The translations under genes were made by a program, and so were the position numbers. Shown here in pieces: positions 1-64,000 of a stretch of DNA of 64,000 nt. Position 1 is the stretch's first letter; the number at the start of each line of letters is the position of its first letter. Below the pieces are notes generated by a model. The model was not told the DNA's origin. It saw only the letters and a list, made by a program, of their open reading frames with translations, and did no database searches. This stretch comes from Tardiphaga sp. 709 (GTDB lineage: Bacteria; Pseudomonadota; Alphaproteobacteria; Rhizobiales; Xanthobacteraceae): NCBI RefSeq assembly GCF_032401055.1, contig NZ_CP135529.1, positions 4,524,501 through 4,588,500 of the forward strand, given 5' to 3'.

Positions 1-189
1 GGTCGTCATGTCGACGATCTCGGTGATGTCCGAATGGAACCGCTTCAGCGTGCCGCGCGGCGACTCGGTGTCGAAAGCGCGGGTCGGGACGTTATTGGCG
101 CTGAAATAGTCCAGAACCGTCCGCGAAACCGTGGTCTTGCCGACCCCACCCTTGTCCGCGCCGACGACAATCACTGCTGGCTTCGCCAT
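1..189 (-). CDS. ParA/MinD-like P-loop ATPase, N-terminal fragment
   Basis: The reverse strand reads from an ATG at 189 to the window edge, 63 codons with no stop. The N-terminus MAKPAVIVVGADKGGVGKTT is a beta strand leading into a deviant Walker A motif (KGGVGKTT), diagnostic of ParA/MinD/CobQ-type ATPases. A second strand with an aspartate (RAFDTE) follows at about residue 36. Such proteins dimerise on ATP and position DNA, plasmids or protein complexes. No parB, repABC or transfer gene is visible, so the cargo cannot be named. The rest of the protein lies outside the window. Confidence 0.75.
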   Translation of the reverse strand, partial: MAKPAVIVVGADKGGVGKTTVSRTVLDYFSANNVPTRAFDTESPRGTLKRFHSDITEIVDMTT

Positions 190-496
190 GGAATTCCTTT
201 GCCGCTTTCAACTGGAGCATCCGCGCGATGGAGATTCGCGCGCCGGAGAACACTACCCGATGCCTGCTTTGGGCGCGAACATGGCAGAAACAAGGGGGAT
301 TTCAATCGCTGAAAGATGTGGCCCACGGAAATCATTGGGAAATTCTCCATATTTGGTCGCGGGCATTGTTTTCCGCATTCGGATCGCCGGACCGGCTAGC
401 CGGTTCTTCGGCCTGCCGCCGATCCTCACCACACCGTGATTGACGCGGCGCACAAAATCGATTGCAGCCTAATCGATAGCATCCTATCTAATTTCC
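190..496. other. Divergent spacer between ParA-like gene and marR
   Basis: About 307 bases between two divergently read genes, with no credible coding frame. It holds a perfect 14-bp palindrome (ACCGGCTAGCCGGT, 391-404) and, close to marR, the inverted repeats listed separately. Promoters for both genes must lie here but no confident -35/-10 pair is seen. Confidence 0.5.
457..488. promoter_or_regulatory. Candidate MarR operator
   Basis: Two ATCGAT palindromes (457-462 and 472-477) are followed by a perfect inverted repeat GATAG-CATC-CTATC (475-488), ending 8 bases before the marR start. MarR proteins usually repress their own operon from palindromes in this position. That this regulator binds here is inferred from position and symmetry. 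Confidence 0.4.
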
Positions 497-976
497 ATGC
501 CCCACTCCCAAGCGCATATCCAGGCCGAACTGGGCCTCTTGGTTGCGCGACTGGCACGGGTCTGGCGCCGCAAGGCTGACCAGACCCTGTCGGCGCATGG
601 CCTGTCCGAAGCCACGGCACATCCACTGCTGATCCTGTCCCGCGCCGGACGCGAGAATGTGCGTCAGGGCGTGCTCGCCGACGAAATGGGGCTTGAGGGC
701 CCGTCGGTGGTCCGGCTGATCGATCTGCTGGCCGCCGAAGGGCTCGTCGAGCGCCGCGAGGACCCGACCGACCGCCGCGCCAAGGTGCTGCATCTGACGC
801 CGCTGGGCGAAGCCAAGGCCGAAGAGATCAGGCGCGTGATGCGGCGGCTGCGCGGTGACCTGATGAAAGGGATCGCGCCCGATGAACTTGCTATTGCCTT
901 CGATGTGCTCGGACGGATCGAGCAATCGGCCAATCGTCTGTATAAGGCCGCCGAGGAGGCGGACGCGCTGCCATGA
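497..976 (+). CDS. MarR family transcriptional regulator
   Basis: A 159-residue protein of typical MarR length. The winged-helix core is visible: the recognition region LADEMGLEGPSVVRLIDLLAAEGLVERREDPTDRRAKVLHLTPLG includes the wing motif D-x-R-x-(A/K) characteristic of the family. It is the first gene of a four-gene run in which each stop overlaps the next start (ATGA at 973-976), so it is probably cotranscribed with and autorepresses the efflux genes that follow. MarR proteins near AaeB-type pumps usually respond to phenolic or aromatic acids; the ligand here is unknown. Confidence 0.9.
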   Translation: MPHSQAHIQAELGLLVARLARVWRRKADQTLSAHGLSEATAHPLLILSRAGRENVRQGVLADEMGLEGPSVVRLIDLLAAEGLVERREDPTDRRAKVLHLTPLGEAKAEEIRRVMRRLRGDLMKGIAPDELAIAFDVLGRIEQSANRLYKAAEEADALP

Positions 977-3039
977 CCTCCGCTGCTGCCCAACCGCCGT
1001 TTCTCGTCCGCCACGCCGACATCATCTTCTCCGTGAAAACCTTCATCGCCGGCATGATGGCGCTGCTGATCGGCTTCGCCATGGATCTGCCGCGGCCCTA
1101 CTGGGCACTGGCCACGGTCTATATCGCCTCGCAGCCGCTGGCCGGCGCGACGCGTTCGAAAGCGCTATTTCGCGTCATCGGCACACTGGTTGGGGCTTCG
1201 GCCAGCGTGGTACTGGTCCCGAACCTCGTCAATTCGCCGGAACTGCTCAGCCTCGCCATCGCGCTGTGGGTCGGTCTCTGTCTCTATGTGTCACTGCTGG
1301 ACAGGACGCCGCGCGGCTACATGTTCATGCTGGCCGGCTATACCTGCGCCCTGATCAGCTTTCCCTCGGTCAACGAACCCGCAGCCATCTTCGATACGGC
1401 CGTGGCGCGCAGCGAGGAGATCATTGTCGGCATTCTCTGCGCGACGCTGGTCTCAACGATTCTGCTGCCGCGCAGTGTCGGTCCGGCGGTTGCAGCACGG
1501 GTCGATAGCTGGCTCGCCGGCGCGCGCAGACTGACGCAGGAAGTGCTGGCTGGTCGCAGCGCCGATCCGGCCACGCGCGACCTGCGTCTCAAGCTCGCGG
1601 CCGACGCCGTGGATATCGATACGCTGGCGGATCATCTGGCCTATGACCGGCTCGGCGGACGCGAAACCTCACGCTGGATGCGCGCCTTGCGCACGCGCAT
1701 GCTGACATTCCTGCCGCTGCTGTCATCCATGGGCGATCGCATCGATGCGCTCGGCGAAGATGCCCGGACGGCCCATCCGCAATTGATGGCGCTGATCGAC
1801 GATGTCTCGGCCTGGATTGCCGACAACGGCACCGACCGCGAACCCGCCGAACGGCTGCGCAGCATGATCGCCGCGCAGCAGCCGAAACTGAGCGCGTCGT
1901 CGTCGTGGACCGAGATCATGATCGCGAGTCTGCTGACGCGGATGCGCGAGCTGGTCGATATTTCGGCGGATTGCCGGGTCCTCAATCAGGCGATTGCCGA
2001 GGGCGGTCGCCCGCCAGGCGCGAAACTCGCCTTTCAGGCCGAAGCCGGCGTGGCGCCGGTGCGGCATGTCGATCACGGCATGGCGCTGTGGTCTGCAGCA
2101 GGCGTGTTCGTCACCATCCTCGTCTGCTGCGCGTTCTGGATAGCCACCGGCTGGACCGATGGCGCGACAGCACCGACCATGGCGGCTGTCGGCTGCTCGT
2201 TCTTCGCCAGCATGGACGATCCCGCGGTGGGGTTGCGCGGCTTTGCCAAATGGACGCTGGCCGCGATGGTGATCATCGCGCTCTATCTGTTCGCGATCCT
2301 GCCGGCCATCACCGATGTCGAGTTGCTTGTGGCCGTGCTGGCGCCGCCGTTCCTGCTGTTCGGTTATCTGATCGCACGCCCTGCCACTTTCTTCATCGGC
2401 ATGCTGCTGGCCGCGAATACCGCGACGCTGATGGCGCTCCAGACGACCTACAATGCCGACTTCGCGACTTTTGCCAATTCCAGCGTGGCTTTCTTCGTCG
2501 GTACTGAACTGTCGGTCATCTCGATCCAGTTGATCCGCTCAGTCGGCTCCGAATGGAGTGTGAAGCGGCTGATGCGGCGCGGCTGGATCGCCATCGCGCA
2601 GGCTGCCGAACAGCGCGGCAATCGTGACCGCGCGGCCTTTGCCGGGCTGATGCTGAACCGCATCGGTCTCCTCGCACCGCGGCTGACGGCGCTGAAGGAT
2701 TCGCCGCTGCGTGCTGTCGACAACCTGCGCGAATTGCGCGTCGGGCTGAACATCGTCGATCTACGCCGGGCACGTCATCATCTGTCGTCACCGACGCTCA
2801 ATGCCATGGACACGATGCTGGACGAACTGGCTGTGAGCTTCCGCAACTACAAAGGCGGCGCGATGCCGGAGCCGCTGCTCGCGAAAGTCGATCACGCGCT
2901 ATCTGAGGCCATGGGCGAGCGCGGGGTAGGGCGCGCGGACGCGTTGATCGGCCTCGTTGGCATTCGCCGCGGTCTGTTTCCGACGGCACCGGCCTATCTG
3001 CCCGAACCGGGCCTTCTCGCCGGGAGTGTGGCCGCATGA
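973..3039 (+). CDS. FUSC-family inner-membrane efflux protein (AaeB-like)
   Basis: A 688-residue inner-membrane protein with the two-halved FUSC layout. A hydrophobic block lies at about residues 20-165 (FIAGMMALLIGFAMDLPRPY is typical of the family), a soluble helical region at about 180-350, and a second membrane block at about 365-525, followed by a C-terminal soluble domain. AaeB pumps aromatic carboxylic acids such as p-hydroxybenzoate in E. coli. The start overlaps the marR stop and the end overlaps the DUF1656 start. Pairing with DUF1656 and HlyD genes makes this a complete AaeXAB-type pump; the substrate is inferred from family only. Confidence 0.9.
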   Translation: MTSAAAQPPFLVRHADIIFSVKTFIAGMMALLIGFAMDLPRPYWALATVYIASQPLAGATRSKALFRVIGTLVGASASVVLVPNLVNSPELLSLAIALWVGLCLYVSLLDRTPRGYMFMLAGYTCALISFPSVNEPAAIFDTAVARSEEIIVGILCATLVSTILLPRSVGPAVAARVDSWLAGARRLTQEVLAGRSADPATRDLRLKLAADAVDIDTLADHLAYDRLGGRETSRWMRALRTRMLTFLPLLSSMGDRIDALGEDARTAHPQLMALIDDVSAWIADNGTDREPAERLRSMIAAQQPKLSASSSWTEIMIASLLTRMRELVDISADCRVLNQAIAEGGRPPGAKLAFQAEAGVAPVRHVDHGMALWSAAGVFVTILVCCAFWIATGWTDGATAPTMAAVGCSFFASMDDPAVGLRGFAKWTLAAMVIIALYLFAILPAITDVELLVAVLAPPFLLFGYLIARPATFFIGMLLAANTATLMALQTTYNADFATFANSSVAFFVGTELSVISIQLIRSVGSEWSVKRLMRRGWIAIAQAAEQRGNRDRAAFAGLMLNRIGLLAPRLTALKDSPLRAVDNLRELRVGLNIVDLRRARHHLSSPTLNAMDTMLDELAVSFRNYKGGAMPEPLLAKVDHALSEAMGERGVGRADALIGLVGIRRGLFPTAPAYLPEPGLLAGSVAA

Positions 3040-3245
3040 GATATGAAATCGATCTGTTCGGGGTGCTGTTGCCATCGCTGATGCTGTGGCTGGTCATCAC
3101 TTACGCCATCGGCGCACTGCTGCGCCCCTTGATCGAACGCTCCGGCCTCTATCGCTATGTCTGGCACCGCGCACTGTTCGATCTTGCTCTCTACGTCTGC
3201 CTGCTGGGCGGCGTTGTCTATCTATCCTCCGGATTGCTGTCATGA
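3036..3245 (+). CDS. DUF1656 small membrane protein (AaeX-like)
   Basis: A 69-residue protein with two hydrophobic segments, at about 9-29 (LLPSLMLWLVITYAIGALL) and 45-66 (ALFDLALYVCLLGGVVYLSS). The opening MRYEIDLFGVLLPSLM is typical of DUF1656/AaeX proteins, which sit between the FUSC and HlyD subunits in aromatic-acid efflux operons. It overlaps its upstream neighbour by ATGA and its downstream neighbour by four bases, indicating translational coupling. The molecular role of the family is unclear; it is presumed to be an accessory part of the pump. Confidence 0.85.
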   Translation: MRYEIDLFGVLLPSLMLWLVITYAIGALLRPLIERSGLYRYVWHRALFDLALYVCLLGGVVYLSSGLLS

Positions 3246-4144
3246 AAAACACTGTGAGTTTCATTCGCCGTTTCGCCGTCACCGCGCTGGCCGTCGTCGC
3301 CGCGCTGGCTGTGGGACGTTATCTCTGGGTCTACTATATGGACGCGCCCTGGACCCGTGACGGCCGCGTCCGCGCCGACGTGGTCACCGTGGCCCCGGAT
3401 GTGTCCGGCTTCGTCACCGAGATCCTGGTGAAGGACAATCAGAAGGTGACGCGCGGCGATGTCATCATGCGGATCGACCGCGCGCGTTTCGCACTGGCGC
3501 TACAGCAGGCCGAAGCCGTTGTCGCCGGCCGTACGGCCAGCCTGGAGCAGGCCGATCTCGATCTGAAACGCTATAAGGACCTGACGACGGCGGCGGTCTC
3601 GCAGCAGAAGCAGGAGCAGGTGCTGGCCACGCAACTGCTCGCCAAGGCATCGCTGGATCAGGCCATTGCCGATCGGGCGGTGGCGCAGCTCAATCTCGAT
3701 CGCAGCGAGGTCCATGCGCCGGTATCCGGCATCATCTCCAACATGGATCTGCGTCCGGGCACCTATGTCACCGCCGGCAAGGGCGTGATGGCGCTGGTCG
3801 ATACGTCGAGCCTGCACGTGGACGGTTATTTCGAGGAGACCAAGCTGTCGCGCATCCATGTCGGCGATCCCGTGCACATTCACCTGATGGGCGATGCCGC
3901 CAAGCTCACCGGCCATGTGGAGAGTGTCGCCGCCGGCATCGAGGACCGCGACCGCGCCGAAGGCAGTAATCTGCTGGCCAATGTGACCCCGACCTTTAGC
4001 TGGGTTCGTCTCGCCCAGCGCGTGCCGGTGCGCATCGCGCTCGATCCGGTCCCGGCTAGCGCGACGCTGGTAGCGGGGCGTACGGCGACGGTGGAGATCC
4101 TGCCGGGCAACGAAACAACGTTGGCGAAAGCGAAGGTAGACTAA
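3242..4144 (+). CDS. HlyD/EmrA-family membrane fusion protein (AaeA-like)
   Basis: A 300-residue periplasmic adaptor for the upstream FUSC pump. The ATG at 3242 overlaps the DUF1656 stop and gives an N-terminal membrane anchor (about residues 10-32). The biotinyl/lipoyl half-motif DVVTVAPDVSGFVTEILVKD follows at about 45-65, then a helical hairpin rich in Q and A (90-150), the second lipoyl half (VHAPVSGIISNMDL) and a beta-barrel region. An in-frame upstream start exists at 3086 but would overlap DUF1656 extensively. It likely links the inner-membrane pump to an outer-membrane channel encoded elsewhere. Confidence 0.9.
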   Translation: MKNTVSFIRRFAVTALAVVAALAVGRYLWVYYMDAPWTRDGRVRADVVTVAPDVSGFVTEILVKDNQKVTRGDVIMRIDRARFALALQQAEAVVAGRTASLEQADLDLKRYKDLTTAAVSQQKQEQVLATQLLAKASLDQAIADRAVAQLNLDRSEVHAPVSGIISNMDLRPGTYVTAGKGVMALVDTSSLHVDGYFEETKLSRIHVGDPVHIHLMGDAAKLTGHVESVAAGIEDRDRAEGSNLLANVTPTFSWVRLAQRVPVRIALDPVPASATLVAGRTATVEILPGNETTLAKAKVD

Positions 4145-4170
4145 GCGGCGGGCCCTCCATACACCCTGTT

Positions 4171-4290
4171 GTCATCCCCGCGAAGGCGGGGATCCATAAA
4201 CACTCCCGTTTCGATGATCACCGTTGGGAGAAGCCTTCACTTCAGCGGAGAGGATGGAGGTTATGGGTCCCCGCCTTCGCGGGTAGGGTT
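4171..4290. repeat. Palindromic intergenic repeat (REP/BIME-like)
   Basis: Inverted arms at 4176-4199 and about 4261-4282 are complementary, each containing CCCGCGAAGGCGGGGA or its complement, around a roughly 60-base spacer. It fills the gap between the HlyD gene and the convergent AraC gene. Such elements are scattered in Bradyrhizobium-group genomes. It could fold as a long hairpin and act as a bidirectional terminator. Confidence 0.75.
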
Positions 4291-4306
4291 GTTCGTGCTT
4301 AACTCG

Positions 4307-5395
4307 CTAATTGTCGACTATCGGTGACTGTGCACCCACCAGCATCACTTCAAACCGCGCCCGTATTTCCCGAGGCGTGGCGCCAAAACGTTTCTTGAAG
4401 GTGCGGTTGAAATAAGAGAGATCGCCGAAGCCGACCTCGAAGGCGATGGTGCTGACGGCACGGTCGGCGCGGTTGCCATGGCGCAGCATGTGAAACGCAC
4501 GTTCGAGACGTCGCTCCAGCAGATAATCCGAAAACGTCCGGCCCTCGGCTTCGAACAATTTCTGGAAGTAACGTGCGGTGACGCCATGGGTCGTCGCCAG
4601 CCGCTCCAGTGACAGCGTCGGCTGGCTGAGGCTGGCTTCGATATCGGCCTTGAGCGACAGCAGGCTGATGGTCGGCCGGTCCTGTCGCAGCGCCGCGCGC
4701 CGCTCCGGCGCATCGGCCTCATCGATCATCGTAGCGACAAGGCCGTTCATGTAGTCGATGGCGAGGCCGGTCAGCGCGGCCGAATTCATCGGCAGCAGGC
4801 CGCGCATCACCGCCGCAGCGTAGTGGCCGAGCGCAATCAGCCCGCCATTGTCATGGGCGATGTGGCGCATGCCGGCATGGCCATTGCTGGGGAGTAGCAG
4901 GCAGTCGACGCGGCTCACATCATTCATGATAAAGGTGGTGGCGCGGCCGGGATCGAGAATGATCGCCTCGCGCGGCATGCATGTCTGGCGCTGGCCGTCC
5001 TGCTGGACGATCACCACGCCGTCGGACGGCCGCAGCACCAGGATGTCCTGCGGCGAGTCGTTGCCGGTCGTGGCGCTATCGTCGTCGGGCATGGTCCAGA
5101 GCGGCGCGGGATCGAAACACGACATCAGTCCGAGGTGCGGCTGCATCCGCAGGATCGCCTTTGACTGGAACGGCGCTGCGCGAAACGATCCCAGCGAATT
5201 GCGCTGCACGGTCTTCCACGGCAGGCGGCTCTCAAGCGGCTTGCGCAGGGTGTCATCGATATCGTCGGCAACCAGCCAGAGCGGGACGAGAGGGCAATCG
5301 GGAGCGGCATCGACGCAGGATGGAGACCGCGACTGATGCGCGTTTGCCACAGCATCGAATCCAAACCGCTTCGTTCGCTCCAGTCCGACTATCAA
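4307..5395 (-). CDS. AraC family transcriptional regulator, divergent from siderophore-type receptor
   Basis: 362 residues. The C-terminal ~100 residues hold the two helix-turn-helix units of AraC regulators (SLERLATTHGVTARYFQKLFEAEG and ...AFEVGFGDLSYFNRTFKKRFGATPREIR). The N-terminal part resembles the AraC cupin-like sensor domain. The first in-frame start at 5395 is TTG with no obvious Shine-Dalgarno, so the true start may be internal. It is divergent from a TonB receptor gene, the usual place for AraC activators of siderophore uptake such as RhrA or PchR. Control of that receptor is an inference from this arrangement. Confidence 0.85.
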   Translation of the reverse strand: MIVGLERTKRFGFDAVANAHQSRSPSCVDAAPDCPLVPLWLVADDIDDTLRKPLESRLPWKTVQRNSLGSFRAAPFQSKAILRMQPHLGLMSCFDPAPLWTMPDDDSATTGNDSPQDILVLRPSDGVVIVQQDGQRQTCMPREAIILDPGRATTFIMNDVSRVDCLLLPSNGHAGMRHIAHDNGGLIALGHYAAAVMRGLLPMNSAALTGLAIDYMNGLVATMIDEADAPERRAALRQDRPTISLLSLKADIEASLSQPTLSLERLATTHGVTARYFQKLFEAEGRTFSDYLLERRLERAFHMLRHGNRADRAVSTIAFEVGFGDLSYFNRTFKKRFGATPREIRARFEVMLVGAQSPIVDN

Positions 5396-5483
5396 TTCAC
5401 CGAGTCCAAGTCATGCCATGGGCTGTGCCGTATCGCTGTGACGATAGACGGAATGCACAGGCGTAAGAAGAGTAAAGCCGCGG

Positions 5484-5505
5484 TTGGAATTTACATTGAT
5501 TCCAA
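5484..5505. promoter_or_regulatory. Candidate operator upstream of TonB receptor
   Basis: Perfect inverted repeat TTGGAAT-N8-ATTCCAA within an outer imperfect GCCGC/GCGGC pair, 81 bases before the receptor start and in the AraC-receptor divergent gap. Symmetry and position suggest a binding site for the AraC protein or an iron regulator. It is not an exact match to a Fur or Irr box that I can recall. Confidence 0.45.
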
Positions 5506-5586
5506 ACTGCTGCGGCCTCGGTTGAATTGACCGGCTCGACCTCTCCTGTGCTTCGTCGCCACGAACATACGGAAGACTCCGAGCTC

Positions 5587-7791
5587 ATGCGTTATAGCCA
5601 GTTCCTTCTCATCTCCGCCGTCGGGCTCATGTCGTCGCAGGTCGTGGCGCAGCAGAGCGCGGGCGTCACGCTCGACGAGATCACGGTAACGGCCGCGCGT
5701 GCCCAGCGCTCGATTTCGGATATTCCGCAGACCGTGCAGGTGGTCGATCAGAAGGAGATCGAAGAGCAGCTCAAGCAGAGCGGCAGCGCATCGGCGCTGC
5801 TGGCAAAATTGCTGCCGGGCTTCTCGGTCTCAAACCAGACCATCTCCGGCGCTTCCGAAAGCTATCGCGGACGCGACCTCCTGGTGCTGATGGACGGCGT
5901 GCCGCTGACGACGCCGCTCCGCGACGTCTCGCGTGTGCTGTCGCTGATCGATCTGAATTCCGTCGAGCGCATCGAACTCGTCGCCGGTGCATCGAGCCTC
6001 TATGGTGCCGGCGCGACAGGCGGCACGGTGAATTTCGTCACCAAGAAAGCGCAGCCGGGCGGTCCGCGCGTCAGCGTCAACACGGCGCTGCGCACCTTCA
6101 CTGCCGATCCCGGCGGTTCGCTGGCACCGGAGCTGTCGGCCAGCGTCAGCGGCAAGCACACCAATGGCATCGACTACGTGTTCGTTGGCAGCGGTCGCGG
6201 CGCGCAGAAGACTTATGATGGCGCGGGCCGCGAGCTGCCATCGGACGCCATGCTCGGGCAGGGAGGTGGTGATCGTCTCGCCAGCGGCAATTTCCTGGGC
6301 AAGATCGGTTACGATTTCGATGGCGGCAAGCGCATCGAAGCCTCGATCAGCCAGTTCTATCTCGACCAGACGCCGAAATACCTCACCGACTATTCCGGCG
6401 CTTATGCGAAGCCGGATTTCACCAAGCCCTATACCGGGCAGAGCGTGCTGGAAGATTCGCGCTCGTTCCAATTGCGCTACAGCGATACCGACTTCGTGCT
6501 CGGCAATCTCAGCGTGGTCGGCTTCTATAACGACATCAAGAAGCGCTTCAACTATTCGGAGTTCTCCTATCCCTATAACTCGCTGGTCTATTATTCCGGC
6601 AACCCGCTGAGCCCGACCAGCCCCGCCAACCAGACCACGCTGTATTCCGAGCGCGGCGGGGTCAATCTGACGATCGATACGCCGCTCGACCGCATCTGGA
6701 ACGGTGCCAAGGTGACCTGGGGTACGGACGTCGTCCATGACAAGACATGGCAGACACTGACCGATGGACGCGACGTGTTCACGCCGCTGACCCAGGTGAC
6801 GACCGCGGGATTCGCGTTGGTGCAAGTCCCGATCACCGATCGGCTGACCGCGCGCGGCGGCGTTCGCTACGAGCATTTCGATCTCAGCGTCGACGACTTC
6901 CTGCGTCCGGCCGCCTATGCCGCGATCTCGCCCGTGACGCGCTTCGTTCTGCCGGCGCTCAATGTTATCGGCGGCCAGTACGAATATGCCTCGCCGACCT
7001 ATAATCTCGGCGCGACCTTCAAGCTCAACAACAAGATCGATCTGTTCGGCGGTTTCTCGCAGGGCTATGCGCTGCCTGATGTCGGTGCCTATACGCGCCG
7101 CGCCGGCCTGTCATCCACGGCCTTTGCCTGTCCGGTAGCGACGCCGAACTGCCTGCCGCTGGCACGCCAGACCATCTCCTTCACCTCGATCGCGCCAGAA
7201 GCCCAGATCGTCAACAATTACGAAATCGGCATCCGCGGCGGCGACGGCCCCTACAAGGGAAGCATCACCGGTTTCGTCAGCACCTCCGAGAAGGGCGTGA
7301 CATTCGATCCCGTCACCAACCTGATCTCGCAGCAGAAGGAAATGATCTACGGCGTCGAGTATATCGGCGAGATGGCGATCAACCGGAATTTCACGCTGGG
7401 TACCACGATTGGCTACAAGGAAGGCCGCTACGACACCAACAAGGATGGCGTGCTCGATAGCTGGCTTCCTAACAACAGGATCGGCAGTCCGGTGCGTGGT
7501 CTGATCTTCGGCGACTATCGCTTCGACAATGGCATCAAGCTGCGCATCGAGGGCGAGGGCTATGCCGCTCGCAATCGCGGCATCAACCTGACCAATACGG
7601 TCTATCCCATCGAGGGCGGCTTTACGATGAATGCCGCGCTGAGCGGGCCGGTCTATGGCGGCGAAGCCTATGCAGCCGTCAACAACCTGTTCGATACGGA
7701 GCTGCAGAATCCGACCGCCACCTCGGTGCGCAACCTGCCGGTCTATTCCTGGGGCCGGACCGTGACGGTTGGCTATCGCAAGACATTCTAA
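5587..7791 (+). CDS. TonB-dependent outer-membrane receptor (siderophore type)
   Basis: 734 residues from the ATG at 5587, chosen because it opens with a signal peptide (MRYSQFLLISAVGLMSSQVVAQ); an upstream in-frame start at 5527 would bury it. A TonB box (DEITVTA) follows at about residue 30, then the plug domain (about 40-165, ending with the GAGATGGTVNFVTKKA segment) and a 22-strand-type barrel ending in VTVGYRKTF with the terminal aromatic residue. It imports a ferric siderophore or similar ligand across the outer membrane using TonB energy. A RhtX/FptX-like permease two genes downstream supports a siderophore; the specific ligand cannot be told. Confidence 0.9.
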   Translation: MRYSQFLLISAVGLMSSQVVAQQSAGVTLDEITVTAARAQRSISDIPQTVQVVDQKEIEEQLKQSGSASALLAKLLPGFSVSNQTISGASESYRGRDLLVLMDGVPLTTPLRDVSRVLSLIDLNSVERIELVAGASSLYGAGATGGTVNFVTKKAQPGGPRVSVNTALRTFTADPGGSLAPELSASVSGKHTNGIDYVFVGSGRGAQKTYDGAGRELPSDAMLGQGGGDRLASGNFLGKIGYDFDGGKRIEASISQFYLDQTPKYLTDYSGAYAKPDFTKPYTGQSVLEDSRSFQLRYSDTDFVLGNLSVVGFYNDIKKRFNYSEFSYPYNSLVYYSGNPLSPTSPANQTTLYSERGGVNLTIDTPLDRIWNGAKVTWGTDVVHDKTWQTLTDGRDVFTPLTQVTTAGFALVQVPITDRLTARGGVRYEHFDLSVDDFLRPAAYAAISPVTRFVLPALNVIGGQYEYASPTYNLGATFKLNNKIDLFGGFSQGYALPDVGAYTRRAGLSSTAFACPVATPNCLPLARQTISFTSIAPEAQIVNNYEIGIRGGDGPYKGSITGFVSTSEKGVTFDPVTNLISQQKEMIYGVEYIGEMAINRNFTLGTTIGYKEGRYDTNKDGVLDSWLPNNRIGSPVRGLIFGDYRFDNGIKLRIEGEGYAARNRGINLTNTVYPIEGGFTMNAALSGPVYGGEAYAAVNNLFDTELQNPTATSVRNLPVYSWGRTVTVGYRKTF

Positions 7792-7837
7792 GACCAAACC
7801 TTCCAAGGCCACTTCCCAGGGAGTTCTAATTGCCATC

Positions 7838-8206
7838 ATGGTGGATCTGGAGATTGATGAGAGCCTGCTGACGCTACGGTTCCTGCCGCCTTACGCGGAG
7901 ACGGACGAGCGCGATTATCTGGCCGCGCTGGCCCGGGTTGGCGAGCATGATGCGCCATTCGAACTTCTGACCGTGTTCGGGGGCGGCGGGAAACTGTCCG
8001 TCGCCGGCGAGCGGGAGCAGGCGCTGTGGTTCAAGGCGACGCGCGGCCATATCTCCGCGCGCTGCCGTGCCGTGGCGATTGTACGCCCCGGCGCCAACAA
8101 GAAGATGGAAGAGACGTTTCGGAAGCTCTGGCCGATGCCGCTGGTGGCGCTCGAGGACGAAATCGCCGCGCGCGCCTTTCTCGCCGAACATCGCGGAGGC
8201 GCATGA
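7838..8206 (+). CDS. Small protein of unknown function in siderophore-uptake cluster
   Basis: A 122-residue soluble, acidic protein (MVDLEIDESLLTLRF...) without signal peptide or membrane segment. It lies 46 bases after the TonB receptor and overlaps the next gene by ATGA at 8203-8206, so it is clearly part of the operon. The stretch LLTVFGGGGKLSVAGEREQALWFKATRGHISARCRAVAIVRPG looks like a compact alpha/beta fold. I do not recognise the family. A GGGAG lies 14 bases before the ATG, rather far, so the start could be slightly upstream at a non-ATG codon. A cytosolic role linked to siderophore handling is only a context inference. Confidence 0.75.
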   Translation: MVDLEIDESLLTLRFLPPYAETDERDYLAALARVGEHDAPFELLTVFGGGGKLSVAGEREQALWFKATRGHISARCRAVAIVRPGANKKMEETFRKLWPMPLVALEDEIAARAFLAEHRGGA

Positions 8207-9459
8207 GCACCGCAGAGCTTCACGCATCCGCGCCGATTGTCATCATGGAGCGCAAGCGCCTGTTCGTCGTGCTTGGCGGGCTGTATCTGGCACAGGCGAT
8301 CCCGTCCTATCTGTTTGTCGCCGCCCTGCCGCCGATCATGCGCGAAGCCGGTGTGACGCGCAGCGAGATCGGCTATCTCAGTCTCTGGTTCCTGCCGTTG
8401 CTGCTGAAGTTTTTCTGGGCTCCCGTCGTCGATCGCATCCGTCCGTTCGCGCGCGCGCATCGCGCCGGCTGGGTGATCGTGACGCAGACCGGCGTGATTA
8501 TCAGCCTGCTGTGCCTGATCCCGCTTGGCGCAACCAATGTCTGGGGCATCATCACGGTGGGCCTGTTCGGCTCATTGCTGATCTCGACACAGGACATTGC
8601 CACCGACGGCTATGCCGCGAAATATCTCGCGCCGGAGGATCGCGCCATCGGCAATGCGATCCAGGGCGGCTCGGTCGCATTCGGTGTTGTGATCGGAGGC
8701 ACGCTCGGGCTGGTGCTGTATGCGCAGATCGGCTGGATCGGCATGCTGCTGACTATCGCGGGCTTCTCGCTGATCCCGCTCTTTGCCGCCTTCGCCATGC
8801 GCGAGGATGAAGCCGAACAGATCGATCCGTCGAAGCCGCGGCCTTCGGTGATGGCCTTCCTGCGCCGCCGGGAGGTGCGCAACATTCTCTGGATCGCGCT
8901 GATCTATCGGATGAGCGAGGGCCTCGTGAAGGCAATGGAGGGCAGCTACCTCGTCGATGCCGGCGTGTCGCTCAAACAGATCGGTTATCTCTCGGGTGGC
9001 GCCGCGACGACGGCGGGCCTCGCGGGCGCGGCTGGCGCGGCCTGGCTGTTGCAACGCTGCGGCACCGGCTGGACGCTGGGCCTGCTCGGCATTCTCCGCA
9101 CCATCTGCTTTGCGCTGTTCACGGCGCATGCGCTGGGTGTCGTGACCGGCATCTGGCCGATTTTCGGCGCGGCCGGATTCCAGACCCTGATCCGCTACAT
9201 GGAGATCGTTGCGCTCTACAGCCTGTTTATGGCGGCGGCATCGAAGGATCAGCCGGGCACCGACTTCACGATTCTGGCCTGTGCCCAGCTGATCATCTAT
9301 TTCATCGGCTCGATGCTGTCGGGCCGCATTGCCGATCTGCTCGGCTATGGGACGCTGTTCAGCGTCGCCACAGTGTTGTCGCTGATCGCGGCAATTGCGA
9401 CGATGCGCATTCTCGCCGCGCAGCCGCCCGCTAGTTCGACGCCGGCGCAGCCTGCGTGA
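8203..9459 (+). CDS. MFS permease, RhtX/FptX siderophore-transporter-like
   Basis: 418 residues with about twelve hydrophobic segments; it starts at the ATG at 8203 that overlaps the preceding stop. The opening (KRLFVVLGGLYLAQAIPSYL) and FFWAPVVDRIRPF resemble the AmpG-related RhtX/FptX single-component permeases, which move ferri-siderophores such as rhizobactin or pyochelin across the inner membrane without an ABC system. It follows a TonB receptor in the same operon, the usual arrangement for these permeases. Its last 29 bases overlap, tail to tail, the end of the binding-protein gene on the other strand. Confidence 0.85.
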   Translation: MSTAELHASAPIVIMERKRLFVVLGGLYLAQAIPSYLFVAALPPIMREAGVTRSEIGYLSLWFLPLLLKFFWAPVVDRIRPFARAHRAGWVIVTQTGVIISLLCLIPLGATNVWGIITVGLFGSLLISTQDIATDGYAAKYLAPEDRAIGNAIQGGSVAFGVVIGGTLGLVLYAQIGWIGMLLTIAGFSLIPLFAAFAMREDEAEQIDPSKPRPSVMAFLRRREVRNILWIALIYRMSEGLVKAMEGSYLVDAGVSLKQIGYLSGGAATTAGLAGAAGAAWLLQRCGTGWTLGLLGILRTICFALFTAHALGVVTGIWPIFGAAGFQTLIRYMEIVALYSLFMAAASKDQPGTDFTILACAQLIIYFIGSMLSGRIADLLGYGTLFSVATVLSLIAAIATMRILAAQPPASSTPAQPA

Positions 9460-10399
9460 AGCTGCGGTCGACGGCCTTGCTGACATCGACCTGCTTGGAC
9501 AGGATCCCGTAGCGCGTGGCGCGGTCGGAGGCTTCCTGGAATTCCTTCACCACGCCATCGTCGATGGCGATCGGCCGTGTGTCCTGCGCCTTGTAGGCGC
9601 GCGCAAGCACGTCTTCCGGCAGCTTTGTCAATTCGGCGGTGTTTTTGGCGTATTCATTGACATGCTCGCGCGACCAGGTGCGGGCCTTGTTAAGCCGCTG
9701 CAACAGGTCGGCGACGGCCTCGCGCTTGGTGGTAATCGCCTGTTCGGAAGCGACGATAAAGGTCAGGGTCGGGGTCAGGCCCGTGCCATCGGCAACCACC
9801 CGTGCATTGTCTTTCAGCACGGCGTAGGAGATGTAGGGTTCCCATACGGCCCAGCCGTCGATCGAACCGGCGAGAAGGGCAATCTTGGCATCGACGGGAC
9901 CGAGCGGCGCGAAAGTTGCGTCGCTGGTCTTGTAACCGGCTTTCTCCAGCGTCGCCTCAATCAGGAACTGGCCCCAGCCGCCGCGTGTGCCTGCGAGGCG
10001 CTTGCCCTTGAGGTCGGCAGCGGTCTTGATCGGTGAATCGTTGCGCACAAGAATCGCCTGTGTGTCCGCATTGGAGCGTGTGCCGCCTATCGCCCTGATC
10101 GGCGCACCCGCCGCGTAGACCGTGAGGAAAGAGAGGTCGCCGGTGTAACCAACATCGAGCGCACCGGCATTGATGGCTTCGAGGATCGGCGCGGCCGCAG
10201 GGAATTCCGACCACTGGATCTTGTAGGGCAGGTCCCTGGTGAGTCCCGCTGCCTCCAGCAGCGAACGGTTGCCGCCCTTCTGGTCGCCGACGCGCAGCGT
10301 GGCCTGATCGGCAGCGAAAGCGGAGGTGGCGAGTGCTGCGCTGAAGGCTGTGGCAATGAACGTTGATAGCAAACGTCGCGTAGGGGAGGCGGTGGTCAT
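9431..10399 (-). CDS. ABC transporter substrate-binding protein, aliphatic-sulfonate (SsuA) type
   Basis: 322 residues from the ATG at 10399; the upstream in-frame start at 10495 was rejected because it precedes the signal peptide (about residues 8-30, ...STFIATAFSAALATSAFA). The mature part (TLRVGDQKGGNRSLLEAAGLTRDLPYKIQWSEFPAA...) is typical of SsuA/NrtA-type periplasmic proteins for alkanesulfonates, taurine or nitrate. No permease or ATPase gene adjoins it, so it is an orphan here and probably works with a transporter encoded elsewhere. Confidence 0.85.
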   Translation of the reverse strand: MTTASPTRRLLSTFIATAFSAALATSAFAADQATLRVGDQKGGNRSLLEAAGLTRDLPYKIQWSEFPAAAPILEAINAGALDVGYTGDLSFLTVYAAGAPIRAIGGTRSNADTQAILVRNDSPIKTAADLKGKRLAGTRGGWGQFLIEATLEKAGYKTSDATFAPLGPVDAKIALLAGSIDGWAVWEPYISYAVLKDNARVVADGTGLTPTLTFIVASEQAITTKREAVADLLQRLNKARTWSREHVNEYAKNTAELTKLPEDVLARAYKAQDTRPIAIDDGVVKEFQEASDRATRYGILSKQVDVSKAVDRSFTQAAPASN

Positions 10400-10678
10400 G
10401 GTCACTTTCTCTGATGCAATGGCGAGCATCAAAGCTACGTCCGACACGGATTCAGTCAATGAAATGGCTGACTGAATATCGCCGAGCGAAAGCAACGAAT
10501 GTAGCGTTGCGGGAAATGGCGTGGAAGTTTTGCGCTTTCGGAAAATCTGATGTGTTTTGGCCCACCGTCAACCTGCGTGCGCATTCCAGCGCAACTCTGC
10601 CGTCTTTCCGCCAGAATTCGCTTCCGTGGCGCATTTGGTGCGCCGCAGAATAGCCACGAGCGTCAGCCGAAATAGGGA

Positions 10679-11887
10679 ATGGATTACTCCGAACAGACAA
10701 AAACCCTGGCGTTATTTCGCAATCGGGCCGTTTGGAGCGCGACGGATTTGGAAGTCGCCCGGCATTCGGGCCGGGAGCATTTCAAAGTGGGTTGTGTGCT
10801 TCAATTGATTTCGTCGCTGACCGTGGGCGGGTCCGAGCGACTGCTGATCAATTTCGCTGCCAGTTGCACGCCGGGAGAGGACATTCCCCAGGTTTTCGTG
10901 GTCATCAACGACTTTTTCCATCCCGACCTTGCTGCCGAACTCTCCGCGACAGGCCATCCGGTCTACTTCCTCAGGCGTCCACCCGGGAACCGCAATCCAC
11001 GTGTCATTCTAAGTTTACTCAACATCATCCGCCGTCACGACATTCGTATCATCCATGCGCATGACAGCGGCGCCAAGCACTTCGCCATGTTGAGTAAACT
11101 GTATCGTCCGATGAGCGTCGGCTACACGATTCACAATACCGGCCTCGTCAACGCGTGGGACCGCGTAAAGCTTCGGCTGCATCAGCGGTTCGTCGATTGG
11201 AACATCGCGATCTCTGCCGCGGTAGAGCGTGAATGTGAATCTGTCAAACTGAAGCGCCTGTTCAAGGTGCATAACGGCATCCCGCTCGCGACATTCGATA
11301 GAGTGGCGCGGCAACGCCGTTTCGGCTCGCCGTTACGGCTGATCAACGTGGCCCGCATCTATCCGAAACAGAAGGGCCAGGACATCCTGATCAAGGCGGT
11401 CAGCCTCTGCGTCGCGCGCGGGCTCGACATTCGCTGCGATTTCGTCGGCAGCCCGCCGGCGGGCGACGAGTCGACCCTCCTGAGTTTGAAGGCGCAGGCG
11501 ATCGCCGAGAATGTCGCCGATCGTATTCGTTTTCTGTGTGGGCGCACCGATGTGTGCCGTCCGCTGGACGAGGCCGATATCTTCGTCCTGCCATCGCGTT
11601 TCGAAGGTTTCGGGTTGGTGCTGCTCGAAGCCATGGCAGTCGGCCTGCCCGTCATCGCCGCGGATGTCGATGGCCCGGCCGAACTGCTGGTGGATGGCTC
11701 GAACGGTATTAAATTTAAGGTCGGATCCGCCGAGGATCTCGCCGACAAGATCGCGGCGCTTGCGGCGCAGCCTGAGCTTGCCGCGAAGATCGCAAGGACG
11801 GCGAAGGATTTCGTCACCGAATTCGATATCGCCAATATGCGCGACCAGTATTTCGGCATCTACGGGCAGATGATGAAGGCGAGCTAG
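10679..11887 (+). CDS. GT4-family (GT-B) glycosyltransferase
   Basis: 402 residues. The N-terminal Rossmann half contains SSLTVGGSERLLINFA, the common GG-x-ER entry of GT4 enzymes. The C-terminal half carries the E-x7-E motif (FEGFGLVLLEA, about residues 304-313) that binds the nucleotide-sugar donor. It adds a sugar to an acceptor at the cytoplasmic face, probably for surface polysaccharide or glycolipid. It stands alone, without polysaccharide genes nearby, so the acceptor is unknown. The first ~35 residues look atypical and the start could be later. Its TAG shares the palindrome CTAG with the stop of the convergent lysR gene. Confidence 0.85.
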   Translation: MDYSEQTKTLALFRNRAVWSATDLEVARHSGREHFKVGCVLQLISSLTVGGSERLLINFAASCTPGEDIPQVFVVINDFFHPDLAAELSATGHPVYFLRRPPGNRNPRVILSLLNIIRRHDIRIIHAHDSGAKHFAMLSKLYRPMSVGYTIHNTGLVNAWDRVKLRLHQRFVDWNIAISAAVERECESVKLKRLFKVHNGIPLATFDRVARQRRFGSPLRLINVARIYPKQKGQDILIKAVSLCVARGLDIRCDFVGSPPAGDESTLLSLKAQAIAENVADRIRFLCGRTDVCRPLDEADIFVLPSRFEGFGLVLLEAMAVGLPVIAADVDGPAELLVDGSNGIKFKVGSAEDLADKIAALAAQPELAAKIARTAKDFVTEFDIANMRDQYFGIYGQMMKAS

Positions 11888-12810
11888 CCTGATGTATTGC
11901 GTGCGCGCTTGCCGGCGGCAGCGAGTTTGTCAGCAAGAAATTCCAGCAGCACTTCGACACGGGCAGGGCGGGGACCGCCCGGCGGCGTGACGAGGTAGAC
12001 ACCGCTCGACGATTGCGACCAGTCCTGCAACACGGCCTCCAGCGCGCCGCTCGCCAATGCATCGCCGACGATGAAATCCGGCAGATCGCTGATCCCCAAT
12101 CCGGCGATCAGCGCAGGCAGCAGCGCCTCGCCATTGTTGACGCGGAGCGGCCCAGCCGGCCGAACGCTGGCCTGTTCGCCGGCCGCATTGGTGAAGTGCC
12201 AGACGCCGGGGGTCGAGAGATAGGTGTAGCCAAAGCACTTGTGGTCGGCGAGGTGCATGGGATGCGTCGGCCGGCCGTATTTCGCGAAGTAGGACGGCGC
12301 GGCCACGATGTAACGCTTCACCGGACGCAGCCGCCGCGCGATCAGGGATGAGTCCGGCAGCGATGCGATACGGATCGCGGCATCGAAGCCTTCGCCGATC
12401 AGGTCGACGGTCGCGTCGCTGAGGCTGAGGTCGATGGAGACCTCCGGATACTGTGCCAGAAATTCCGGCAGCAGCGGCGCCACCGTATTGGTGCCGTAGG
12501 TCATCGGCACAGCCAGCCGGACTAGCCCGCGCGGTGTCGCCGACTGCGCCAGCGCCTCGTTCTCGAGCGCTTCGCCGTCCGCCAGCAATTGCGCGGCCTT
12601 CACCGCCAGCGTCTTGCCGGAGTCGGTCAGCGCCAGCCGCCGTGAGGTCCGGTTGAACAGCCGTGCGCCCAATCGATCCTCGAGCCGGCCGACCGCCTTG
12701 GAGACGGTGGCCTTGGACAGGGTCAACTCGGTCGCCGCCGCCGCAAAGGACCGCAGTTCGACCACCTTGGCGAAAATCGCCAGCGCTTCGAAATCGGGAA
12801 GTTTAGGCAT
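11884..12810 (-). CDS. LysR family transcriptional regulator
   Basis: 308 residues, standard LysR length. The N-terminal winged helix is clear (FAAAATELTLSKATVSKAVGRLEDRLGARLFNRTSRRLALTDSG), followed by a periplasmic-binding-protein-like effector domain. It is divergent from pirin and wrbA genes, and LysR proteins with this arrangement typically control the divergent genes from the shared spacer. The effector is unknown; the targets' redox roles suggest an electrophile or quinone signal. Confidence 0.92.
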   Translation of the reverse strand: MPKLPDFEALAIFAKVVELRSFAAAATELTLSKATVSKAVGRLEDRLGARLFNRTSRRLALTDSGKTLAVKAAQLLADGEALENEALAQSATPRGLVRLAVPMTYGTNTVAPLLPEFLAQYPEVSIDLSLSDATVDLIGEGFDAAIRIASLPDSSLIARRLRPVKRYIVAAPSYFAKYGRPTHPMHLADHKCFGYTYLSTPGVWHFTNAAGEQASVRPAGPLRVNNGEALLPALIAGLGISDLPDFIVGDALASGALEAVLQDWSQSSSGVYLVTPPGGPRPARVEVLLEFLADKLAAAGKRARNTSG

Positions 12811-12820
12811 CTCAAAATCC

Positions 12821-12844
12821 GAAACGATGAGTTTCCATCATTTC
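12821..12844. promoter_or_regulatory. Candidate LysR binding site
   Basis: Inverted repeat GAAACGATG-N6-CATCATTTC (8 of 9 positions complementary), which also contains GAAAC-N5-GTTTC. It lies 11 bases upstream of lysR and about 75 bases before pirin, the position expected for an autoregulatory LysR site. Confidence 0.4.
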
Positions 12845-12917
12845 TATTTATGCGCCATCTGCGAGGGCATATCCAGATGCCCAGGATGCAAATGCATCAA
12901 ACGACGGAGATTTCGTC

Positions 12918-13616
12918 ATGATCGACCTCAGACCTTTCGACAAACTCGGCGGCGCCGACCACGGCTGGCTCAAGGCCAAGCACCATTTCTCGTTCGGCAG
13001 CCACTATGACCCCGAGAATATGGGCCACGGCAGCTTGCGCGTCTGGAACGACGACGAGATCGCGCCGAACACCGGTTTCCCGGCTCATCCGCATTCCAAC
13101 ATGGAAATCATCACCTATGTCCGCGAAGGCGCGATCACGCATCAGGACAGTCTGGGCAACACGGGCCGCACCGAGGCCGGCGACGTCCAGGTGATGAGTG
13201 CGGGCTCGGGCATCCGGCACTCCGAATACAATCTGGAGGCATCGACCACGCGGATCTTCCAGATCTGGATCGAGCCCACACAAACGGGCGGCCAGCCTTG
13301 CTGGGGCGCCAAGCCGTTCCCGAAGGCCGATCGCTCCGGCCAGTTTGTCACCATTGCCAGCGGCTTCAAGAACGACGCCGGGGCACTGCCTATCCGGGCT
13401 GACGCCCGGGTGCTGGCCACCACGCTGAAGGCCGGTGAGACCGCGCAATATCCGCTGGGTAGCTCGCGCAACGGCTACCTCGTGCCGGCGGCCGGCGCGA
13501 TTGAGATCAACGGCATTCGCGTCAACGCCCGCGACGGTGTCGCCATCCGTGATGAAGCAAACGTCACGATCAAGGCGCTGGAAGATTCCGAACTCGTCTT
13601 GGTGGACGCGGCCTGA
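12918..13616 (+). CDS. Pirin family protein (bicupin, YhaK-like)
   Basis: 232 residues. The N-terminal cupin shows the pirin signature: [51 protein letters not shown] and [15 protein letters not shown]. The H-x-H (HPHSNME) and the later His and Glu are the usual metal ligands. Pirins of this group are metal-dependent quercetin-2,3-dioxygenase-like proteins or redox sensors. It is followed 56 bases later by wrbA, and the divergent LysR gene probably controls both. Confidence 0.9.
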
Positions 13617-13672
13617 CGGCGCCCACCAACCATCAACCCGACCTATTCATCCCAATCCAACGGAGACTGACC

Positions 13673-14272
13673 ATGACCAAAGTACTCGTTCTGTATTATT
13701 CCGCTTACGGCCATATCGAAGCGATGGCCAATGCCGTCGCCGAAGGCGCACGCGAAGCCGGCGCCACCGTCGACATCAAGCGCGTGCCTGAACTGGTGCC
13801 TGCCGAGGTCGCCAAGGCGTCCTACTACAAGATGGACCAGGCTGCCCCGATCGCGACCATCGACGATCTCGCCAATTACGATGCGATCATCGTCGGCACC
13901 GGCACCCGCTTCGGCCGCATGGCCTCGCAGATGGCGAACTTCCTCGATCAGGCCGGCGGTCTGTGGGCCAAGGGCGCGCTGCATGGCAAGGTTGGCGGTG
14001 CCTTCACTGCGACCGCGACCCAGCATGGCGGCCAGGAAACCACGTTGTTCTCGATCATCACCAACCTGCTGCATTTCGGCATGACCGTTGTCGGCCTCAA
14101 TTACGGCTTCCAGGGCCAGATGAAGCTCGATGAGGTCACGGGCGGTTCGCCCTATGGCGCGACCACGATCACCGGTGGTGACGGCAGCCGCCAGCCTTCG
14201 GCCAACGAATTGGCCGGTGCTCGTTATCAGGGCAAGGTGATCGCCGAGACCGCGAAGAAAATTCACGGCTAA
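13673..14272 (+). CDS. wrbA: NAD(P)H:quinone oxidoreductase, WrbA type
   Basis: 199 residues, the WrbA/type IV family length. The flavodoxin FMN-phosphate loop is visible ([20 protein letters not shown]), with the later FMN-contact segments [13 protein letters not shown] and [15 protein letters not shown]. WrbA reduces quinones by two electrons in the cytoplasm, avoiding semiquinones. It is probably cotranscribed with pirin: both are short redox genes 56 bases apart with no terminator between. Confidence 0.93.
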
Positions 14273-14298
14273 CTAAAACGGATAGCAGATGCGAGAAA

Positions 14299-14326
14299 GG
14301 CGGCGTTCTGATTGCAGAGCGCCGCC
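14299..14326 (+). terminator. Hairpin after wrbA
   Basis: GGCGGCG/CGCCGCC stem extended by a nearly complementary TTCTG/CAGAG pair around ATTG, 26 bases after the wrbA stop. The following T-tract is weak, so this is a probable but not certain intrinsic terminator. Confidence 0.5.
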
Positions 14327-14549
14327 CTATCTATGACGGAACAAACGGATTCGATTTCACAATGCTCGATGTGTATTTCATTTATCAGCTGGCACGGCGG
14401 CCGCTACACGCGATGGCGCGAAAATGGGTTTGCCGCGGCATCGCCCATGTGACCAAGGGCGAAGTGGTTTGCTCCGAATGCCGCCAACGCTGAAACGTTC
14501 CTTGATTGTTGGACTGGCAAGGTTGCGTCTACGGAAGTAAACTTGGGCT

Positions 14550-14924
14550 ATGTCCAAATCAACCAGCCCACCGGTGCCAGCCCTCAGTATCCGTATCGAC
14601 CTCGATTCCGAGGGGCGGATCGGACCGGGCAAGATTCAACTTCTCGAACATATTCATGCCACCGGTTCGATTTCCGCCGCCGGCCGCGCCATGGCCATGT
14701 CCTACAAGCGCGCCTGGGATCTGGTGGATGAACTCAACCGGATCTGCGGTCAACCAGCCGTCGAGCGCCAGACCGGCGGCAAGAATGGGGGCGGAGCTCT
14801 CCTCACGCCATTCGGCCTGACGCTCATCAAGCGCTATCGCGGCATCGAAAATGCCGCAGCCACCGCCTCGCGCAAGGAGCTGTTGGCGCTGAAGGGCGAT
14901 ATCGGCAAGAAGCGCAGATTCTAG
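14550..14924 (+). CDS. ModE-like winged-helix regulator lacking the molybdate domain
   Basis: 124 residues matching only the N-terminal DNA-binding domain of ModE (IRIDLDSEGRIGPGKIQLLEHIHATGSISAAGRAMAMSYKRAWDLVDELNR, about residues 12-65). Full ModE carries C-terminal MOP/TOBE molybdate-binding domains, absent here. Single-domain ModE-like proteins are common in alphaproteobacteria and may sense molybdate differently or act with a partner. A Mo-box-like site lies just downstream, then a DUF2478 gene and a molybdoenzyme, which supports a molybdenum-related role. Confidence 0.85.
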   Translation: MSKSTSPPVPALSIRIDLDSEGRIGPGKIQLLEHIHATGSISAAGRAMAMSYKRAWDLVDELNRICGQPAVERQTGGKNGGGALLTPFGLTLIKRYRGIENAAATASRKELLALKGDIGKKRRF

Positions 14925-14945
14925 CCTGCCACCCGGCGGTATCCT

Positions 14946-14969
14946 CGTTGTATCCGGATAAATATATCG
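14946..14969. promoter_or_regulatory. Mo-box-like operator upstream of DUF2478 gene
   Basis: CGTTGTATC-N6-AATATATCG, close to the ModE consensus inverted half-sites CGTTATATA and TATATAACG with a 6-base spacer. It lies about 100 bases before the DUF2478 start and directly after the ModE-like gene. The similarity is seen in the sequence; binding is inferred. Confidence 0.5.
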
Positions 14970-15070
14970 CGACCGCCACCCTGTCGCGCTTTCGAATGCC
15001 TCTATTCTGGACTAGCATTGCGCTGTCCCCGGCCGCTCCCGGCGTGCTGGGTCTCAACCGGAATCCCGCA

Positions 15071-15637
15071 ATGTTCGATGCCCAATGCGATCTCGCTGCG
15101 CTGGTCTATGAGAAAGACCAGGACCCCGATGCCGTATTGCAGGTTTTTGCGGCTGATCTGAGCAAGCGGGGCGTTCGCCCGGTCGGGCTGGTGCAGCTCG
15201 GACATCGCGAAGTGGACGTGCCGAAGCTCACAGCGGTGATGTTGCATACGGGCGCGCAGGTGCGCTTGTTTCAGGATCTCGGCCCCGGCGCAAAAGGCTG
15301 CAAGCTGGATGTCGGGCAATTGCTCAATGCGGGCATGCAGGTCGCCGACGCTATCGACGAGGGCGCCGATCTGGTCATCATCAACCGGTTCGGCAAGCAG
15401 GAGCGCGAGGGCAAGGGGCTCGCTTATCTGATTGAGCGTGCGCTCTCTAGCGAGATCCCCGTGGTGATCGCTGTGCCGTCGCATCGCTTTGCCGAATGGA
15501 TCGAATTTGCCGATGGCATGAGCGTCAAACTTCGTTGCGATCGCGAGTCGCTCGACGGCTGGTGGGCGAAAGTCTCCTGCCGCACCGAGGGACTGATACG
15601 TCAGGACCATCGCACCGTTTGCGAAGTGCTGAAATAG
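15071..15637 (+). CDS. DUF2478 protein (molybdenum-associated, NTPase-like)
   Basis: 188 residues from the ATG at 15071. An upstream in-frame start at 14948 was rejected because it would place the Mo-box inside the gene and add a non-conserved N-terminus. The core (DLAALVYEKDQDPDAVLQVFAADLSKRGVRPVGLVQLGHRE, later GADLVIINRFGKQEREGKGL) matches DUF2478. This family is often encoded beside molybdate transport genes and resembles the P-loop-like fold of nucleotide-handling proteins, although a classical Walker A is not evident. Its biochemical role is not established. The neighbouring ModE-like regulator and sulfite-oxidase-like enzyme fit the association. Confidence 0.8.
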   Translation: MFDAQCDLAALVYEKDQDPDAVLQVFAADLSKRGVRPVGLVQLGHREVDVPKLTAVMLHTGAQVRLFQDLGPGAKGCKLDVGQLLNAGMQVADAIDEGADLVIINRFGKQEREGKGLAYLIERALSSEIPVVIAVPSHRFAEWIEFADGMSVKLRCDRESLDGWWAKVSCRTEGLIRQDHRTVCEVLK

Positions 15638-15727
15638 AGTTTCTCTTCATAGCCGTAGTAAGCGAACCATCGCGGGCATCACTGCGAGTGCATCGAGCGC
15701 AATCACGTTTCCATCAATGCGTCGCTA

Positions 15728-16390
15728 TCAATCGTCCGAATATCGCTGCTCTTGCCAGGGATCGCCGCGGTTGTGATAACCGCGAACTTCCCAGTACCCG
15801 GGCTTGTCGTCGCTAACGAACTGGATGCGCTGCAGCCACTTCGCGCTCTTCCAGAAATACAGGTGCGGCACGATCACGCGCACGGGGCCGCCATGGTCGC
15901 GCTCGATCGGGGAGCCCTGCCACGAATGCGCCAGCAGTGCGTCTTCGGCAGCGAAATCTTCCAGCGACAGGTTGGTGGTGTATCCGTCGTAGGATTCCAG
16001 CACCACGAAGCGCGCGTCCGGCTTGGGCTGGCAGGCATCCAGCAGCGCGCGGGTCGAAAGCCCCTCCCACTGGTTGTCGTAACGCGACCAGGTGGTGACG
16101 CAATGGATGTCTGAGATGAAGGTCGATTGCGGCTGCGCGCTGAACTGGCCGAAATCCCAGAACAGCGGCGTCTCGACGGCGCCGTAGACATCGAGGCGCC
16201 AGCGCTCGCGGGGCACGTCGGGTGTGATGCCCAGATCCAGTACCGGCCAGTCCTGGGTCAGGTGCTGGCCGGGCGGGAGCCGCTGGTCGTCCGGGCGCGC
16301 AATCTTGCCGGTGAGAAACCGGCCTTCGCGCGCCCAGCGCTGTTTGGTCTGCGTCAGCTTGGATTCCGGCGGGGTGTGATCCTCGGTCAT
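15728..16390 (-). CDS. Sulfite-oxidase-like molybdopterin oxidoreductase
   Basis: 220 residues, about the size of a single oxidoreductase molybdopterin-binding domain. The molybdenum-ligating cysteine is in DIHCVTTWSRYDNQWEG (Cys97), with the conserved HGGPVRVIVPHLYFWKSAKWL further on. There is no signal peptide or Tat motif, so it is predicted to be cytoplasmic, unlike MsrP (YedY). The substrate is unknown; the fold is that of sulfite oxidase. It is convergent with the DUF2478 gene, extending the molybdenum theme of this locus. Confidence 0.88.
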   Translation of the reverse strand: MTEDHTPPESKLTQTKQRWAREGRFLTGKIARPDDQRLPPGQHLTQDWPVLDLGITPDVPRERWRLDVYGAVETPLFWDFGQFSAQPQSTFISDIHCVTTWSRYDNQWEGLSTRALLDACQPKPDARFVVLESYDGYTTNLSLEDFAAEDALLAHSWQGSPIERDHGGPVRVIVPHLYFWKSAKWLQRIQFVSDDKPGYWEVRGYHNRGDPWQEQRYSDD

Positions 16391-16420
16391 GGCTGACGCT
16401 CCTTGTCTAGACTGCGGCCG

Positions 16421-17743
16421 TCACTCGTGACGGTGCATCGCCGACTTGTGCTTGGTGTCGCGCATGGTGGCGTAAATCAGCAGCGACAGGAAGATCATGC
16501 CCGACAGATAATAGTAGAACCACTGTTCATGACCGATCTGCTTGAAGTACAGCGCGATCGCCGGCGCCGTTCCGCCGAAGATTGACACCGTCAGCGCATA
16601 GGGCACGCCGACGCCGAGGGCGCGGATATTGGTCGGGAACAGTTCGGCCTTCACCACCGCATTGATCGAGGTATAGCCGGCCACGAAGATCCAGGCGCCG
16701 CAGATCAGCAGGAACGCCATGAATGGCGACTTGGTGGTCTGCAGCGTGGTGAGGATCGGAACAGTCGCCAGCGTGCCGGCAACGCCGAAGAAGATCAGCA
16801 GCGGCTTGCGGCCGATGCGGTCGGAGATCGCGCCATAGATCGGCTGCAGCAGGCAGGCGAATATCAACGTGCCGAAGATCACCGTGGTGGTCTGGTCCGC
16901 GGTGAGGCCGACCGAGAGCTTGACGAAGGTCTGCATGTAGGTGGTGAAAGTATAGAACGCTGCGGTGCCGCCGGCGGTGAGGCCGACAACCAGCAGCAAT
17001 TCGCGCGGATAGGCCATCAGCGCGCGCAGCGAACCCATTGGCTTGGCCTGCTTCTTCGCTTCAACGAACTGGTCAGTCTCGTGCATGTCGCGACGCATCA
17101 CGGCGGTGAAGACCGCAAGACCAGCGCCGATCACGAACGGAATGCGCCAGCCCCAGTCCTTCAGCTCCTGCTCGGTGAGGAACACCTTCTGCAGCAGCAG
17201 GAGAACGATGATCGCGGTCAGCTGGCCGCCGATCAGCGTGACATACTGGAAGCTCGAATAGAAACCGCGATGCTTGGGATCGGCAACTTCCGAGAGATAG
17301 GTGGCGCTAGCGCCGTATTCGCCGCCGAGGCTGAGGCCTTCGATGATGCGTGCGAGCGCGAGCAGGATCGGTGCCGCGATGCCGATGGTGGCATAGGTCG
17401 GCGTGCAGGCGATGATCAGTGAGCCGAAACACATGCACAGGACCGAGATCGTCAGCGATATCCGACGGCCATAGGTGTCGGCGAGATAGCCGAACAGCCA
17501 TCCGCCGAGTGGCCGCATCAGGAAGGTGGCGGCAAACAGCACGGCCGCATTGAGCTGCTGAACGACGGGGTCGGAGTTCGGGAAGAAGGCCGGCGCGAAA
17601 TACAGGGCGAAGGCGGTGTAGGCGTAGAAGTCATACCATTCGACGAGATTGCCCATCGAGCCGATGAAGATCGCCTTGATGCGTTTCTTGGCGTCGTCGA
17701 AATGGAGTTTGCCGTCCGCCGGCGGTGCGAATGAATCTGCCAC
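16421..17743 (-). CDS. MHS-family MFS permease (KgtP-like)
   Basis: 440 residues with twelve hydrophobic segments. The metabolite:H+ symporter signature is plain: GNLVEWYDFYAYTAFALYFAP near residue 30, FLMRPLGGWLFGYLADTYGRR (about 75-95) and ARIIEGLSLGGEYGASATYL (about 130-150). KgtP, ProP and ShiA belong here; the close N-terminal match suggests a dicarboxylate such as 2-oxoglutarate. An amidase lies upstream on the same strand after a 270-base gap. A joint role in amide or acid uptake and hydrolysis is plausible but unproven. Confidence 0.88.
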   Translation of the reverse strand: MADSFAPPADGKLHFDDAKKRIKAIFIGSMGNLVEWYDFYAYTAFALYFAPAFFPNSDPVVQQLNAAVLFAATFLMRPLGGWLFGYLADTYGRRISLTISVLCMCFGSLIIACTPTYATIGIAAPILLALARIIEGLSLGGEYGASATYLSEVADPKHRGFYSSFQYVTLIGGQLTAIIVLLLLQKVFLTEQELKDWGWRIPFVIGAGLAVFTAVMRRDMHETDQFVEAKKQAKPMGSLRALMAYPRELLLVVGLTAGGTAAFYTFTTYMQTFVKLSVGLTADQTTTVIFGTLIFACLLQPIYGAISDRIGRKPLLIFFGVAGTLATVPILTTLQTTKSPFMAFLLICGAWIFVAGYTSINAVVKAELFPTNIRALGVGVPYALTVSIFGGTAPAIALYFKQIGHEQWFYYYLSGMIFLSLLIYATMRDTKHKSAMHRHE

Positions 17744-18015
17744 GTAGAACCCTCGTATTCCGTGAAATGAAATGCCCCGTTGCCACGCTCGGCACGAAAA
17801 GCCAATGCCGCGGAATGCATTGCTGCTGGCAGGATCGTTCAGTCAGGCGATGCCCGCATCCCGGTCGCGGCCACGCATGACTAGCCGCGATGTGCGACAA
17901 TGTGGCTTAGACAAAAGTCTATAGGGCAGTGGTACTCCGGGCGGTCCTGCCCAAAGGCATCGTCCTGGCTGGCACAAGGTCAGCCAGGACGAGCGAGTAT
18001 GAGGGCGGAGTTCCG

Positions 18016-19440
18016 TTACTTCGCCAGGCGCGGATCGATCGGCGTGGAGTCGCGCAGACCCAGGATGTCCTCCAGCACGCGTGCGCCGGCGAGCAGTGAG
18101 GCTTCGCCGCGCGGCGGGCCGACCACCTGCAATCCGACCGGCAGGCCGGTCGAGGTGAAGCCGCAGGGCATCGACAGCGCCGGGCAGCAGGTCAGCGTGA
18201 TCGCATAGACGATGCCCAGCCACTGCACGTAGTTGTCGAATTTGGTGCCGTTGCATTCGGCGAGATAACGCTGCTCGATCGGGAAGGGCGGCGTGATGGT
18301 CGCCGGGCACAGCAGCAGGTCGTATGTCTGGAAGAACTCGTAGGCCCGCGCCGCCAGCGTGACACGCTGCGCTTCCGCCTTCGCCAGGTCATCGACCGTG
18401 AGCTTCAGGCCCTGCTCGATGTTCCAGATTACTTCCGGCTTCAGCTGATCGCGCTTGTCGCGGAGCAGTTGGAGCTTCGAAATCGCGAAGTCGTAGGCGC
18501 GCAGCACATGGAAGCATTCGTGGGCTTCACGCAGGTCGGGATGCGCTTCCTCGACGGTGACGCCGGCGTCGGCGAATGCCATCGCTGCCTTGCGGGTGAT
18601 GGCGACCACTTCGGGATCGACCGGAGTGATGCCGAGATCCGGCGAATAGGCGATCCGCTTCGGCTTGGTGCCGGCGCGCACGGCGGAGCGGAATGAGGTC
18701 GGCAGTTTCGGCAGCGAGATCAGATCGGCAGGATGTTCGCCACTCATGGCGTCGAGCATCAGCGCGAGGTCTTCCACATTGCGGGCCATCGGGCCCTGCA
18801 CGCTCACCATCCGGGCGAGGGCCACGGAGGGCGTCGACGCTACGCGGCCGACGCTCGGACGCAGGCCGACGATGCCGCAGAAGCTGGCGGGGTTGCGCAG
18901 CGAGCCGCCCATGTCGGAGCCATGGGCAATCCACGCCGTGCCGCTGGCAAGTGCTGCCGCGGCGCCGCCGGATGAGCCGGCGGCCGACTTCGACAGGTCC
19001 CACGGATTCAGCGTCGCGCCGAACACTTCGTTGAACGTATTGGCACCGGCGCCGAATTCAGGCGTGTTGGATTTCGCATAGATCACGCCGCCGTTTTCTT
19101 CGAGGCGTTCGACCAGCACGTTGGACTTGGTCGGCACCACGTCCTTGTAGATCGGCGAGCCCTGCGTGGTGCGCACGCCGGCGACAGCGGTGAGATCCTT
19201 GATCGGCACCGGCAGGCCGGCAAGGATGCCGCGTTCGCCGAGCGGCTTCTTCATCAATTCCTTCGCGTGATCGCGGGCGCGATCGAAACACAGGATCGGC
19301 AGCGCGTTGACTTGGCCATCGACTTCCTTGATGCGGGCTTCCAGCGCGTCCAGCAGGTCGAGCGGCGTTACCGTCCCGGCATTGAGTTGATCGACCACGG
19401 CGCAGGCCGTTGCTTTGATGAGGTCTTGCTGAGAGGCCAC
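18016..19440 (-). CDS. Amidase signature family amidase
   Basis: 474 residues from the GTG at 19440, chosen because GGAGA lies 6 bases upstream and because the reading frame further upstream (to 19971) resembles nothing. The amidase-signature triad is visible: Lys81 (LPVPIKDLTAV), the cis-Ser156 in the glycine-serine-rich segment (AAGSSGGAAAALASG) and the nucleophile Ser180 (GSDMGGSLRNPA). It hydrolyses a carboxamide to acid and ammonia in the cytoplasm. It is divergent from a kynurenine-formamidase-like hydrolase and upstream of an MHS permease, suggesting a small amide-catabolism locus; the substrate is unknown. Confidence 0.88.
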   Translation of the reverse strand: MASQQDLIKATACAVVDQLNAGTVTPLDLLDALEARIKEVDGQVNALPILCFDRARDHAKELMKKPLGERGILAGLPVPIKDLTAVAGVRTTQGSPIYKDVVPTKSNVLVERLEENGGVIYAKSNTPEFGAGANTFNEVFGATLNPWDLSKSAAGSSGGAAAALASGTAWIAHGSDMGGSLRNPASFCGIVGLRPSVGRVASTPSVALARMVSVQGPMARNVEDLALMLDAMSGEHPADLISLPKLPTSFRSAVRAGTKPKRIAYSPDLGITPVDPEVVAITRKAAMAFADAGVTVEEAHPDLREAHECFHVLRAYDFAISKLQLLRDKRDQLKPEVIWNIEQGLKLTVDDLAKAEAQRVTLAARAYEFFQTYDLLLCPATITPPFPIEQRYLAECNGTKFDNYVQWLGIVYAITLTCCPALSMPCGFTSTGLPVGLQVVGPPRGEASLLAGARVLEDILGLRDSTPIDPRLAK

Positions 19441-19587
19441 GCACGTCTCCAATTTCGGATGCAGAGCAATTCGTATGCTTGGGATGTCGATCCCGACGTA
19501 GCCGTGTAGACCATTTTCTGGATAAATGGGACTCGCAGGCCAGATCTCTTTCACCCAAGTCGCCTCACACAATGCAGGGATGCAACC

Positions 19588-20433
19588 ATGAGTAAGCCTT
19601 TCGGCGATTCCAACTGGCGCGCGATGACGCGCGAGCAGCTCGATGCCGGTCTGAACAACTCGACCGCCGTTGCAGGCAGCGCCGATATCACTGCCGGATG
19701 GGGCCAGCGCTCCGACGCGATGAAGGCGAAGTATCCCGCGCATCTCGACGTCGCCTATGGTCCGCGCGAGCGCAACAAGTTCGATTTCATCAAGGCCGCC
19801 GACGGCGGGCCGACACTGCTGCTGATTCATGGCGGCTACTGGCAGATGCGCTCGAAGGATTTCTTCACCTGCTTCGCTGCAGGTCCCATCGCCCACGGCA
19901 TCAACGTCGCTGCGATTGGTTACACGCTGGCGCCGGATGCGACGCTGGAGGAGATCGTGGCCGAGATGCATGCCGGCGTCGATGCGCTCGTCGACAAGCT
20001 TCCGTCACTGGGCGGCGATCCGAACCGCATCGTGGTGTCCGGTTGGTCCGCCGGCGGTCATCTCACCTCGACGACGCTGTCGCATCCGAAGGTGAAGGGC
20101 GGTGTCGCCATCTCGGGCATCTACGATCTCGAGCCGATCCGCGCGTCCTATCTGAACGAGAAGCTCAAGCTCGACGAGGCGATGTCGAAGCGGCAGTCGC
20201 CGCTGCTGCAGGATGGCGGCCCGAACAAGCCGCTGGCACTGGTGGTCGGCGGCGCCGAGTTGCCGATTCTGCGCCAGCAGACGGCGGACCTTGCCGTGCA
20301 TCGGGCAAAGTACGGTCTGCCGGTGACTTATGAGGAGATCCCGGGCGCGGATCACTTCTCGATCATGAAAGAACTGGAATCGCCGACCGGGCGGATCACG
20401 ACGCTGATCAAGGAATTGGTCGCGCGGATTTAA
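19588..20433 (+). CDS. Alpha/beta hydrolase, kynurenine-formamidase-like
   Basis: 281 residues. The oxyanion segment LLLIHGGYWQMRSKD and the nucleophile elbow GWSAGGH (Ser about 152) are typical of the esterase/arylformamidase group. A late His (GADHFSIMKELE) completes the triad. Bacterial members hydrolyse N-formylkynurenine or related carbamate and formamide bonds. No kynureninase or tryptophan dioxygenase gene is nearby, so that assignment is not secure. It is divergent from the amidase, with which it may share a substrate pathway. Confidence 0.85.
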   Translation: MSKPFGDSNWRAMTREQLDAGLNNSTAVAGSADITAGWGQRSDAMKAKYPAHLDVAYGPRERNKFDFIKAADGGPTLLLIHGGYWQMRSKDFFTCFAAGPIAHGINVAAIGYTLAPDATLEEIVAEMHAGVDALVDKLPSLGGDPNRIVVSGWSAGGHLTSTTLSHPKVKGGVAISGIYDLEPIRASYLNEKLKLDEAMSKRQSPLLQDGGPNKPLALVVGGAELPILRQQTADLAVHRAKYGLPVTYEEIPGADHFSIMKELESPTGRITTLIKELVARI

Positions 20434-20467
20434 AATCAGACCAGCAACCTGAATATGCGAGACGTCT

Positions 20468-20500
20468 CCCGGCGCCGCTCGTCAGCGCCGGGATTGTTTT
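20468..20500 (+). terminator. Intrinsic terminator after alpha/beta hydrolase gene
   Basis: CCCGGCGC/GCGCCGGG perfect 8-bp stem with a 9-base loop, followed by ATTGTTTT, 34 bases after the hydrolase stop. It sits between two convergent genes and ends just before the SDR stop codon. Confidence 0.75.
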
Positions 20501-20502
20501 GT

Positions 20503-21258
20503 CTACAGCCCCTGTCCGCCCGACACCTCGATCCGCTGCGCGTTCACCCAGCGATTGTCCTCCGATAGCAGGCTCGCGATCATCGGTCCGATATCGTCGG
20601 GCAGGCCGACGCGGCCAAGGGCGGTCATGCCGGCTATCGTCTTGTTGATGTCCGGATTGTCACGCACGGCACCGCCGCCGAAATCGGTTTCGATTGCGCC
20701 GGGCGCGACCGTATTCACGGTGATCCGGCGGCTGCCCAATTCCTTGGCCATATACATCGTCATGACCTCAATGGCGCCCTTCATCGCGGCATAAGCAGCA
20801 TAGCCGGGGAAACACATGCGGGTCAGCCCGGACGACAGGTTCACGATGCGGCCGCCGTCTGCGATCAGTGGCAGCAGTGCCTGCGTGAGAAAGAACACGC
20901 CCTTGAAATGGACGTTCACCAGCCCGTCGAACTGCGCCTCGGTGGTGTCGGAGATCAGTGCATAATCGCCGTGTCCGGCATTGTTCACGAGATGGTCGAA
21001 CGTCTCGCGCGACCAGGTTTCGCGCAGCGCTGTTCGCAGACGACCAGCAAAGTTGGCGAGGCCGGCAATCTTGCCGGTGTCGAGTTGCAGCGCCACCGCC
21101 TTGCGGCCCATGCGCTGGATTTCAGAGACGACAGCCTGTGCGTCTTCGCTGCGGCTTTGATAGGTGAGGACAACATCGCCGCCGTGACGGGCGATGTTGA
21201 GAGCGGTATTGCGGCCGAGACCGCGGCTGGCGCCGGTAACGAGGGTAATCTTGGTCAT
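20503..21258 (-). CDS. Short-chain dehydrogenase/reductase
   Basis: 251 residues from the ATG at 21258, which has AGGAG seven bases upstream; the longer frame from 21282 was rejected. Classical SDR motifs are present: TGASRGLG (cofactor loop), NNAGHGDYA, catalytic Ser in VNLSSGL, and YAAMK with Tyr and Lys. The cofactor is likely NADP(H). The substrate is unknown. An AraC regulator is divergent from it, 133 bases away, and probably controls it. Confidence 0.9.
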   Translation of the reverse strand: MTKITLVTGASRGLGRNTALNIARHGGDVVLTYQSRSEDAQAVVSEIQRMGRKAVALQLDTGKIAGLANFAGRLRTALRETWSRETFDHLVNNAGHGDYALISDTTEAQFDGLVNVHFKGVFFLTQALLPLIADGGRIVNLSSGLTRMCFPGYAAYAAMKGAIEVMTMYMAKELGSRRITVNTVAPGAIETDFGGGAVRDNPDINKTIAGMTALGRVGLPDDIGPMIASLLSEDNRWVNAQRIEVSGGQGL

Positions 21259-21391
21259 GGTCAGCTCCTGTGGTGTGACCATTCCGATATCGCCCCGACG
21301 AACCGGGGCTAGTTGCCCGAAGCTCGACGTTCCTTGCCTAATCCTCCAAAATCATGTGCTGGCGCATTTACGATGATGTAGGCTGAGCCTC

Positions 21392-22282
21392 ATGACCACG
21401 CTTCTCAATGCCGTTCGCCGTTACACAGAGACCCATGCCGACAGTGCCGGCATCGCGATCACGCCGATCCTGGGCCTTGCAGCCGTGCGCGCAACCACAC
21501 CCAGCGACATTGTCCACGCGATCTTCCAGCCGCTGATCTGCCTCGTCGTGCAGGGCACCAAGCATGTGACCATGGGGACGGAGAGTTTTGTCTTCGCTGC
21601 CGGGGATTCGCTGATCATCACGGCCGATGTTCCGATCGTCAGTCAGATCACACGGGCGAGCATTGCCGCGCCCTATCTCTCGCTGGTGTTCGAACTTGAT
21701 CCGGCCGTGATCGCCGAACTGGTTGTCGAGATGAAAGCGGAGCCAAGCGCCGATCTCGCGCGTGTCCGGGTCGAGCCCACCGATGCCGAAGTTGCGGACG
21801 CGGCGTTGCGGCTGATGCGCTTGCTTGATCGTCCGGCGTCATTGCCGGTGCTGCGCGCGCAGCTGGTGCGGGAGATGCATTACTGGCTGCTGGCTGGTCG
21901 CCATGGGCCGGCGATCCGACGGCTTGGCTGGCCGGACAGCCACGCGCAGCGTGTCGCGCGCGCGGTCGCGGTATTGCGCACCGAGTTTGCGCGGCCGGTG
22001 CTGGTCGAGCGTCTCGCAGATGTTGCGGGCATGAGCCCGTCGTCATTCCACCAGCATTTTCGCACAGTGACGTCGCTCACGCCGCTGCAGTTTCAGAAAC
22101 GGTTGCGCCTGATCGAGGCGCGGCGGCTGATGTTGTGGGAAGGCGCGGCCGCGAGCAGCGCAGCCTTCGCCGTCGGTTATGAGAGCGTGCCGCAGTTCAC
22201 CCGGGAATATGGCCGCATGTTCGGCGCACCGCCGGCACGCGATATCGAGGCAGCGCGGGAGAAAGCGCGCGCTGTGGCGTGA
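21392..22282 (+). CDS. AraC family regulator with AraC_N domain
   Basis: 296 residues. The N-terminal half matches the AraC_N type (LICLVVQGTKHVTMGTESFVFAAGDSLIITADVPIVSQI). The C-terminal ~100 residues carry two helix-turn-helix units (LADVAGMSPSSFHQHFRTVTSLTPLQFQKRLRL and ...FAVGYESVPQFTREYGRMFGAPPARD). This subgroup is commonly found divergent from SDR or alcohol dehydrogenase genes, as here, and is presumed to activate them. Its stop lies 20 bases before the displaced polyprenyl-synthase tail described below. Confidence 0.9.
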   Translation: MTTLLNAVRRYTETHADSAGIAITPILGLAAVRATTPSDIVHAIFQPLICLVVQGTKHVTMGTESFVFAAGDSLIITADVPIVSQITRASIAAPYLSLVFELDPAVIAELVVEMKAEPSADLARVRVEPTDAEVADAALRLMRLLDRPASLPVLRAQLVREMHYWLLAGRHGPAIRRLGWPDSHAQRVARAVAVLRTEFARPVLVERLADVAGMSPSSFHQHFRTVTSLTPLQFQKRLRLIEARRLMLWEGAAASSAAFAVGYESVPQFTREYGRMFGAPPARDIEAAREKARAVA

Positions 22283-22301
22283 TCGTGAGCGTGAAGGCGC
22301 C

Positions 22302-22400
22302 TTAGTGCGTCCGTGCCAGGCAGAACGCCACGACCTGCTCCAGTGCAGTCTTCATCGGCGATGACGGGAACAGCGCCAACGCGTCAACGGCCATGGCGCC
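22302..22400 (-). pseudogene. Displaced 3' tail of polyprenyl diphosphate synthase gene
   Basis: 99 bases encode, on the minus strand, the last 32 residues and stop of the polyprenyl synthase found complete at 24824-25834 (...MKTALEQVVAFCLARTH). Nucleotide identity to 24824-24922 is 90/99, and all nine differences are synonymous, so the two peptides are identical. Upstream similarity fades within about 8 codons (SRTQHR against NRAQHY). With the intact copy it brackets a 2.4-kb cassette. It cannot be expressed as a useful protein and appears to be the relic of an insertion. Confidence 0.88.
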
Positions 22401-22417
22401 GCGATGCTGCGTGCGGC

Positions 22418-22849
22418 TCATTCGATTGCGGCGACGCGAATGGGCCGTGTTCCGACCGGTGCGCCTGTCACGCGGTCGATGGTAACGGGATCGATCTCGG
22501 TGCCGCGCTCTGCGTCGAAGAACCGGGTGACGTCGCCCCCGCCGCGATGCTTGCGTCCCCATGCGCCGATCGCAAACAACACCGGCAGAAAGTCGCGGCC
22601 CGCTTCCGTCAGCACATATTCGTCCCGTGGCGGACGGTCGGAATAGCGGCGTTTCTCCAGCATTCCTTCGTCGGTCAGGGCTGACAACCGCCCCGTCAGC
22701 ATCGTCGGCGCGATCCCGAGACTTTTGCGGAAATCATCGAAACGGGTCAGCCCCGCATGGGCGTCGCGCATGATCAGCATGCTCCATGCGTCCCCCACAA
22801 TCGCGAGGCTGCGGGCGATCAGGCATGGCTGGTCCGAAAAATTCTTCAT
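22418..22849 (-). CDS. HxlR family (DUF24) transcriptional regulator
   Basis: 143 residues. The HxlR winged-helix core is visible: CLIARSLAIVGDAWSMLIMRDAHAGLTRFDDFRKSLGIAPTMLTGRLSALTDEGML, with a conserved N-terminal-side Cys (Cys9). HxlR proteins such as YodB and QorR sense quinones, aldehydes or disulfide stress through that cysteine. It is divergent from an SDR gene and an MDR reductase gene, and the spacer contains a perfect palindrome. It is the regulator of the cassette bracketed by the polyprenyl-synthase tail repeats. Confidence 0.92.
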   Translation of the reverse strand: MKNFSDQPCLIARSLAIVGDAWSMLIMRDAHAGLTRFDDFRKSLGIAPTMLTGRLSALTDEGMLEKRRYSDRPPRDEYVLTEAGRDFLPVLFAIGAWGRKHRGGGDVTRFFDAERGTEIDPVTIDRVTGAPVGTRPIRVAAIE

Positions 22850-22872
22850 GTCGATATCTTTTTAGTAGTGAC

Positions 22873-22893
22873 TTACTATTAATTCGATAGTAA
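22873..22893. promoter_or_regulatory. Candidate HxlR operator
   Basis: Perfect inverted repeat TTACTAT-N7-ATAGTAA in the hxlR-SDR divergent spacer. It is preceded by a second partial repeat (AGTAGTGACTTACT). TACT/AGTA-type inverted repeats are typical of HxlR/DUF24 regulators. Binding is inferred from symmetry and position. Confidence 0.55.
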
Positions 22894-22938
22894 CTGACTG
22901 TTCATCGATGTTCCATGCGAAAATGAAAGCGGAAGCCG

Positions 22939-23754
22939 ATGAGCAAGACAGAACGCGGCATTGCCCTGGTAACGGGAGCTTCCTCCGGTATCGGGCTAGT
23001 GACCGCCCGAGCGCTGCAGCGCGATGGCTACCGTGTCTTCGGCACCAGCCGAAAGCCGATGCCCGATACCTCGGACGGGATCACCATGCTGATCTGCGAC
23101 GTGATCGACGATGCCTCCGTGCAGAGCGTCGTTGACGAGGTTCAAAGCCGCGCCGGGCGGATTGATCTTCTCGTCAACAATGCCGGGATCGGACTGTTGG
23201 GCGGTGCTGAGGAATCCACGACGGCACAGGCGAAAGCCGTGTTCGACGTGAACGTGTTCGGCACCATACGCGTGACAAATGCGGTTCTGCCCGTGATGAG
23301 ACGGCAGGGCAGAGGCCGGATCATAAACCTCAGCTCCATACTCGGACTGATTCCCGCGCCCTATAACGCACTCTACGCATCGACCAAGCACGCCATCGAA
23401 GGCTATTCCGAATCGCTTGACCACGAAGTGCGAACGCAGGGCATCCGCATCGTGCTTGTCGAGCCCGGTGTGACCCGCACGTCCTTCGAAGAGAACATCA
23501 CGCGACCGGACCGGCCGCTTGCGGTTTACGATACGGTTCGCACCGACGCGGAGAAGCTGATGCGCGAGATCGTTGCGAAGGGCGATGCACCCGAAGTCGT
23601 CGCCAAAACTGTCGTCAGGGCGGCCAATGCGGGATCGCCCAAGAGACGCTACACCGCTGGAAAAGCTGCAGGACAAGTCCGCTTTCTGCGCCGCTTCCTG
23701 CCCGAGTCCTTCGTCGACAACGCTCTTCGGAAATTCAACGGGCTTCCCGCATAA
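22939..23754 (+). CDS. Short-chain dehydrogenase/reductase of HxlR cassette
   Basis: 271 residues. SDR motifs: TGASSGIG, NNAGIGLLG, NLSSILG with catalytic Ser, and YASTK with Tyr and Lys. The C-terminal extension (LRRFLPESFVDNALRKFNGLPA) is typical of the retinol-dehydrogenase-like SDRs often annotated simply as oxidoreductase. It is 57 bases upstream of the MDR reductase on the same strand and divergent from the HxlR regulator, making a compact electrophile or aldehyde response unit. The substrate is unknown. Confidence 0.9.
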   Translation: MSKTERGIALVTGASSGIGLVTARALQRDGYRVFGTSRKPMPDTSDGITMLICDVIDDASVQSVVDEVQSRAGRIDLLVNNAGIGLLGGAEESTTAQAKAVFDVNVFGTIRVTNAVLPVMRRQGRGRIINLSSILGLIPAPYNALYASTKHAIEGYSESLDHEVRTQGIRIVLVEPGVTRTSFEENITRPDRPLAVYDTVRTDAEKLMREIVAKGDAPEVVAKTVVRAANAGSPKRRYTAGKAAGQVRFLRRFLPESFVDNALRKFNGLPA

Positions 23755-23811
23755 GCTTGTATCGCCGCATGGCTCGCGCTGCCGGCTGCCACAGAAACGA
23801 AAGTTAGTCCG

Positions 23812-24813
23812 ATGAAATCATTCTTGATCGATCGCTATAAGAAAGGCGGCGCTCTGCGTCTGGCCAACGTGCCGGAACCGGAGGTGCAGGACACTGATGT
23901 CCTGGTCCGGGTTCACGCCACAGCTGTGAACCTGCTGGATTCCAAGCTTCGGGATGGAGAGTTCAAGCTCATTCTTCCCTATCGTCCACCTTTTATCCTG
24001 GGTCACGACGTCGCCGGAACGGTTGTCAGGACAGGACCGAAGGCCCGTCGGTTCAAGGTGGGCGACGAGGTCTACGCGCGGCCGCGCGATCATCGAATCG
24101 GTACTTTCGCCGAGTTCATCGCCATCAATGAGGCCGACGTGGCGCTGAAGCCGAAAAACCTCAGCATGACGGAAGCGGCATCCATCCCGCTGGTGGGGCT
24201 GACGGCGTGGCAGGCGCTGGTCGAAGTGGGCAAGGTGAAGCCCGGCCAGAAGGTCTTCATTCAAGCCGGCTCCGGCGGTGTCGGGACTTTTGCCGTCCAG
24301 CTCGCCAAGCATCTCGGCGCGACAGTTGCGACGACGACCAGCGCAAAGAATGCCGAACTGGTCAAAAGTCTCGGGGCGGATGTGGTCATTGACTACAACA
24401 CACAGGATATCGAGAAGGTCCTGTCTGGCTACGATCTTGTGCTGAACAGTCAGGATTCAAAGACGCTCGATAAATCTCTGGGTGTACTCAAGCCGGGTGG
24501 CCAGCTTATCTCTATTTCCGGTCCGCCAGATCCGGCCTTCGCCGCGGAAGCTGGTCTGAACCTGTTCCTGAAACTGGTCATAGGCCTGCTGAGCCGTGGC
24601 GTGAGGAAAAAGGCCAAGCGCCTCGGCATACGCTATTCATTCCTGTTCATGCGCGCGCAGGGGCAGCAGTTGAGTGAGATTACGTCCCTGATCGAAGCCG
24701 GCGTGATCCGCCCGGTCGTCGATAAGGTGTTCCCGTTCGAGAGCACCGGGGATGCACTGGCCTATGTCGAGACCGGCCGTGCGAAGGGGAAGGTTGTCAT
24801 AGTGGTGCAGTGA
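23812..24813 (+). CDS. MDR-family NADP-dependent (quinone) oxidoreductase
   Basis: 333 residues, medium-chain dehydrogenase/reductase fold without the zinc-ligand set. The GroES-like half contains LGHDVAGTVVRTGPKARRFKVGDEVYARP. The Rossmann half contains VFIQAGSGGVGTFAVQLAKHLGA (GxGGVG loop) and a later TTTSAKN NADP-site segment. It resembles quinone/enone reductases (Qor-like). It follows the SDR and is the last gene of the HxlR cassette. It ends 10 bases before the stop of the convergent polyprenyl synthase gene. Confidence 0.9.
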   Translation: MKSFLIDRYKKGGALRLANVPEPEVQDTDVLVRVHATAVNLLDSKLRDGEFKLILPYRPPFILGHDVAGTVVRTGPKARRFKVGDEVYARPRDHRIGTFAEFIAINEADVALKPKNLSMTEAASIPLVGLTAWQALVEVGKVKPGQKVFIQAGSGGVGTFAVQLAKHLGATVATTTSAKNAELVKSLGADVVIDYNTQDIEKVLSGYDLVLNSQDSKTLDKSLGVLKPGGQLISISGPPDPAFAAEAGLNLFLKLVIGLLSRGVRKKAKRLGIRYSFLFMRAQGQQLSEITSLIEAGVIRPVVDKVFPFESTGDALAYVETGRAKGKVVIVVQ

Positions 24814-24823
24814 CGTCTGGCCC

Positions 24824-24922
24824 TTAGTGCGTGCGGGCCAGGCAGAACGCCACGACCTGCTCCAGTGCAGTCTTCATCGGTGACGACGGAAACAGTGCCA
24901 GCGCATCGACGGCCATGGCGCC
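24824..24922. repeat. Direct-repeat partner of 22302-22400
   Basis: The functional 3' end of the polyprenyl synthase gene, 91% identical to 22302-22400 and in the same orientation. The two copies bound the 2,423-base HxlR-SDR-MDR segment (22401-24823). Confidence 0.88.
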
Positions 24923-25834
24923 GTAGTGCTGGGCGCGGTTGATCGTGTCTTCCAGTGCGCGGTGCTTGGTCATCAGGCCGATGGCGTGATCGAGGTCGCC
25001 TTCGCCGATCTCGCCGCGCTCCAGCGCCTTGATCCAGAATTCGCGCTCGGCATCGTTGCCGCGGCGGAAGGCGAGCACCACGGGCAGGGTGATCTTGCCC
25101 TCGCGGAAATCGTCGCCGACATTCTTGCCGAGCTTGGCGGCCTTGCCGCCGTAGTCGAGCACGTCGTCGATCAGCTGGAAGGCAATGCCGAGATTCATGC
25201 CGACCGAACGGCAGGCGGTCTGCTCGGCCTTCGGACGGTTCGCGATCACCGGGCCGACTTCGCAGGCCGCGGCGAACAGTTCGGCGGTCTTGCCGCGAAT
25301 GACGGCAAGATATTCGTCTTCAGTGGTGGCGGTGTTCTTGGCGGCGGCGAGCTGCATCACTTCGCCCTCCGCAATGGTGGCGGCTGCCGAGGACAGAATA
25401 TCGAGCGCGCGCAGCGAGCCGACCTCGACCATCATGCGGAACGCCTGGCCGAGCAGGAAGTCGCCAACAAGTACGCTGGCCTCATTACCCCACAGCATGC
25501 GCGCGGAGAGCTTGCCACGGCGCAGTTCGCTCTGGTCGACCACGTCGTCATGCAACAGCGTCGCGGTATGCATGAATTCGACGGAGGCCGCGAGTTTGAT
25601 ATGGCCGTCGCCGGTGTAGCCGGTGAGATTGGCCATCGCGAGCGTCAGCATCGGTCGCAGCCGCTTGCCGCCCGATGAGATCAGGTGGTTGGCGACCTCG
25701 GGGATCATGGTGACTTCCGAGCCGGTCCGCGACAGGATCGTCGCATTGACGCGCTCCATGTCAGAGGCGACAAGGCTGACCAACTGGTCGATCGACGCTG
25801 TTGCGTGACTCTCGAAGGGAACAATCACCGCCAC
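24824..25834 (-). CDS. ispB: Polyprenyl (octa/decaprenyl) diphosphate synthase
   Basis: 336 residues, the usual long-chain trans-prenyl synthase length. Both aspartate-rich motifs are present: DDVVD at 96-100 and DDVLD at 223-227, with GGKRLRP at 55-61 for diphosphate binding. It elongates farnesyl diphosphate with isopentenyl diphosphate to make the ubiquinone side chain. The gene begins a conserved-looking housekeeping block, divergent from DUF2007 and the methyltransferase gene. Its 3' end is duplicated at 22302-22400, suggesting that its tail has been replaced by incoming DNA. Confidence 0.93.
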   Translation of the reverse strand: MAVIVPFESHATASIDQLVSLVASDMERVNATILSRTGSEVTMIPEVANHLISSGGKRLRPMLTLAMANLTGYTGDGHIKLAASVEFMHTATLLHDDVVDQSELRRGKLSARMLWGNEASVLVGDFLLGQAFRMMVEVGSLRALDILSSAAATIAEGEVMQLAAAKNTATTEDEYLAVIRGKTAELFAAACEVGPVIANRPKAEQTACRSVGMNLGIAFQLIDDVLDYGGKAAKLGKNVGDDFREGKITLPVVLAFRRGNDAEREFWIKALERGEIGEGDLDHAIGLMTKHRALEDTINRAQHYGAMAVDALALFPSSPMKTALEQVVAFCLARTH

Positions 25835-26070
25835 GCTGGGCTCTCCGAATTACAAGGGCGCTTCGTCGGGCCATGAAAAAGGCAGGCACTGGCAGCGCTT
25901 ATATTCAAATAGGGCGAATTCACGTTGAAAACAGGTGTCCCCATCTGCTGAATTGCCGTCGACCGATATCAGGCCGCACAATAGAAACTGCGCAGCGGCG
26001 CGGCAAGGGCATCGGAACCTTGACTTCCCCATAGATACACACCCGGTTACTGGCAGGGAGCGACCTCCAA

Positions 26071-26298
26071 TTGCGCGAAATCATGCGGACGAACGACGTG
26101 GTGCTGGTATCGGCGGTGGGCGCGCTGCTCGACGGCGCGAATATCCACCATCTGGTGCTGGACCAGAATATGAGCGTGATCGAAGGATCGCTGGGCATCA
26201 TTCCGCGCCGGATCCTGGTGCATGAAGACGATGACCTGCAGGCGCGCCGCGTGCTGACGGATGCCGGACTGGCCCACGAGCTGCGGCCGCAGGATTGA
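26071..26298 (+). CDS. DUF2007 (putative signal-transducing) small protein
   Basis: 75 residues from the TTG at 26071 (LREIMRTNDVVLVSAV...), which has GGGAG ten bases upstream; the ATG at 26083 is the alternative. The pattern RTNDVVLVSAVGALLDGANIHHLVLDQNMSVIEGSLG...PRRILVHEDDDLQARRVL matches DUF2007, a ferredoxin-like alpha/beta fold of unknown function. It stops four bases before the methyltransferase start, so the two are probably cotranslated. Confidence 0.85.
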   Translation: MREIMRTNDVVLVSAVGALLDGANIHHLVLDQNMSVIEGSLGIIPRRILVHEDDDLQARRVLTDAGLAHELRPQD

Positions 26299-26302
26299 TG
26301 TG

Positions 26303-27079
26303 ATGGCTGACGCGATCGTGACCACGGAGGACGGCTTCCTGGGTGGCCAATTGCGGCTGCGGCAGCCGAAATCCGGCCATCGGGCCGGCCATGACGCGAT
26401 CCTGCTGGCGGCTGCAACCTCGGCGCAAGCCGGTCACAAGGTCGTCGATTTTGGATCGGGCGTAGGGACGGCGGGTCTGGCGCTCGCCAAGCGGGTGCCC
26501 GGCCTCTCCCTGACGCTGGTTGAGATCGACCCGCAACTCGCTGAACTAGCGAGAGAAAATGCTGCAGCGAACGGTATTGCGGCGGATGTCGTTACGCTCG
26601 ATATCGCCGCGAGTGCCGATGTTTTCGCTGCCACAGGCCTGCCGCAAGACAGCGCCGACGCGGTGCTGATGAATCCGCCCTTCAACGATCCCGCGCGCCA
26701 TCGCGCCTCGCCGAACAAATCGCGCGAGACCGCCCATGTCGCGACGGAGGATACGTTGCAGACATGGATTCACGCCGCGCGCCGGGTGCTCAAATCCGGC
26801 GGCGTGCTGACGCTGATCTGGCGCGCGGACGGATTGGCCGATGTGCTGGCGGCGCTGGGTCGCGGCTTCGGCAGCGTCGCAATCATGCCCGTGCATGGCG
26901 AGGCGATGGCGCCGGCGATCAGGGTGTTGGTGCGTGCTGTGAAGGGTGGCCGCGCGCCTGCGGCAATTGAACTCGGCATCTCGCTGCGGGATGCGGATGG
27001 CGCGCCTGATCTCCATATCCAGCGCGTGCTGGCCGGGCAGGCGGTTCTGCCCTGGTCGTCGCTTCAGGCATCGCTCTAG
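26303..27079 (+). CDS. tRNA1(Val) adenine-N6 methyltransferase-like (TrmN6/YfiC) protein
   Basis: 258 residues from the ATG at 26303; the longer frame from 26261 would overlap DUF2007. Class I SAM-methyltransferase motifs: VVDFGSGVGTAGLALAKRVP (motif I, about 48-67), LVEIDPQLAELARENAAANG (motif II) and the catalytic NPPF (about 130), typical of N6-adenine transfer. The family includes TrmN6, which methylates A37 of tRNA1(Val). Downstream it runs into a spacer carrying a tiny reverse-strand ORF. Confidence 0.88.
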   Translation: MADAIVTTEDGFLGGQLRLRQPKSGHRAGHDAILLAAATSAQAGHKVVDFGSGVGTAGLALAKRVPGLSLTLVEIDPQLAELARENAAANGIAADVVTLDIAASADVFAATGLPQDSADAVLMNPPFNDPARHRASPNKSRETAHVATEDTLQTWIHAARRVLKSGGVLTLIWRADGLADVLAALGRGFGSVAIMPVHGEAMAPAIRVLVRAVKGGRAPAAIELGISLRDADGAPDLHIQRVLAGQAVLPWSSLQASL

Positions 27080-27103
27080 GCGATGTCGCAGTCAGCGTGT
27101 TGT

Positions 27104-27202
27104 TTATTGAGGAGCTGTTTCGGAACGTTTCTGCGGCGTCGACGTGAAGTGGATCGCCGTGAGCAGCGTACCGATGATCAGCATGAGCAGATAGATTTTC
27201 AT
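27104..27202 (-). CDS. Candidate 32-residue single-span membrane protein
   Basis: ATG at 27202 preceded by GGAGA at five bases spacing. It encodes MKIYLLMLIIGTLLTAIHFT plus a short polar tail (STPQKRSETAPQ), so a single transmembrane helix with a C-terminal basic end. It fills the spacer between the methyltransferase and S49 peptidase genes, on the opposite strand. No family is recognised. The ribosome binding site and a hydrophobic segment from the first residue argue that it is real. Confidence 0.5.
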   Translation of the reverse strand: MKIYLLMLIIGTLLTAIHFTSTPQKRSETAPQ

Positions 27203-27313
27203 GTCTTCTCCCGCTGCGGCGTAAAGGCCTGTTATGGTTTTCAAACGCTGAAAGCGTCTCTCGGTTCAATGACAGCAGCGTGATAAAAGTTAGTTAATGT
27301 CGAGGAAATTTGA

Positions 27314-28198
27314 ATGAGCGAATCCAATTTAAAAGCGGCGATCACAAGGCTGCTGCCTGCGCGTTTCCGTCGCGCCTCTGCAGTCGTTCCGGTGGTGCGT
27401 CTGTCCGGCACGATCGGCGCCGTCACGCCGCTGCGCCCGGGATTGTCGCTCGCAGGCGTCGCAAAGCTGCTGGACAAGGCATTTGCGATCAAGAATGCGA
27501 AGGCTGTTGCGCTGGTGATCAATTCGCCGGGCGGCTCGCCGGTGCAGTCGCGACAGATCTATCTGCGCATCCGCCAGCTCGCGGCGGAGAAGAAACTACC
27601 GGTGTATGTGTTCGTCGAGGACGTCGCCGCGTCCGGCGGCTACATGATCGCCTGCGCCGGCGATGAAATCTTCGTCGATCCGTCGTCGATCGTTGGCTCG
27701 ATCGGCGTCGTTGGAGGCACCTTCGGTTTTCAGGAATTGATCAAGAAGATCGGTGTCGAGCGGCGTCTCTATACGGCGGGTGAGCACAAGGCGATGCTCG
27801 ATCCGTTCCTGCCGGAAGATGCTGATGATGTGGCGCGGCTGAAATCGCTTCAGCGCGAGATCCACGCCATCTTCATCAATCTCGTGAAAGAGAGCCGCGG
27901 TGCCCGGCTGAAGGGCGCCGAGCATGTGTTGTTCTCCGGCGAATACTGGGCTGGTGAAAAATCCATCGCGCTTGGACTCAGCGATGCCATCGGCGATCTG
28001 CGTTCGGTGCTGCGCGCGCGCTATGGCGACAAGGTGCAGATGCCGGTGATCGCGCAGCCATCCGGCATGTTGTCGGGTCTGCTCGGCCGCAAATCGGGCG
28101 CGGGCTCGCAGCTCTCGCTCGACGGATTTTCGGGACTGCCGGAGCAGCTGATCTCGGCGCTGGAGACTCGCGCGCTGTGGTCCAAATACGGCTTTTAG
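27314..28198 (+). CDS. S49 family serine peptidase (SppA/SohB-like)
   Basis: 294 residues. The SppA-type Ser/Lys dyad is visible: Ser107 in VAASGGYMIA and Lys159 in AGEHKAMLDPF. INSPGGSP and SIVGSIGVVGG are the conserved substrate-binding segments. SppA/SohB enzymes degrade signal-peptide remnants at the inner membrane. No clear N-terminal membrane anchor is seen, so it may be peripheral or cytoplasmic. It lies in the housekeeping block upstream of glyQ. Confidence 0.9.
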   Translation: MSESNLKAAITRLLPARFRRASAVVPVVRLSGTIGAVTPLRPGLSLAGVAKLLDKAFAIKNAKAVALVINSPGGSPVQSRQIYLRIRQLAAEKKLPVYVFVEDVAASGGYMIACAGDEIFVDPSSIVGSIGVVGGTFGFQELIKKIGVERRLYTAGEHKAMLDPFLPEDADDVARLKSLQREIHAIFINLVKESRGARLKGAEHVLFSGEYWAGEKSIALGLSDAIGDLRSVLRARYGDKVQMPVIAQPSGMLSGLLGRKSGAGSQLSLDGFSGLPEQLISALETRALWSKYGF

Positions 28199-28285
28199 CA
28201 GGACGGTATTGCGCGGCATTTGGTGGCTTAAAAGCCAATTGCGGGAAACCGGCGGTTGCGCGAGACTATCGGCAGGGGGCTTGAG

Positions 28286-28498
28286 ATGAACGACAGGAAT
28301 CGACACATGCCGCCGCTGGTCGCACTTGCAGGCGCGCTCGGGAGCGCAGCCGTTGTCCGCTGGGCCTACAGAACCGCCAAGCGGATCAATCATGAACTGG
28401 AAGAAGCCCGCCAGGCGCGGGTAGCCGAACGCAGCGGGAGCACGGAAGTCCCGACCCTGCGCCGTGATCCCGTCACGGGCGCGTATCGGCCGGGTTAG
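28286..28498 (+). CDS. Small membrane-associated hypothetical protein
   Basis: 70 residues from the ATG at 28286, with AGGGGG upstream. It has one hydrophobic stretch (PPLVALAGALGSAAVVRWAY, about 9-28) followed by a charged helix rich in R and E and a tail ending RRDPVTGAYRPG. It follows the S49 peptidase by 87 bases and may share its transcript. No function is recognised. Confidence 0.7.
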   Translation: MNDRNRHMPPLVALAGALGSAAVVRWAYRTAKRINHELEEARQARVAERSGSTEVPTLRRDPVTGAYRPG

Positions 28499-28524
28499 CC
28501 GCCGCAAACCGGGCCCCAAAACAT

Positions 28525-28750
28525 TTGCGCCGGCCTGAGGACGGGGCACGTCCTCGAGGCCGGCGACAAAGTTGGGCTTTCAGGCTTGGAGGTCCCTTGG
28601 CCCTGGAGATTTTGACAACTCAAGACTTGGAGGTCTTCGGCCCGCGCGACTTGGATCGTTCGAGCCTTTCGCTGGGGTAAGTCCCGATGACCGGGTTCGT
28701 TCCCACCGATGCCATTCAGGATAGTGCGCGGGACTTAACGACTAGCCCTC
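28525..28750 (+). ncRNA. Candidate structured RNA or leader between small ORF and glyQ
   Basis: In the 407-base gap before glyQ a strong hairpin forms at about 28531-28566 (GCCGGCCT-GAGGACG pairs with CGTCCTC-G-AGGCCGGC). A second long-range stem pairs GTAAGTCCCG near 28677 with CGGGACTTAAC near 28729 around a ~43-base loop. Between them the decamer CTTGGAGGTC occurs twice, with a third partial copy. No coding frame fits, and no glycine riboswitch, T-box or tmRNA signature is present. Strand and transcript limits are unknown. Confidence 0.35.
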
Positions 28751-28905
28751 CTGATCTGGCGATGTGCCGGTGCGGTTACCAGCCGGTTACCGCCGAATCC
28801 GGCTGCATTGCCTTGATTCCCGGAGGCCGCGCCGATACGGTCCGCGCGCTTTGATCCGCCTTGATCCCCTTGGCGAATCCCCGAAAAAACGGCCCAGAAA
28901 CCACC

Positions 28906-29838
28906 ATGGACTCCCTGCCTCCGCACATGCGCCCGGAACGTTCGTTCCAGGGCTTCATTCTCGCTCTGCAGCGGTTTTGGGCCGAGCAGGGCTGCGTGAT
29001 CCTGCAGCCTTACGACATGGAAATGGGCGCCGGCACCTTCCATCCCGCGACGACCTTGCGCGCGCTGGGGCCGAAGCCCTGGAAGGCCGCCTATGTGCAG
29101 CCGTCGCGCCGGCCGAAGGATGGCCGTTACGGCGAGAACCCGAACCGGCTGCAGCATTATTACCAGTTCCAGGTGATCATGAAGCCGTCGCCGGCGAACC
29201 TGCAGGATCTCTATCTGCAGTCGCTGAAAGCCATTGGCATCGATACCGCGCTGCATGACGTGCGCTTCGTCGAGGACGACTGGGAGAGCCCGACACTGGG
29301 CGCCTGGGGCCTCGGCTGGGAATGCTGGTGCGACGGCATGGAAGTCAGCCAGTTCACCTATTTCCAGCAGGTCGCGGGCGTCGAATGCGCGCCGGTCGCC
29401 GGCGAACTCACTTACGGTCTCGAACGCCTCGCAATGTATGTGCAGGGTGTCGACCGTGTGTACGATCTCAACTTCAATGGCCGCGACGGCGCCGACAAGG
29501 TGACCTATGGCGACGTCTTCCTGCAGGCGGAGCAGGAATATTCCCGGCACAATTTCGAACATGCCGATACCGCGATGCTGTTCGACCAGTTCAAGATGGC
29601 CGAGGCCGCCTGCAAGAAGTATCTCGATGCGGGCTGGAAGGGCGGCAAGCGCGAAGAACATCTGATGGCGCTGCCGGCCTATGACCAGTGCATCAAGGCC
29701 AGCCATGTTTTCAATCTGCTCGATGCGCGCGGCGTGATTTCGGTCACTGAGCGCCAGAGCTACATCATGCGCGTCCGCGAACTCGCCAAGGCCTGCGGCG
29801 AAGCGTGGGTGCATACCGAAGCCGGAAGTGCTGCCTGA
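28906..29838 (+). CDS. glyQ: Glycyl-tRNA synthetase alpha subunit
   Basis: 310 residues from the ATG at 28906; the in-frame upstream start at 28861 would add a non-conserved N-terminus. The opening [44 protein letters not shown] is the strongly conserved start of bacterial GlyQ, and the class II aminoacyl-tRNA synthetase motifs follow ([26 protein letters not shown]). With GlyS it forms the alpha2beta2 enzyme charging tRNA-Gly. Its TGA overlaps the glyS ATG by one base, so the subunits are translationally coupled. Confidence 0.97.
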
Positions 29839-32162
29839 TGCCCGATTTTCTCCTCGAACTGTTCTCCGAAGAAATCCCCGCCCGCATGCAGGCCAAGGCG
29901 GCAGAAGATCTGCGCCGCATCGTGACCGATCGTCTGGTTGCCGAAGGTCTCGTCTATGAAGGCGCCAAGGCATTCGCGACGCCGCGTCGTCTGACGCTGA
30001 CGGTGCACGGCATTCCCGCACGGCAGTCGGACCTCAAGCAGGAGCGCAAGGGACCGCGCGTCGGCGGCGCCGAGGCTGCGATCCAGGGTTTTCTCAAGGC
30101 GACCGGCCTCGCTTCGCTGGATGAAGCCAAGATCCAGCGCGATCCGAAGGGCGATTTCTACATCGCGTTGACGGAAAAGCCGGGCAAGCCGACAGTCGAC
30201 GTGCTGGCCGAGATCCTGCCCATCATCATCCGCACCTTTCCGTGGCCGAAGCAGATGCGCTGGGGCGCGGCTTCCGCAAAATCCAGCGCGCTGACCTGGG
30301 TGCGTCCGTTACACTCCATCGTCGCGACCTTCGGCATCGACACCGAAGAACCGGAAGTCGTGCAGTTCGACCTCAGCGGCGTCAGTGTAGGCCAGACCAC
30401 TTACGGTCATCGCTTCCTCGCGCCCGATGCCATCGAGGTGCGCCGCTTCGACGACTACGTGGCGAAACTGCAGGCGGCGAAGGTCGTGCTCGATCCCGAG
30501 CGCCGGAAGGAGATCATTCTGGCCGATGCGCGGCAGCTGACGTTCGCGCAAGGGTTTGAGCTGGTCGAAGACCCCGCGCTGCTCGACGAAGTGGCGGGTC
30601 TGGTCGAATGGCCGGTGGTGCTGATGGGCTCGTTCGACAAGGACTTCCTGTCGATCCCGGATGAAGTGATCCGGGCGACGATCCGCGCTAACCAGAAGTG
30701 CTTCGTGGTCCGCGATCCCAAGAGCCAGAAGCTGACCAACAAGTTCATCATCACCGCCAATATCGAGGCGAGTGACGGTGGAACGGCGATCATCGCCGGC
30801 AACGAGCGCGTCATCCGCGCGCGCCTCTCGGATGCGAAGTTCTTCTACGAGACGGATCTCAAGACGAAGCTCGAATCGCGGCTGCCGAAATTCGATCAGA
30901 TCGTGTTTCACGAGAAGCTTGGGACGCAGGCTGCGCGTATCGCCCGTATCGAAAAGCTGGCTGGCGAGATCGCGCCATTGGTCGGCGCCGATCCGGCAAA
31001 GACCAAGCGTGCGGCGCAGCTCGCGAAGACCGATCTGCTCACCGAAGTGGTCGGCGAGTTTCCAGAGTTGCAGGGCCTGATGGGCAAGTATTACGCGCTG
31101 GCGCAAGGCGAAGACGCTGCCGTCGCTGCTGCATCCGAGGATCACTACAAGCCGCAGGGGCCGACCGATCGCGTGCCGAGTGATCTCGTCAGTGTCGCCG
31201 TGGCGCTGGCCGACAAACTCGATACGCTCGTGGGTTTCTGGGCGATCGACGAAAAGCCGACGGGATCGAAGGACCCGTTCGCATTGCGTCGTGCGGCGTT
31301 GGGTGTGATCCGAATAATTCTAGAGAATTCTCTGCGTATTCGCCTTAGATCAGTAATTGTCGGTGCCTCGCGGCCATATGCGGAACGCGATTTCGCGCTC
31401 ATGGACAAAGAAGCCACCGAGAAACTGGAAGATGCTCAAGAAATATTGGGGCGTGAAGATCTGGTTGATGAACTCGCCGATCAGGGTTGGACTACCGAAG
31501 GGCGCTACGATTACGTCCAGCATTTGGAGAAATTAGTTACTGCGCCCCTTTTGGCTTTCTTCGCCGATCGTCTCAAGATTCAGCTTCGTGATCAAGGCGC
31601 GCGCCATGATCTGGTGGACGCTGTATTCGCTAGCGCAGCTTCGCGTATTCAAGCTCTAGCCCTTCCAAAGCAATACGCTGAAAATCCACTCTTTGGGGCT
31701 TGGGGCGGGCAATCCCCAAATGCAGATGAGGTTGTTCAGGACGATCTGCTGATGGTCGTTCGCCGCGTCGAGGCGCTCGGCAAATTCCTCGACAGCGATG
31801 ACGGCAAGAACCTGCTGGCCGGCACCAAGCGCGCCAACAACATTCTCGCCATCGAGGAGAAGAAGGATAAACGCAAGTTCGACGGCGCGCCTGATGCCGC
31901 GCTGTTCAAGCTCGATGAAGAAAAGGCGCTGGCCAAGGCGATTGCCGAGGTCGGTCCGGAAGCGAGTGCCGCCGTGGCGAAGGAAGACTTCGCCGGCGCC
32001 ATGACGGCGATGGCCAAGCTGCGCCCCGCGGTCGATGCGTTCTTCGACAAGGTGAAAGTCAATGACGATGACGCGGCGGTCCGCGAAAATCGTCTGAAGC
32101 TTTTGAACGAGATCCGCGCGGCAACGCGTGCAGTGGCGGATTTCTCGAAGATCCAGGATTGA
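29838..32162 (+). CDS. glyS: Glycyl-tRNA synthetase beta subunit
   Basis: 774 residues, longer than the E. coli protein (689). The N-terminus [15 protein letters not shown] is the conserved GlyS start, and the C-terminal anticodon-binding-like region ([28 protein letters not shown]) is present. From about 31310 to 31740 (residues about 490-634) base composition drops and codons rare elsewhere here (ATA, AGA, TTA, CTA) appear, unlike the flanks. Part of that stretch ([19 protein letters not shown]) looks additional. The frame stays open, so the enzyme is presumably active; the stretch may be imported. Confidence 0.96.
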
Positions 32163-32190
32163 TGAGTGGGCGCCTGCCGGCGCCCACTCA
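32163..32190. terminator. Perfect 12-bp hairpin directly after glyS
   Basis: TGAGTGGGCGCC and GGCGCCCACTCA pair perfectly around a TGCC loop, beginning at the base after the stop. It lacks a following T-tract, so it may be a 3'-end stabilising hairpin rather than an intrinsic terminator. Confidence 0.6.
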
Positions 32191-32311
32191 TCATCCCGGG
32201 GCGGCCGCAGCGGCGAAGCCGCGGAGGTCCGAACCCGGGATCCCGAAGTGTTTTCACCATGCCGAGATTGCGGGTTCGCGTGCGCGAAGATGCGCCCGCG
32301 CCCCGGAATGA
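32190..32311. repeat. REP-like intergenic repeat
   Basis: Ends in complementary arms (TCATCCCGGGGCG and CGCCCCGGAATGA) around a GC-rich core containing further palindromes. It resembles the palindromic repeats seen in Bradyrhizobium-type genomes. The remaining ~150 bases to 32465 hold nothing recognisable except an AT-richer presumed promoter region. Confidence 0.6.
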
Positions 32312-32465
32312 CGCGCTTGGGGGCGGTTGCTCCGCCGTGAAGCAGCCGCACGATATTTCCGGAAACACCCCGAAACATTTACCTTCCATTAACCACAACT
32401 TGAAATGGTCCGGTTCCGTAACGGTTTCTTAACCGTCGCATTCCTAGCGCGGACAGGACTGCCCC

Positions 32466-33566
32466 ATGACTTCGGTCAATACCGGCCTCAATCCCTATGC
32501 CAATTACGGCTCCGCCTATGCGCGGGCCGCCGCTACCGCCCAGCCCTCGCTGGCCAATGCGCTCAACAGCAATGAGAGCGCCTCGTCGTCTTCCTCCGAT
32601 GCGGCGACCAATCTGACGCTATCGGAGGCAGCGCGAGCGAAGCTTGCGAGCTCCGGCTCTGACAAGGATATCGCGACCGTCATCACAGACCTCAGGGGCA
32701 AGCTCGCCGGCCTCTATGTCGCTGCGAAAGCAACCGGGCCGCTGGACAAGAACGGCAAACTGACGATCGATCTCTCCACACTGGATCGCCGCTCGCTCTA
32801 CACCATGGCCACTAATAATGGCGGCACTTTCACCGCCGACGAGCAGACGGTCGCCAAGACCGAGCTGGGCAATCGCTTCAATGCGGCGCTCGCGCCTGCC
32901 GCGGGTACAGCCAAGCTCACCGGCGATTTCAGCGGCATCTATAAGGCCGCGCTGGATTATCTCGATAGCGCAGGCAGCGAAGAGAAAGCCTCAGCGACCT
33001 GGTCCGCGCAGCGCGAGGCCGTGCTGAAGGGCATTCAGGCGACCGAGCAGACACCGACCAAGGCGCCATCGGGCATCGCCAACGATCCCGTCGCAGCCTA
33101 TCTCGCGCAGCCGGACACGAGCGTGCCCGTCAAGGACATCGCCACCGTTGCCAAGAGCGTGCGCGGGGCGCTGGATGCGCAAGCCAAGGCGGCGAAAGAG
33201 GCGGGCAAGGGCGAACTGGTTTACGACAGCCGGCGCAAGACCGGCCAGCTTGCGGATTTCTCCGCCGTCGACAATCGTTCGCTCTCGGCGATCTCGCTCA
33301 ATCAGGATGGTCTGTTCTCGAAGGAAGAGAGCTTCGCCGCCAAGCAGGTGCTGGATTCGCGTAATCGCACCAGCATTCTCGAGGCGTTGCAGGCAAGCCA
33401 GAAAAGCGGTGACCCCAGCCAGTTCAGCCTCGGTATTCTCAACACCTATTCGGCCATGAGCGACGAGGAGCGGACCGCCTCCAACTGGACGCCGAGCTTC
33501 CGCGACAATGCGGTGGCGAGCTACAAGTCGACCAACCACATTCTGTCGCTACTGAAGAGTTCGTAG
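32466..33566 (+). CDS. Hypothetical protein with internal duplication
   Basis: 366 residues, polar, with a Ser/Ala-rich N-terminus and no signal peptide. Two copies of a ~75-residue module are visible, about 67-145 (DKDIATVITDLRGKLAGLYVA...STLDRRSLYTMATNNGGTFTADEQTVAK) and about 220-300 (VKDIATVAKSVRGALDAQA...AVDNRSLSAISLNQDGLFSKEESFAAK). The repeated NNGG/NQDG-x-F-(T/S)-x-E-(Q/E) motif resembles a degenerate EF-hand-like loop. No family is recognised. It is followed by a good terminator, so it is probably monocistronic. Confidence 0.8.
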   Translation: MTSVNTGLNPYANYGSAYARAAATAQPSLANALNSNESASSSSSDAATNLTLSEAARAKLASSGSDKDIATVITDLRGKLAGLYVAAKATGPLDKNGKLTIDLSTLDRRSLYTMATNNGGTFTADEQTVAKTELGNRFNAALAPAAGTAKLTGDFSGIYKAALDYLDSAGSEEKASATWSAQREAVLKGIQATEQTPTKAPSGIANDPVAAYLAQPDTSVPVKDIATVAKSVRGALDAQAKAAKEAGKGELVYDSRRKTGQLADFSAVDNRSLSAISLNQDGLFSKEESFAAKQVLDSRNRTSILEALQASQKSGDPSQFSLGILNTYSAMSDEERTASNWTPSFRDNAVASYKSTNHILSLLKSS

Positions 33567-33581
33567 TCGCGCGCAAAGAAA

Positions 33582-33618
33582 AAGCCCCGCCCGGTGGGGG
33601 ATGACCGGGGCGGGGCTT
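33582..33618. terminator. Bidirectional intrinsic terminator
   Basis: AAGCCCCGCCCGG pairs with CCGGGGCGGGGCTT (one bulged G) around a ten-base loop, with an A-run before and TTCTTC after. It lies between the hypothetical gene and the convergent DUF1236 gene. Confidence 0.8.
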
Positions 33619-33674
33619 CTTCGCCCGGTCGCCATTCGCGGCGCCCGAACGAATTCTCTGTCAGCGGTGATGCG

Positions 33675-34039
33675 CTAGTCGATGACCTGCACGATACGGC
33701 GCGAGCGCGGCTCCACCAGCACCGTCTGACCATTCACCACCGTGTAGCGATAGGGCGTCGTGGCCACCGTCTGCGGCACGTCGTAATAGGTCACGCCGGC
33801 ATCCGGCAGCGTGGTGCCAACCACGATGCGATCTGGCACGGTGAATGTCGGTACACGTTCGCGGACTACATATTCACGAAATGCCGGACGCTCCTGCACG
33901 GTGATGCCATCCGGATCGCTGTTATCGACGATGACGCGATCGCCGCCCGATACACCGACGGTGACGCCCTGAGCCTGCACGGCCAGCGGAGTGCCGAGCG
34001 CGCCGACAAGGGCCGTGCTGCAATAAGTCTGTTTCGCAT
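33675..34039 (-). pseudogene. DUF1236 family secreted protein, frameshifted in its signal peptide
   Basis: The C-terminal part (VPTFTVPDRIVVGTTLPDAGVTYYDVP...YRYTVVNGQTVLVEPRSRRIVQVID) matches DUF1236 periplasmic proteins. The ATG at 34039 has an excellent AAGGAG seven bases upstream and starts MRNRLIAA, but that frame becomes nonsense after 34019. The remainder of the signal peptide (ALVGALGTPLAVQAQG) continues one frame over from 34016. Restoring one missing base near 34017 rejoins them as MRNRLIAA-TALVGALG. Either a real inactivating deletion or a sequence error. Confidence 0.75.
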
Positions 34040-34285
34040 GATCGTCTCCTTCGTGAACGATGTCCGGCTTGCGCGCCGGTCTGTGCCATCCAGCCTGGTC
34101 TGGTTTATTCACCGTCGGCCAATGCATGCCACCAGCGATCGTTCCGGAATTTTCCACGCGCAAATGCTGGTTTTTGATGCATTGCATGCAGGTATGCGGG
34201 AACCCATTGATGGGCATGGCGTCTTTATGCTGCTAAATCCCCGCGGCGCATTGCGTCGAATCGATTCCCCTCACGGAGATCTTCC

Positions 34286-34444
34286 ATGGTCATCACGGCA
34301 GCTCACATCCAGCCGATTGTCGCGCTTATCGCTGGCGTTCTGATTCTGATCATGCCGCGGTTTCTGAATCTCGTAGTGGCGATCTATCTGATCTTCATCG
34401 GACTGGCCGGGCTTGGCGTCTTCAAGCTGCTCAAAATCGGCTAA
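34286..34444 (+). CDS. DUF3096 small membrane protein
   Basis: 52 residues (MVITAAHIQPIVALIAGVLI...), with GGAG ten bases before the ATG. Two hydrophobic helices (about 10-23 and 27-45) are joined by a PRFLN turn, the DUF3096 pattern. The function of this family is unknown. It is an independent small gene between the broken DUF1236 gene and ppdK. Confidence 0.75.
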   Translation: MVITAAHIQPIVALIAGVLILIMPRFLNLVVAIYLIFIGLAGLGVFKLLKIG

Positions 34445-34562
34445 ATTCTGACACGGCCGTTACCTACAGCGGTACCTCCGGGCTGCTTGCGCCACGTCCC
34501 TGAAACGTGGTGTAACGCGGCACATTTCCCTGTCGTTTCCTCTCGCGGATTGATTGAGAACC

Positions 34563-37535
<2,973 letters not shown>

Positions 37536-37565
37536 GTGCTTCGGTTCCACGATCAACGATTTTGC

Positions 37566-37597
37566 AAAATGGCCGGGGATTTCCCCGGCCATTTTTA
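37566..37597 (+). terminator. Intrinsic terminator of ppdK
   Basis: AAATGGCCGGGGA/TCCCCGGCCATTT hairpin followed by TTTATT, 31 bases after the ppdK stop. The remaining ~290 bases to 37891 carry no recognisable feature. Confidence 0.9.
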
Positions 37598-37891
37598 TTG
37601 CGTGCCTCATGCCGTGTTTGTTCGTGCGTCGGAATGGAACTCGCAAACATTTTCACGCGCGCGCAAATTTCTCTTCATCATCTTTGTCAACGCGATGTTT
37701 ACTACTTTTGTGGAGCCGCGGTTTACCAAGGCTTTCGAATGATTTTGCGCTGCGCTCGTACAGCTTGCGTGTGACGTGGTTGCATCGCCGATTAACTCCG
37801 CGGCAACTTTGATTCCGTACTAACGAAATAGATCGAAATGTACGGATGTGCAGATTAGTGCCGTGCAGGGCGATGCTGGTGTAAGCGTTGC

Positions 37892-39325
37892 GTGAGCGTA
37901 TCGATGTTAGTACTGCGTAACCGGCCGAAGGGCGCGCGTGGCGCGTTCTTCGGCTTCGGTCTCTGCGTTTTCGCATTGGCCCCGACAGAGTCTGGCTATC
38001 AGGACATCGCCTCGCTGCTGGCTCGCCAGCCGGGCGTGACCGAACGCTGGCAGAAGCGCGTGTTCGCGCCCGCCGTCTCCTCCATCCAGGTTGCGACATT
38101 CTCGTTCGGTCGCCCGATGGGCACGGGCTCGCGCAATCCGACCTTGCAACTCGCCAGCCTCGACAATTCCGGCAGCGACATTACCGGTGCACTGACGCGT
38201 AATCCGCTGGCGCAACCGCCGCGCCGCTATGAGGCCTCCGATTTCCCCAAGGTGGATCGCTCGCTGAAGGGCGATCGCCTGGCCACCCGCGCGCCGGAGA
38301 CCGTGGCGCCGGATGAGCCGGCAAAGCAGGATTCATTCGACGACAACAGATCGGTGATGGGCGCGAAGACCGTCGATGCACTGCCGGCCGTGCAGCATGC
38401 CCCGCTCGATCCCGAACTCGATGAAGCGCTGCGTGCCCCGCCGCTCGCTCAATACGACGCATCGCAGTCCGTGCAGCCCACCGAGGACGCCAAGACCGAT
38501 GCAGCGGTGATCCCCGTCGAGCCGGCGCCGGCCAAGGACGGCTTCTCTGTGAAGACCGCGAGCTTGTTTTTCGGTAGCTCGTCGCTTGGGGCATCGGTCG
38601 AGACCATGGAACGCTGGCAGCCCGGCGAAGAGCCGACCATCGTAATGCCAGGCACAGCCGTGCCAGGCATCGCCATGCCGGGCTCAAGCCTCGACCCGGA
38701 CATGAAGGCTACGGCGGTGGTACCGAATGCGGCGATCAACCCGACCGACGGCGGCGAAAGCGTTGCCGGCAAAGGCGAGGTCAACAGCGCCAATCAGCGT
38801 GCGAAGACGCCGGCCGAACGTATGGGTCTCACCGAGCAGACCCGCGGCAAGCAGGAAAAGTGTCTGACGGAAGCCATCTACTTCGAGGCGCGCGGCGAGG
38901 CGGTGCGCGGCCAGATGGCGGTGGCGCAGGTGGTGATGAACCGCGTGTTCTCCGGCTTCTATCCGACAACCGTCTGCGGCGTCGTCTATCAGAACAAGCA
39001 TCGCCGCCTGGCCTGCCAGTTCACCTTCGCCTGCGACGGCATTCCGGATGTCGTGAAAGAGCCGGATATGTGGGAACGTGCCCGCAAGATCGCGAAGGCG
39101 ACGCTGGACGGCCGGATCTGGCTGCCGGAAGTCGCGAAGTCCACACATTACCATGCCTATTGGGTGCACCCGTCCTGGGTCCGCGAGATGAAGAAGATGT
39201 ACAAGACCGGCGTGCATTCCTTCTATCGTCCGCGCAATTGGGGCGACGGCAGCGATGCGCCAAGCTGGGGCACGGCGGCGCAGACGGCAGAAATCTCCGC
39301 CAAGCTCTCCGAAATCAAGCCGTAA
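37892..39325 (+). CDS. SleB-like cell-wall hydrolase
   Basis: 477 residues from a GTG; an ATG at 37904 is an equally possible start. A hydrophobic N-terminal segment (GAFFGFGLCVFALAPT) suggests export or anchoring. A long low-complexity linker rich in P, A and D (about 95-320) leads to the C-terminal SleB/CwlJ-type domain (EKCLTEAIYFEARGEAVRGQMAVAQVVMNR, with CGVVYQN and CQFTFACDG). This domain cleaves peptidoglycan as a lytic transglycosylase or amidase. In non-sporulating alphaproteobacteria it serves cell-wall remodelling. Confidence 0.9.
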   Translation: MSVSMLVLRNRPKGARGAFFGFGLCVFALAPTESGYQDIASLLARQPGVTERWQKRVFAPAVSSIQVATFSFGRPMGTGSRNPTLQLASLDNSGSDITGALTRNPLAQPPRRYEASDFPKVDRSLKGDRLATRAPETVAPDEPAKQDSFDDNRSVMGAKTVDALPAVQHAPLDPELDEALRAPPLAQYDASQSVQPTEDAKTDAAVIPVEPAPAKDGFSVKTASLFFGSSSLGASVETMERWQPGEEPTIVMPGTAVPGIAMPGSSLDPDMKATAVVPNAAINPTDGGESVAGKGEVNSANQRAKTPAERMGLTEQTRGKQEKCLTEAIYFEARGEAVRGQMAVAQVVMNRVFSGFYPTTVCGVVYQNKHRRLACQFTFACDGIPDVVKEPDMWERARKIAKATLDGRIWLPEVAKSTHYHAYWVHPSWVREMKKMYKTGVHSFYRPRNWGDGSDAPSWGTAAQTAEISAKLSEIKP

Positions 39326-39591
39326 CGGCCACGACTTTACCTCCGAGCCTGCCAAGAGCGATGCCATGCCCGGCATCGCTCTTTCCATTTTGGATTCCGC
39401 AAAATGTCATCCCGGCCCTGGGCTGTGATGACGTCTGCGTGGCCCTGCATCCCAGCAATGCATTCCCCGAAATCCCCATCATCGCCATTGGGATTTCCAT
39501 GCGAATGCATTAATCTCTCGTCCAATCCGGACCGGGCCTGCGCTCTTGGGCCGGCTGAATTTTCAATCCGAATTCGATCCGGGGAAACGAC

Positions 39592-40845
39592 ATGGCGGCA
39601 ATCGACGGCGCGACGCGCCCGGCATCTGGTTTTGGCTGGCGTACGCCGCTGGTGATCATCATCTGCGGATCGCTGATCGGCATGCTCACCTTCGGGCCGC
39701 GCTCGAGCGTTGGTTTCTTCATGCAGCCCTTTAGCCAGGAGTTCGGCTGGGGCCGTGACGTTTTCGCGCTCGCCTTCGCCGTGCAAAACCTGCTCTGGGG
39801 CATCGGCCAGCCTTTCGCCGGCGCCGTCGCCGACAAGTTCGGCAGCGTACGCGTGATCTGCCTCGGCGCCTTCCTCTATGCAGCTGGTTTGCTGATGATG
39901 CGCTATTCCTCGACACCGCTCGAGCTGAATATCAGCGCTGGACTGCTGGTCGGTTTTGGCCTGTCCGGTTGCTCGTTCAATCTCGTTCTGTCCGCCTTCG
40001 GCAAGCTGATGCCGCCGGAATGGCGCGGTATCGCGCTCGGCGCCGGCACCGCCGCGGGCTCGTTCGGCCAGTTCATTTTCGCGCCTTTCACGGTGGCGAT
40101 GATCGACAACACCGGCTGGCAGGCGACGCTCACCGTATTCGCGGTGCTGATGTTGCTGGTGATCCCGTTGTCGCTCGCCTTGGCGACTCCGACCGCGAGT
40201 GCCGCGCCCGCCGACGCGCCGGTGGCGCAGAAGCAGTCGTTCAAGAGCGCACTCACGGAAGCCTTTGGCCATCGCTCCTATGTGCTGCTGGTGCTGGGCT
40301 TCTTCACCTGTGGCTTCCAGCTCGCTTTCATCACCATGCATCTGCCGGCCTATCTGGTCGATCGCGGCTTGCCGGCTGCCGTGGGCGGCTGGGTGATCGC
40401 CATCATCGGCCTGTTCAACATCATCGGCTCGCTGACGGTCGGCTATGTGCAGGGCAAGCTGCCGAAGCGCTACATTCTCTCTTTCATCTATTTCACGCGT
40501 GCGCTGGCCACGGTGGCCTTCATCATGCTGCCTCTGACGACGACCTCGGCGCTCGTCTTCGGCGCCATCAGCGGACTTGCCTGGCTCTCTACCGTGCCGC
40601 CGACATCAAGCCTGGTGTCGCTGATGTTCGGCACCCGCTGGCTGGCAACGCTTTATGGCTTTGCCTTCTTCAGCCATCAGGTCGGCGGCTTCCTCGGCGC
40701 CTGGCTGGGCGGCGTGGTGTTCGACAAGTTCGGCTCCTACACGCCGGTGTGGTGGCTGTCGGTGCTGTTCGGCGTGTTGTCGGCGCTGATCAACCTGCCG
40801 ATCGTGGAAGAGCCGGTGAAGCGTCCGATTGCACAGCCGGCGTGA
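39592..40845 (+). CDS. MFS transporter
   Basis: 417 residues with twelve predicted spans. The segment GMLTFGPRSSVGFFMQPFSQEFGWGRDVFALAFAVQNLLWGIGQPFAGAVADKFG is typical of the monocarboxylate/oxalate-formate-like MFS group. The substrate cannot be told from sequence. The gene is flanked by a terminator and then the FMN riboswitch, so it is not part of the ribH unit. Confidence 0.88.
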   Translation: MAAIDGATRPASGFGWRTPLVIIICGSLIGMLTFGPRSSVGFFMQPFSQEFGWGRDVFALAFAVQNLLWGIGQPFAGAVADKFGSVRVICLGAFLYAAGLLMMRYSSTPLELNISAGLLVGFGLSGCSFNLVLSAFGKLMPPEWRGIALGAGTAAGSFGQFIFAPFTVAMIDNTGWQATLTVFAVLMLLVIPLSLALATPTASAAPADAPVAQKQSFKSALTEAFGHRSYVLLVLGFFTCGFQLAFITMHLPAYLVDRGLPAAVGGWVIAIIGLFNIIGSLTVGYVQGKLPKRYILSFIYFTRALATVAFIMLPLTTTSALVFGAISGLAWLSTVPPTSSLVSLMFGTRWLATLYGFAFFSHQVGGFLGAWLGGVVFDKFGSYTPVWWLSVLFGVLSALINLPIVEEPVKRPIAQPA

Positions 40846-40897
40846 TCCGTATTCCACGGCGTTGACTCGCTGGCCTCCAGCGATGAAAATTGACATC

Positions 40898-40925
40898 GGC
40901 CGCCCTGATCGGGGCGGCCTTCGTT
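40898..40925 (+). terminator. Intrinsic terminator after MFS gene
   Basis: GGCCGCCC-N6-GGGCGGCC stem followed by TTCGTTCT, immediately before the riboswitch; it separates the MFS transcript from the ribH leader. Confidence 0.7.
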
Positions 40926-41067
40926 CTCAGGGCGGGGTGAAAATCCCCACCGGCGGTAATCGGGCGCAAGCCCGGGAGCCCGCGAGCGCCTGACGGGTTA
41001 CACCGTCAGGGTCAGCAGATCCGGTGCGATGCCGGAGCCGACGGTCATAGTCCGGATGAAAGAGAAC
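40926..41067 (+). promoter_or_regulatory. FMN riboswitch (RFN element)
   Basis: The conserved RFN blocks are all present: AGGGCGGGGTGAAAATCC with CACCGGCGGTAA, AGCCCGCGAGCG, the GGTCAGCAGATCCGGTG core, GATGCCGGAGCCGACGGTC, and the closing ATAGTCCGGATGAAAGAGA. It lies 84 bases before ribH and so represses lumazine synthase when FMN is plentiful, by termination or by hiding the ribosome binding site. Confidence 0.96.
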
Positions 41068-41124
41068 GGGTATGCGCAGGGACTCCGCCTCGGCGGATGC
41101 TCGGCGTGTGACCGTACGTCCTGA

Positions 41125-41661
<537 letters not shown>

Positions 41662-41683
41662 TCGCCACCATCGCCGCGTTATG

Positions 41684-41730
41684 CCGCTACGGCCGGGCAG
41701 GGCTGCAAAGCTCTGCAGTGGCCGTAGCGG
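41684..41730. repeat. Inverted repeat between ribH and acuI-like gene
   Basis: CCGCTACGGCC and GGCCGTAGCGG are perfectly complementary around a 25-base loop that itself contains CTGCA/TGCAG. Probably a terminator-like hairpin for ribH, although it lacks a T-run. Confidence 0.5.
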
Positions 41731-41797
41731 GTGGCGTTTCCCGCCACGGCACGGCATAATTAGGCAGCAGAAATCACAAGCAAAATTCGGGAGACGC

Positions 41798-42787
41798 GTG
41801 TTGGGAACGTTCAAGGCTGTCCGCATCGACAAGGCTGACAAAGGCACCACGGTTGCATTGACGCAGTTCGACGAAACCGAACTCATGGACGGCGATGTCA
41901 CCGTGCGGGTCGAGTGGTCGACGGTGAATTACAAGGACGGCCTCGCCGTCACCGGCAAGGCACCGGTGGTGCGCCGCTTCCCGATGATTGCCGGCATCGA
42001 TTTCGCCGGCACGGTGGAAGCCTCATCCAATCCGAGCTGGAAGCCCGGCGACAAGGTGATCGGCAATGGCTGGGGCATGGGCGAAACCCATCTCGGCGCC
42101 TATGCCGAAAAGACCCGCGTGAAGGGCGACTGGCTGGTGCGGCTGCCGGACGGCATGACCACCCGCGACGCCATGGCGGTCGGCACCGCCGGCTACACGG
42201 CAATGCTGAGCGTGCTGGCGCTGGAGAAGCACGGGCTGAAGCCGGCCGATGGGCCGATCGTCGTGACGGGTGCGGCCGGCGGCGTTGGTTCGGTGGCGAT
42301 CGCCGTGCTGTCGAAGCTCGGTTACCAGGTCATCGCCTCGACCGGCCGGACCTCGGAGGAGGGCTATCTCAAGGGCCTCGGCGCCAGCGAGATCATCGAC
42401 CGCAACGAGCTGTCCGGGCCGGCCAAGCCACTGGCCAAGGAACGCTGGGCCGGCGGCATCGACAGCGTCGGTTCGACCACCCTGGCGAATCTCCTGTCCA
42501 TGACCAAGTATCGCGGCGCTATCGCCGCCTGCGGTCTCGCGGCCGGCATGGACCTGCCATCTTCGGTTGCGCCGTTCATTTTACGCGGCGTGTGTCTTCT
42601 CGGTATCGATTCTGTCATGTGTCCGATCGAGCTGCGAAAGGCTGCCTGGGCACGCCTGGCCACTGACCTGGACACCGCTAAGCTCGCTGAAATCACTCAG
42701 GAAATCACGCTGGACCAGGTGATCGACGCCGGCGCCAAGGTTCTGGCCGGGCAGGTCCGCGGGCGAATCGTGGTAAAGATCGGCTAA
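41798..42787 (+). CDS. MDR-family acrylyl-CoA reductase-like oxidoreductase (AcuI/YhdH type)
   Basis: 329 residues from the GTG at 41798, with GGGAG four bases upstream; the next codon TTG is an alternative. [41 protein letters not shown] and [19 protein letters not shown] are typical of YhdH/AcuI proteins, which reduce acryloyl-CoA with NADPH. The nucleotide loop is [21 protein letters not shown]. An adjacent dddL/dddP or acuH gene is absent, so a general enoyl-reductase or detoxifying role is possible. Confidence 0.9.
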
Positions 42788-42801
42788 CGACGTTCAGACT
42801 T

Positions 42802-42838
42802 TACCAACCAACCTGCTCCATTGTTGCCACGGTTGGTA
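42802..42838. promoter_or_regulatory. Inverted repeat upstream of secreted protein gene
   Basis: TACCAACC at 42802-42809 and GGTTGGTA at 42831-42838 are exact complements, 60 bases before the next start. It could be an operator or the loop end of the preceding transcript; too little is seen to decide. Confidence 0.3.
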
Positions 42839-42898
42839 TGGTAAGCAGCGGGTAAAGACATCTGGCGGTCATCCGCGCTCGGTTGTTCGGAGTATCCT

Positions 42899-43531
42899 AT
42901 GGTTGCGCGTTATGTGTTGGGAGCGGTGCTTGCCGCAACGGTGGCGACCCCCGCGCTGGCTGGGTCGATGACGGCCGAAGAGGCCCGCAAGTTCGTCGCC
43001 GGCAAGGTCTTTGCCTTCACCTGTTTCGACGGCACACGCGGCGCAGGCCGCGTGTTCGACGATGGTGGCGCGGCGGGTGCGGTGCAGTTCTCGGGCTCGG
43101 GTCCGGCGCGCAATATGCGCCTGCCGGGCAATACGCTGCAGGTCCGCGGCGAGGCCATTTGCGCCTCGATCAAGGGCATCCCGTTCGAGCCGTGTTTCAA
43201 TCTCAACAAGAATGACGAGCGCAGCTTCCGTGGCTCGGTCTCCGGCATGGGCTTCGCCTATTGCGATTTCCGCCACCAGGGCGGCCGCGGCCAGATGCTG
43301 ATGGCCCGCTCGCTATCGGCCCCGCGCTCGCTGCGCGCGCCCTCAACCACCCGTTCGGCCGATGCTTCCGCCGGCGCCGACAACACGGTGACCCGCGTCT
43401 CGACCCCGCGCGTCGAGAGCAGCAAGATCGACGCCGTCGGATCGATCAAGTCCGAGCCGGCCAAGGAAGTTGCCAAGACGCCGGAGCCGGAAAAGACTGA
43501 AGCGCTCGAACTGCGCAAATCCACCAACTAA
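42899..43531 (+). CDS. Secreted hypothetical protein
   Basis: 210 residues. A signal peptide is clear (MVARYVLGAVLAATVATPALA). The mature N-terminal ~110 residues contain four cysteines (FTCFDGTRGAG, AICASIKG, EPCFNL, AYCDFR), probably forming two disulfides. The C-terminal ~80 residues are low complexity, rich in S, T, P, E and K. No family is recognised. It is convergent with the M48 protease gene, whose stop lies five bases away. Confidence 0.82.
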   Translation: MVARYVLGAVLAATVATPALAGSMTAEEARKFVAGKVFAFTCFDGTRGAGRVFDDGGAAGAVQFSGSGPARNMRLPGNTLQVRGEAICASIKGIPFEPCFNLNKNDERSFRGSVSGMGFAYCDFRHQGGRGQMLMARSLSAPRSLRAPSTTRSADASAGADNTVTRVSTPRVESSKIDAVGSIKSEPAKEVAKTPEPEKTEALELRKSTN

Positions 43532-43536
43532 GCAAG

Positions 43537-44700
43537 CTAGGCGTGGCGACCCCAAGGTCCTTTGAGCGGGCCCTGTAACGGCTCCTGTGCGCTGCCGGTA
43601 GGCGATTTGCCGTCGCTCCATGGGCCGGAGCGCGGCGGTAGCGGCGGTGTGTCGTCGGCCTCTTCGGGCGCGTCCGTATCGGACGGCAGTGCCATCCGGC
43701 CGGGATCGTGACCGCCGGCGAATTTCACCAATGCAGCCACCCGCGAATCCACTGACGGATGTGTCGCGAACAGGTCGGCAAAACCCTCGCGGGGATTGTC
43801 GATGCACATCTCCATCACGGCCGATGTCGCGCCGGGCAGTTCGCCGCGATTCTCGATCTTGCGGAGCGCCGAGATCATGGCGTCGGGATTCTTGGTCAGC
43901 TCCACCGAGCCCGCATCGGCCAGTAGTTCGCGCGAGCGCGACAGCGCGAAGCGCACCACCAGCGACAGCGCCCAGGCCAGCGCGATCAGCGCCACGGCAA
44001 TGATGATCACAATGACCGCGCCGCCGCCGGAGCCCTTGCTGTTGCTGTCAGACGAGGAAGACGATCGCGACGAACGGCTGCTGCCGAAGTTGAAGCCGGA
44101 ATTGATGAATATCCGGAAGAACAGTTCGGCGGCAAAGCCGACCACGCCGGCGATGATGACGGCGACCACCATCAACTGTACGTCGCCGTTGCGGATATGC
44201 GTCAGCTCGTGGCCGAGCACCGCTTCCATCTCGTCATCGGTGAGCGCGCGCAGGAGGCCCGTCGTGACCGTGACAGAATATTGCCTGGGGTTCAGTCCGG
44301 TGGCGAAGGCGTTCAGCGCATCAGAGTCCATCACCTTCAGCTTCGGCATCGGAATGCCGCGCGAGATGCACAGGTTCTCAAGGAGATTATAGAGTCGCGG
44401 CTGCTCCTGCCGCGTCACGCTTTCGCTGCCGGTGATGCTGTCGATCATCTTTTGATGACCGAAATAGGCGATAACGATCCACAACACTGCGCCGATAGTG
44501 GCGAAGGGAAGCGCGTTGATCAGGTCGCGTGTTGCAGCATTGATGTAATAGGCGACTGAGCCGTTGCTGTTGACCACCACCTCGCCGATCAGGGCGCCGG
44601 CGAACACCATGACGTAGATCAGCAGGAACAGCCCTGCGAGCAGCAGCATCGAACGCGTCTTGTTCGAGGCAATATGCGTATAGAGACCATAGGCGGTCAT
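43537..44700 (-). CDS. M48 family metalloprotease (HtpX-like)
   Basis: 387 residues. Hydrophobic spans lie at about 18-42 and 63-80, the zinc motif HELTH at 164-168 (VLGHELTHIRNGDVQL), two more spans at about 175-200 and 230-255, and a glutamate-bearing helix SRSRELLADAGSVELT. It degrades misfolded membrane proteins at the inner membrane. The C-terminal tail is long and proline-rich. It follows a lemA gene on the same strand across a repeat; lemA-M48 pairing is common and suggests joint action in envelope maintenance. Confidence 0.92.
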   Translation of the reverse strand: MTAYGLYTHIASNKTRSMLLLAGLFLLIYVMVFAGALIGEVVVNSNGSVAYYINAATRDLINALPFATIGAVLWIVIAYFGHQKMIDSITGSESVTRQEQPRLYNLLENLCISRGIPMPKLKVMDSDALNAFATGLNPRQYSVTVTTGLLRALTDDEMEAVLGHELTHIRNGDVQLMVVAVIIAGVVGFAAELFFRIFINSGFNFGSSRSSRSSSSSDSNSKGSGGGAVIVIIIAVALIALAWALSLVVRFALSRSRELLADAGSVELTKNPDAMISALRKIENRGELPGATSAVMEMCIDNPREGFADLFATHPSVDSRVAALVKFAGGHDPGRMALPSDTDAPEEADDTPPLPPRSGPWSDGKSPTGSAQEPLQGPLKGPWGRHA

Positions 44701-44727
44701 GATGCAGTCCTAGGATTCACTATCAGC

Positions 44728-44812
44728 CGTCATTGCGAGGAGCTCTTGCGACGAAGCAATCCAGTCTTCGCTTGTGGCTTTCTGGATTGCTTCGCTGCGC
44801 TCGCAATGACGG
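44728..44812. repeat. Intergenic palindromic repeat, copy 1
   Basis: Complementary ends (CGTCATTGCGAG... and ...CTCGCAATGACG) enclose GACGAAGCAATCCAG and its complement. A second copy with the same ends and inner arms is at 49430-49542. It separates htpX-like from lemA. Confidence 0.8.
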
Positions 44813-44840
44813 GGAGGGGCATGTGTTCTGGGTCTGAGGA

Positions 44841-45401
44841 TCAGAACTTGACCTGCGGCACGGCTTCGACCTCCTTGCGGGTCTCGCCGAGATCGAAGAA
44901 CTCCTTCGAATGGAAGCCGAAGGTACTGGCGAACAGAGCCGCGGGCATCTGCTGGATGCCGGTGTTGTATTCGGACACGGCATTGTTGAAGAACCGGCGC
45001 GAGGCGGCGATCTTGTTCTCGATATCCGAGAGTTCGCTCTGCAGCTGCTGGAAGTTCGCATTGGCCTTGAGGTCCGGATAGGCCTCGCTGAGTGCAATCA
45101 GCCGGCCGAGCGCGCCGGAGAGCTGGTTTTCCGCAGCGCCGACCTGTGCCGGGCCCTGTGCATTCATCGCCGAATTGCGCGCCTTGATGACGTCGTCCAG
45201 CGTGCCGCGCTCATGCGCCGCATAGCCCTTCACGGTCTCGATCAGGTTCGGGATCAGGTCGTGGCGCTGCTTGAGCTGCACGTCGATATCGGCAAAGGAC
45301 TGGTTGACCCGCTGGCTCAGCGCGACCAGCCGGTTGTAGGCAGCAAATACCAGGAAGACGAGGACAACGATGACGCCAAGAACGATCCAGCCGGTCGACA
45401 T
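44841..45401 (-). CDS. lemA: LemA family protein
   Basis: 186 residues from the ATG at 45401, which has a GGGGG seven bases upstream; the start at 45434 is longer than family members. An N-terminal membrane helix (GWIVLGVIVVLVFLVFAAYN) is followed by the LemA core (LSQRVNQSFADIDVQLKQRHDLIPNLIETVKGYAAHERGTLDDVIKARNSA). The N-terminus is expected outside and the helical bundle in the periplasm or cytoplasm. Its role is unsettled, but it lies with the M48 protease as in many bacteria. Confidence 0.92.
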   Translation of the reverse strand: MSTGWIVLGVIVVLVFLVFAAYNRLVALSQRVNQSFADIDVQLKQRHDLIPNLIETVKGYAAHERGTLDDVIKARNSAMNAQGPAQVGAAENQLSGALGRLIALSEAYPDLKANANFQQLQSELSDIENKIAASRRFFNNAVSEYNTGIQQMPAALFASTFGFHSKEFFDLGETRKEVEAVPQVKF

Positions 45402-45728
45402 GTAAGAACCCCCAAAAGAAACCATCAAACCCAAAGCCTAGCCGATCATGCGGCCACAGAGCAGGGGCCGCAGGCATGTCGCGGCACGGATTGGTCGCGG
45501 CTGGCGTGGAATACGTTCAAAGACGCTCCTCCATCGCGCCCTGTCATTTGTGCCCCTCTGCTACAACTCTGAAAGGAGATATTGGCGGTCTGCACCGTTG
45601 CGATGTTGCACCAGTCGATAGGAGACATCAGCAGATCGCCTGCGGGTTAGCGCCTGTGCGTTATTCGTCATCCAGCCGTCATCCCCAAAACCTAATGAAC
45701 CCCTAACTTTTGAGGCTGGGGACTTCTG
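45402..45728. other. Spacer between lemA and autotransporter
   Basis: About 327 bases between divergent genes. No coding frame, repeat or clear operator stands out; promoters for lemA and the autotransporter must lie here. Confidence 0.4.
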
Positions 45729-48695
45729 ATGTTGGAATGGCGTAACGGCGCGAGCCGGCTTGCGATGGGCGTGGTTGTGGCGGCGCTGGTCGCGCCGATG
45801 GCGGCGGAGGCGGCATCCTTCGACGTCCCGGCCGGGACCACCGACACCACGGCCAAGACAGTGGCCGGCACCGACACCGGCACGGTGGCCGCCGGTGGCA
45901 CGCTGCGCTCCACCAGCGGCACGGTGCCGATCACCTGGAACGGTGCCTCCACCGGCGTGGTCATCACCAATTCCGGCACCATCGAGAACACCGGCAGCGG
46001 CCGGGTCATCGACGCCACCGGCGGGGCGCCCACCTTTGGGCCACGCACCTTCACCTTCCTCAACAATGTGGGCGCCATAGTGCGCTCGGCGCAGAACGAC
46101 GTGTTCCGCTTCAATCTGGCGCTGACGTCGGGCAATATCGTGATCGACAATGCCGGCCTGATCCAGGCCGGCGGCACCGGCTTCACCGGACTTGGCCAAG
46201 CTATCGACGTGCGCGGCATGACCGGCGCTGCGAGCATGACCATCTTCAACCGCGCCACCGGTGTTATCGAGGCGCTCACCGACGACGCGATTCGCACCGG
46301 GCAGACCACCGTCGTCGAGAACTACGGTATCATCCGCAGCTTCGGGACCAACACTTCCAGCGGCTCTGCCGACGGCATCGATGCGGGCGGCAATACCGGG
46401 GCTGTCATCAACAACCGGGCCGGCGGCCTGATCTCTGGCGCGCGGCATGGCATCACCGCCGATACGGACATCACCGTGAACAATTACGGGACGATCACCG
46501 GTCGCAATGGCTCGGGTGTTGGCACTGATGGCACTGGTAAGGTGACCAACTACGGTCGCATCACTGGCACATACGCCGGCGCTGGAAACATCTTCACGAA
46601 TGCCGGCGTTGCATCGATCGATGGGGATGGCGACGGCGTCGATATCGATTTCAAGGCAACCATCACCAATTACGGTATTATTGAAGGTACCGGCGCAGGC
46701 GGCTTCGATAGCGGAGGTCGTGCCAACAACAGTGAAGGCATCTCGATCGGTGGCGGCACGATCGACAATTTTGGGATGATCAGCGGCGCGTCTTACGGCA
46801 TCGTCGTCAACAACGACTCCAATGCGGATAACAGCCGCAGCGGCGTTGCGGACACCACGATCACCAATTATGCAGGCGCTACCATTATCGGCCAGAACGG
46901 CTTTGCCATTCGGCTCGAGAACAAGAGCACGGCGACGCCGGCAATTAACAACGACACCATCGTCAATTACGGCACCATCATCGGAAACGGCGCCATCCCG
47001 GATCCAAACGGCATTGTTCTATTGCAGAACGGCAGTGTTGATCCCGCCAATGGCACGTTGAACGGTGTGACCTATGCAGCGGGCTCGGCCCGCTTCATTC
47101 GCGGTGATGGCTCCGCCATCCAGATGGGCGAAGGCGATGACAGGCTGACCAATTACGGCACCATCATCGGCAACAACGGCAGGGCCGTGAACATGGAAGG
47201 CGGCAACGACACCGTCAACGTCATGAAGGGCTCGCGCATCGTCGGTTTGGTGGATGGCGGCGTTGGTACGGATACGCTGAACTACAACAAGGCGGGCCTC
47301 ACCGACGCCAAGCGCGCTGCGCTGCAGGCCGGTCAGACCGTGAATATCGGCGGTACGCTCTATACCTCGTTCGAGGTGATCACCGGAGCGTCGTCTTCGT
47401 TCGCGTCCTTTGCCAGTGCGGGCTCGCTGGGCGTCGCCTCGCTGCTCGATAATCTGCCGGCCACCGCCACCAGCAGTGCGGTGGTCAATCTGCTCGACAG
47501 CGTTGCCAGCTCAGCCGATGTCGGCGCGGCGCTGGCGCAGCTCACGCCCGCGGCCTATCAGGGCCTCGGCCGCATGACCATGAATGATGCGTTCCAGACG
47601 ACCTCGCTGGTCGGCCAACACCTGACGCAGAACCGCCTCGGTGGCCTCGGCACCGACATGTCCGGTGTGGGCAATGCGCTGGCGATGTTCGACGGCGGCA
47701 TGTTCGACAAGAATTTCAGTGCCGATCGTGCGCTGGCCGCGGTGACGGGATTCCCTGGCAGCGCCAGTTCAGCGCTGGCCGATGCGGGCTGGGGCAGTAG
47801 TGCCGCCGATGCGATGGCCTATGCGCCGGTGACCAAGGCGTTGCCGGGTCTGCGTCCGGTCGCCGTCGCTGCCGAACAGGGCCTTTTCATCACGTCGGGC
47901 GCCAGCTTCGCCCGTGAAGGCGCACGAACTGACGCACCGGGCTTCAAGTCCAACACGGTCAACGTGCTCGCCGGCTACGACCGGCGCATCACCGACAGCC
48001 TCGTCGCCGGCGTGTTTGGCGGCTACGCGCTGACCCGCGGCGATATCGATAATGTCGGCAGCCACACCAAGATCTCGACCGGCACCATCGGCGGCTATGG
48101 CACCTATCAGGCGCCAGGCTGGTTCGCGACCGCCATGGGTCTCTATGGCTTCAGCGACTACGACACCACGCGCGTGGCGGTCGGCACGACGAACACCGCG
48201 GCGTTCAGCGGCGATCACTATGCGATCCGCGGCACGGTGGGCACCGATCTGCGCGTCAGCGGCTGGGTCGTCACCCCGGAGATCGGCCTGCAATATACGC
48301 GCGTGATGACCGATGGCTTTGCCGAGCGCGGTGGCGCTGCGGCACTGGTGGTCGGCTCGGACAGTTCGGAATCGCTGCGCTCCAGCGTCGGCGCGCGCTT
48401 CGCCTATGACTATGCGCTGAATGGCGGCGTGCTGACGCCGGAATTGCGGCTGGCCTGGCTGCATGAATTCAGCGACGGCGTGCGCGGCATCAATGCGAGC
48501 TTCGCCGATACGACACTGCCCGGTTCGTTCATCACCGCGACGGGCAGCGCGCTGCGTGATCGCGGCGTGATCGGCGCCGGTCTGTCCGGTAAGCTTGCGC
48601 CGCTCACGGTGCTGTCGGTGAACTATGATGCGATCGTCGGCAGCAACGATGCCGTCGCGCATCAGGTGATGGGACGCATCCGGCATTCGTTCTGA
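45729..48695 (+). CDS. Autotransporter (type Va) outer-membrane protein
   Basis: 988 residues. Signal sequence within 1-28 (...VVVAALVAPMAAEA). The passenger (about 30-600) is Gly/Asn/Thr-rich and built of repeats of the form ITNYGTI-x-G, NYGIIEG and NAGLIQAGG, as expected of a beta-helix. The C-terminal ~290 residues form the translocator barrel, ending VAHQVMGRIRHSF with the terminal Phe. It is predicted to display or release the passenger at the cell surface. There are no protease or adhesin motifs beyond the repeats. Confidence 0.92.
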   Translation: MLEWRNGASRLAMGVVVAALVAPMAAEAASFDVPAGTTDTTAKTVAGTDTGTVAAGGTLRSTSGTVPITWNGASTGVVITNSGTIENTGSGRVIDATGGAPTFGPRTFTFLNNVGAIVRSAQNDVFRFNLALTSGNIVIDNAGLIQAGGTGFTGLGQAIDVRGMTGAASMTIFNRATGVIEALTDDAIRTGQTTVVENYGIIRSFGTNTSSGSADGIDAGGNTGAVINNRAGGLISGARHGITADTDITVNNYGTITGRNGSGVGTDGTGKVTNYGRITGTYAGAGNIFTNAGVASIDGDGDGVDIDFKATITNYGIIEGTGAGGFDSGGRANNSEGISIGGGTIDNFGMISGASYGIVVNNDSNADNSRSGVADTTITNYAGATIIGQNGFAIRLENKSTATPAINNDTIVNYGTIIGNGAIPDPNGIVLLQNGSVDPANGTLNGVTYAAGSARFIRGDGSAIQMGEGDDRLTNYGTIIGNNGRAVNMEGGNDTVNVMKGSRIVGLVDGGVGTDTLNYNKAGLTDAKRAALQAGQTVNIGGTLYTSFEVITGASSSFASFASAGSLGVASLLDNLPATATSSAVVNLLDSVASSADVGAALAQLTPAAYQGLGRMTMNDAFQTTSLVGQHLTQNRLGGLGTDMSGVGNALAMFDGGMFDKNFSADRALAAVTGFPGSASSALADAGWGSSAADAMAYAPVTKALPGLRPVAVAAEQGLFITSGASFAREGARTDAPGFKSNTVNVLAGYDRRITDSLVAGVFGGYALTRGDIDNVGSHTKISTGTIGGYGTYQAPGWFATAMGLYGFSDYDTTRVAVGTTNTAAFSGDHYAIRGTVGTDLRVSGWVVTPEIGLQYTRVMTDGFAERGGAAALVVGSDSSESLRSSVGARFAYDYALNGGVLTPELRLAWLHEFSDGVRGINASFADTTLPGSFITATGSALRDRGVIGAGLSGKLAPLTVLSVNYDAIVGSNDAVAHQVMGRIRHSF

Positions 48696-48760
48696 GAGCG
48701 GTCTATCCGCAGGAAAAACGAGATTCGCAAATACTGAATGTAGGTGAGGGCGGTGCCATG

Positions 48761-48904
48761 CCCCTCACCCGACATCCGCGCTATGCGCGCATGTCGACCT
48801 CTCCCCGCGCAGAGCGGGGAGAGGTAAGCACGGCGCCACCTTCCTTGACCTCGCCCCGCTCTGTGCGGGGAGAGGTCGACCGGCGAAGCCGGTCGGGTGA
48901 GGGG
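48761..48904. repeat. Intergenic palindromic repeat of the CTCTCCCC type
   Basis: Ends pair (CCCCTCACCCGAC with GTCGGGTGAGGGG); inside are two copies of CTC-(T/G)-CCCCGC with GCGGGGAGAGGT. A related but different element lies at 50539-50685. Confidence 0.75.
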
Positions 48905-48963
48905 CCTTGCAGTGAGCTAGCCGCAATCTCGCGACTAGCGGGTCGTTCCAGCGCAGAAGCCGC

Positions 48964-49344
48964 TTACGGCTTCGCCATATGCCACGCACCGTTCAGGAAG
49001 CCGTCGCCATTGGTGTCGCCGGCGGCGGTGTCCTTCTTGAAAGTGTAGAGCGGCTTGCCTTTATAGGCCCACATCTTCTTGCCGTCGTCGCGCACGACGA
49101 TGGTCATGTCGGCACTCGGCTTGGCATCGTCCACCGCGAACAGCGGCGGCCAATTTTCGGCACACGGGCCGTTGCACATCGACTTTCCGCCGGCGTCCTT
49201 GTCGAATGTGTAGAGCGTCATGCCCTTGGCATCGACGAAGGTCTTGCCCTTGGCGGTGTCGGCGGTCTTCAGCATCTGCGCCGATGCGGCGCTTGAAGCG
49301 AATACGAGAGTCAGAGCCGCGAGGGCGGCGAATGATCTGGTCAT
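48964..49344 (-). CDS. COG4315-type secreted repeat protein
   Basis: 126 residues. Signal peptide MTRSFAALAALTLVFASSAASAQ. Two copies of the family repeat are visible: KGMTLYTFDKDAGGKSMCNGPCAENWPPLFA and KMWAYKGKPLYTFKKDTAAGDTNGDGFLNGAWHMAKP. Members are periplasmic or lipid-anchored proteins of unknown function; the C-x3-C (CNGPC) might bind a metal or heme-like group, but no C-x2-CH motif exists. No lipobox is apparent here. Confidence 0.85.
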   Translation of the reverse strand: MTRSFAALAALTLVFASSAASAQMLKTADTAKGKTFVDAKGMTLYTFDKDAGGKSMCNGPCAENWPPLFAVDDAKPSADMTIVVRDDGKKMWAYKGKPLYTFKKDTAAGDTNGDGFLNGAWHMAKP

Positions 49345-49429
49345 TGCAGCGTTACTCCTGATGATTGGCGACGCAGTCGCGTCAGGAGAACAAACGCTCG
49401 CAGGTTCGAATTATTCCCGACTCCCTCCA

Positions 49430-49542
49430 CGTCATTGCGAGGTCAGGGAAAGCTTTCAGCTTTCCCCTTAGCGCAGCGACGAAGCAATCCAGTAAGCACA
49501 AGCGAGGCAGGACTGGATTGCTTCGCTGCGCTCGCAATGACG
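49430..49542. repeat. Intergenic palindromic repeat, copy 2
   Basis: Second copy of the element at 44728-44812: same CGTCATTGCGAG ends and GACGAAGCAATCCAG arms with a longer middle. It lies 9 bases from the stop of the Rsm22-like gene. Confidence 0.8.
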
Positions 49543-49551
49543 ATCGATGGG

Positions 49552-50520
49552 TCAGGTAACCGCATCGCCCCAGTCGAGCTTGCGGAACTTTGCATACTTC
49601 GCCTTGTCGCGGCGCGGTGCGCTTGCGGCGATAACGCCTTCAGTCGTGCAGAGTTTTGCCGTGATTTCGATCTTTGTCGTTACCGGTTGCGCGAGCACGC
49701 GCGAAGGCCGCTGCGCGACAGGCGCACGCGATAGCGCGACGTAGATAAATTTTTCGTCCTCATAGGGAAGTTCTGCAGACTTGAGTTGTTTATGCACACG
49801 GGAGCGCTGCAGCCGCTGGCTGAAGTGGCACCAGTCCGGTTTTACCAGCGGACATGCATCGTCATGCGGGCAGGGCGCGATCACATGCGCACCTGCATCG
49901 ATGAGCTGCGTACGCGCGTCGAGAATGCGCTGATAGCCCGCCGGCGTGCCCGGCTCGACGATAACAAGCGTATCGTTGGTCTTTGCCCACATCGCCACGA
50001 CGAGTTTTGTCCGCGCGGCATCGTTGAGCTCGTTGATGACGTAGCTCGCGATCACAAGATCGGCGGATGGCGCATCCGCAATCTTCGCGGCTGCGTCGCC
50101 GAGCTCGTAACGCATCGCGGGGATGCGGTGGCTATCCTGCGCAAGGTTGAGCGCTAGCGAACGCAGCGCGGTATTGGCATCGAGCAGTGTGAACGAAGCG
50201 AGCGATGGAAATGCTTCAGCGCAGGCCCATGTTGCGGTGCCCGGCCCGGCGCCGCAATCGAGCAGCGAGGCTGGCGCGAAATCCGGCCGGATTTCCTGCA
50301 GCGCATTGAGGCTGGCGATCACGGCGGCATAGGTCGCCGGCATCCGCGCCAGCGCATAGGCCAGCGCGTCGGTCTCGTTGCGGATCGTCGTCGAGCCGCC
50401 GCCCGAGCGATAGGTCTTCGAAATGGCGTCGGAGCGCGTAGCCGCGTCGCTGCGCGAGAAGCCGTGCAGGCGGGCGTTGAGGGCTGCGGTGAGTTCGGCG
50501 GGGAGATCGGGGGCGGTCAT
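49552..50520 (-). CDS. Rsm22-like ribosomal small-subunit methyltransferase family protein
   Basis: 322 residues from the ATG at 50520; the longer frame to 50670 is formed by the adjacent repeat and was rejected. A Rossmann methyltransferase is visible: SLLDCGAGPGTATWACAEAFP and FTLLDANTALRSLA, then LVIASYVINELNDAARTKLV. CPHDDACPLVKPDWCHFSQRLQRSRVHK carries the cysteines and basic motif typical of the Rsm22 family. The target is presumed to be the small ribosomal subunit, as for mitochondrial Rsm22; the enzymatic activity is not proven. Confidence 0.87.
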   Translation of the reverse strand: MTAPDLPAELTAALNARLHGFSRSDAATRSDAISKTYRSGGGSTTIRNETDALAYALARMPATYAAVIASLNALQEIRPDFAPASLLDCGAGPGTATWACAEAFPSLASFTLLDANTALRSLALNLAQDSHRIPAMRYELGDAAAKIADAPSADLVIASYVINELNDAARTKLVVAMWAKTNDTLVIVEPGTPAGYQRILDARTQLIDAGAHVIAPCPHDDACPLVKPDWCHFSQRLQRSRVHKQLKSAELPYEDEKFIYVALSRAPVAQRPSRVLAQPVTTKIEITAKLCTTEGVIAASAPRRDKAKYAKFRKLDWGDAVT

Positions 50521-50538
50521 GCCGGACGCGCTTGCTTT

Positions 50539-50685
50539 CTTCCCCTCTCCCCTTGCGGGCGAGGGTGCCTTCGCGAAGCGAAGGCGGGAGAGGGGACAGG
50601 CTCTCAGGTCGCTGCAACCCCTCTCCCGTCTCAATCTCGCTTCGCTCGATTGATCCACCCTCTCCCGCAAGGGGAGAGGGGAAGA
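50539..50685. repeat. Palindromic repeat between smc and Rsm22-like gene
   Basis: CTTCCCCTCTCCCCTTGCGGG at the left pairs with CCCGCAAGGGGAGAGGGGAAG at the right, around inner GAGAGGGG/CCCCTCTC arms. It belongs to the same general class as 48761-48904 and sits 8 bases after the smc stop on that strand. Confidence 0.75.
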
Positions 50686-50693
50686 GAAGAAAC

Positions 50694-53600
50694 TTACGCC
50701 ACTTCCTGATCGAGGATCTTCACCGCGTTTTCGAGATCCACCGACACCAGCTGCGACACGCCGCGTTCCGCCATCGTCACGCCGTACAGGCGGTGCATGC
50801 GCGCCATGGTGATCGGGTTATGCGTGATGGTGATGAAGCGCGTTTCGGTCGAGGCGCACATTTCATGCAGCAGGCTGCAGAAGCGCTCCACGTTGTGGTC
50901 GTCGAGCGGCGCGTCGACTTCGTCCAGCACGCAGATCGGCGACGGGTTGGTCAAGAACACCGCGAAGATCAGCGCCAGCGCGGTCAGGGCCTGTTCACCA
51001 CCGGACAGCAGCGACAGGGTCTGCGGCTTCTTGCCGGGCGGCTTGGCGACGATTTCGAGACCTGCTTCCAAGGGATCGTCGCTCTCGATCAGCTTCAGCT
51101 CGGCTTCGCCGCCGCCGAACAGTTCGACGAACATGCGCTTGAAGTGGCCGTTGACGATGTCGAACGAGGTCATCAGCCGTTCGCGGGCTTCCTTGTTCAG
51201 GCTCTGGATGCCGGTGCGCAGCTTCTTGATGGCTTCGACGAGATCGTCGCGCTCGGTGGCCAGACCATTGTGCGTGCCTTCGACTTCGTTGAGCTCTTCC
51301 TCGGCGCGCAGGTTGACGGCGCCGAGACGCTCGCGGTCGCGACGCAGCTTCTCCAGGTCGGCTTCGATATCGGCCAGCGGCGGGAGGGTATCGTCCTGAC
51401 GGACTTCGGCGAGGGCCGCGACGCCTTCCGGCTCGACTTCGAGCATGTCGCGGATTTCGCGCTCGATGTCCTCCAGGCGGCGCTTGCCGCTTTCCATGCG
51501 CTCCTCGGTGCGGGCGCAGGCTTCGCGCGCGGCCGACAAAGCTTCCAGCGAGCCGCGGGCATCGCGGTCGGTCTCGCGCATGGCGTTCTCGGCCGAGGCG
51601 AGTGCGTTGGCGGCGAGCTGGCGCGCCTGTTCGGCGCTCTCGACTTCCGAGATCAGCGCGCGGCGCTTCTGCAGATAGAGCGCCGGGGCGTCTTCGAGTT
51701 CGGCGCGCTCACGAGTCACTTCGGCGACGCGCGCGGCAACCGTCTCGATCTGCGACGCGGCGGAGGTCTTGCGGTTCGCCCAGTCGGTGCGCTCGGCGAT
51801 GATCGCCTGCAGGCGGCGGTCGGCGAGTTCAGCCTCGCGGGCCAGCGCCTGCGCTTCGGCGCGCACTTGCGCAGCGCCGCGGCGATGGCCTTCGATCTCG
51901 GCGCGCACGGTAGCGAGCTGGGCTTCGGCGTCGGAGCTCTCCGGCAGATATTCCAGCGCGGCATGCGCGCTCTCATGCGCAGCTTCCGCTTCCATGCGAT
52001 CGTTGGAGAGGCGCGACTGCGCTTCGGTCAGGGTCGCGCGGCGCGCCGCATGGCGGTTGATCTCGCGTTCGGCATTGGCATGGCGCTCGCGGGCCTGGTC
52101 GACGTCGCGGCGGGCATTGCGCAGCGCGTCGCGCGATGCGCCTTCGGCCGAAGCCGCGGACTTCAGTGCCTGTTCGGCGCTTTCCAGCGCTTCGCGCTTG
52201 GCAATGGCGTCGATCTTGGCGTTTTCCAGATCGGCTTCGATATCGGTCAGGCGGGCGCGCTCGGCGAGACGGCGGGCGGCGCCGGTCGGCGCATGCGCAC
52301 CGGCCACGAAACCGTCCCAGCGCCAGACGTCGCCTTCCAGCGACACCAGCCGCTGGCCGGTCTGTAGCTGCGACACCAGAGCTGCGCCCTGATCCTTGGA
52401 GACGACGCCGATCTGCTTGAGGCGACGCGCGAGTTCAGCCGGCGCATTCACATGCGACGCGAGCGACTCGACACCGGCTGGGAGTGCGGGATCGCCCGCG
52501 TGATCGCCGGCATTGGTCCAGCGCATCGGCGCGGAGGGATCGACCGGCGCGTCGAGATCGTCGCCGAGCACGGCGCCGAGCGCCTTTTCATAGCCCTTGG
52601 TGACGCTGACGCCGTCGATGATCGGCGGCCACAGGTTCTTGGTCTCGCCGTTGAGGATCTTCGAAATCGTGCGGGCTTCGGTCTCGAGCCGCTGCACCTT
52701 CCTGTCGGCGTCGTTCAGCGGCGCGCGCGAGGCTTCCAGCGTCTGCCGTGCCGCGACATGGGCGGCCTCGTTGTCGCTGACGGCCATTTCCGCCTGCAGC
52801 AGGATTTCCTGCGAGGTCTCCATCAGGGCTGCGAGTTCGTCCAGGTCGCCGAAGCCTGACGTCTGCGCCGTCAGCGCCTCGATCTCGGCCTCGACGCTGG
52901 CGATTTCCTGGCCCAGGCGCGCAAGGCGATCGGCCTGGCTGCGCACGTTGGACTGCAACTGGTTGCGCTTGGCGGTCATGTCCGCATGCGCGGTGGTGAG
53001 TTCGGTGAAGGTGCGCTCGGCGGCGGCCAGCACGGCCTCGGCCTCGGAGACGCGATCATCGACGCCGCCACGCAGCTCGACGCGCTGCATGATCTCTTCC
53101 TTGAGCATCGCGTCTTCTTCGTCGAGACGGAGCAGCGCGAATTCAGCGTCTTCCGACTGCTTCATCTCGCGCGCGACGTCGCTCTCGAACTGCGTCAGAC
53201 GACGGTCGAGCTCGGCCGCGCGCTCCTTGGCGCGCTCTTCCTCGCGGTCGAGCATGTCGCGGGCATTGGTCAGGCGCTGCAGGCCGGCGGCAGCAGCGGC
53301 TTCGGCCTCGCGCAAAGCAGGCAGCTCGGACGCGCGGATCGCCTGGATGCGCGCGGCTTCGCCCTGCTCACGGGTGCGTTCGGCGAGATCGCGGACATAC
53401 TGGTCGTGCAGGGTTGCGGCTTCGGCATTGTCCTGATGCGCCTGCAGCCAGCGCAGGTGGAACAGCATGGCCTCGGCCTTGCGCACCTTGCCGGCGACTT
53501 CGCGGTAGCGAATCGCCTGGCGGGCCTGCTTCTTCAACCCTTCCATCTGGCCCGAGAGCTGGCCGATCACGTCCTCGACGCGGGTGAGGTTGGTTTCGGC

Positions 53601-54158
53601 GGCCTTCAGGCGCAGCTCGGCCTCATGGCGGCGCGCATGCAGGCCGGCGACGCCGGCGGCGTCTTCCAGCACGCGGCGGCGCTGCTCGGGCTTCGCCTGG
53701 ATGATTTCGCCGATCTTGCCCTGGTGGACGAGGGCGGGCGAACGCGCGCCGGTGGCGGCGTCGGCAAACAGGATCTGCACGTCGCGGGCGCGCACGTCGC
53801 GGCCGTTGATGCGGTATTGCGACCCGGCTTCGCGCTCGATGCGGCGGGAGATTTCCAGAATTTCGGCGTCATTGACCATGGCCGGCGCGGTGCGATCGGT
53901 ATTGTCGATCGTCATCACCACTTCGGCGTGGTTGCGCGAGGCGCGGTTGCCGGAGCCGGCGAAGATCACCGCGTCCATATCGGCGGCGCGCAGCGACTTG
54001 TGCGAGGTTTCGCCCATCGCCCAGCGCAGCGCTTCCACCAGATTGGACTTGCCGCAGCCGTTCGGGCCGACAACGCCGGTCAGACCGGGCTCGATCATGA
54101 AGTCGGTCGGTTCGACGAACGACTTGAATCCGTGCAGGCGCAGGCGCGTGAGTTTCAT
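50694..54158 (-). CDS. smc: Chromosome segregation ATPase SMC
   Basis: 1,154 residues, full SMC length. Walker A GPNGCGKSNLVEALRWAMGE (about 32-51), long coiled coils rich in E, A and R on each side of a hinge (about 500-650), the ABC signature LLSGGEQALTALALIFAVF and Walker B CVLDEVDAPLDDHN near the C-terminus. Dimers entrap DNA and organise the chromosome with ScpA and ScpB. It is encoded on the strand opposite to the low-GC gene that follows upstream; in relatives the dsbA-like gene is usually closer. Confidence 0.97.
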   Translation of the reverse strand: MKLTRLRLHGFKSFVEPTDFMIEPGLTGVVGPNGCGKSNLVEALRWAMGETSHKSLRAADMDAVIFAGSGNRASRNHAEVVMTIDNTDRTAPAMVNDAEILEISRRIEREAGSQYRINGRDVRARDVQILFADAATGARSPALVHQGKIGEIIQAKPEQRRRVLEDAAGVAGLHARRHEAELRLKAAETNLTRVEDVIGQLSGQMEGLKKQARQAIRYREVAGKVRKAEAMLFHLRWLQAHQDNAEAATLHDQYVRDLAERTREQGEAARIQAIRASELPALREAEAAAAAGLQRLTNARDMLDREEERAKERAAELDRRLTQFESDVAREMKQSEDAEFALLRLDEEDAMLKEEIMQRVELRGGVDDRVSEAEAVLAAAERTFTELTTAHADMTAKRNQLQSNVRSQADRLARLGQEIASVEAEIEALTAQTSGFGDLDELAALMETSQEILLQAEMAVSDNEAAHVAARQTLEASRAPLNDADRKVQRLETEARTISKILNGETKNLWPPIIDGVSVTKGYEKALGAVLGDDLDAPVDPSAPMRWTNAGDHAGDPALPAGVESLASHVNAPAELARRLKQIGVVSKDQGAALVSQLQTGQRLVSLEGDVWRWDGFVAGAHAPTGAARRLAERARLTDIEADLENAKIDAIAKREALESAEQALKSAASAEGASRDALRNARRDVDQARERHANAEREINRHAARRATLTEAQSRLSNDRMEAEAAHESAHAALEYLPESSDAEAQLATVRAEIEGHRRGAAQVRAEAQALAREAELADRRLQAIIAERTDWANRKTSAASQIETVAARVAEVTRERAELEDAPALYLQKRRALISEVESAEQARQLAANALASAENAMRETDRDARGSLEALSAAREACARTEERMESGKRRLEDIEREIRDMLEVEPEGVAALAEVRQDDTLPPLADIEADLEKLRRDRERLGAVNLRAEEELNEVEGTHNGLATERDDLVEAIKKLRTGIQSLNKEARERLMTSFDIVNGHFKRMFVELFGGGEAELKLIESDDPLEAGLEIVAKPPGKKPQTLSLLSGGEQALTALALIFAVFLTNPSPICVLDEVDAPLDDHNVERFCSLLHEMCASTETRFITITHNPITMARMHRLYGVTMAERGVSQLVSVDLENAVKILDQEVA

Positions 54159-54668
54159 GGATACGGTACTCTGGTTAGCCGACAGGCCACTTTATTCAAA
54201 AAGCCCCGAGAATCGCGAATCCCCCAGCACGAACAATAGCATAAATGCATCTGCCGCGCGGACGGAGACTCGCTGGTCGCGGCTCTCATTGGCCCGGACA
54301 ATGGCGAGACGAGGGCAGCCGCGCAACCGCGGAACCCCGCTTTTCCCAAGGGTTTTGCGGGGGATAGGTGGGGGAGGGTGTGAAAAAGGGCTTGTTTTAA
54401 GGGAGTGCGCCAATAAGAGCGTTTAATGGATGGGTCAAACCGCTCCAAACCCACCTCATCGCAGGCGTAAGACTGCGGGTGAGCAATGTTGGTGGAGGAC
54501 TGGGGGGGCATCACGAAGAATAGCGGAAAGGGAGGCCGCAAGCCTATTTAGCTTGGCTCTTGTTGCTTACCGGTTACGTCTCTAAACACAACTTTACATA
54601 GAATCGTTCGAGGCGCTCAGTCCTCATATTGAAAGGCCGCGTCTACGTTTTAGTGGACAGTAAGTACG
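54159..54668. other. 510-base spacer at the edge of the variable region
   Basis: Separates smc from the low-GC membrane gene. Composition changes from GC-rich near smc to AT-richer after about 54540, marking the boundary of the foreign-looking segment. No ORF, repeat or RNA is recognised. Confidence 0.4.
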
Positions 54669-56195
54669 ATGACCGCGATAGATTTTTTAAAATTACTTCT
54701 CGAGCGATCCTTCTCCATCGGGGTATTCGCAATAGCTCTATTTTCAGTGGCTGCGCTCCTTGATTGGAAATTAAAGGACTCGCTGAAAGGTAAGTTTCTG
54801 AATTCTGTATATGGGAGACCGTCAAAGTCGTGGACGGGAGAGCTGCCAACTTATTATTCTGCTATTCACTCGCTGTTTGGTCTTGGCAGCTTTTCTAAGT
54901 TTTTGCCCCGGAGCATCATCGCAACTATTTTAATGCTGGCTTGCCTAAGTCTTCTTCAGGCAGTCGTGAATGAGTACGGCTTTGAAACAGATACAGCTCC
55001 TTTTTTCGGTAGAGTTCTCGCTCTAGACGGACGCGCTGCATTCATATTCGTCGGCATCGTAACGATCGATTTGATTTCCATATATCAAACGACAACATTT
55101 CTTCGCATTTCGAGAGGCTGTCAGAATGTCTGGGAGGTGATCTTCCTCAGCATTGCTGATGTTGCGATATCAATTCTTCTTTTTATCGTAATCTTTCCGG
55201 TCTTCGTCACTGGAGCTTTCTTCATTAATGTTCCGAAGTCCAAGTCATTCCCAATTCTTTTATCTTCGACTCTTACAAAGCAGAGCTCAGATTTATCATC
55301 CCTCCGATCTTTCCTTATTTTTGATCCGCGGTCTAAAGAAGATCTGTCGGCGGAAACACTTGCAAGTCTTTTGGAGCGTAAATGGCATTTTCGTAACTAC
55401 GAGATTTCCACCTTTAAGGGGCCTTTGAGCGCAAAACTGCAGGACGTAGTGAAAGGGGCCACTTCGGTTGGAAATATACTTGTTCAGACAAAGGGCATTA
55501 TCACAGATGAGAAGGTCTTTGAGGTTATCATTCAGACCTTGAAGGCGAGGCCGTACACCAAATCAGTGAACACGATTGAATCTGTGCAAAATTTCTACAG
55601 CGCTTATGCATATGTACAGTTGACCGTGGATAACAGGATCACGCCAAACTTTTTCTGGCGCACTTACGGCGGTCTGATCAGGCAAATAAACTTCTTAGAT
55701 TCCGATTTACTCGAAGTCTTGACGCTAAACTCACCAGCCCTCTCTGGTAACGATGCGGCATTTCAATACAATTTGCGTTCAATGAATTCAAAAATTCTTC
55801 GCGAGGATAAGGAGCAATACATATACTGTGACGGCAAATACAGTGTGGCGCCCAGAACGCTTGCTTTCGATCCAGACAGGGCTCTCGATCGATGCGATGA
55901 AGCCGTGGCCATCGATCCTGTAACGTTCGTTAACATTAGAAGCTTGAGTCTTTACGAGGATGCGCCAAGCGCAATTCCGATTTCGCCACTCGCATTATCG
56001 TCTCTTACGGCAACGATAATGATTTACTATCTCTTGGTATCTAAACTGGTTTTTCGAATTGTGCGCCCGTTCTTTAAGTCCAACCTAAAAGATGGTGAGG
56101 CGTTTCTCAGGAGGCACCTGCTCACCATCTCGCTTGTATTCTTGATTGCCCTGGCAAGTCCGCCTTTAGCTATTCTGATGCATCTCTTGCAATAA
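54669..56195 (+). CDS. Low-GC multi-span membrane protein of unknown function
   Basis: 508 residues. Predicted spans at about 14-32, 82-101, 121-139, 155-187, 440-462 and 483-505, enclosing a soluble domain (about 190-435). Base composition and codon use (TTA, ATA, AGA, TCT frequent) are strikingly different from the rest of the window, indicating recent acquisition. I recognise no family; LERKWHFRNYEISTF and LQTLKARPYTK-like segments give no clue to activity. The gene is monocistronic and sits between two core genes, smc and the dsbA-like gene, a typical accessory-gene slot. Confidence 0.85.
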   Translation: MTAIDFLKLLLERSFSIGVFAIALFSVAALLDWKLKDSLKGKFLNSVYGRPSKSWTGELPTYYSAIHSLFGLGSFSKFLPRSIIATILMLACLSLLQAVVNEYGFETDTAPFFGRVLALDGRAAFIFVGIVTIDLISIYQTTTFLRISRGCQNVWEVIFLSIADVAISILLFIVIFPVFVTGAFFINVPKSKSFPILLSSTLTKQSSDLSSLRSFLIFDPRSKEDLSAETLASLLERKWHFRNYEISTFKGPLSAKLQDVVKGATSVGNILVQTKGIITDEKVFEVIIQTLKARPYTKSVNTIESVQNFYSAYAYVQLTVDNRITPNFFWRTYGGLIRQINFLDSDLLEVLTLNSPALSGNDAAFQYNLRSMNSKILREDKEQYIYCDGKYSVAPRTLAFDPDRALDRCDEAVAIDPVTFVNIRSLSLYEDAPSAIPISPLALSSLTATIMIYYLLVSKLVFRIVRPFFKSNLKDGEAFLRRHLLTISLVFLIALASPPLAILMHLLQ

Positions 56196-56365
56196 TGGTC
56201 GCGGAAGCATGAGTGACGAAAATGCTCATGCTCTTGGCGTAGGTCGTTATTTGCTAAGGTGCGTTCAAGTCGGTCGTATATGACCATGTCGGACACAGGG
56301 GTCTCGGTTGGGATACCGATCCTGCCCTCGGACTGTCTATTCTTCTAAAGTGGCTTTGCTTTAAC

Positions 56366-56479
56366 TCACACGTCCCGCGCATACCCATTCGGGCGGCGCT
56401 GCTGCGGTGCGCCGAGTACGGCGATGCAGAGGCCGAGAAATGCCAGGCCGATGATCTCGCAGATGAAATTTTCAAACAT
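56366..56479 (-). CDS. Candidate 37-residue membrane protein
   Basis: ATG at 56479 with GAGGGG six bases upstream encodes MFENFICEIIGLAFLGLCIAVLGAPQQ and a basic tail (RRPNGYARDV). One hydrophobic helix spans about residues 6-23. GC content is back to genome-like. No family is recognised; the start signal and membrane segment make it plausible. Confidence 0.45.
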   Translation of the reverse strand: MFENFICEIIGLAFLGLCIAVLGAPQQRRPNGYARDV

Positions 56480-56667
56480 GATACGCCCCTCACGCTAATG
56501 GGACGAGAATGCGGAGATGGCGCTTAAACGTTCCTTAACGCGCGTTTACACCTGGAATCAGGGTTAATCCGGGGGCGCGTCATCCGTTAAGATCCGGCGG
56601 GCGCGTGGCGCGGCTGTCGCTGGCGGCTATCGTCGGACTGCTGTCGCAGGTCTGCTATCGCAGGGTG

Positions 56668-56919
56668 TCAGCGGGCGTGAGTCTGTGCGCTGCGCGGCAT
56701 CGGGATTTTGGCCTTCAGCGCGGCTTCGCCTTCGGGCGTGATGCAATAACGCACCAGCGAGCCGGCCTGGAGCGCGATCCAAGTCTTTTCGACCATCTTG
56801 GACAGGGTCTTCGGCCCGGCAGGCATCAAATGCGGCGCAAGCAGGCCCGGCGTATCGCGCAATTTCTGAAGCGCGGTGCGCTCGACATAATGCGGCAGGT
56901 GGCTGGCGCGTGTCGACAT
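56668..56919 (-). CDS. Small hypothetical protein, winged-helix-like
   Basis: 83 residues (MSTRASHLPHYVERTALQKL...). The part MVEKTWIALQAGSLVRYCITPEGEAALKAKIPM resembles the last helix and wing of a winged-helix protein (I-T-x-x-G-x-A-A-L). It is too short for a full MarR or PadR protein. Function unknown. Confidence 0.6.
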   Translation of the reverse strand: MSTRASHLPHYVERTALQKLRDTPGLLAPHLMPAGPKTLSKMVEKTWIALQAGSLVRYCITPEGEAALKAKIPMPRSAQTHAR

Positions 56920-57036
56920 GGGGCAAGGCTCATCGAGTTGGACGAGGGGAACTGAACTATCCTTTTGGGTGAACTACGTGAACGCATGAGCGCGGCTTCA
57001 GTTGCATCCGGCATCGAAAAAATGCCCGGCGGGCAC

Positions 57037-57063
57037 TTGACAGTTTTCCTATAAGATTATAAT
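57037..57063 (+). promoter_or_regulatory. Consensus sigma-70-type promoter
   Basis: TTGACA (57037-57042) and TATAAT (57058-57063), both perfect consensus hexamers with a 15-base spacer, in an AT-rich patch (TATAAGATTATAATC). It points toward the structured element. The spacer is two bases shorter than ideal. Confidence 0.6.
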
Positions 57064-57079
57064 CAAATCCTGTCCGGTT

Positions 57080-57480
57080 CGCGAGGGGCGCTTCATGAGG
57101 CGTCTTGAGGTGGAACAGGGATGCGGCGCCTGCGGGCGTGGGGTGACGTACCCCGCGCACTCGGGAGGCCTTGGGTCACCGTCCGGCCCCACTACGGGGG
57201 TCTGCCACTCATGCTGGCTGGACGTGGCATTGGTGAACGGCGGGAAACCGTCGGGATCAGCGGAGTGCGGAGCTCTGCGCCTTTGCCCGGAAGAACGGTC
57301 CCGGGGACAGAAATCGCCGCGGTGGCGCGCCGTGAGGCGTTGCGCGGTTGCAGCTTGCCGGCGTTCCGGTGGAGCGGATCGCGATAAAAACCACCCTTTG
57401 CGCCTCACGGCGCGTCGCCACCCCTCATATTTTCGAGGGGCACTGCTCACACCTCGGACGCGCAAGCGCCGCGAGATTGC
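57080..57480 (+). ncRNA. Candidate structured RNA / conserved repeat element
   Basis: About 400 bases downstream of the consensus promoter with dense secondary structure: hairpin GGGGT-gacgt-ACCCC (57140-57154), GCCAC/GTGGC and ACGG/CCGT pairs (57200-57260), a perfect 14-bp stem CGCGCCGTGAGGCG/CGCCTCACGGCGCG (57326-57339 with 57401-57414) and CCCCTC-N8-GAGGGG (57421-57440). An ORF with two Cys pairs (CGACGRG, CHSC) opens at 57095, so a short peptide is possible. Similar sequence seems familiar from other Bradyrhizobium-type genomes, which is memory, not a search. Confidence 0.45.
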
Positions 57481-57535
57481 GAGCGCGTGGCTGTTTGAAG
57501 CGAAGAATCAGGGAACACGATGGCGCGGCAGCGCG

Positions 57536-57880
57536 CTAATGCGATGCGCTGGCCGAGAACGCATTGACGATGACCACGCCGGTCAGGATGAAGCCGATGC
57601 CGATAATGGCGGCGAGATCGAGCGCCTGCCGGAACGCGAAATAGCTCACCGCCGAAATCAGCACGATGCCGAGCCCGCTCCAGATCGCATAGGCGATCCC
57701 GACTGGCATCACCTTCAGCGCGTGCGACAGGAAATAGAGCGACAGGATGTAGCAGACGGCCATGCCGAACGTCGGCCAGAGCTTCGTGAACTGCTGCGAC
57801 TGCGCCAGCAGCGCCGTGCCGACGGTCTCCAGCACGATGGCGCAGCCGAGGGCGGCGTAGTTGAGGAAGGTCGGGGTCAT
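57536..57880 (-). CDS. SMR-family small multidrug/guanidinium-type transporter
   Basis: 114 residues from the ATG at 57880; the longer frame to 57934 has no membrane segment. Four spans are visible, with the conserved Glu in the first (AIVLETVGTALLAQ), the KLWPTFGMAVCYILSLYFLSHALKVMPVGIAYAIWSGLGIV segment, and a final hydrophobic helix. This is the EmrE/QacC drug:H+ antiporter pattern. No guanidine riboswitch is seen upstream, so a drug or quaternary-ammonium substrate is more likely than guanidinium. Confidence 0.9.
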   Translation of the reverse strand: MTPTFLNYAALGCAIVLETVGTALLAQSQQFTKLWPTFGMAVCYILSLYFLSHALKVMPVGIAYAIWSGLGIVLISAVSYFAFRQALDLAAIIGIGFILTGVVIVNAFSASASH

Positions 57881-57941
57881 GAAAGGGCTCGGGCGTTCAG
57901 GAATCCCTCCCCGCGTAAAGGCGAGGAGGGACAAGAAGACC

Positions 57942-58598
57942 TCAGCTCTTCAGCAGCGGGGTGATCTTCTTGGAGAATTCCTCGAACGATTGCTCGCCCT
58001 TCAGCATCTCGCCATTGATGAAGAAGGTCGGGGTCGAGTTCACCTTCAGCACTTCATTGGCGTATTTCTGGTCGGCGGCGATCTTGTCGAGCAGCGCCTG
58101 GTCCTTCAGACATTCTTCCACGGCCTGCTGGCTGAGGCCGGCCTGCTTGCCGATGCGGGTCAGGGTCGCGGCGGTGTCCTTCATCACCCAGTCGTTCTGC
58201 TGCTTGAACAGCATGTCGATGACGGCGAAGTACTTGCCCGAGTCCTCCTTGGCGATGCAGCGCGCCAGCATCGAGCCGGCGGCGGCCTTGATGTCGAGCG
58301 GGAATTCGCGAAACACGAAGCGGATCTTGTTGGTGTCGATGAAGGCTTCCTTGATCTTCGGGAACACCTGCTCGGTGAAGGCCGCGCAATGCGGGCAGGT
58401 CATCGAGGCATATTCGGTGACGGTGACGGCGGCATCCTTCGGGCCGAGCGCCATGTCGGGCAGCGACACCGGCTTGGCGACGTCGACGGCGTTCTGCGCG
58501 AAAGCCTCGGAGATCAGCTGCAGCGGCGACAGGCCGATGGCTGCTGCGGCGCCGGTGAGGGCAAGGGCGGCGGTGAAGTCACGGCGCGTGATGATCAA
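57942..58598 (-). CDS. DsbA-family thioredoxin-fold protein
   Basis: 218 residues from a TTG at 58598 with GGAG seven bases upstream. The twin-arginine-like leader (ITRRDFTAALALTGAAAAIG) is followed by a DsbA core with the active site CPHC at 68-71 and cis-Pro in VNSTPTFFINGEM. It oxidises or isomerises disulfides in exported proteins. It is separated from the DUF721 gene by about 105 bases on the same strand, the usual arrangement in this group. Confidence 0.92.
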   Translation of the reverse strand: MIITRRDFTAALALTGAAAAIGLSPLQLISEAFAQNAVDVAKPVSLPDMALGPKDAAVTVTEYASMTCPHCAAFTEQVFPKIKEAFIDTNKIRFVFREFPLDIKAAAGSMLARCIAKEDSGKYFAVIDMLFKQQNDWVMKDTAATLTRIGKQAGLSQQAVEECLKDQALLDKIAADQKYANEVLKVNSTPTFFINGEMLKGEQSFEEFSKKITPLLKS

Positions 58599-58703
58599 AG
58601 GAATGCTCCAAAGCGGCGGCGGACGCCGGGAAAAGGTTCGCTTCGCTAACTTGAAACCACAAATGTGGCAAGCACGCGCCGGTTCCGGGCGAGCTGGAAA
58701 GCC

Positions 58704-59204
58704 TCAACTTCGCTTGATCGAGGCGCCGAGCCGCGCCAGTGCCTCGCGCAAGGCGTCGTCCTCGACCTCGGGCAGCGTTTCCGCAACCTGGGCGATGGCC
58801 TTGGCATCCGGCGGCTTCACGGTGCGGCGAGGCTGCGGCCGCGACAGCGGCGCCTGGCGCAGCGCGATCTTGCCGACCGCATTCCAGCCGAAAAAGCGAT
58901 TCACCCGCTGCAGGATCGCATCCGACGAATGCTGGATCTCCAGCGCCATCGGGCCCTCGACGCGCAGGATGAGTGTCGCCGGCTCCTGCGGCTGGCCTTC
59001 CACAGGCCGCGGCCACTGGATCCTCAGCGGCTCCGAGAAGTTCGCCACCTGCTGGCCCGCGATCTCGGCCCAGCGTGTCACCAGCTCGCGCGAGGCAAAG
59101 CCCTGTTTGGCATAGGCATCGGCAAACACCCCGCCGAGCAGGACGGAGAGCGGTTTCGCCGAGATATAGCCGGGCTTGTTCATGGTCGGGCGTTTTGGAT
59201 ACAT
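58704..59204 (-). CDS. DciA-like protein (DUF721)
   Basis: 166 residues from the ATG at 59204; ATGs at 59213 and 59183 are alternatives. GVFADAYAKQGFASRELVTRWAEIAGQQVANFSEPLRIQWPR and ILRVEGPMALEIQHSSDAILQRVNRFFGWNAV are the KH-like DUF721 domain found in DciA, which helps load the DnaB helicase in bacteria without DnaC. The C-terminal part is proline-rich, ending in a short helix. It is divergent from mutY, with starts about 8 bases apart. Confidence 0.85.
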   Translation of the reverse strand: MYPKRPTMNKPGYISAKPLSVLLGGVFADAYAKQGFASRELVTRWAEIAGQQVANFSEPLRIQWPRPVEGQPQEPATLILRVEGPMALEIQHSSDAILQRVNRFFGWNAVGKIALRQAPLSRPQPRRTVKPPDAKAIAQVAETLPEVEDDALREALARLGASIKRS

Positions 59205-59211
59205 GGTCAGC

Positions 59212-60402
59212 ATGAGTCTATCAGCCGCCGCCACCCGACGAAAGAAACCTTCCGCACGGGATAGCGGGGAAAGCGCCGCCGCCAAGCGCCCGGCCCAATT
59301 GCTTGCCTGGTATGACAAGCATCGCCGGAGATTGCCGTGGCGGCCGTTGCCGGGCGAGGGCATCGATCCCTATCGGGTCTGGCTGTCCGAAATCATGCTG
59401 CAGCAGACCACCGTGCAAGCTGTCGGGCCGTATTTCGCCAAGTTCCTGGCGCGCTGGCCCACTGTCAGCGATCTCGGCAGCGCCTCGCAGGACGATGTGC
59501 TGCGGATGTGGGCCGGACTTGGCTATTACTCCCGCGCGCGCAATCTCCACGCCTGCGCCGTCACCGTGCTGCGCGATCACGGCGGCGTCTTCCCGGATAC
59601 CGAGGACGGTCTGCGCGCGCTGCCCGGCATCGGGCCCTATACGGCATCGGCCATCGCCGCGATCGCCTTCGGCCGCCAATGCATGCCGGTGGACGGCAAT
59701 ATCGAGCGCGTGACCTCGCGTCTCTATGCGGTGGAAGAGCCGCTGCCGAAATCCAAGCCGGTGATCGTGGGGCTCGCCGCCACGCTGCTCGGTCCCTCGC
59801 GTGCCGGCGATAGCGCCCAGGCGCTGATGGATCTCGGCTCCACCATCTGCACGCCCAAAAAACCCGCCTGTGCGCTGTGCCCGATCAATGACGATTGCGC
59901 AGCAAAGACCCGCGGTGATCAGGAGACGTTTCCGCGCAAACTGCCGAAGAAGGCCGGCACGCTGCGCCGCGGCGCGGCGTTCGTGGTCACGCGCGGCAAC
60001 GAACTGCTGGTGCGCACGCGGCCGGAAAAGGGCTTGCTCGGCAATATGACCGAAGTGCCGTCATCGGAGTGGCTGGCCGGTCACGACGACAAGGACGCGT
60101 TGAAGCAAGCGCCCAGCTTAAAAAATCTGACGGCGTGGCATCGCAAAACGGGCGCGGTCACCCATATCTTCACGCACTTCCCGCTGGAGCTCACCGTCTA
60201 TACGGCGCATGTGCCGCCCCGCACCCGCCCCCCGAGGGGATGCGCTGGGTCCCGATCGCAATATTGGACGACGAAGCGCTGCCGAACGTCATGCGCAAGG
60301 TCATCGCGCATGGGCTGGATTGATCATGCTGCGCGAATGCTGCGATCTTCGCTCGCCGGCATGAAGAAGCAGCGATTGCGGCCCGTATTCTTCGCGACAT
60401 AA
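59212..60402 (+). CDS. mutY: A/G-specific adenine DNA glycosylase, frameshifted near its C-terminus
   Basis: Starts at the ATG at 59212 and keeps normal MutY signatures: LSEIMLQQTTVQAVGPY with catalytic Glu, LPGIGPYTASAIAAIAFG (HhH), VDGNIERVTSR with Asp, and the iron-sulfur motif C-x6-C-x2-C-x5-C (CTPKKPACALCPINDDC). After VYTAHVPP (about 60217) the frame slips; the proper ending (PEGMRWVPIAILDDEALPNVMRKVIAHGLD) continues one frame over, with TGA at 60321-60323. A missing base in or near the C6/G4 tract (60228-60239) would restore it. As read, the protein ends aberrantly at 60402. Confidence 0.88.
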   Translation: MSLSAAATRRKKPSARDSGESAAAKRPAQLLAWYDKHRRRLPWRPLPGEGIDPYRVWLSEIMLQQTTVQAVGPYFAKFLARWPTVSDLGSASQDDVLRMWAGLGYYSRARNLHACAVTVLRDHGGVFPDTEDGLRALPGIGPYTASAIAAIAFGRQCMPVDGNIERVTSRLYAVEEPLPKSKPVIVGLAATLLGPSRAGDSAQALMDLGSTICTPKKPACALCPINDDCAAKTRGDQETFPRKLPKKAGTLRRGAAFVVTRGNELLVRTRPEKGLLGNMTEVPSSEWLAGHDDKDALKQAPSLKNLTAWHRKTGAVTHIFTHFPLELTVYTAHVPPRTRPPRGCAGSRSQYWTTKRCRTSCARSSRMGWIDHAARMLRSSLAGMKKQRLRPVFFAT

Positions 60403-62153
60403 AGGCCCTGGTCGGCGCGTTCGATCATGTCCTGCACATCGCGGTCGCTGTCGGCGATCAGTGCAATGCCGATCGAGACTGTTGCTGAAATGCGCGTCTC
60501 GCCTTCGCCGATGATCGCAAGTTCGATGGCATTGCGGATGCGATTGGCGAGCGCCTGTGCGGTCAGTTCGTCAGCCTCACGCAGCAGCACCACGAATTCC
60601 TCACCGCCGAAACGCGCGGCGCGGTCGGTACTCTTGATATTGCTGGAGATGATTTCGGCAATGCGCTTGATGGCGACGTCGCCCACGTGATGGCCGTGAT
60701 TGTCGTTGATTTTCTTGAAGTGGTCGATGTCGATCATCAGCGTCGCGATGTTGCGCTTGTAGCGATGCGCGAATTCCATCGCGTCGTCGGCCGCTGCGAG
60801 GAACGCGCGGCGGTTCATCAGGTCGGTCAGGTAGTCGGTGTCGGCAAGCCGGCGCAGCTTGGTGAGGTCATCCTTGAACTGCATGGCGTTTTCGGTGGCG
60901 CGCAGCTCGGCTTCCTTGGTGCGCTCCTCGGCAAACCCGATACGGCGCAGCAGCGAGCGCAACGCGCGCGTAAGCTGGACGACTTCGAGCGAGCCGTTCT
61001 GTCGCGGCAGCATCGTCGGGCCCGATGCGCGGCCAATGCGGTCAGCTTCCAGCGTGATGGCGTGGATCGGGCGTGCAATCTGCCGCGCGATGAAGAACGC
61101 CAGGATGACGCCGACGAGGCCGGCAATCGCGCCGATGACGAGAATGGTCTTGGCCGAGTGCACGGCGGCGGCAAGCGCAACGTCGCTCGGCTGGCTCGCG
61201 GTGACGATCCAGTTCAGGCCTTGATAGTCACGATGGCCGCGGCTGACATAATAGGCCGTGAGAAGGTTCTGGTCGGCCGGCTTTTCGGTGAAGGCGCCGG
61301 TGCGCGTGCGCAGAATGTCGCCGAGGCGATCGCCCGAGTATTTCGTGGTGGTCGTGCCGGGGCCAACAAGAACCGCTCCGGCGCGCGACAAGACCGATAA
61401 CGTCGTATCGGTGCCGCCATCATTGGCCTCCGCGCTGGCGATCAGGTTGCGCGCCCATTGCCAATCGAGATGCGCGCCAAGCACGCCGAGCAGGTTACCG
61501 TCGGTGTCGCGTACGGGAAGAGCGATATCGACGAAACGATGCGGCTCGCCATCGGCACGCTTGGCCAATAGCGACGATAGTAGCGCAGCCTCATGCACGT
61601 CGCCGACGATGGGGTCGTGAAGGCCGGTTCTGAACCATGGACGCTGTGCGACGGATGCTCCTTCCAGCATACCGCCTGTCGATGCGACGACGGTGCCGTC
61701 AGGCTTCGCGAAGCCGATCCAGGCGAAATCGGTGAACGAGCTCTGCAACTGTTCGAGCGCCTTGCGCAGCGAGGCGTGATCGCCCTGCCAGAGTGGGCGC
61801 ATCGGTTCGAGCTTCGAGAACAGATGAACTTCCTGCTGGCGCAGCGCCATGTAACGATCGAGACGTTCGGCCGTGGTCGACGCGACACTCGCGAGGCGCG
61901 TGTTTACCAGCTCAGCGGTGTTGCGATAGCTGACGAAGGCTGCACCGGTTGCAAGCGCGCCGACAAGCGCGATGACCATCGCCGCAACAGCAGCGGTAAT
62001 CTGCGCGCGAACCGAAAGACGGTCCTTGAACGCCTGCAGTCGGTCGGCCAGCTTCTGGAACAGGTTGCGCATCAAAAGGCTCTGAATTTCTCCGGCCTTC
62101 TTGCCACGCTGCGCTTGCCAATCCCTAACGGTAGCAATCTCCGTTAGGTTCAT
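60324..62153 (-). CDS. Diguanylate cyclase with dCache sensor and HAMP domain
   Basis: 609 residues; a start at 62072 (MRNLFQKLAD) is an alternative. Layout: membrane helix about 50-75, periplasmic dCache sensor (about 80-330, with VASTGGMLEG and LPVRDTDGNLLGVLGAHLDW), second helix (about 335-360), HAMP, short coiled coil, and GGDEF domain with the intact active site GGEEF (RFGGEEFVVLL). It makes c-di-GMP in response to an extracellular ligand. Its stop abuts the native mutY stop (TGATCA), tail to tail. Confidence 0.93.
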   Translation of the reverse strand: MNLTEIATVRDWQAQRGKKAGEIQSLLMRNLFQKLADRLQAFKDRLSVRAQITAAVAAMVIALVGALATGAAFVSYRNTAELVNTRLASVASTTAERLDRYMALRQQEVHLFSKLEPMRPLWQGDHASLRKALEQLQSSFTDFAWIGFAKPDGTVVASTGGMLEGASVAQRPWFRTGLHDPIVGDVHEAALLSSLLAKRADGEPHRFVDIALPVRDTDGNLLGVLGAHLDWQWARNLIASAEANDGGTDTTLSVLSRAGAVLVGPGTTTTKYSGDRLGDILRTRTGAFTEKPADQNLLTAYYVSRGHRDYQGLNWIVTASQPSDVALAAAVHSAKTILVIGAIAGLVGVILAFFIARQIARPIHAITLEADRIGRASGPTMLPRQNGSLEVVQLTRALRSLLRRIGFAEERTKEAELRATENAMQFKDDLTKLRRLADTDYLTDLMNRRAFLAAADDAMEFAHRYKRNIATLMIDIDHFKKINDNHGHHVGDVAIKRIAEIISSNIKSTDRAARFGGEEFVVLLREADELTAQALANRIRNAIELAIIGEGETRISATVSIGIALIADSDRDVQDMIERADQGLYVAKNTGRNRCFFMPASEDRSIRAA

Positions 62154-62207
62154 GTTGAATCACGGGTGAATCCACAGGGTTGAATGCCCGTTAACGCGCG
62201 GGTTCCA

Positions 62208-63497
62208 TCAGCCTGCGCTTGAGAGTTGCGATGGCTCCGGTATCGACACAATCGGCGGTTTCGCATTGAGGCCTTCAACCTGAAATCCGGCGACGCGCTT
62301 GTAGTTGGCGGCGATGTCTTCGAGTTCCTGCTGCGACAGCACGTCGGTCACGACATTGAAGCCCCCAGGCGCGCGCTCCTCGACGATCTGCATGACCTGT
62401 TCCGGTCCGTTGCGGCGGTTCAGCATCACGAGGTCGGTGGTCGCGGGACGTCGTTCAGCCTCATAGGCTTCGAGCGCGGCTGGTACTTCACCTTTGGCGA
62501 GAATTTCACGCGTCAGTACGCGGGCGTCGAGAATGGCCTGCGACGCGCCGTTGGAGCCGATCGGATACATCGGATGCGCAGCGTCGCCCATCAGCGTCAC
62601 GCGGCCGAAGGTCCAGCGATCGACCGGATCGCGATCGACCAGCGGATATTCATAGGCGTGCGGACAGTTGCTGATCAGGCCGGGCACGTCGAGCCAGTCG
62701 AAGCGCCAGTCCTTGAACCAGGGCAGGAATTCATCGAGCCGCGCGGCGCGGTTGTAGTCTTCGCGGCGCCACTCATAGGTTGGCGGCATGTGCCGTTCGG
62801 CCACCCAGTTGATGTCGTATTTGCCATCGGCATCGGGTGCCTGCGAGATCGGGTAGCAGACGAATTTCAGGATCTCATGGCCGGCCATGATCATGGTGCG
62901 GCCGGTCAGGAACGCATCGCTCTTGGTGATGCCGCGCCACAGAATGCGGCCATTCCAGAGCGGCGCGCCTTCCTGCGGATATAGCTTCTGCCGGATCGCC
63001 GAATGGATGCCATCGGCGGCGATCAACAGCGTGCCGTCATGGCTGCCGGCGGATTTGCCGGTGGCCTTGTCGATGAAGTCGGCGCGAATGCCGTCCGGCG
63101 TTTCCGTCCAGCCGGTCAAATGACGGCTGGTGAGGATGTTCTCCGCGCCGAGGCGTTCGATGGCGGTGTCGAGCAGGATCTGCTGCAGCCTGCCGCGGTG
63201 GATCGAGAACTGCGGCCATTTGTAGCCGGCCTCGATGCCGCGCGGTTCGCTCCAGATCGGCTTGCCGTGTTTGGAGAAGAAGGCGAGTTCGCGGGTGCGC
63301 ACGCCGGACGCGTCGAGCTGGTCGTGCAGGCCGAGTTCGATCAGCTCGCGCACCGCATGCGGCAGCACATTGATGCCGACGCCGAGCGGCCTGAGCGCCG
63401 GCACGCTTTCAAACACGCGGCATGGCACGCCGATCTGGTGCAGGCTGAGCGCAAGCGTCAGTCCGCCAATTCCGCCGCCTGCAATGAGAACGGTCAT
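62208..63497 (-). CDS. FAD-dependent aromatic monooxygenase (salicylate/3-hydroxybenzoate hydroxylase-like)
   Basis: 429 residues. GxGxxG of the FAD fold in LIAGGGIGGLTLALSLHQIG, the DG motif LLIAADGIHSAIRQKL and GDAAHPMYPIGSNGASQAILDARVL are the three motifs of class A flavoprotein monooxygenases. The substrate is likely a phenolic or flavin-like ring, not further defined. It is alone, with no catabolic operon around it. Confidence 0.9.
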   Translation of the reverse strand: MTVLIAGGGIGGLTLALSLHQIGVPCRVFESVPALRPLGVGINVLPHAVRELIELGLHDQLDASGVRTRELAFFSKHGKPIWSEPRGIEAGYKWPQFSIHRGRLQQILLDTAIERLGAENILTSRHLTGWTETPDGIRADFIDKATGKSAGSHDGTLLIAADGIHSAIRQKLYPQEGAPLWNGRILWRGITKSDAFLTGRTMIMAGHEILKFVCYPISQAPDADGKYDINWVAERHMPPTYEWRREDYNRAARLDEFLPWFKDWRFDWLDVPGLISNCPHAYEYPLVDRDPVDRWTFGRVTLMGDAAHPMYPIGSNGASQAILDARVLTREILAKGEVPAALEAYEAERRPATTDLVMLNRRNGPEQVMQIVEERAPGGFNVVTDVLSQQELEDIAANYKRVAGFQVEGLNAKPPIVSIPEPSQLSSAG

Positions 63498-63699
63498 TTT
63501 GTTGCCTCCCCCTCGATTTGATCGAGGTCATGGCACGGGAAAGGCAATCGCGGCAACTGGGACGATCGCGACGGAAAAATGCGTCCGGATCGTCCGCCGG
63601 CAGCGAATTCATGGTGGACGGAACCTTAACGCAAAATTCAGCCGCGTTCCCTAATACCGGTAGCACTTCTTTTTGGGTGAATCGGTCACCGACAGGTCA

Positions 63700-64000
63700 A
63701 TGATGTCCAACCAGATTAAGCCGAGCGGCCGCGAGACTTTCTTTCCGGCTTCGGAGCTCATCGTATCCAAGACGGATCTCAAGGGTCGCATGACCTATGT
63801 AAATCGTCTGTTCTGCAAGATGGCCGGCTATACCGAAGCCGAGTTGCTCGGCCAGCCCCACAGTCTCATCCGTCATCCCGACATGCCGCGCAGTGTCTTC
63901 AAGCTGCTCTGGGACACGGTCGAGGAGCGCCGCGAGATTTTCGCCTTCGTGAAGAACATGGCGAGCAATGGCGATCATTACTGGGTCTTCGCCCATGTCA
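63700..64000 (+). CDS. PAS-domain protein (Aer-like chemoreceptor N-terminus), partial
   Basis: 100 codons are open to the window edge, from tandem ATGs at 63700 and 63703. FFPASELIVSKTDLKGRMTYVNRLFCKMAGYTEAELLGQPHSLIRHPDMPRSVFKLLWDTVEERREIFAFVKNMASNGDHYWVFAHV is a PAS domain of the Aer/FAD-binding redox-sensor kind. Such genes usually continue to a methyl-accepting signalling domain, but this lies beyond the window. Confidence 0.85.
   Translation, partial: MMSNQIKPSGRETFFPASELIVSKTDLKGRMTYVNRLFCKMAGYTEAELLGQPHSLIRHPDMPRSVFKLLWDTVEERREIFAFVKNMASNGDHYWVFAHV

Follow-up and report, generated by a model that had tools for sequence, protein, structure and literature searches.

Large structured RNAs of bacteria such as OLE, GOLLD, ROOL, and HEARO, whose function is unknown, span hundreds of nucleotides and adopt an elaborate conserved structure. 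In rRNA, boxA is the NusB/S10 antitermination site and is located upstream of the RNA that it helps. In E. coli, Nus complexes are reported to work also at boxA outside rRNA, and at suhB the termination by Rho is promoted by boxA together with the Nus factors (PMC5725501). From Bradyrhizobium, the repeats Br-REP1 and Br-REP2, with printed consensus sequences of 20 and 40 nt, and the BjsR sRNAs, some of which occur in 2-4 copies, have been reported (PMC5082802).

The locus described here was noticed in a 64,000-nt stretch of the genome of Tardiphaga sp. 709 (contig NZ_CP135529.1), hereafter called the window. It belongs to a family that resembles OLE, GOLLD, ROOL, and HEARO in its length of hundreds of nucleotides and its elaborate conserved structure but differs from them by the lack of an Rfam match, the presence of tens of dispersed copies, a boxA-like tail, and a distribution seen so far in Hyphomicrobiales. 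With rRNA operons the family shares a long untranslated structured RNA, a consensus-like promoter, and homogenized copies, and GGCTGTTTGACA is common to it and the boxA-bearing 16S leader of the same genome. Unlike in an rRNA operon leader, the boxA-like site is situated at the 3' end rather than on the 5' side, the RNA is unrelated to rRNA, and there are about 39 dispersed copies. Br-REP and BjsR likewise recur as structured repeats scattered between genes or as sRNAs with several copies, in the same bacterial family, whereas the RNA described here is about 420 nt long with a promoter of its own; as described in PMC5082802, both kinds of element differ from it in length and copy number. Upon ungapped comparison, the Br-REP1 and Br-REP2 consensus sequences printed there were absent from both strands of the unit (best agreement 12/20 and 19/40).

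We consider it probable that the locus belongs to a set of about 39 RNA genes of sigma-70 type in the genome of Tardiphaga sp. 709, and that a highly structured non-coding RNA of ~420-550 nt is to be expected from each of them. We regard the RNA family as new: it fits no Rfam family, and no description of it in print was found, the literature search being a weak test with largely unrelated matches. At the gathering cut-offs of Rfam 15 the window yielded a single match, an FMN riboswitch, and nothing at the unit. E-value scans with the window copy and one subfamily-II copy (see below) gave chance-level matches (best E 0.35). The FMN riboswitch is located at 40919-41071 on the plus strand (115.1 bits, E 4.2e-26).

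The unit of the window copy extends from 57037 to about 57509 on the plus strand, so that the coordinates given in a preliminary description of the locus (57037-57480) were slightly short. Its promoter hexamers, read directly from the sequence, are TTGACA at 57037-57042 (-35) and TATAAT at 57058-57063 (-10), where that description had placed them, and are separated by a 15-bp spacer. The RNA body, with both ends predicted, occupies 57072-57490, starts with GTCC at about 57072, and shows covariation over its length. It opens with a 5' hairpin (GAGGGGCGCT..AGGCGTCTT) at 57083-57106, followed by the core domain (57123-57320), which is closed by GCGGCG (57123-57128) and CGCCGC (57315-57320). The core is the basis of our covariance model R1; it differs in subfamily II and is retained in distant Hyphomicrobiales. 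The long 3' stem (57321-57419) is formed by the arms 57321-57339 and 57401-57419, a 19-nt pair with 89% complementarity, within which the previously noticed perfect 14-bp stem (57326-57339 with 57401-57414) was present as placed, as were the other hairpins. A local CCCCTC/GAGGGG hairpin lies at 57421-57440 (pairs of alignment columns 360-365 with 374-379). The GGGG of the 5' hairpin has an alternative partner in CCCC at 57421-57424, and 5' GAGGGG (57083-57088) may compete for the CCCCTC of the local hairpin, which would constitute a possible conformational switch; in the covariation analysis below, the competing pairing is helix 1. The 3' hairpin CTCGGACGC-GCAA-GCGCCGCGAG (57453-57475) is followed by a partly decayed boxA-like tail, GGCTGTTTGAAGCGAAGAATC (57489-57509), of which only the first ten bases are kept.

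Blastn with the window copy detected 14 places in the genome (among the best 40 of 45 candidates), and blastn with a subfamily-II copy detected 28 (among the best 40 of 55). Three places were common to both searches, resulting in 39 copies, i.e. 38 besides the window copy. Eleven belong to subfamily I (L001-L011, including the window copy and the partial L008) and 28 to subfamily II (L228-L255). The subfamilies have the promoter arrangement, the 5' hairpin, the 3' stem, and the tail in common and differ in their cores. Ten of the 11 subfamily-I copies (all but L008) were detected by model R1, which represents the core of that subfamily and found no subfamily-II copy. L253, L254, and L255, which are the same places as L012, L014, and L013, respectively, are chimeric, with a subfamily-II core and a 3' hairpin of subfamily-I type. 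Free-standing 3' fragments had also been considered, but three such places proved to be full-length subfamily-II copies.

Conservation of the promoter was followed through both subfamilies. Among ten aligned subfamily-I copies of this genome, the -35 hexamer is exactly TTGACA in six and the one-base variant TTGACG or TTGGCA in four. In the 28 subfamily-II copies, bases 1-5 of the -35 hexamer are invariant and the sixth is at least 90% conserved; the -10 positions (TATATT) are 80-100% conserved and those of the spacer mostly 50-90%. GTCC, 7 nt past the -10 hexamer, is invariant in these 28 copies and opens a well conserved body. The hexamers being better kept than their spacer, conservation indicates selection on the promoter. 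Upstream of the -35 hexamer of subfamily II lies the AT-rich block AAACATTTTTTCCTAT, whose conservation is mostly 80-100% and which may be regarded as resembling an UP element. A consensus promoter scan requiring spacers of 16-18 bp reported none at the window copy, because the 15-bp spacer falls outside this range. The 15-bp spacing and the partly decayed tail suggest that the window copy may be weak. At L164, L172, L127, L108, and L150, the spacer between the hexamers contains a palindrome of the CCT..AGG type (e.g. ATCCTCATATAGGAT and TTCCTATGTACTAGGAA), which could be an operator.

The structure was evaluated with alignment A1, which comprises 56 copies from 18 genomes, retained from 70 near-full copies by a 93% redundancy filter and including three chimeric or subfamily-II copies. 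RNAalifold predicted 60 pairs, and compensatory double changes, by which structured non-coding RNA is recognized, were found at 34 of these. As evident from all five measures applied, the structure is far from chance, with none of 500 shuffles reaching the observed values: 95.0% of cells were paired (85.4% shuffled, 39.5-52.0% in slid controls), 286 cells had double changes (81.7 ± 6.8 shuffled, 36-68 slid), and the covariation score was 0.346 (0.175 shuffled, at most 0.108 slid). The structure was derived from the very alignment on which the pairs were counted, and the slid control therefore favors it; the gap to the controls is large, and the argument rests on its size. In helices 1-3 of the 5' hairpin, 97.2, 96.9, and 96.4% of cells were paired. 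Helix 10, the long 3' stem, was 96.1% paired with double changes at nine of 19 pairs, so that the compensatory changes sought in the 14-bp stem are present, and helix 12, the 3' hairpin, was 92.2% paired with double changes at all three pairs counted. Minimum free energy was evaluated as well: the plus strand folded at -216.6 kcal/mol, shuffled sequences on average at -195.8 (z -3.3), and none of the 100 shuffles equaled the plus strand; for the minus strand z was -2.4, and three of 100 shuffles folded as well. Read on the plus strand, G-U pairs are frequent, one pair being GU in 40 of 50 lettered cells; selection appears tied to this strand because such pairs would be A-C mismatches in minus-strand RNA. 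An additional hairpin of ~35 nt (CCCATAGCAGCCGCAGGCTGCGTAAACTTGCCTGCGA) was seen at the junction of core and 3' stem in L058, L060, and L079, from two species (G012 and G005).

A protein-coding reading of the frame through 57095 was ruled out. Frameshifting indels occur in all 55 other copies and in-frame stops in 48 of them, and differences at codon positions 1, 2, and 3 amount to 0.225, 0.278, and 0.282, so the frame is not kept and the changes are not concentrated at third positions. The preliminary description had argued that no gene explains the element and that it may be an undescribed RNA. The first statement held and the second is well supported: there is no coding signature, the hexamers are kept, compensatory changes occur in most helices, and no Rfam family corresponds. 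Neither the lack of homologues nor the codon-like substitution in the 57095 frame that would have spoken against that proposal was found.

The distribution of the family was assessed in other genomes. A DNA pattern of the core matched 104 stretches in a species-genome collection, 80 of which were listed. Model R1 was given 52 of 105 pattern loci (species-genome and viral-contig matches) and matched 45 of the 52 at E 0.01. Besides Tardiphaga, the matches stem from Pseudolabrys, Pseudorhodoplanes, Rhodoplanes, Bosea, Methylocystis, Methyloceanibacter, Aestuariivirga, Devosia (cut off by the contig end), and Hyphomicrobiales MAGs. One of the 45, in Streptomyces (L173, 25.1 bits, E 0.0011), was taken as chance, and so were the pattern matches in Streptomyces, Cellulosimicrobium, Chloroflexi, and a delta-proteobacterium that R1 did not match (L112, L110, L122, and L145) and that in the viral contig L208, where R1 did not find the RNA. 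Thirteen of the 14 genomes behind chosen loci matched R1, at 1-18 places each, and the Devosia MAG did not; these genomes had been picked for a matching locus, and the figures therefore reflect copy number, not prevalence. In an order-level sample at least six of 297 genomes matched under strict filters (best eight candidates per genome). The corresponding class-level figure (best seven candidates, strict filters) was at least one of 337, namely the genome of Tardiphaga sp. 709 itself, and says little on absence. Plasmid and phage collections gave no match by blastn in distant mode. Within the genus, each of G000, G001, G002, G005, and G010 had at least 25 subfamily-II matches, ten other genomes had 2-14, and one had none; several matches in G001 and G010 start at base 1 of a contig, as expected for near-identical repeats. 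The expectation that similar sequence recurs in Bradyrhizobium-type genomes held loosely, for a same-genus genome labeled Bradyrhizobium sp. NFR13, but not for the sister genus g25, which we take to be Bradyrhizobium: none of its 38 genomes matched the subfamily-I core model with 66 candidates scored per genome, an empty answer that alone shows nothing.

The distant copies displayed retain much of the plan of the unit. In a sample of 38 distant copies, mostly from other genera, 20 had a TTGAC no more than 170 nt before the core (in the wrong place in one of them, L166; some loci are cut off). Among 15 matches to the 3' hairpin pattern in this sample, the loop CCCG was accompanied by a downstream CGGG in seven and CCCC by GGGG in three, one was partial, and four did not represent this module. 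Loop and downstream complement are likely to form a pseudoknot.

The 3' end of the unit carries a motif that is also recognizable in front of rRNA. The tail contains GGCTGTTTGA, and its commonest form in Tardiphaga sp. 709 is GGCTGTTTGACAGTTGAATC. With up to one mismatch, the tail pattern occurred 19 times in the genome, as compared with no occurrence of the reversed pattern, and all 19 matches are located at the 3' end of copies of the RNA family. Of 38 copies judged, 27 possess the tail and 11 are without the motif by the regular expression used. In the distant sample, the motif was found downstream of seven of 38 copies, with eight matches in total in 579,020 bases over both strands. One 16S rRNA gene was found in the genome, and its leader carries GGCTGTTTGACAAGTTAAAT. 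This motif agrees with the tail form GGCTGTTTGACAATTGAATC at 16 of 20 positions (none of 1000 shuffled leaders as good), with the commonest form at 15 of 20 (5 of 1000), and with a third form at 13 of 20 (91 of 1000); the first 12-13 bases are identical between tail and leader motif. The 1499 nt that follow the 16S gene contained no good match to the tail. The tail thus resembles the likely boxA of the organism, less clearly for some forms, with the leader motif as the putative functional element. It is situated at the 3' end and not upstream of an RNA acted on, as would be expected of a boxA.

The surroundings of the copies were analyzed with gene calls from a home-made ORF scorer. The next downstream gene is antisense for 27 and sense for 12 of the 39 copies, and 17 of the 37 copies with both neighbors called lie between convergent genes. 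Among the 38 judged (one was too short, and the window copy was counted as tailless), the antisense/sense ratio was 22/5 with the tail and 5/6 without it (p 0.047). For copies in relatives it was 28/8 and 7/17, respectively (p 3.9e-4; 65 places after removal of three duplicates, two of them too short and three without a downstream gene), a value that overstates significance because of shared descent of loci. Where a tailless copy is followed by a sense gene, the gene begins within 121 nt in 18 of 23 cases. A simple test for a stem plus T run at the 3' end was negative in all 38 copies tested. A Pfam scan of 30 of the 39 downstream neighbors revealed mixed metabolic, transport, and regulatory genes, three of the 30 without any family, and no mobile-element protein family. 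At one tailless copy, a 105-aa ORF without Pfam match (L005:1928-2245) starts 32 nt past the copy.

Fixed loci were identified by setting the 39 copies against 36 loci selected from relatives, with both flanks required to match over at least 250 nt each; the relatives' loci were all fetched as copy-holders, so empty sites could not appear. Twelve of the 39 loci had syntenic counterparts, in 22 comparisons. In 16 of the 22, the best paralogue within the genome was closer than the orthologue (the lack of an alignable 200-nt orthologue counted as such), a comparison that favors the paralogue, as the best of up to 38 is set against one, and that rests on 12 loci. For L003, L004, L008, and three of four L007 comparisons, the paralogue was not closer or the case could not be judged. 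The window locus is common to G001, G010, G002, and G005. Identity between the window copy and its orthologue in G001 is 90.6%, with flanks of 96.4 and 97.6%, as compared with 96.5% between the window copy and L002 of its own genome; here the orthologous promoter was kept and the body changed. Seven loci carry subfamily II in Tardiphaga sp. 709 and subfamily I in the orthologue, and the promoter is also II-type at six of them (L249 being the exception), showing that conversion was not confined to the RNA. RNA-templated copying, with homogenized tracts ending exactly at the transcription start, was unsupported because of these six promoters. Taken together, the comparisons indicate that the RNA bodies undergo concerted evolution, for which interlocus gene conversion or homologous replacement would be the simplest cause.

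How these features bear on function was considered for several alternatives. A non-autonomous mobile element with a promoter, MITE-like or retro-copied, which the preliminary description had put forward, is unlikely. The 39 dispersed copies and the expansion of subfamily II in one clade (at least 25 matches in each of five genomes versus 0-14 in the others) would be in keeping with mobility. Of the inverted pairs in 56950-57560, moreover, a 12-nt pair with 92% agreement (56983-56994 with 57532-57543) flanks the unit, the window copy alone having been examined, and a 23-nt pair with 74% (57123-57145 with 57450-57472) lies inside it. Against mobility, however, stand the 12 syntenic loci, among relatives chosen as copy-holders, seven of them with subfamily I in the relative and II here; the lack of mobile-element protein families in the 30 downstream neighbors; and a structure under selection. 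As the main reading, mobility is not supported. It is highly improbable that the copies act at the DNA level as REP-like or architectural repeats with incidental RNA structure. Such a role could account for the location of 17 of 37 copies between convergent genes and for REP-like palindromes upstream of many copies but not for hexamers better kept than their spacer or for the frequent G-U pairs that tie selection to one strand. These palindromes (CCGGAATC..GATTCCGG) recur upstream of the promoters of many subfamily-II copies and are similar by eye to Br-REP1.

A cis-acting leader or riboswitch for the downstream gene, suggested by the 12 of 39 copies with a sense gene next to them and by several recurrent contexts (amidase, TetR, TctC receptor), is very unlikely in view of the 27 copies followed by an antisense gene and the functional unrelatedness of the genes scanned. 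Somewhat less improbable is a decoy for Nus factors: many boxA-tailed RNAs would bind NusB, S10, and SuhB in competition with the single rRNA operon and so tune ribosome synthesis. The one 16S rRNA gene found as opposed to 27 boxA-tailed copies among 38 judged, the resemblance of the tail to the rRNA boxA of the same genome, and the reported action of Nus complexes at non-rRNA boxA elements in E. coli (PMC5725501) would agree with such a decoy. Eleven of the 38 copies are devoid of the motif by the regular expression, however, the conserved core is left unexplained, and the commonest tail form matches the leader more weakly, which lowered our estimate; we regard the decoy as rather doubtful.

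We favor a stable RNA that would act in trans and have a 3' end of the Nus/Rho type. Transcription would start at GTCC near 57072, as judged from the promoter, and the RNA would fold into the 5' hairpin, the core domain, and the long 3' stem and function, as such or as an RNP, away from its own locus. Action in trans is favored because the neighboring genes examined are unrelated and those downstream are mostly antisense. In solitary copies, the boxA-like tail would serve as a NusB/S10 site and define where the RNA ends, probably via Nus/Rho-dependent termination, a type of end proposed because no intrinsic terminator was seen and the tail is mostly absent where a sense gene starts close downstream. 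Nus/Rho termination at boxA, by analogy with that reported for suhB (PMC5725501), would explain the loss of the tail before close sense genes, and a tailless unit with such a gene would serve as promoter plus leader. The termination role is a guess, the boxA of rRNA lying upstream instead.

Copy number, promoter conservation, and homogenization suggest abundant production of this RNA in the cell. A bolder proposal, which we advance only tentatively and would not expect to hold, is an unrecognized rRNA-like class of stable RNA, made from dispersed, gene-converted genes with consensus-like promoters, whose 3' boxA would recruit the ribosomal Nus factors and thereby provide a link between the one rRNA operon and a second RNA with interchangeable cores. 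If so, the copies would set ribosome synthesis or form a separate RNP machine. A large, strongly constrained RNA with tens of copies in Tardiphaga and several in other genera appears to be absent from the RNA catalogue searched. The family opens to test the role of a highly dosed structured RNA in Hyphomicrobiales and of a boxA at a 3' end, and also how dispersed bacterial RNA genes stay alike or swap subfamily at fixed loci.

A gene for a small multidrug resistance protein of the SMR/SugE type (57536-57880, minus strand) adjoins the RNA unit in the window. Among 25 relatives searched, near-identical full-length matches to this gene were present in G001 and G010 only, which perhaps reflects recent insertion or loss elsewhere. 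The window locus itself is found in G002 and G005 as well, and the RNA locus is therefore not tied to the SMR gene.
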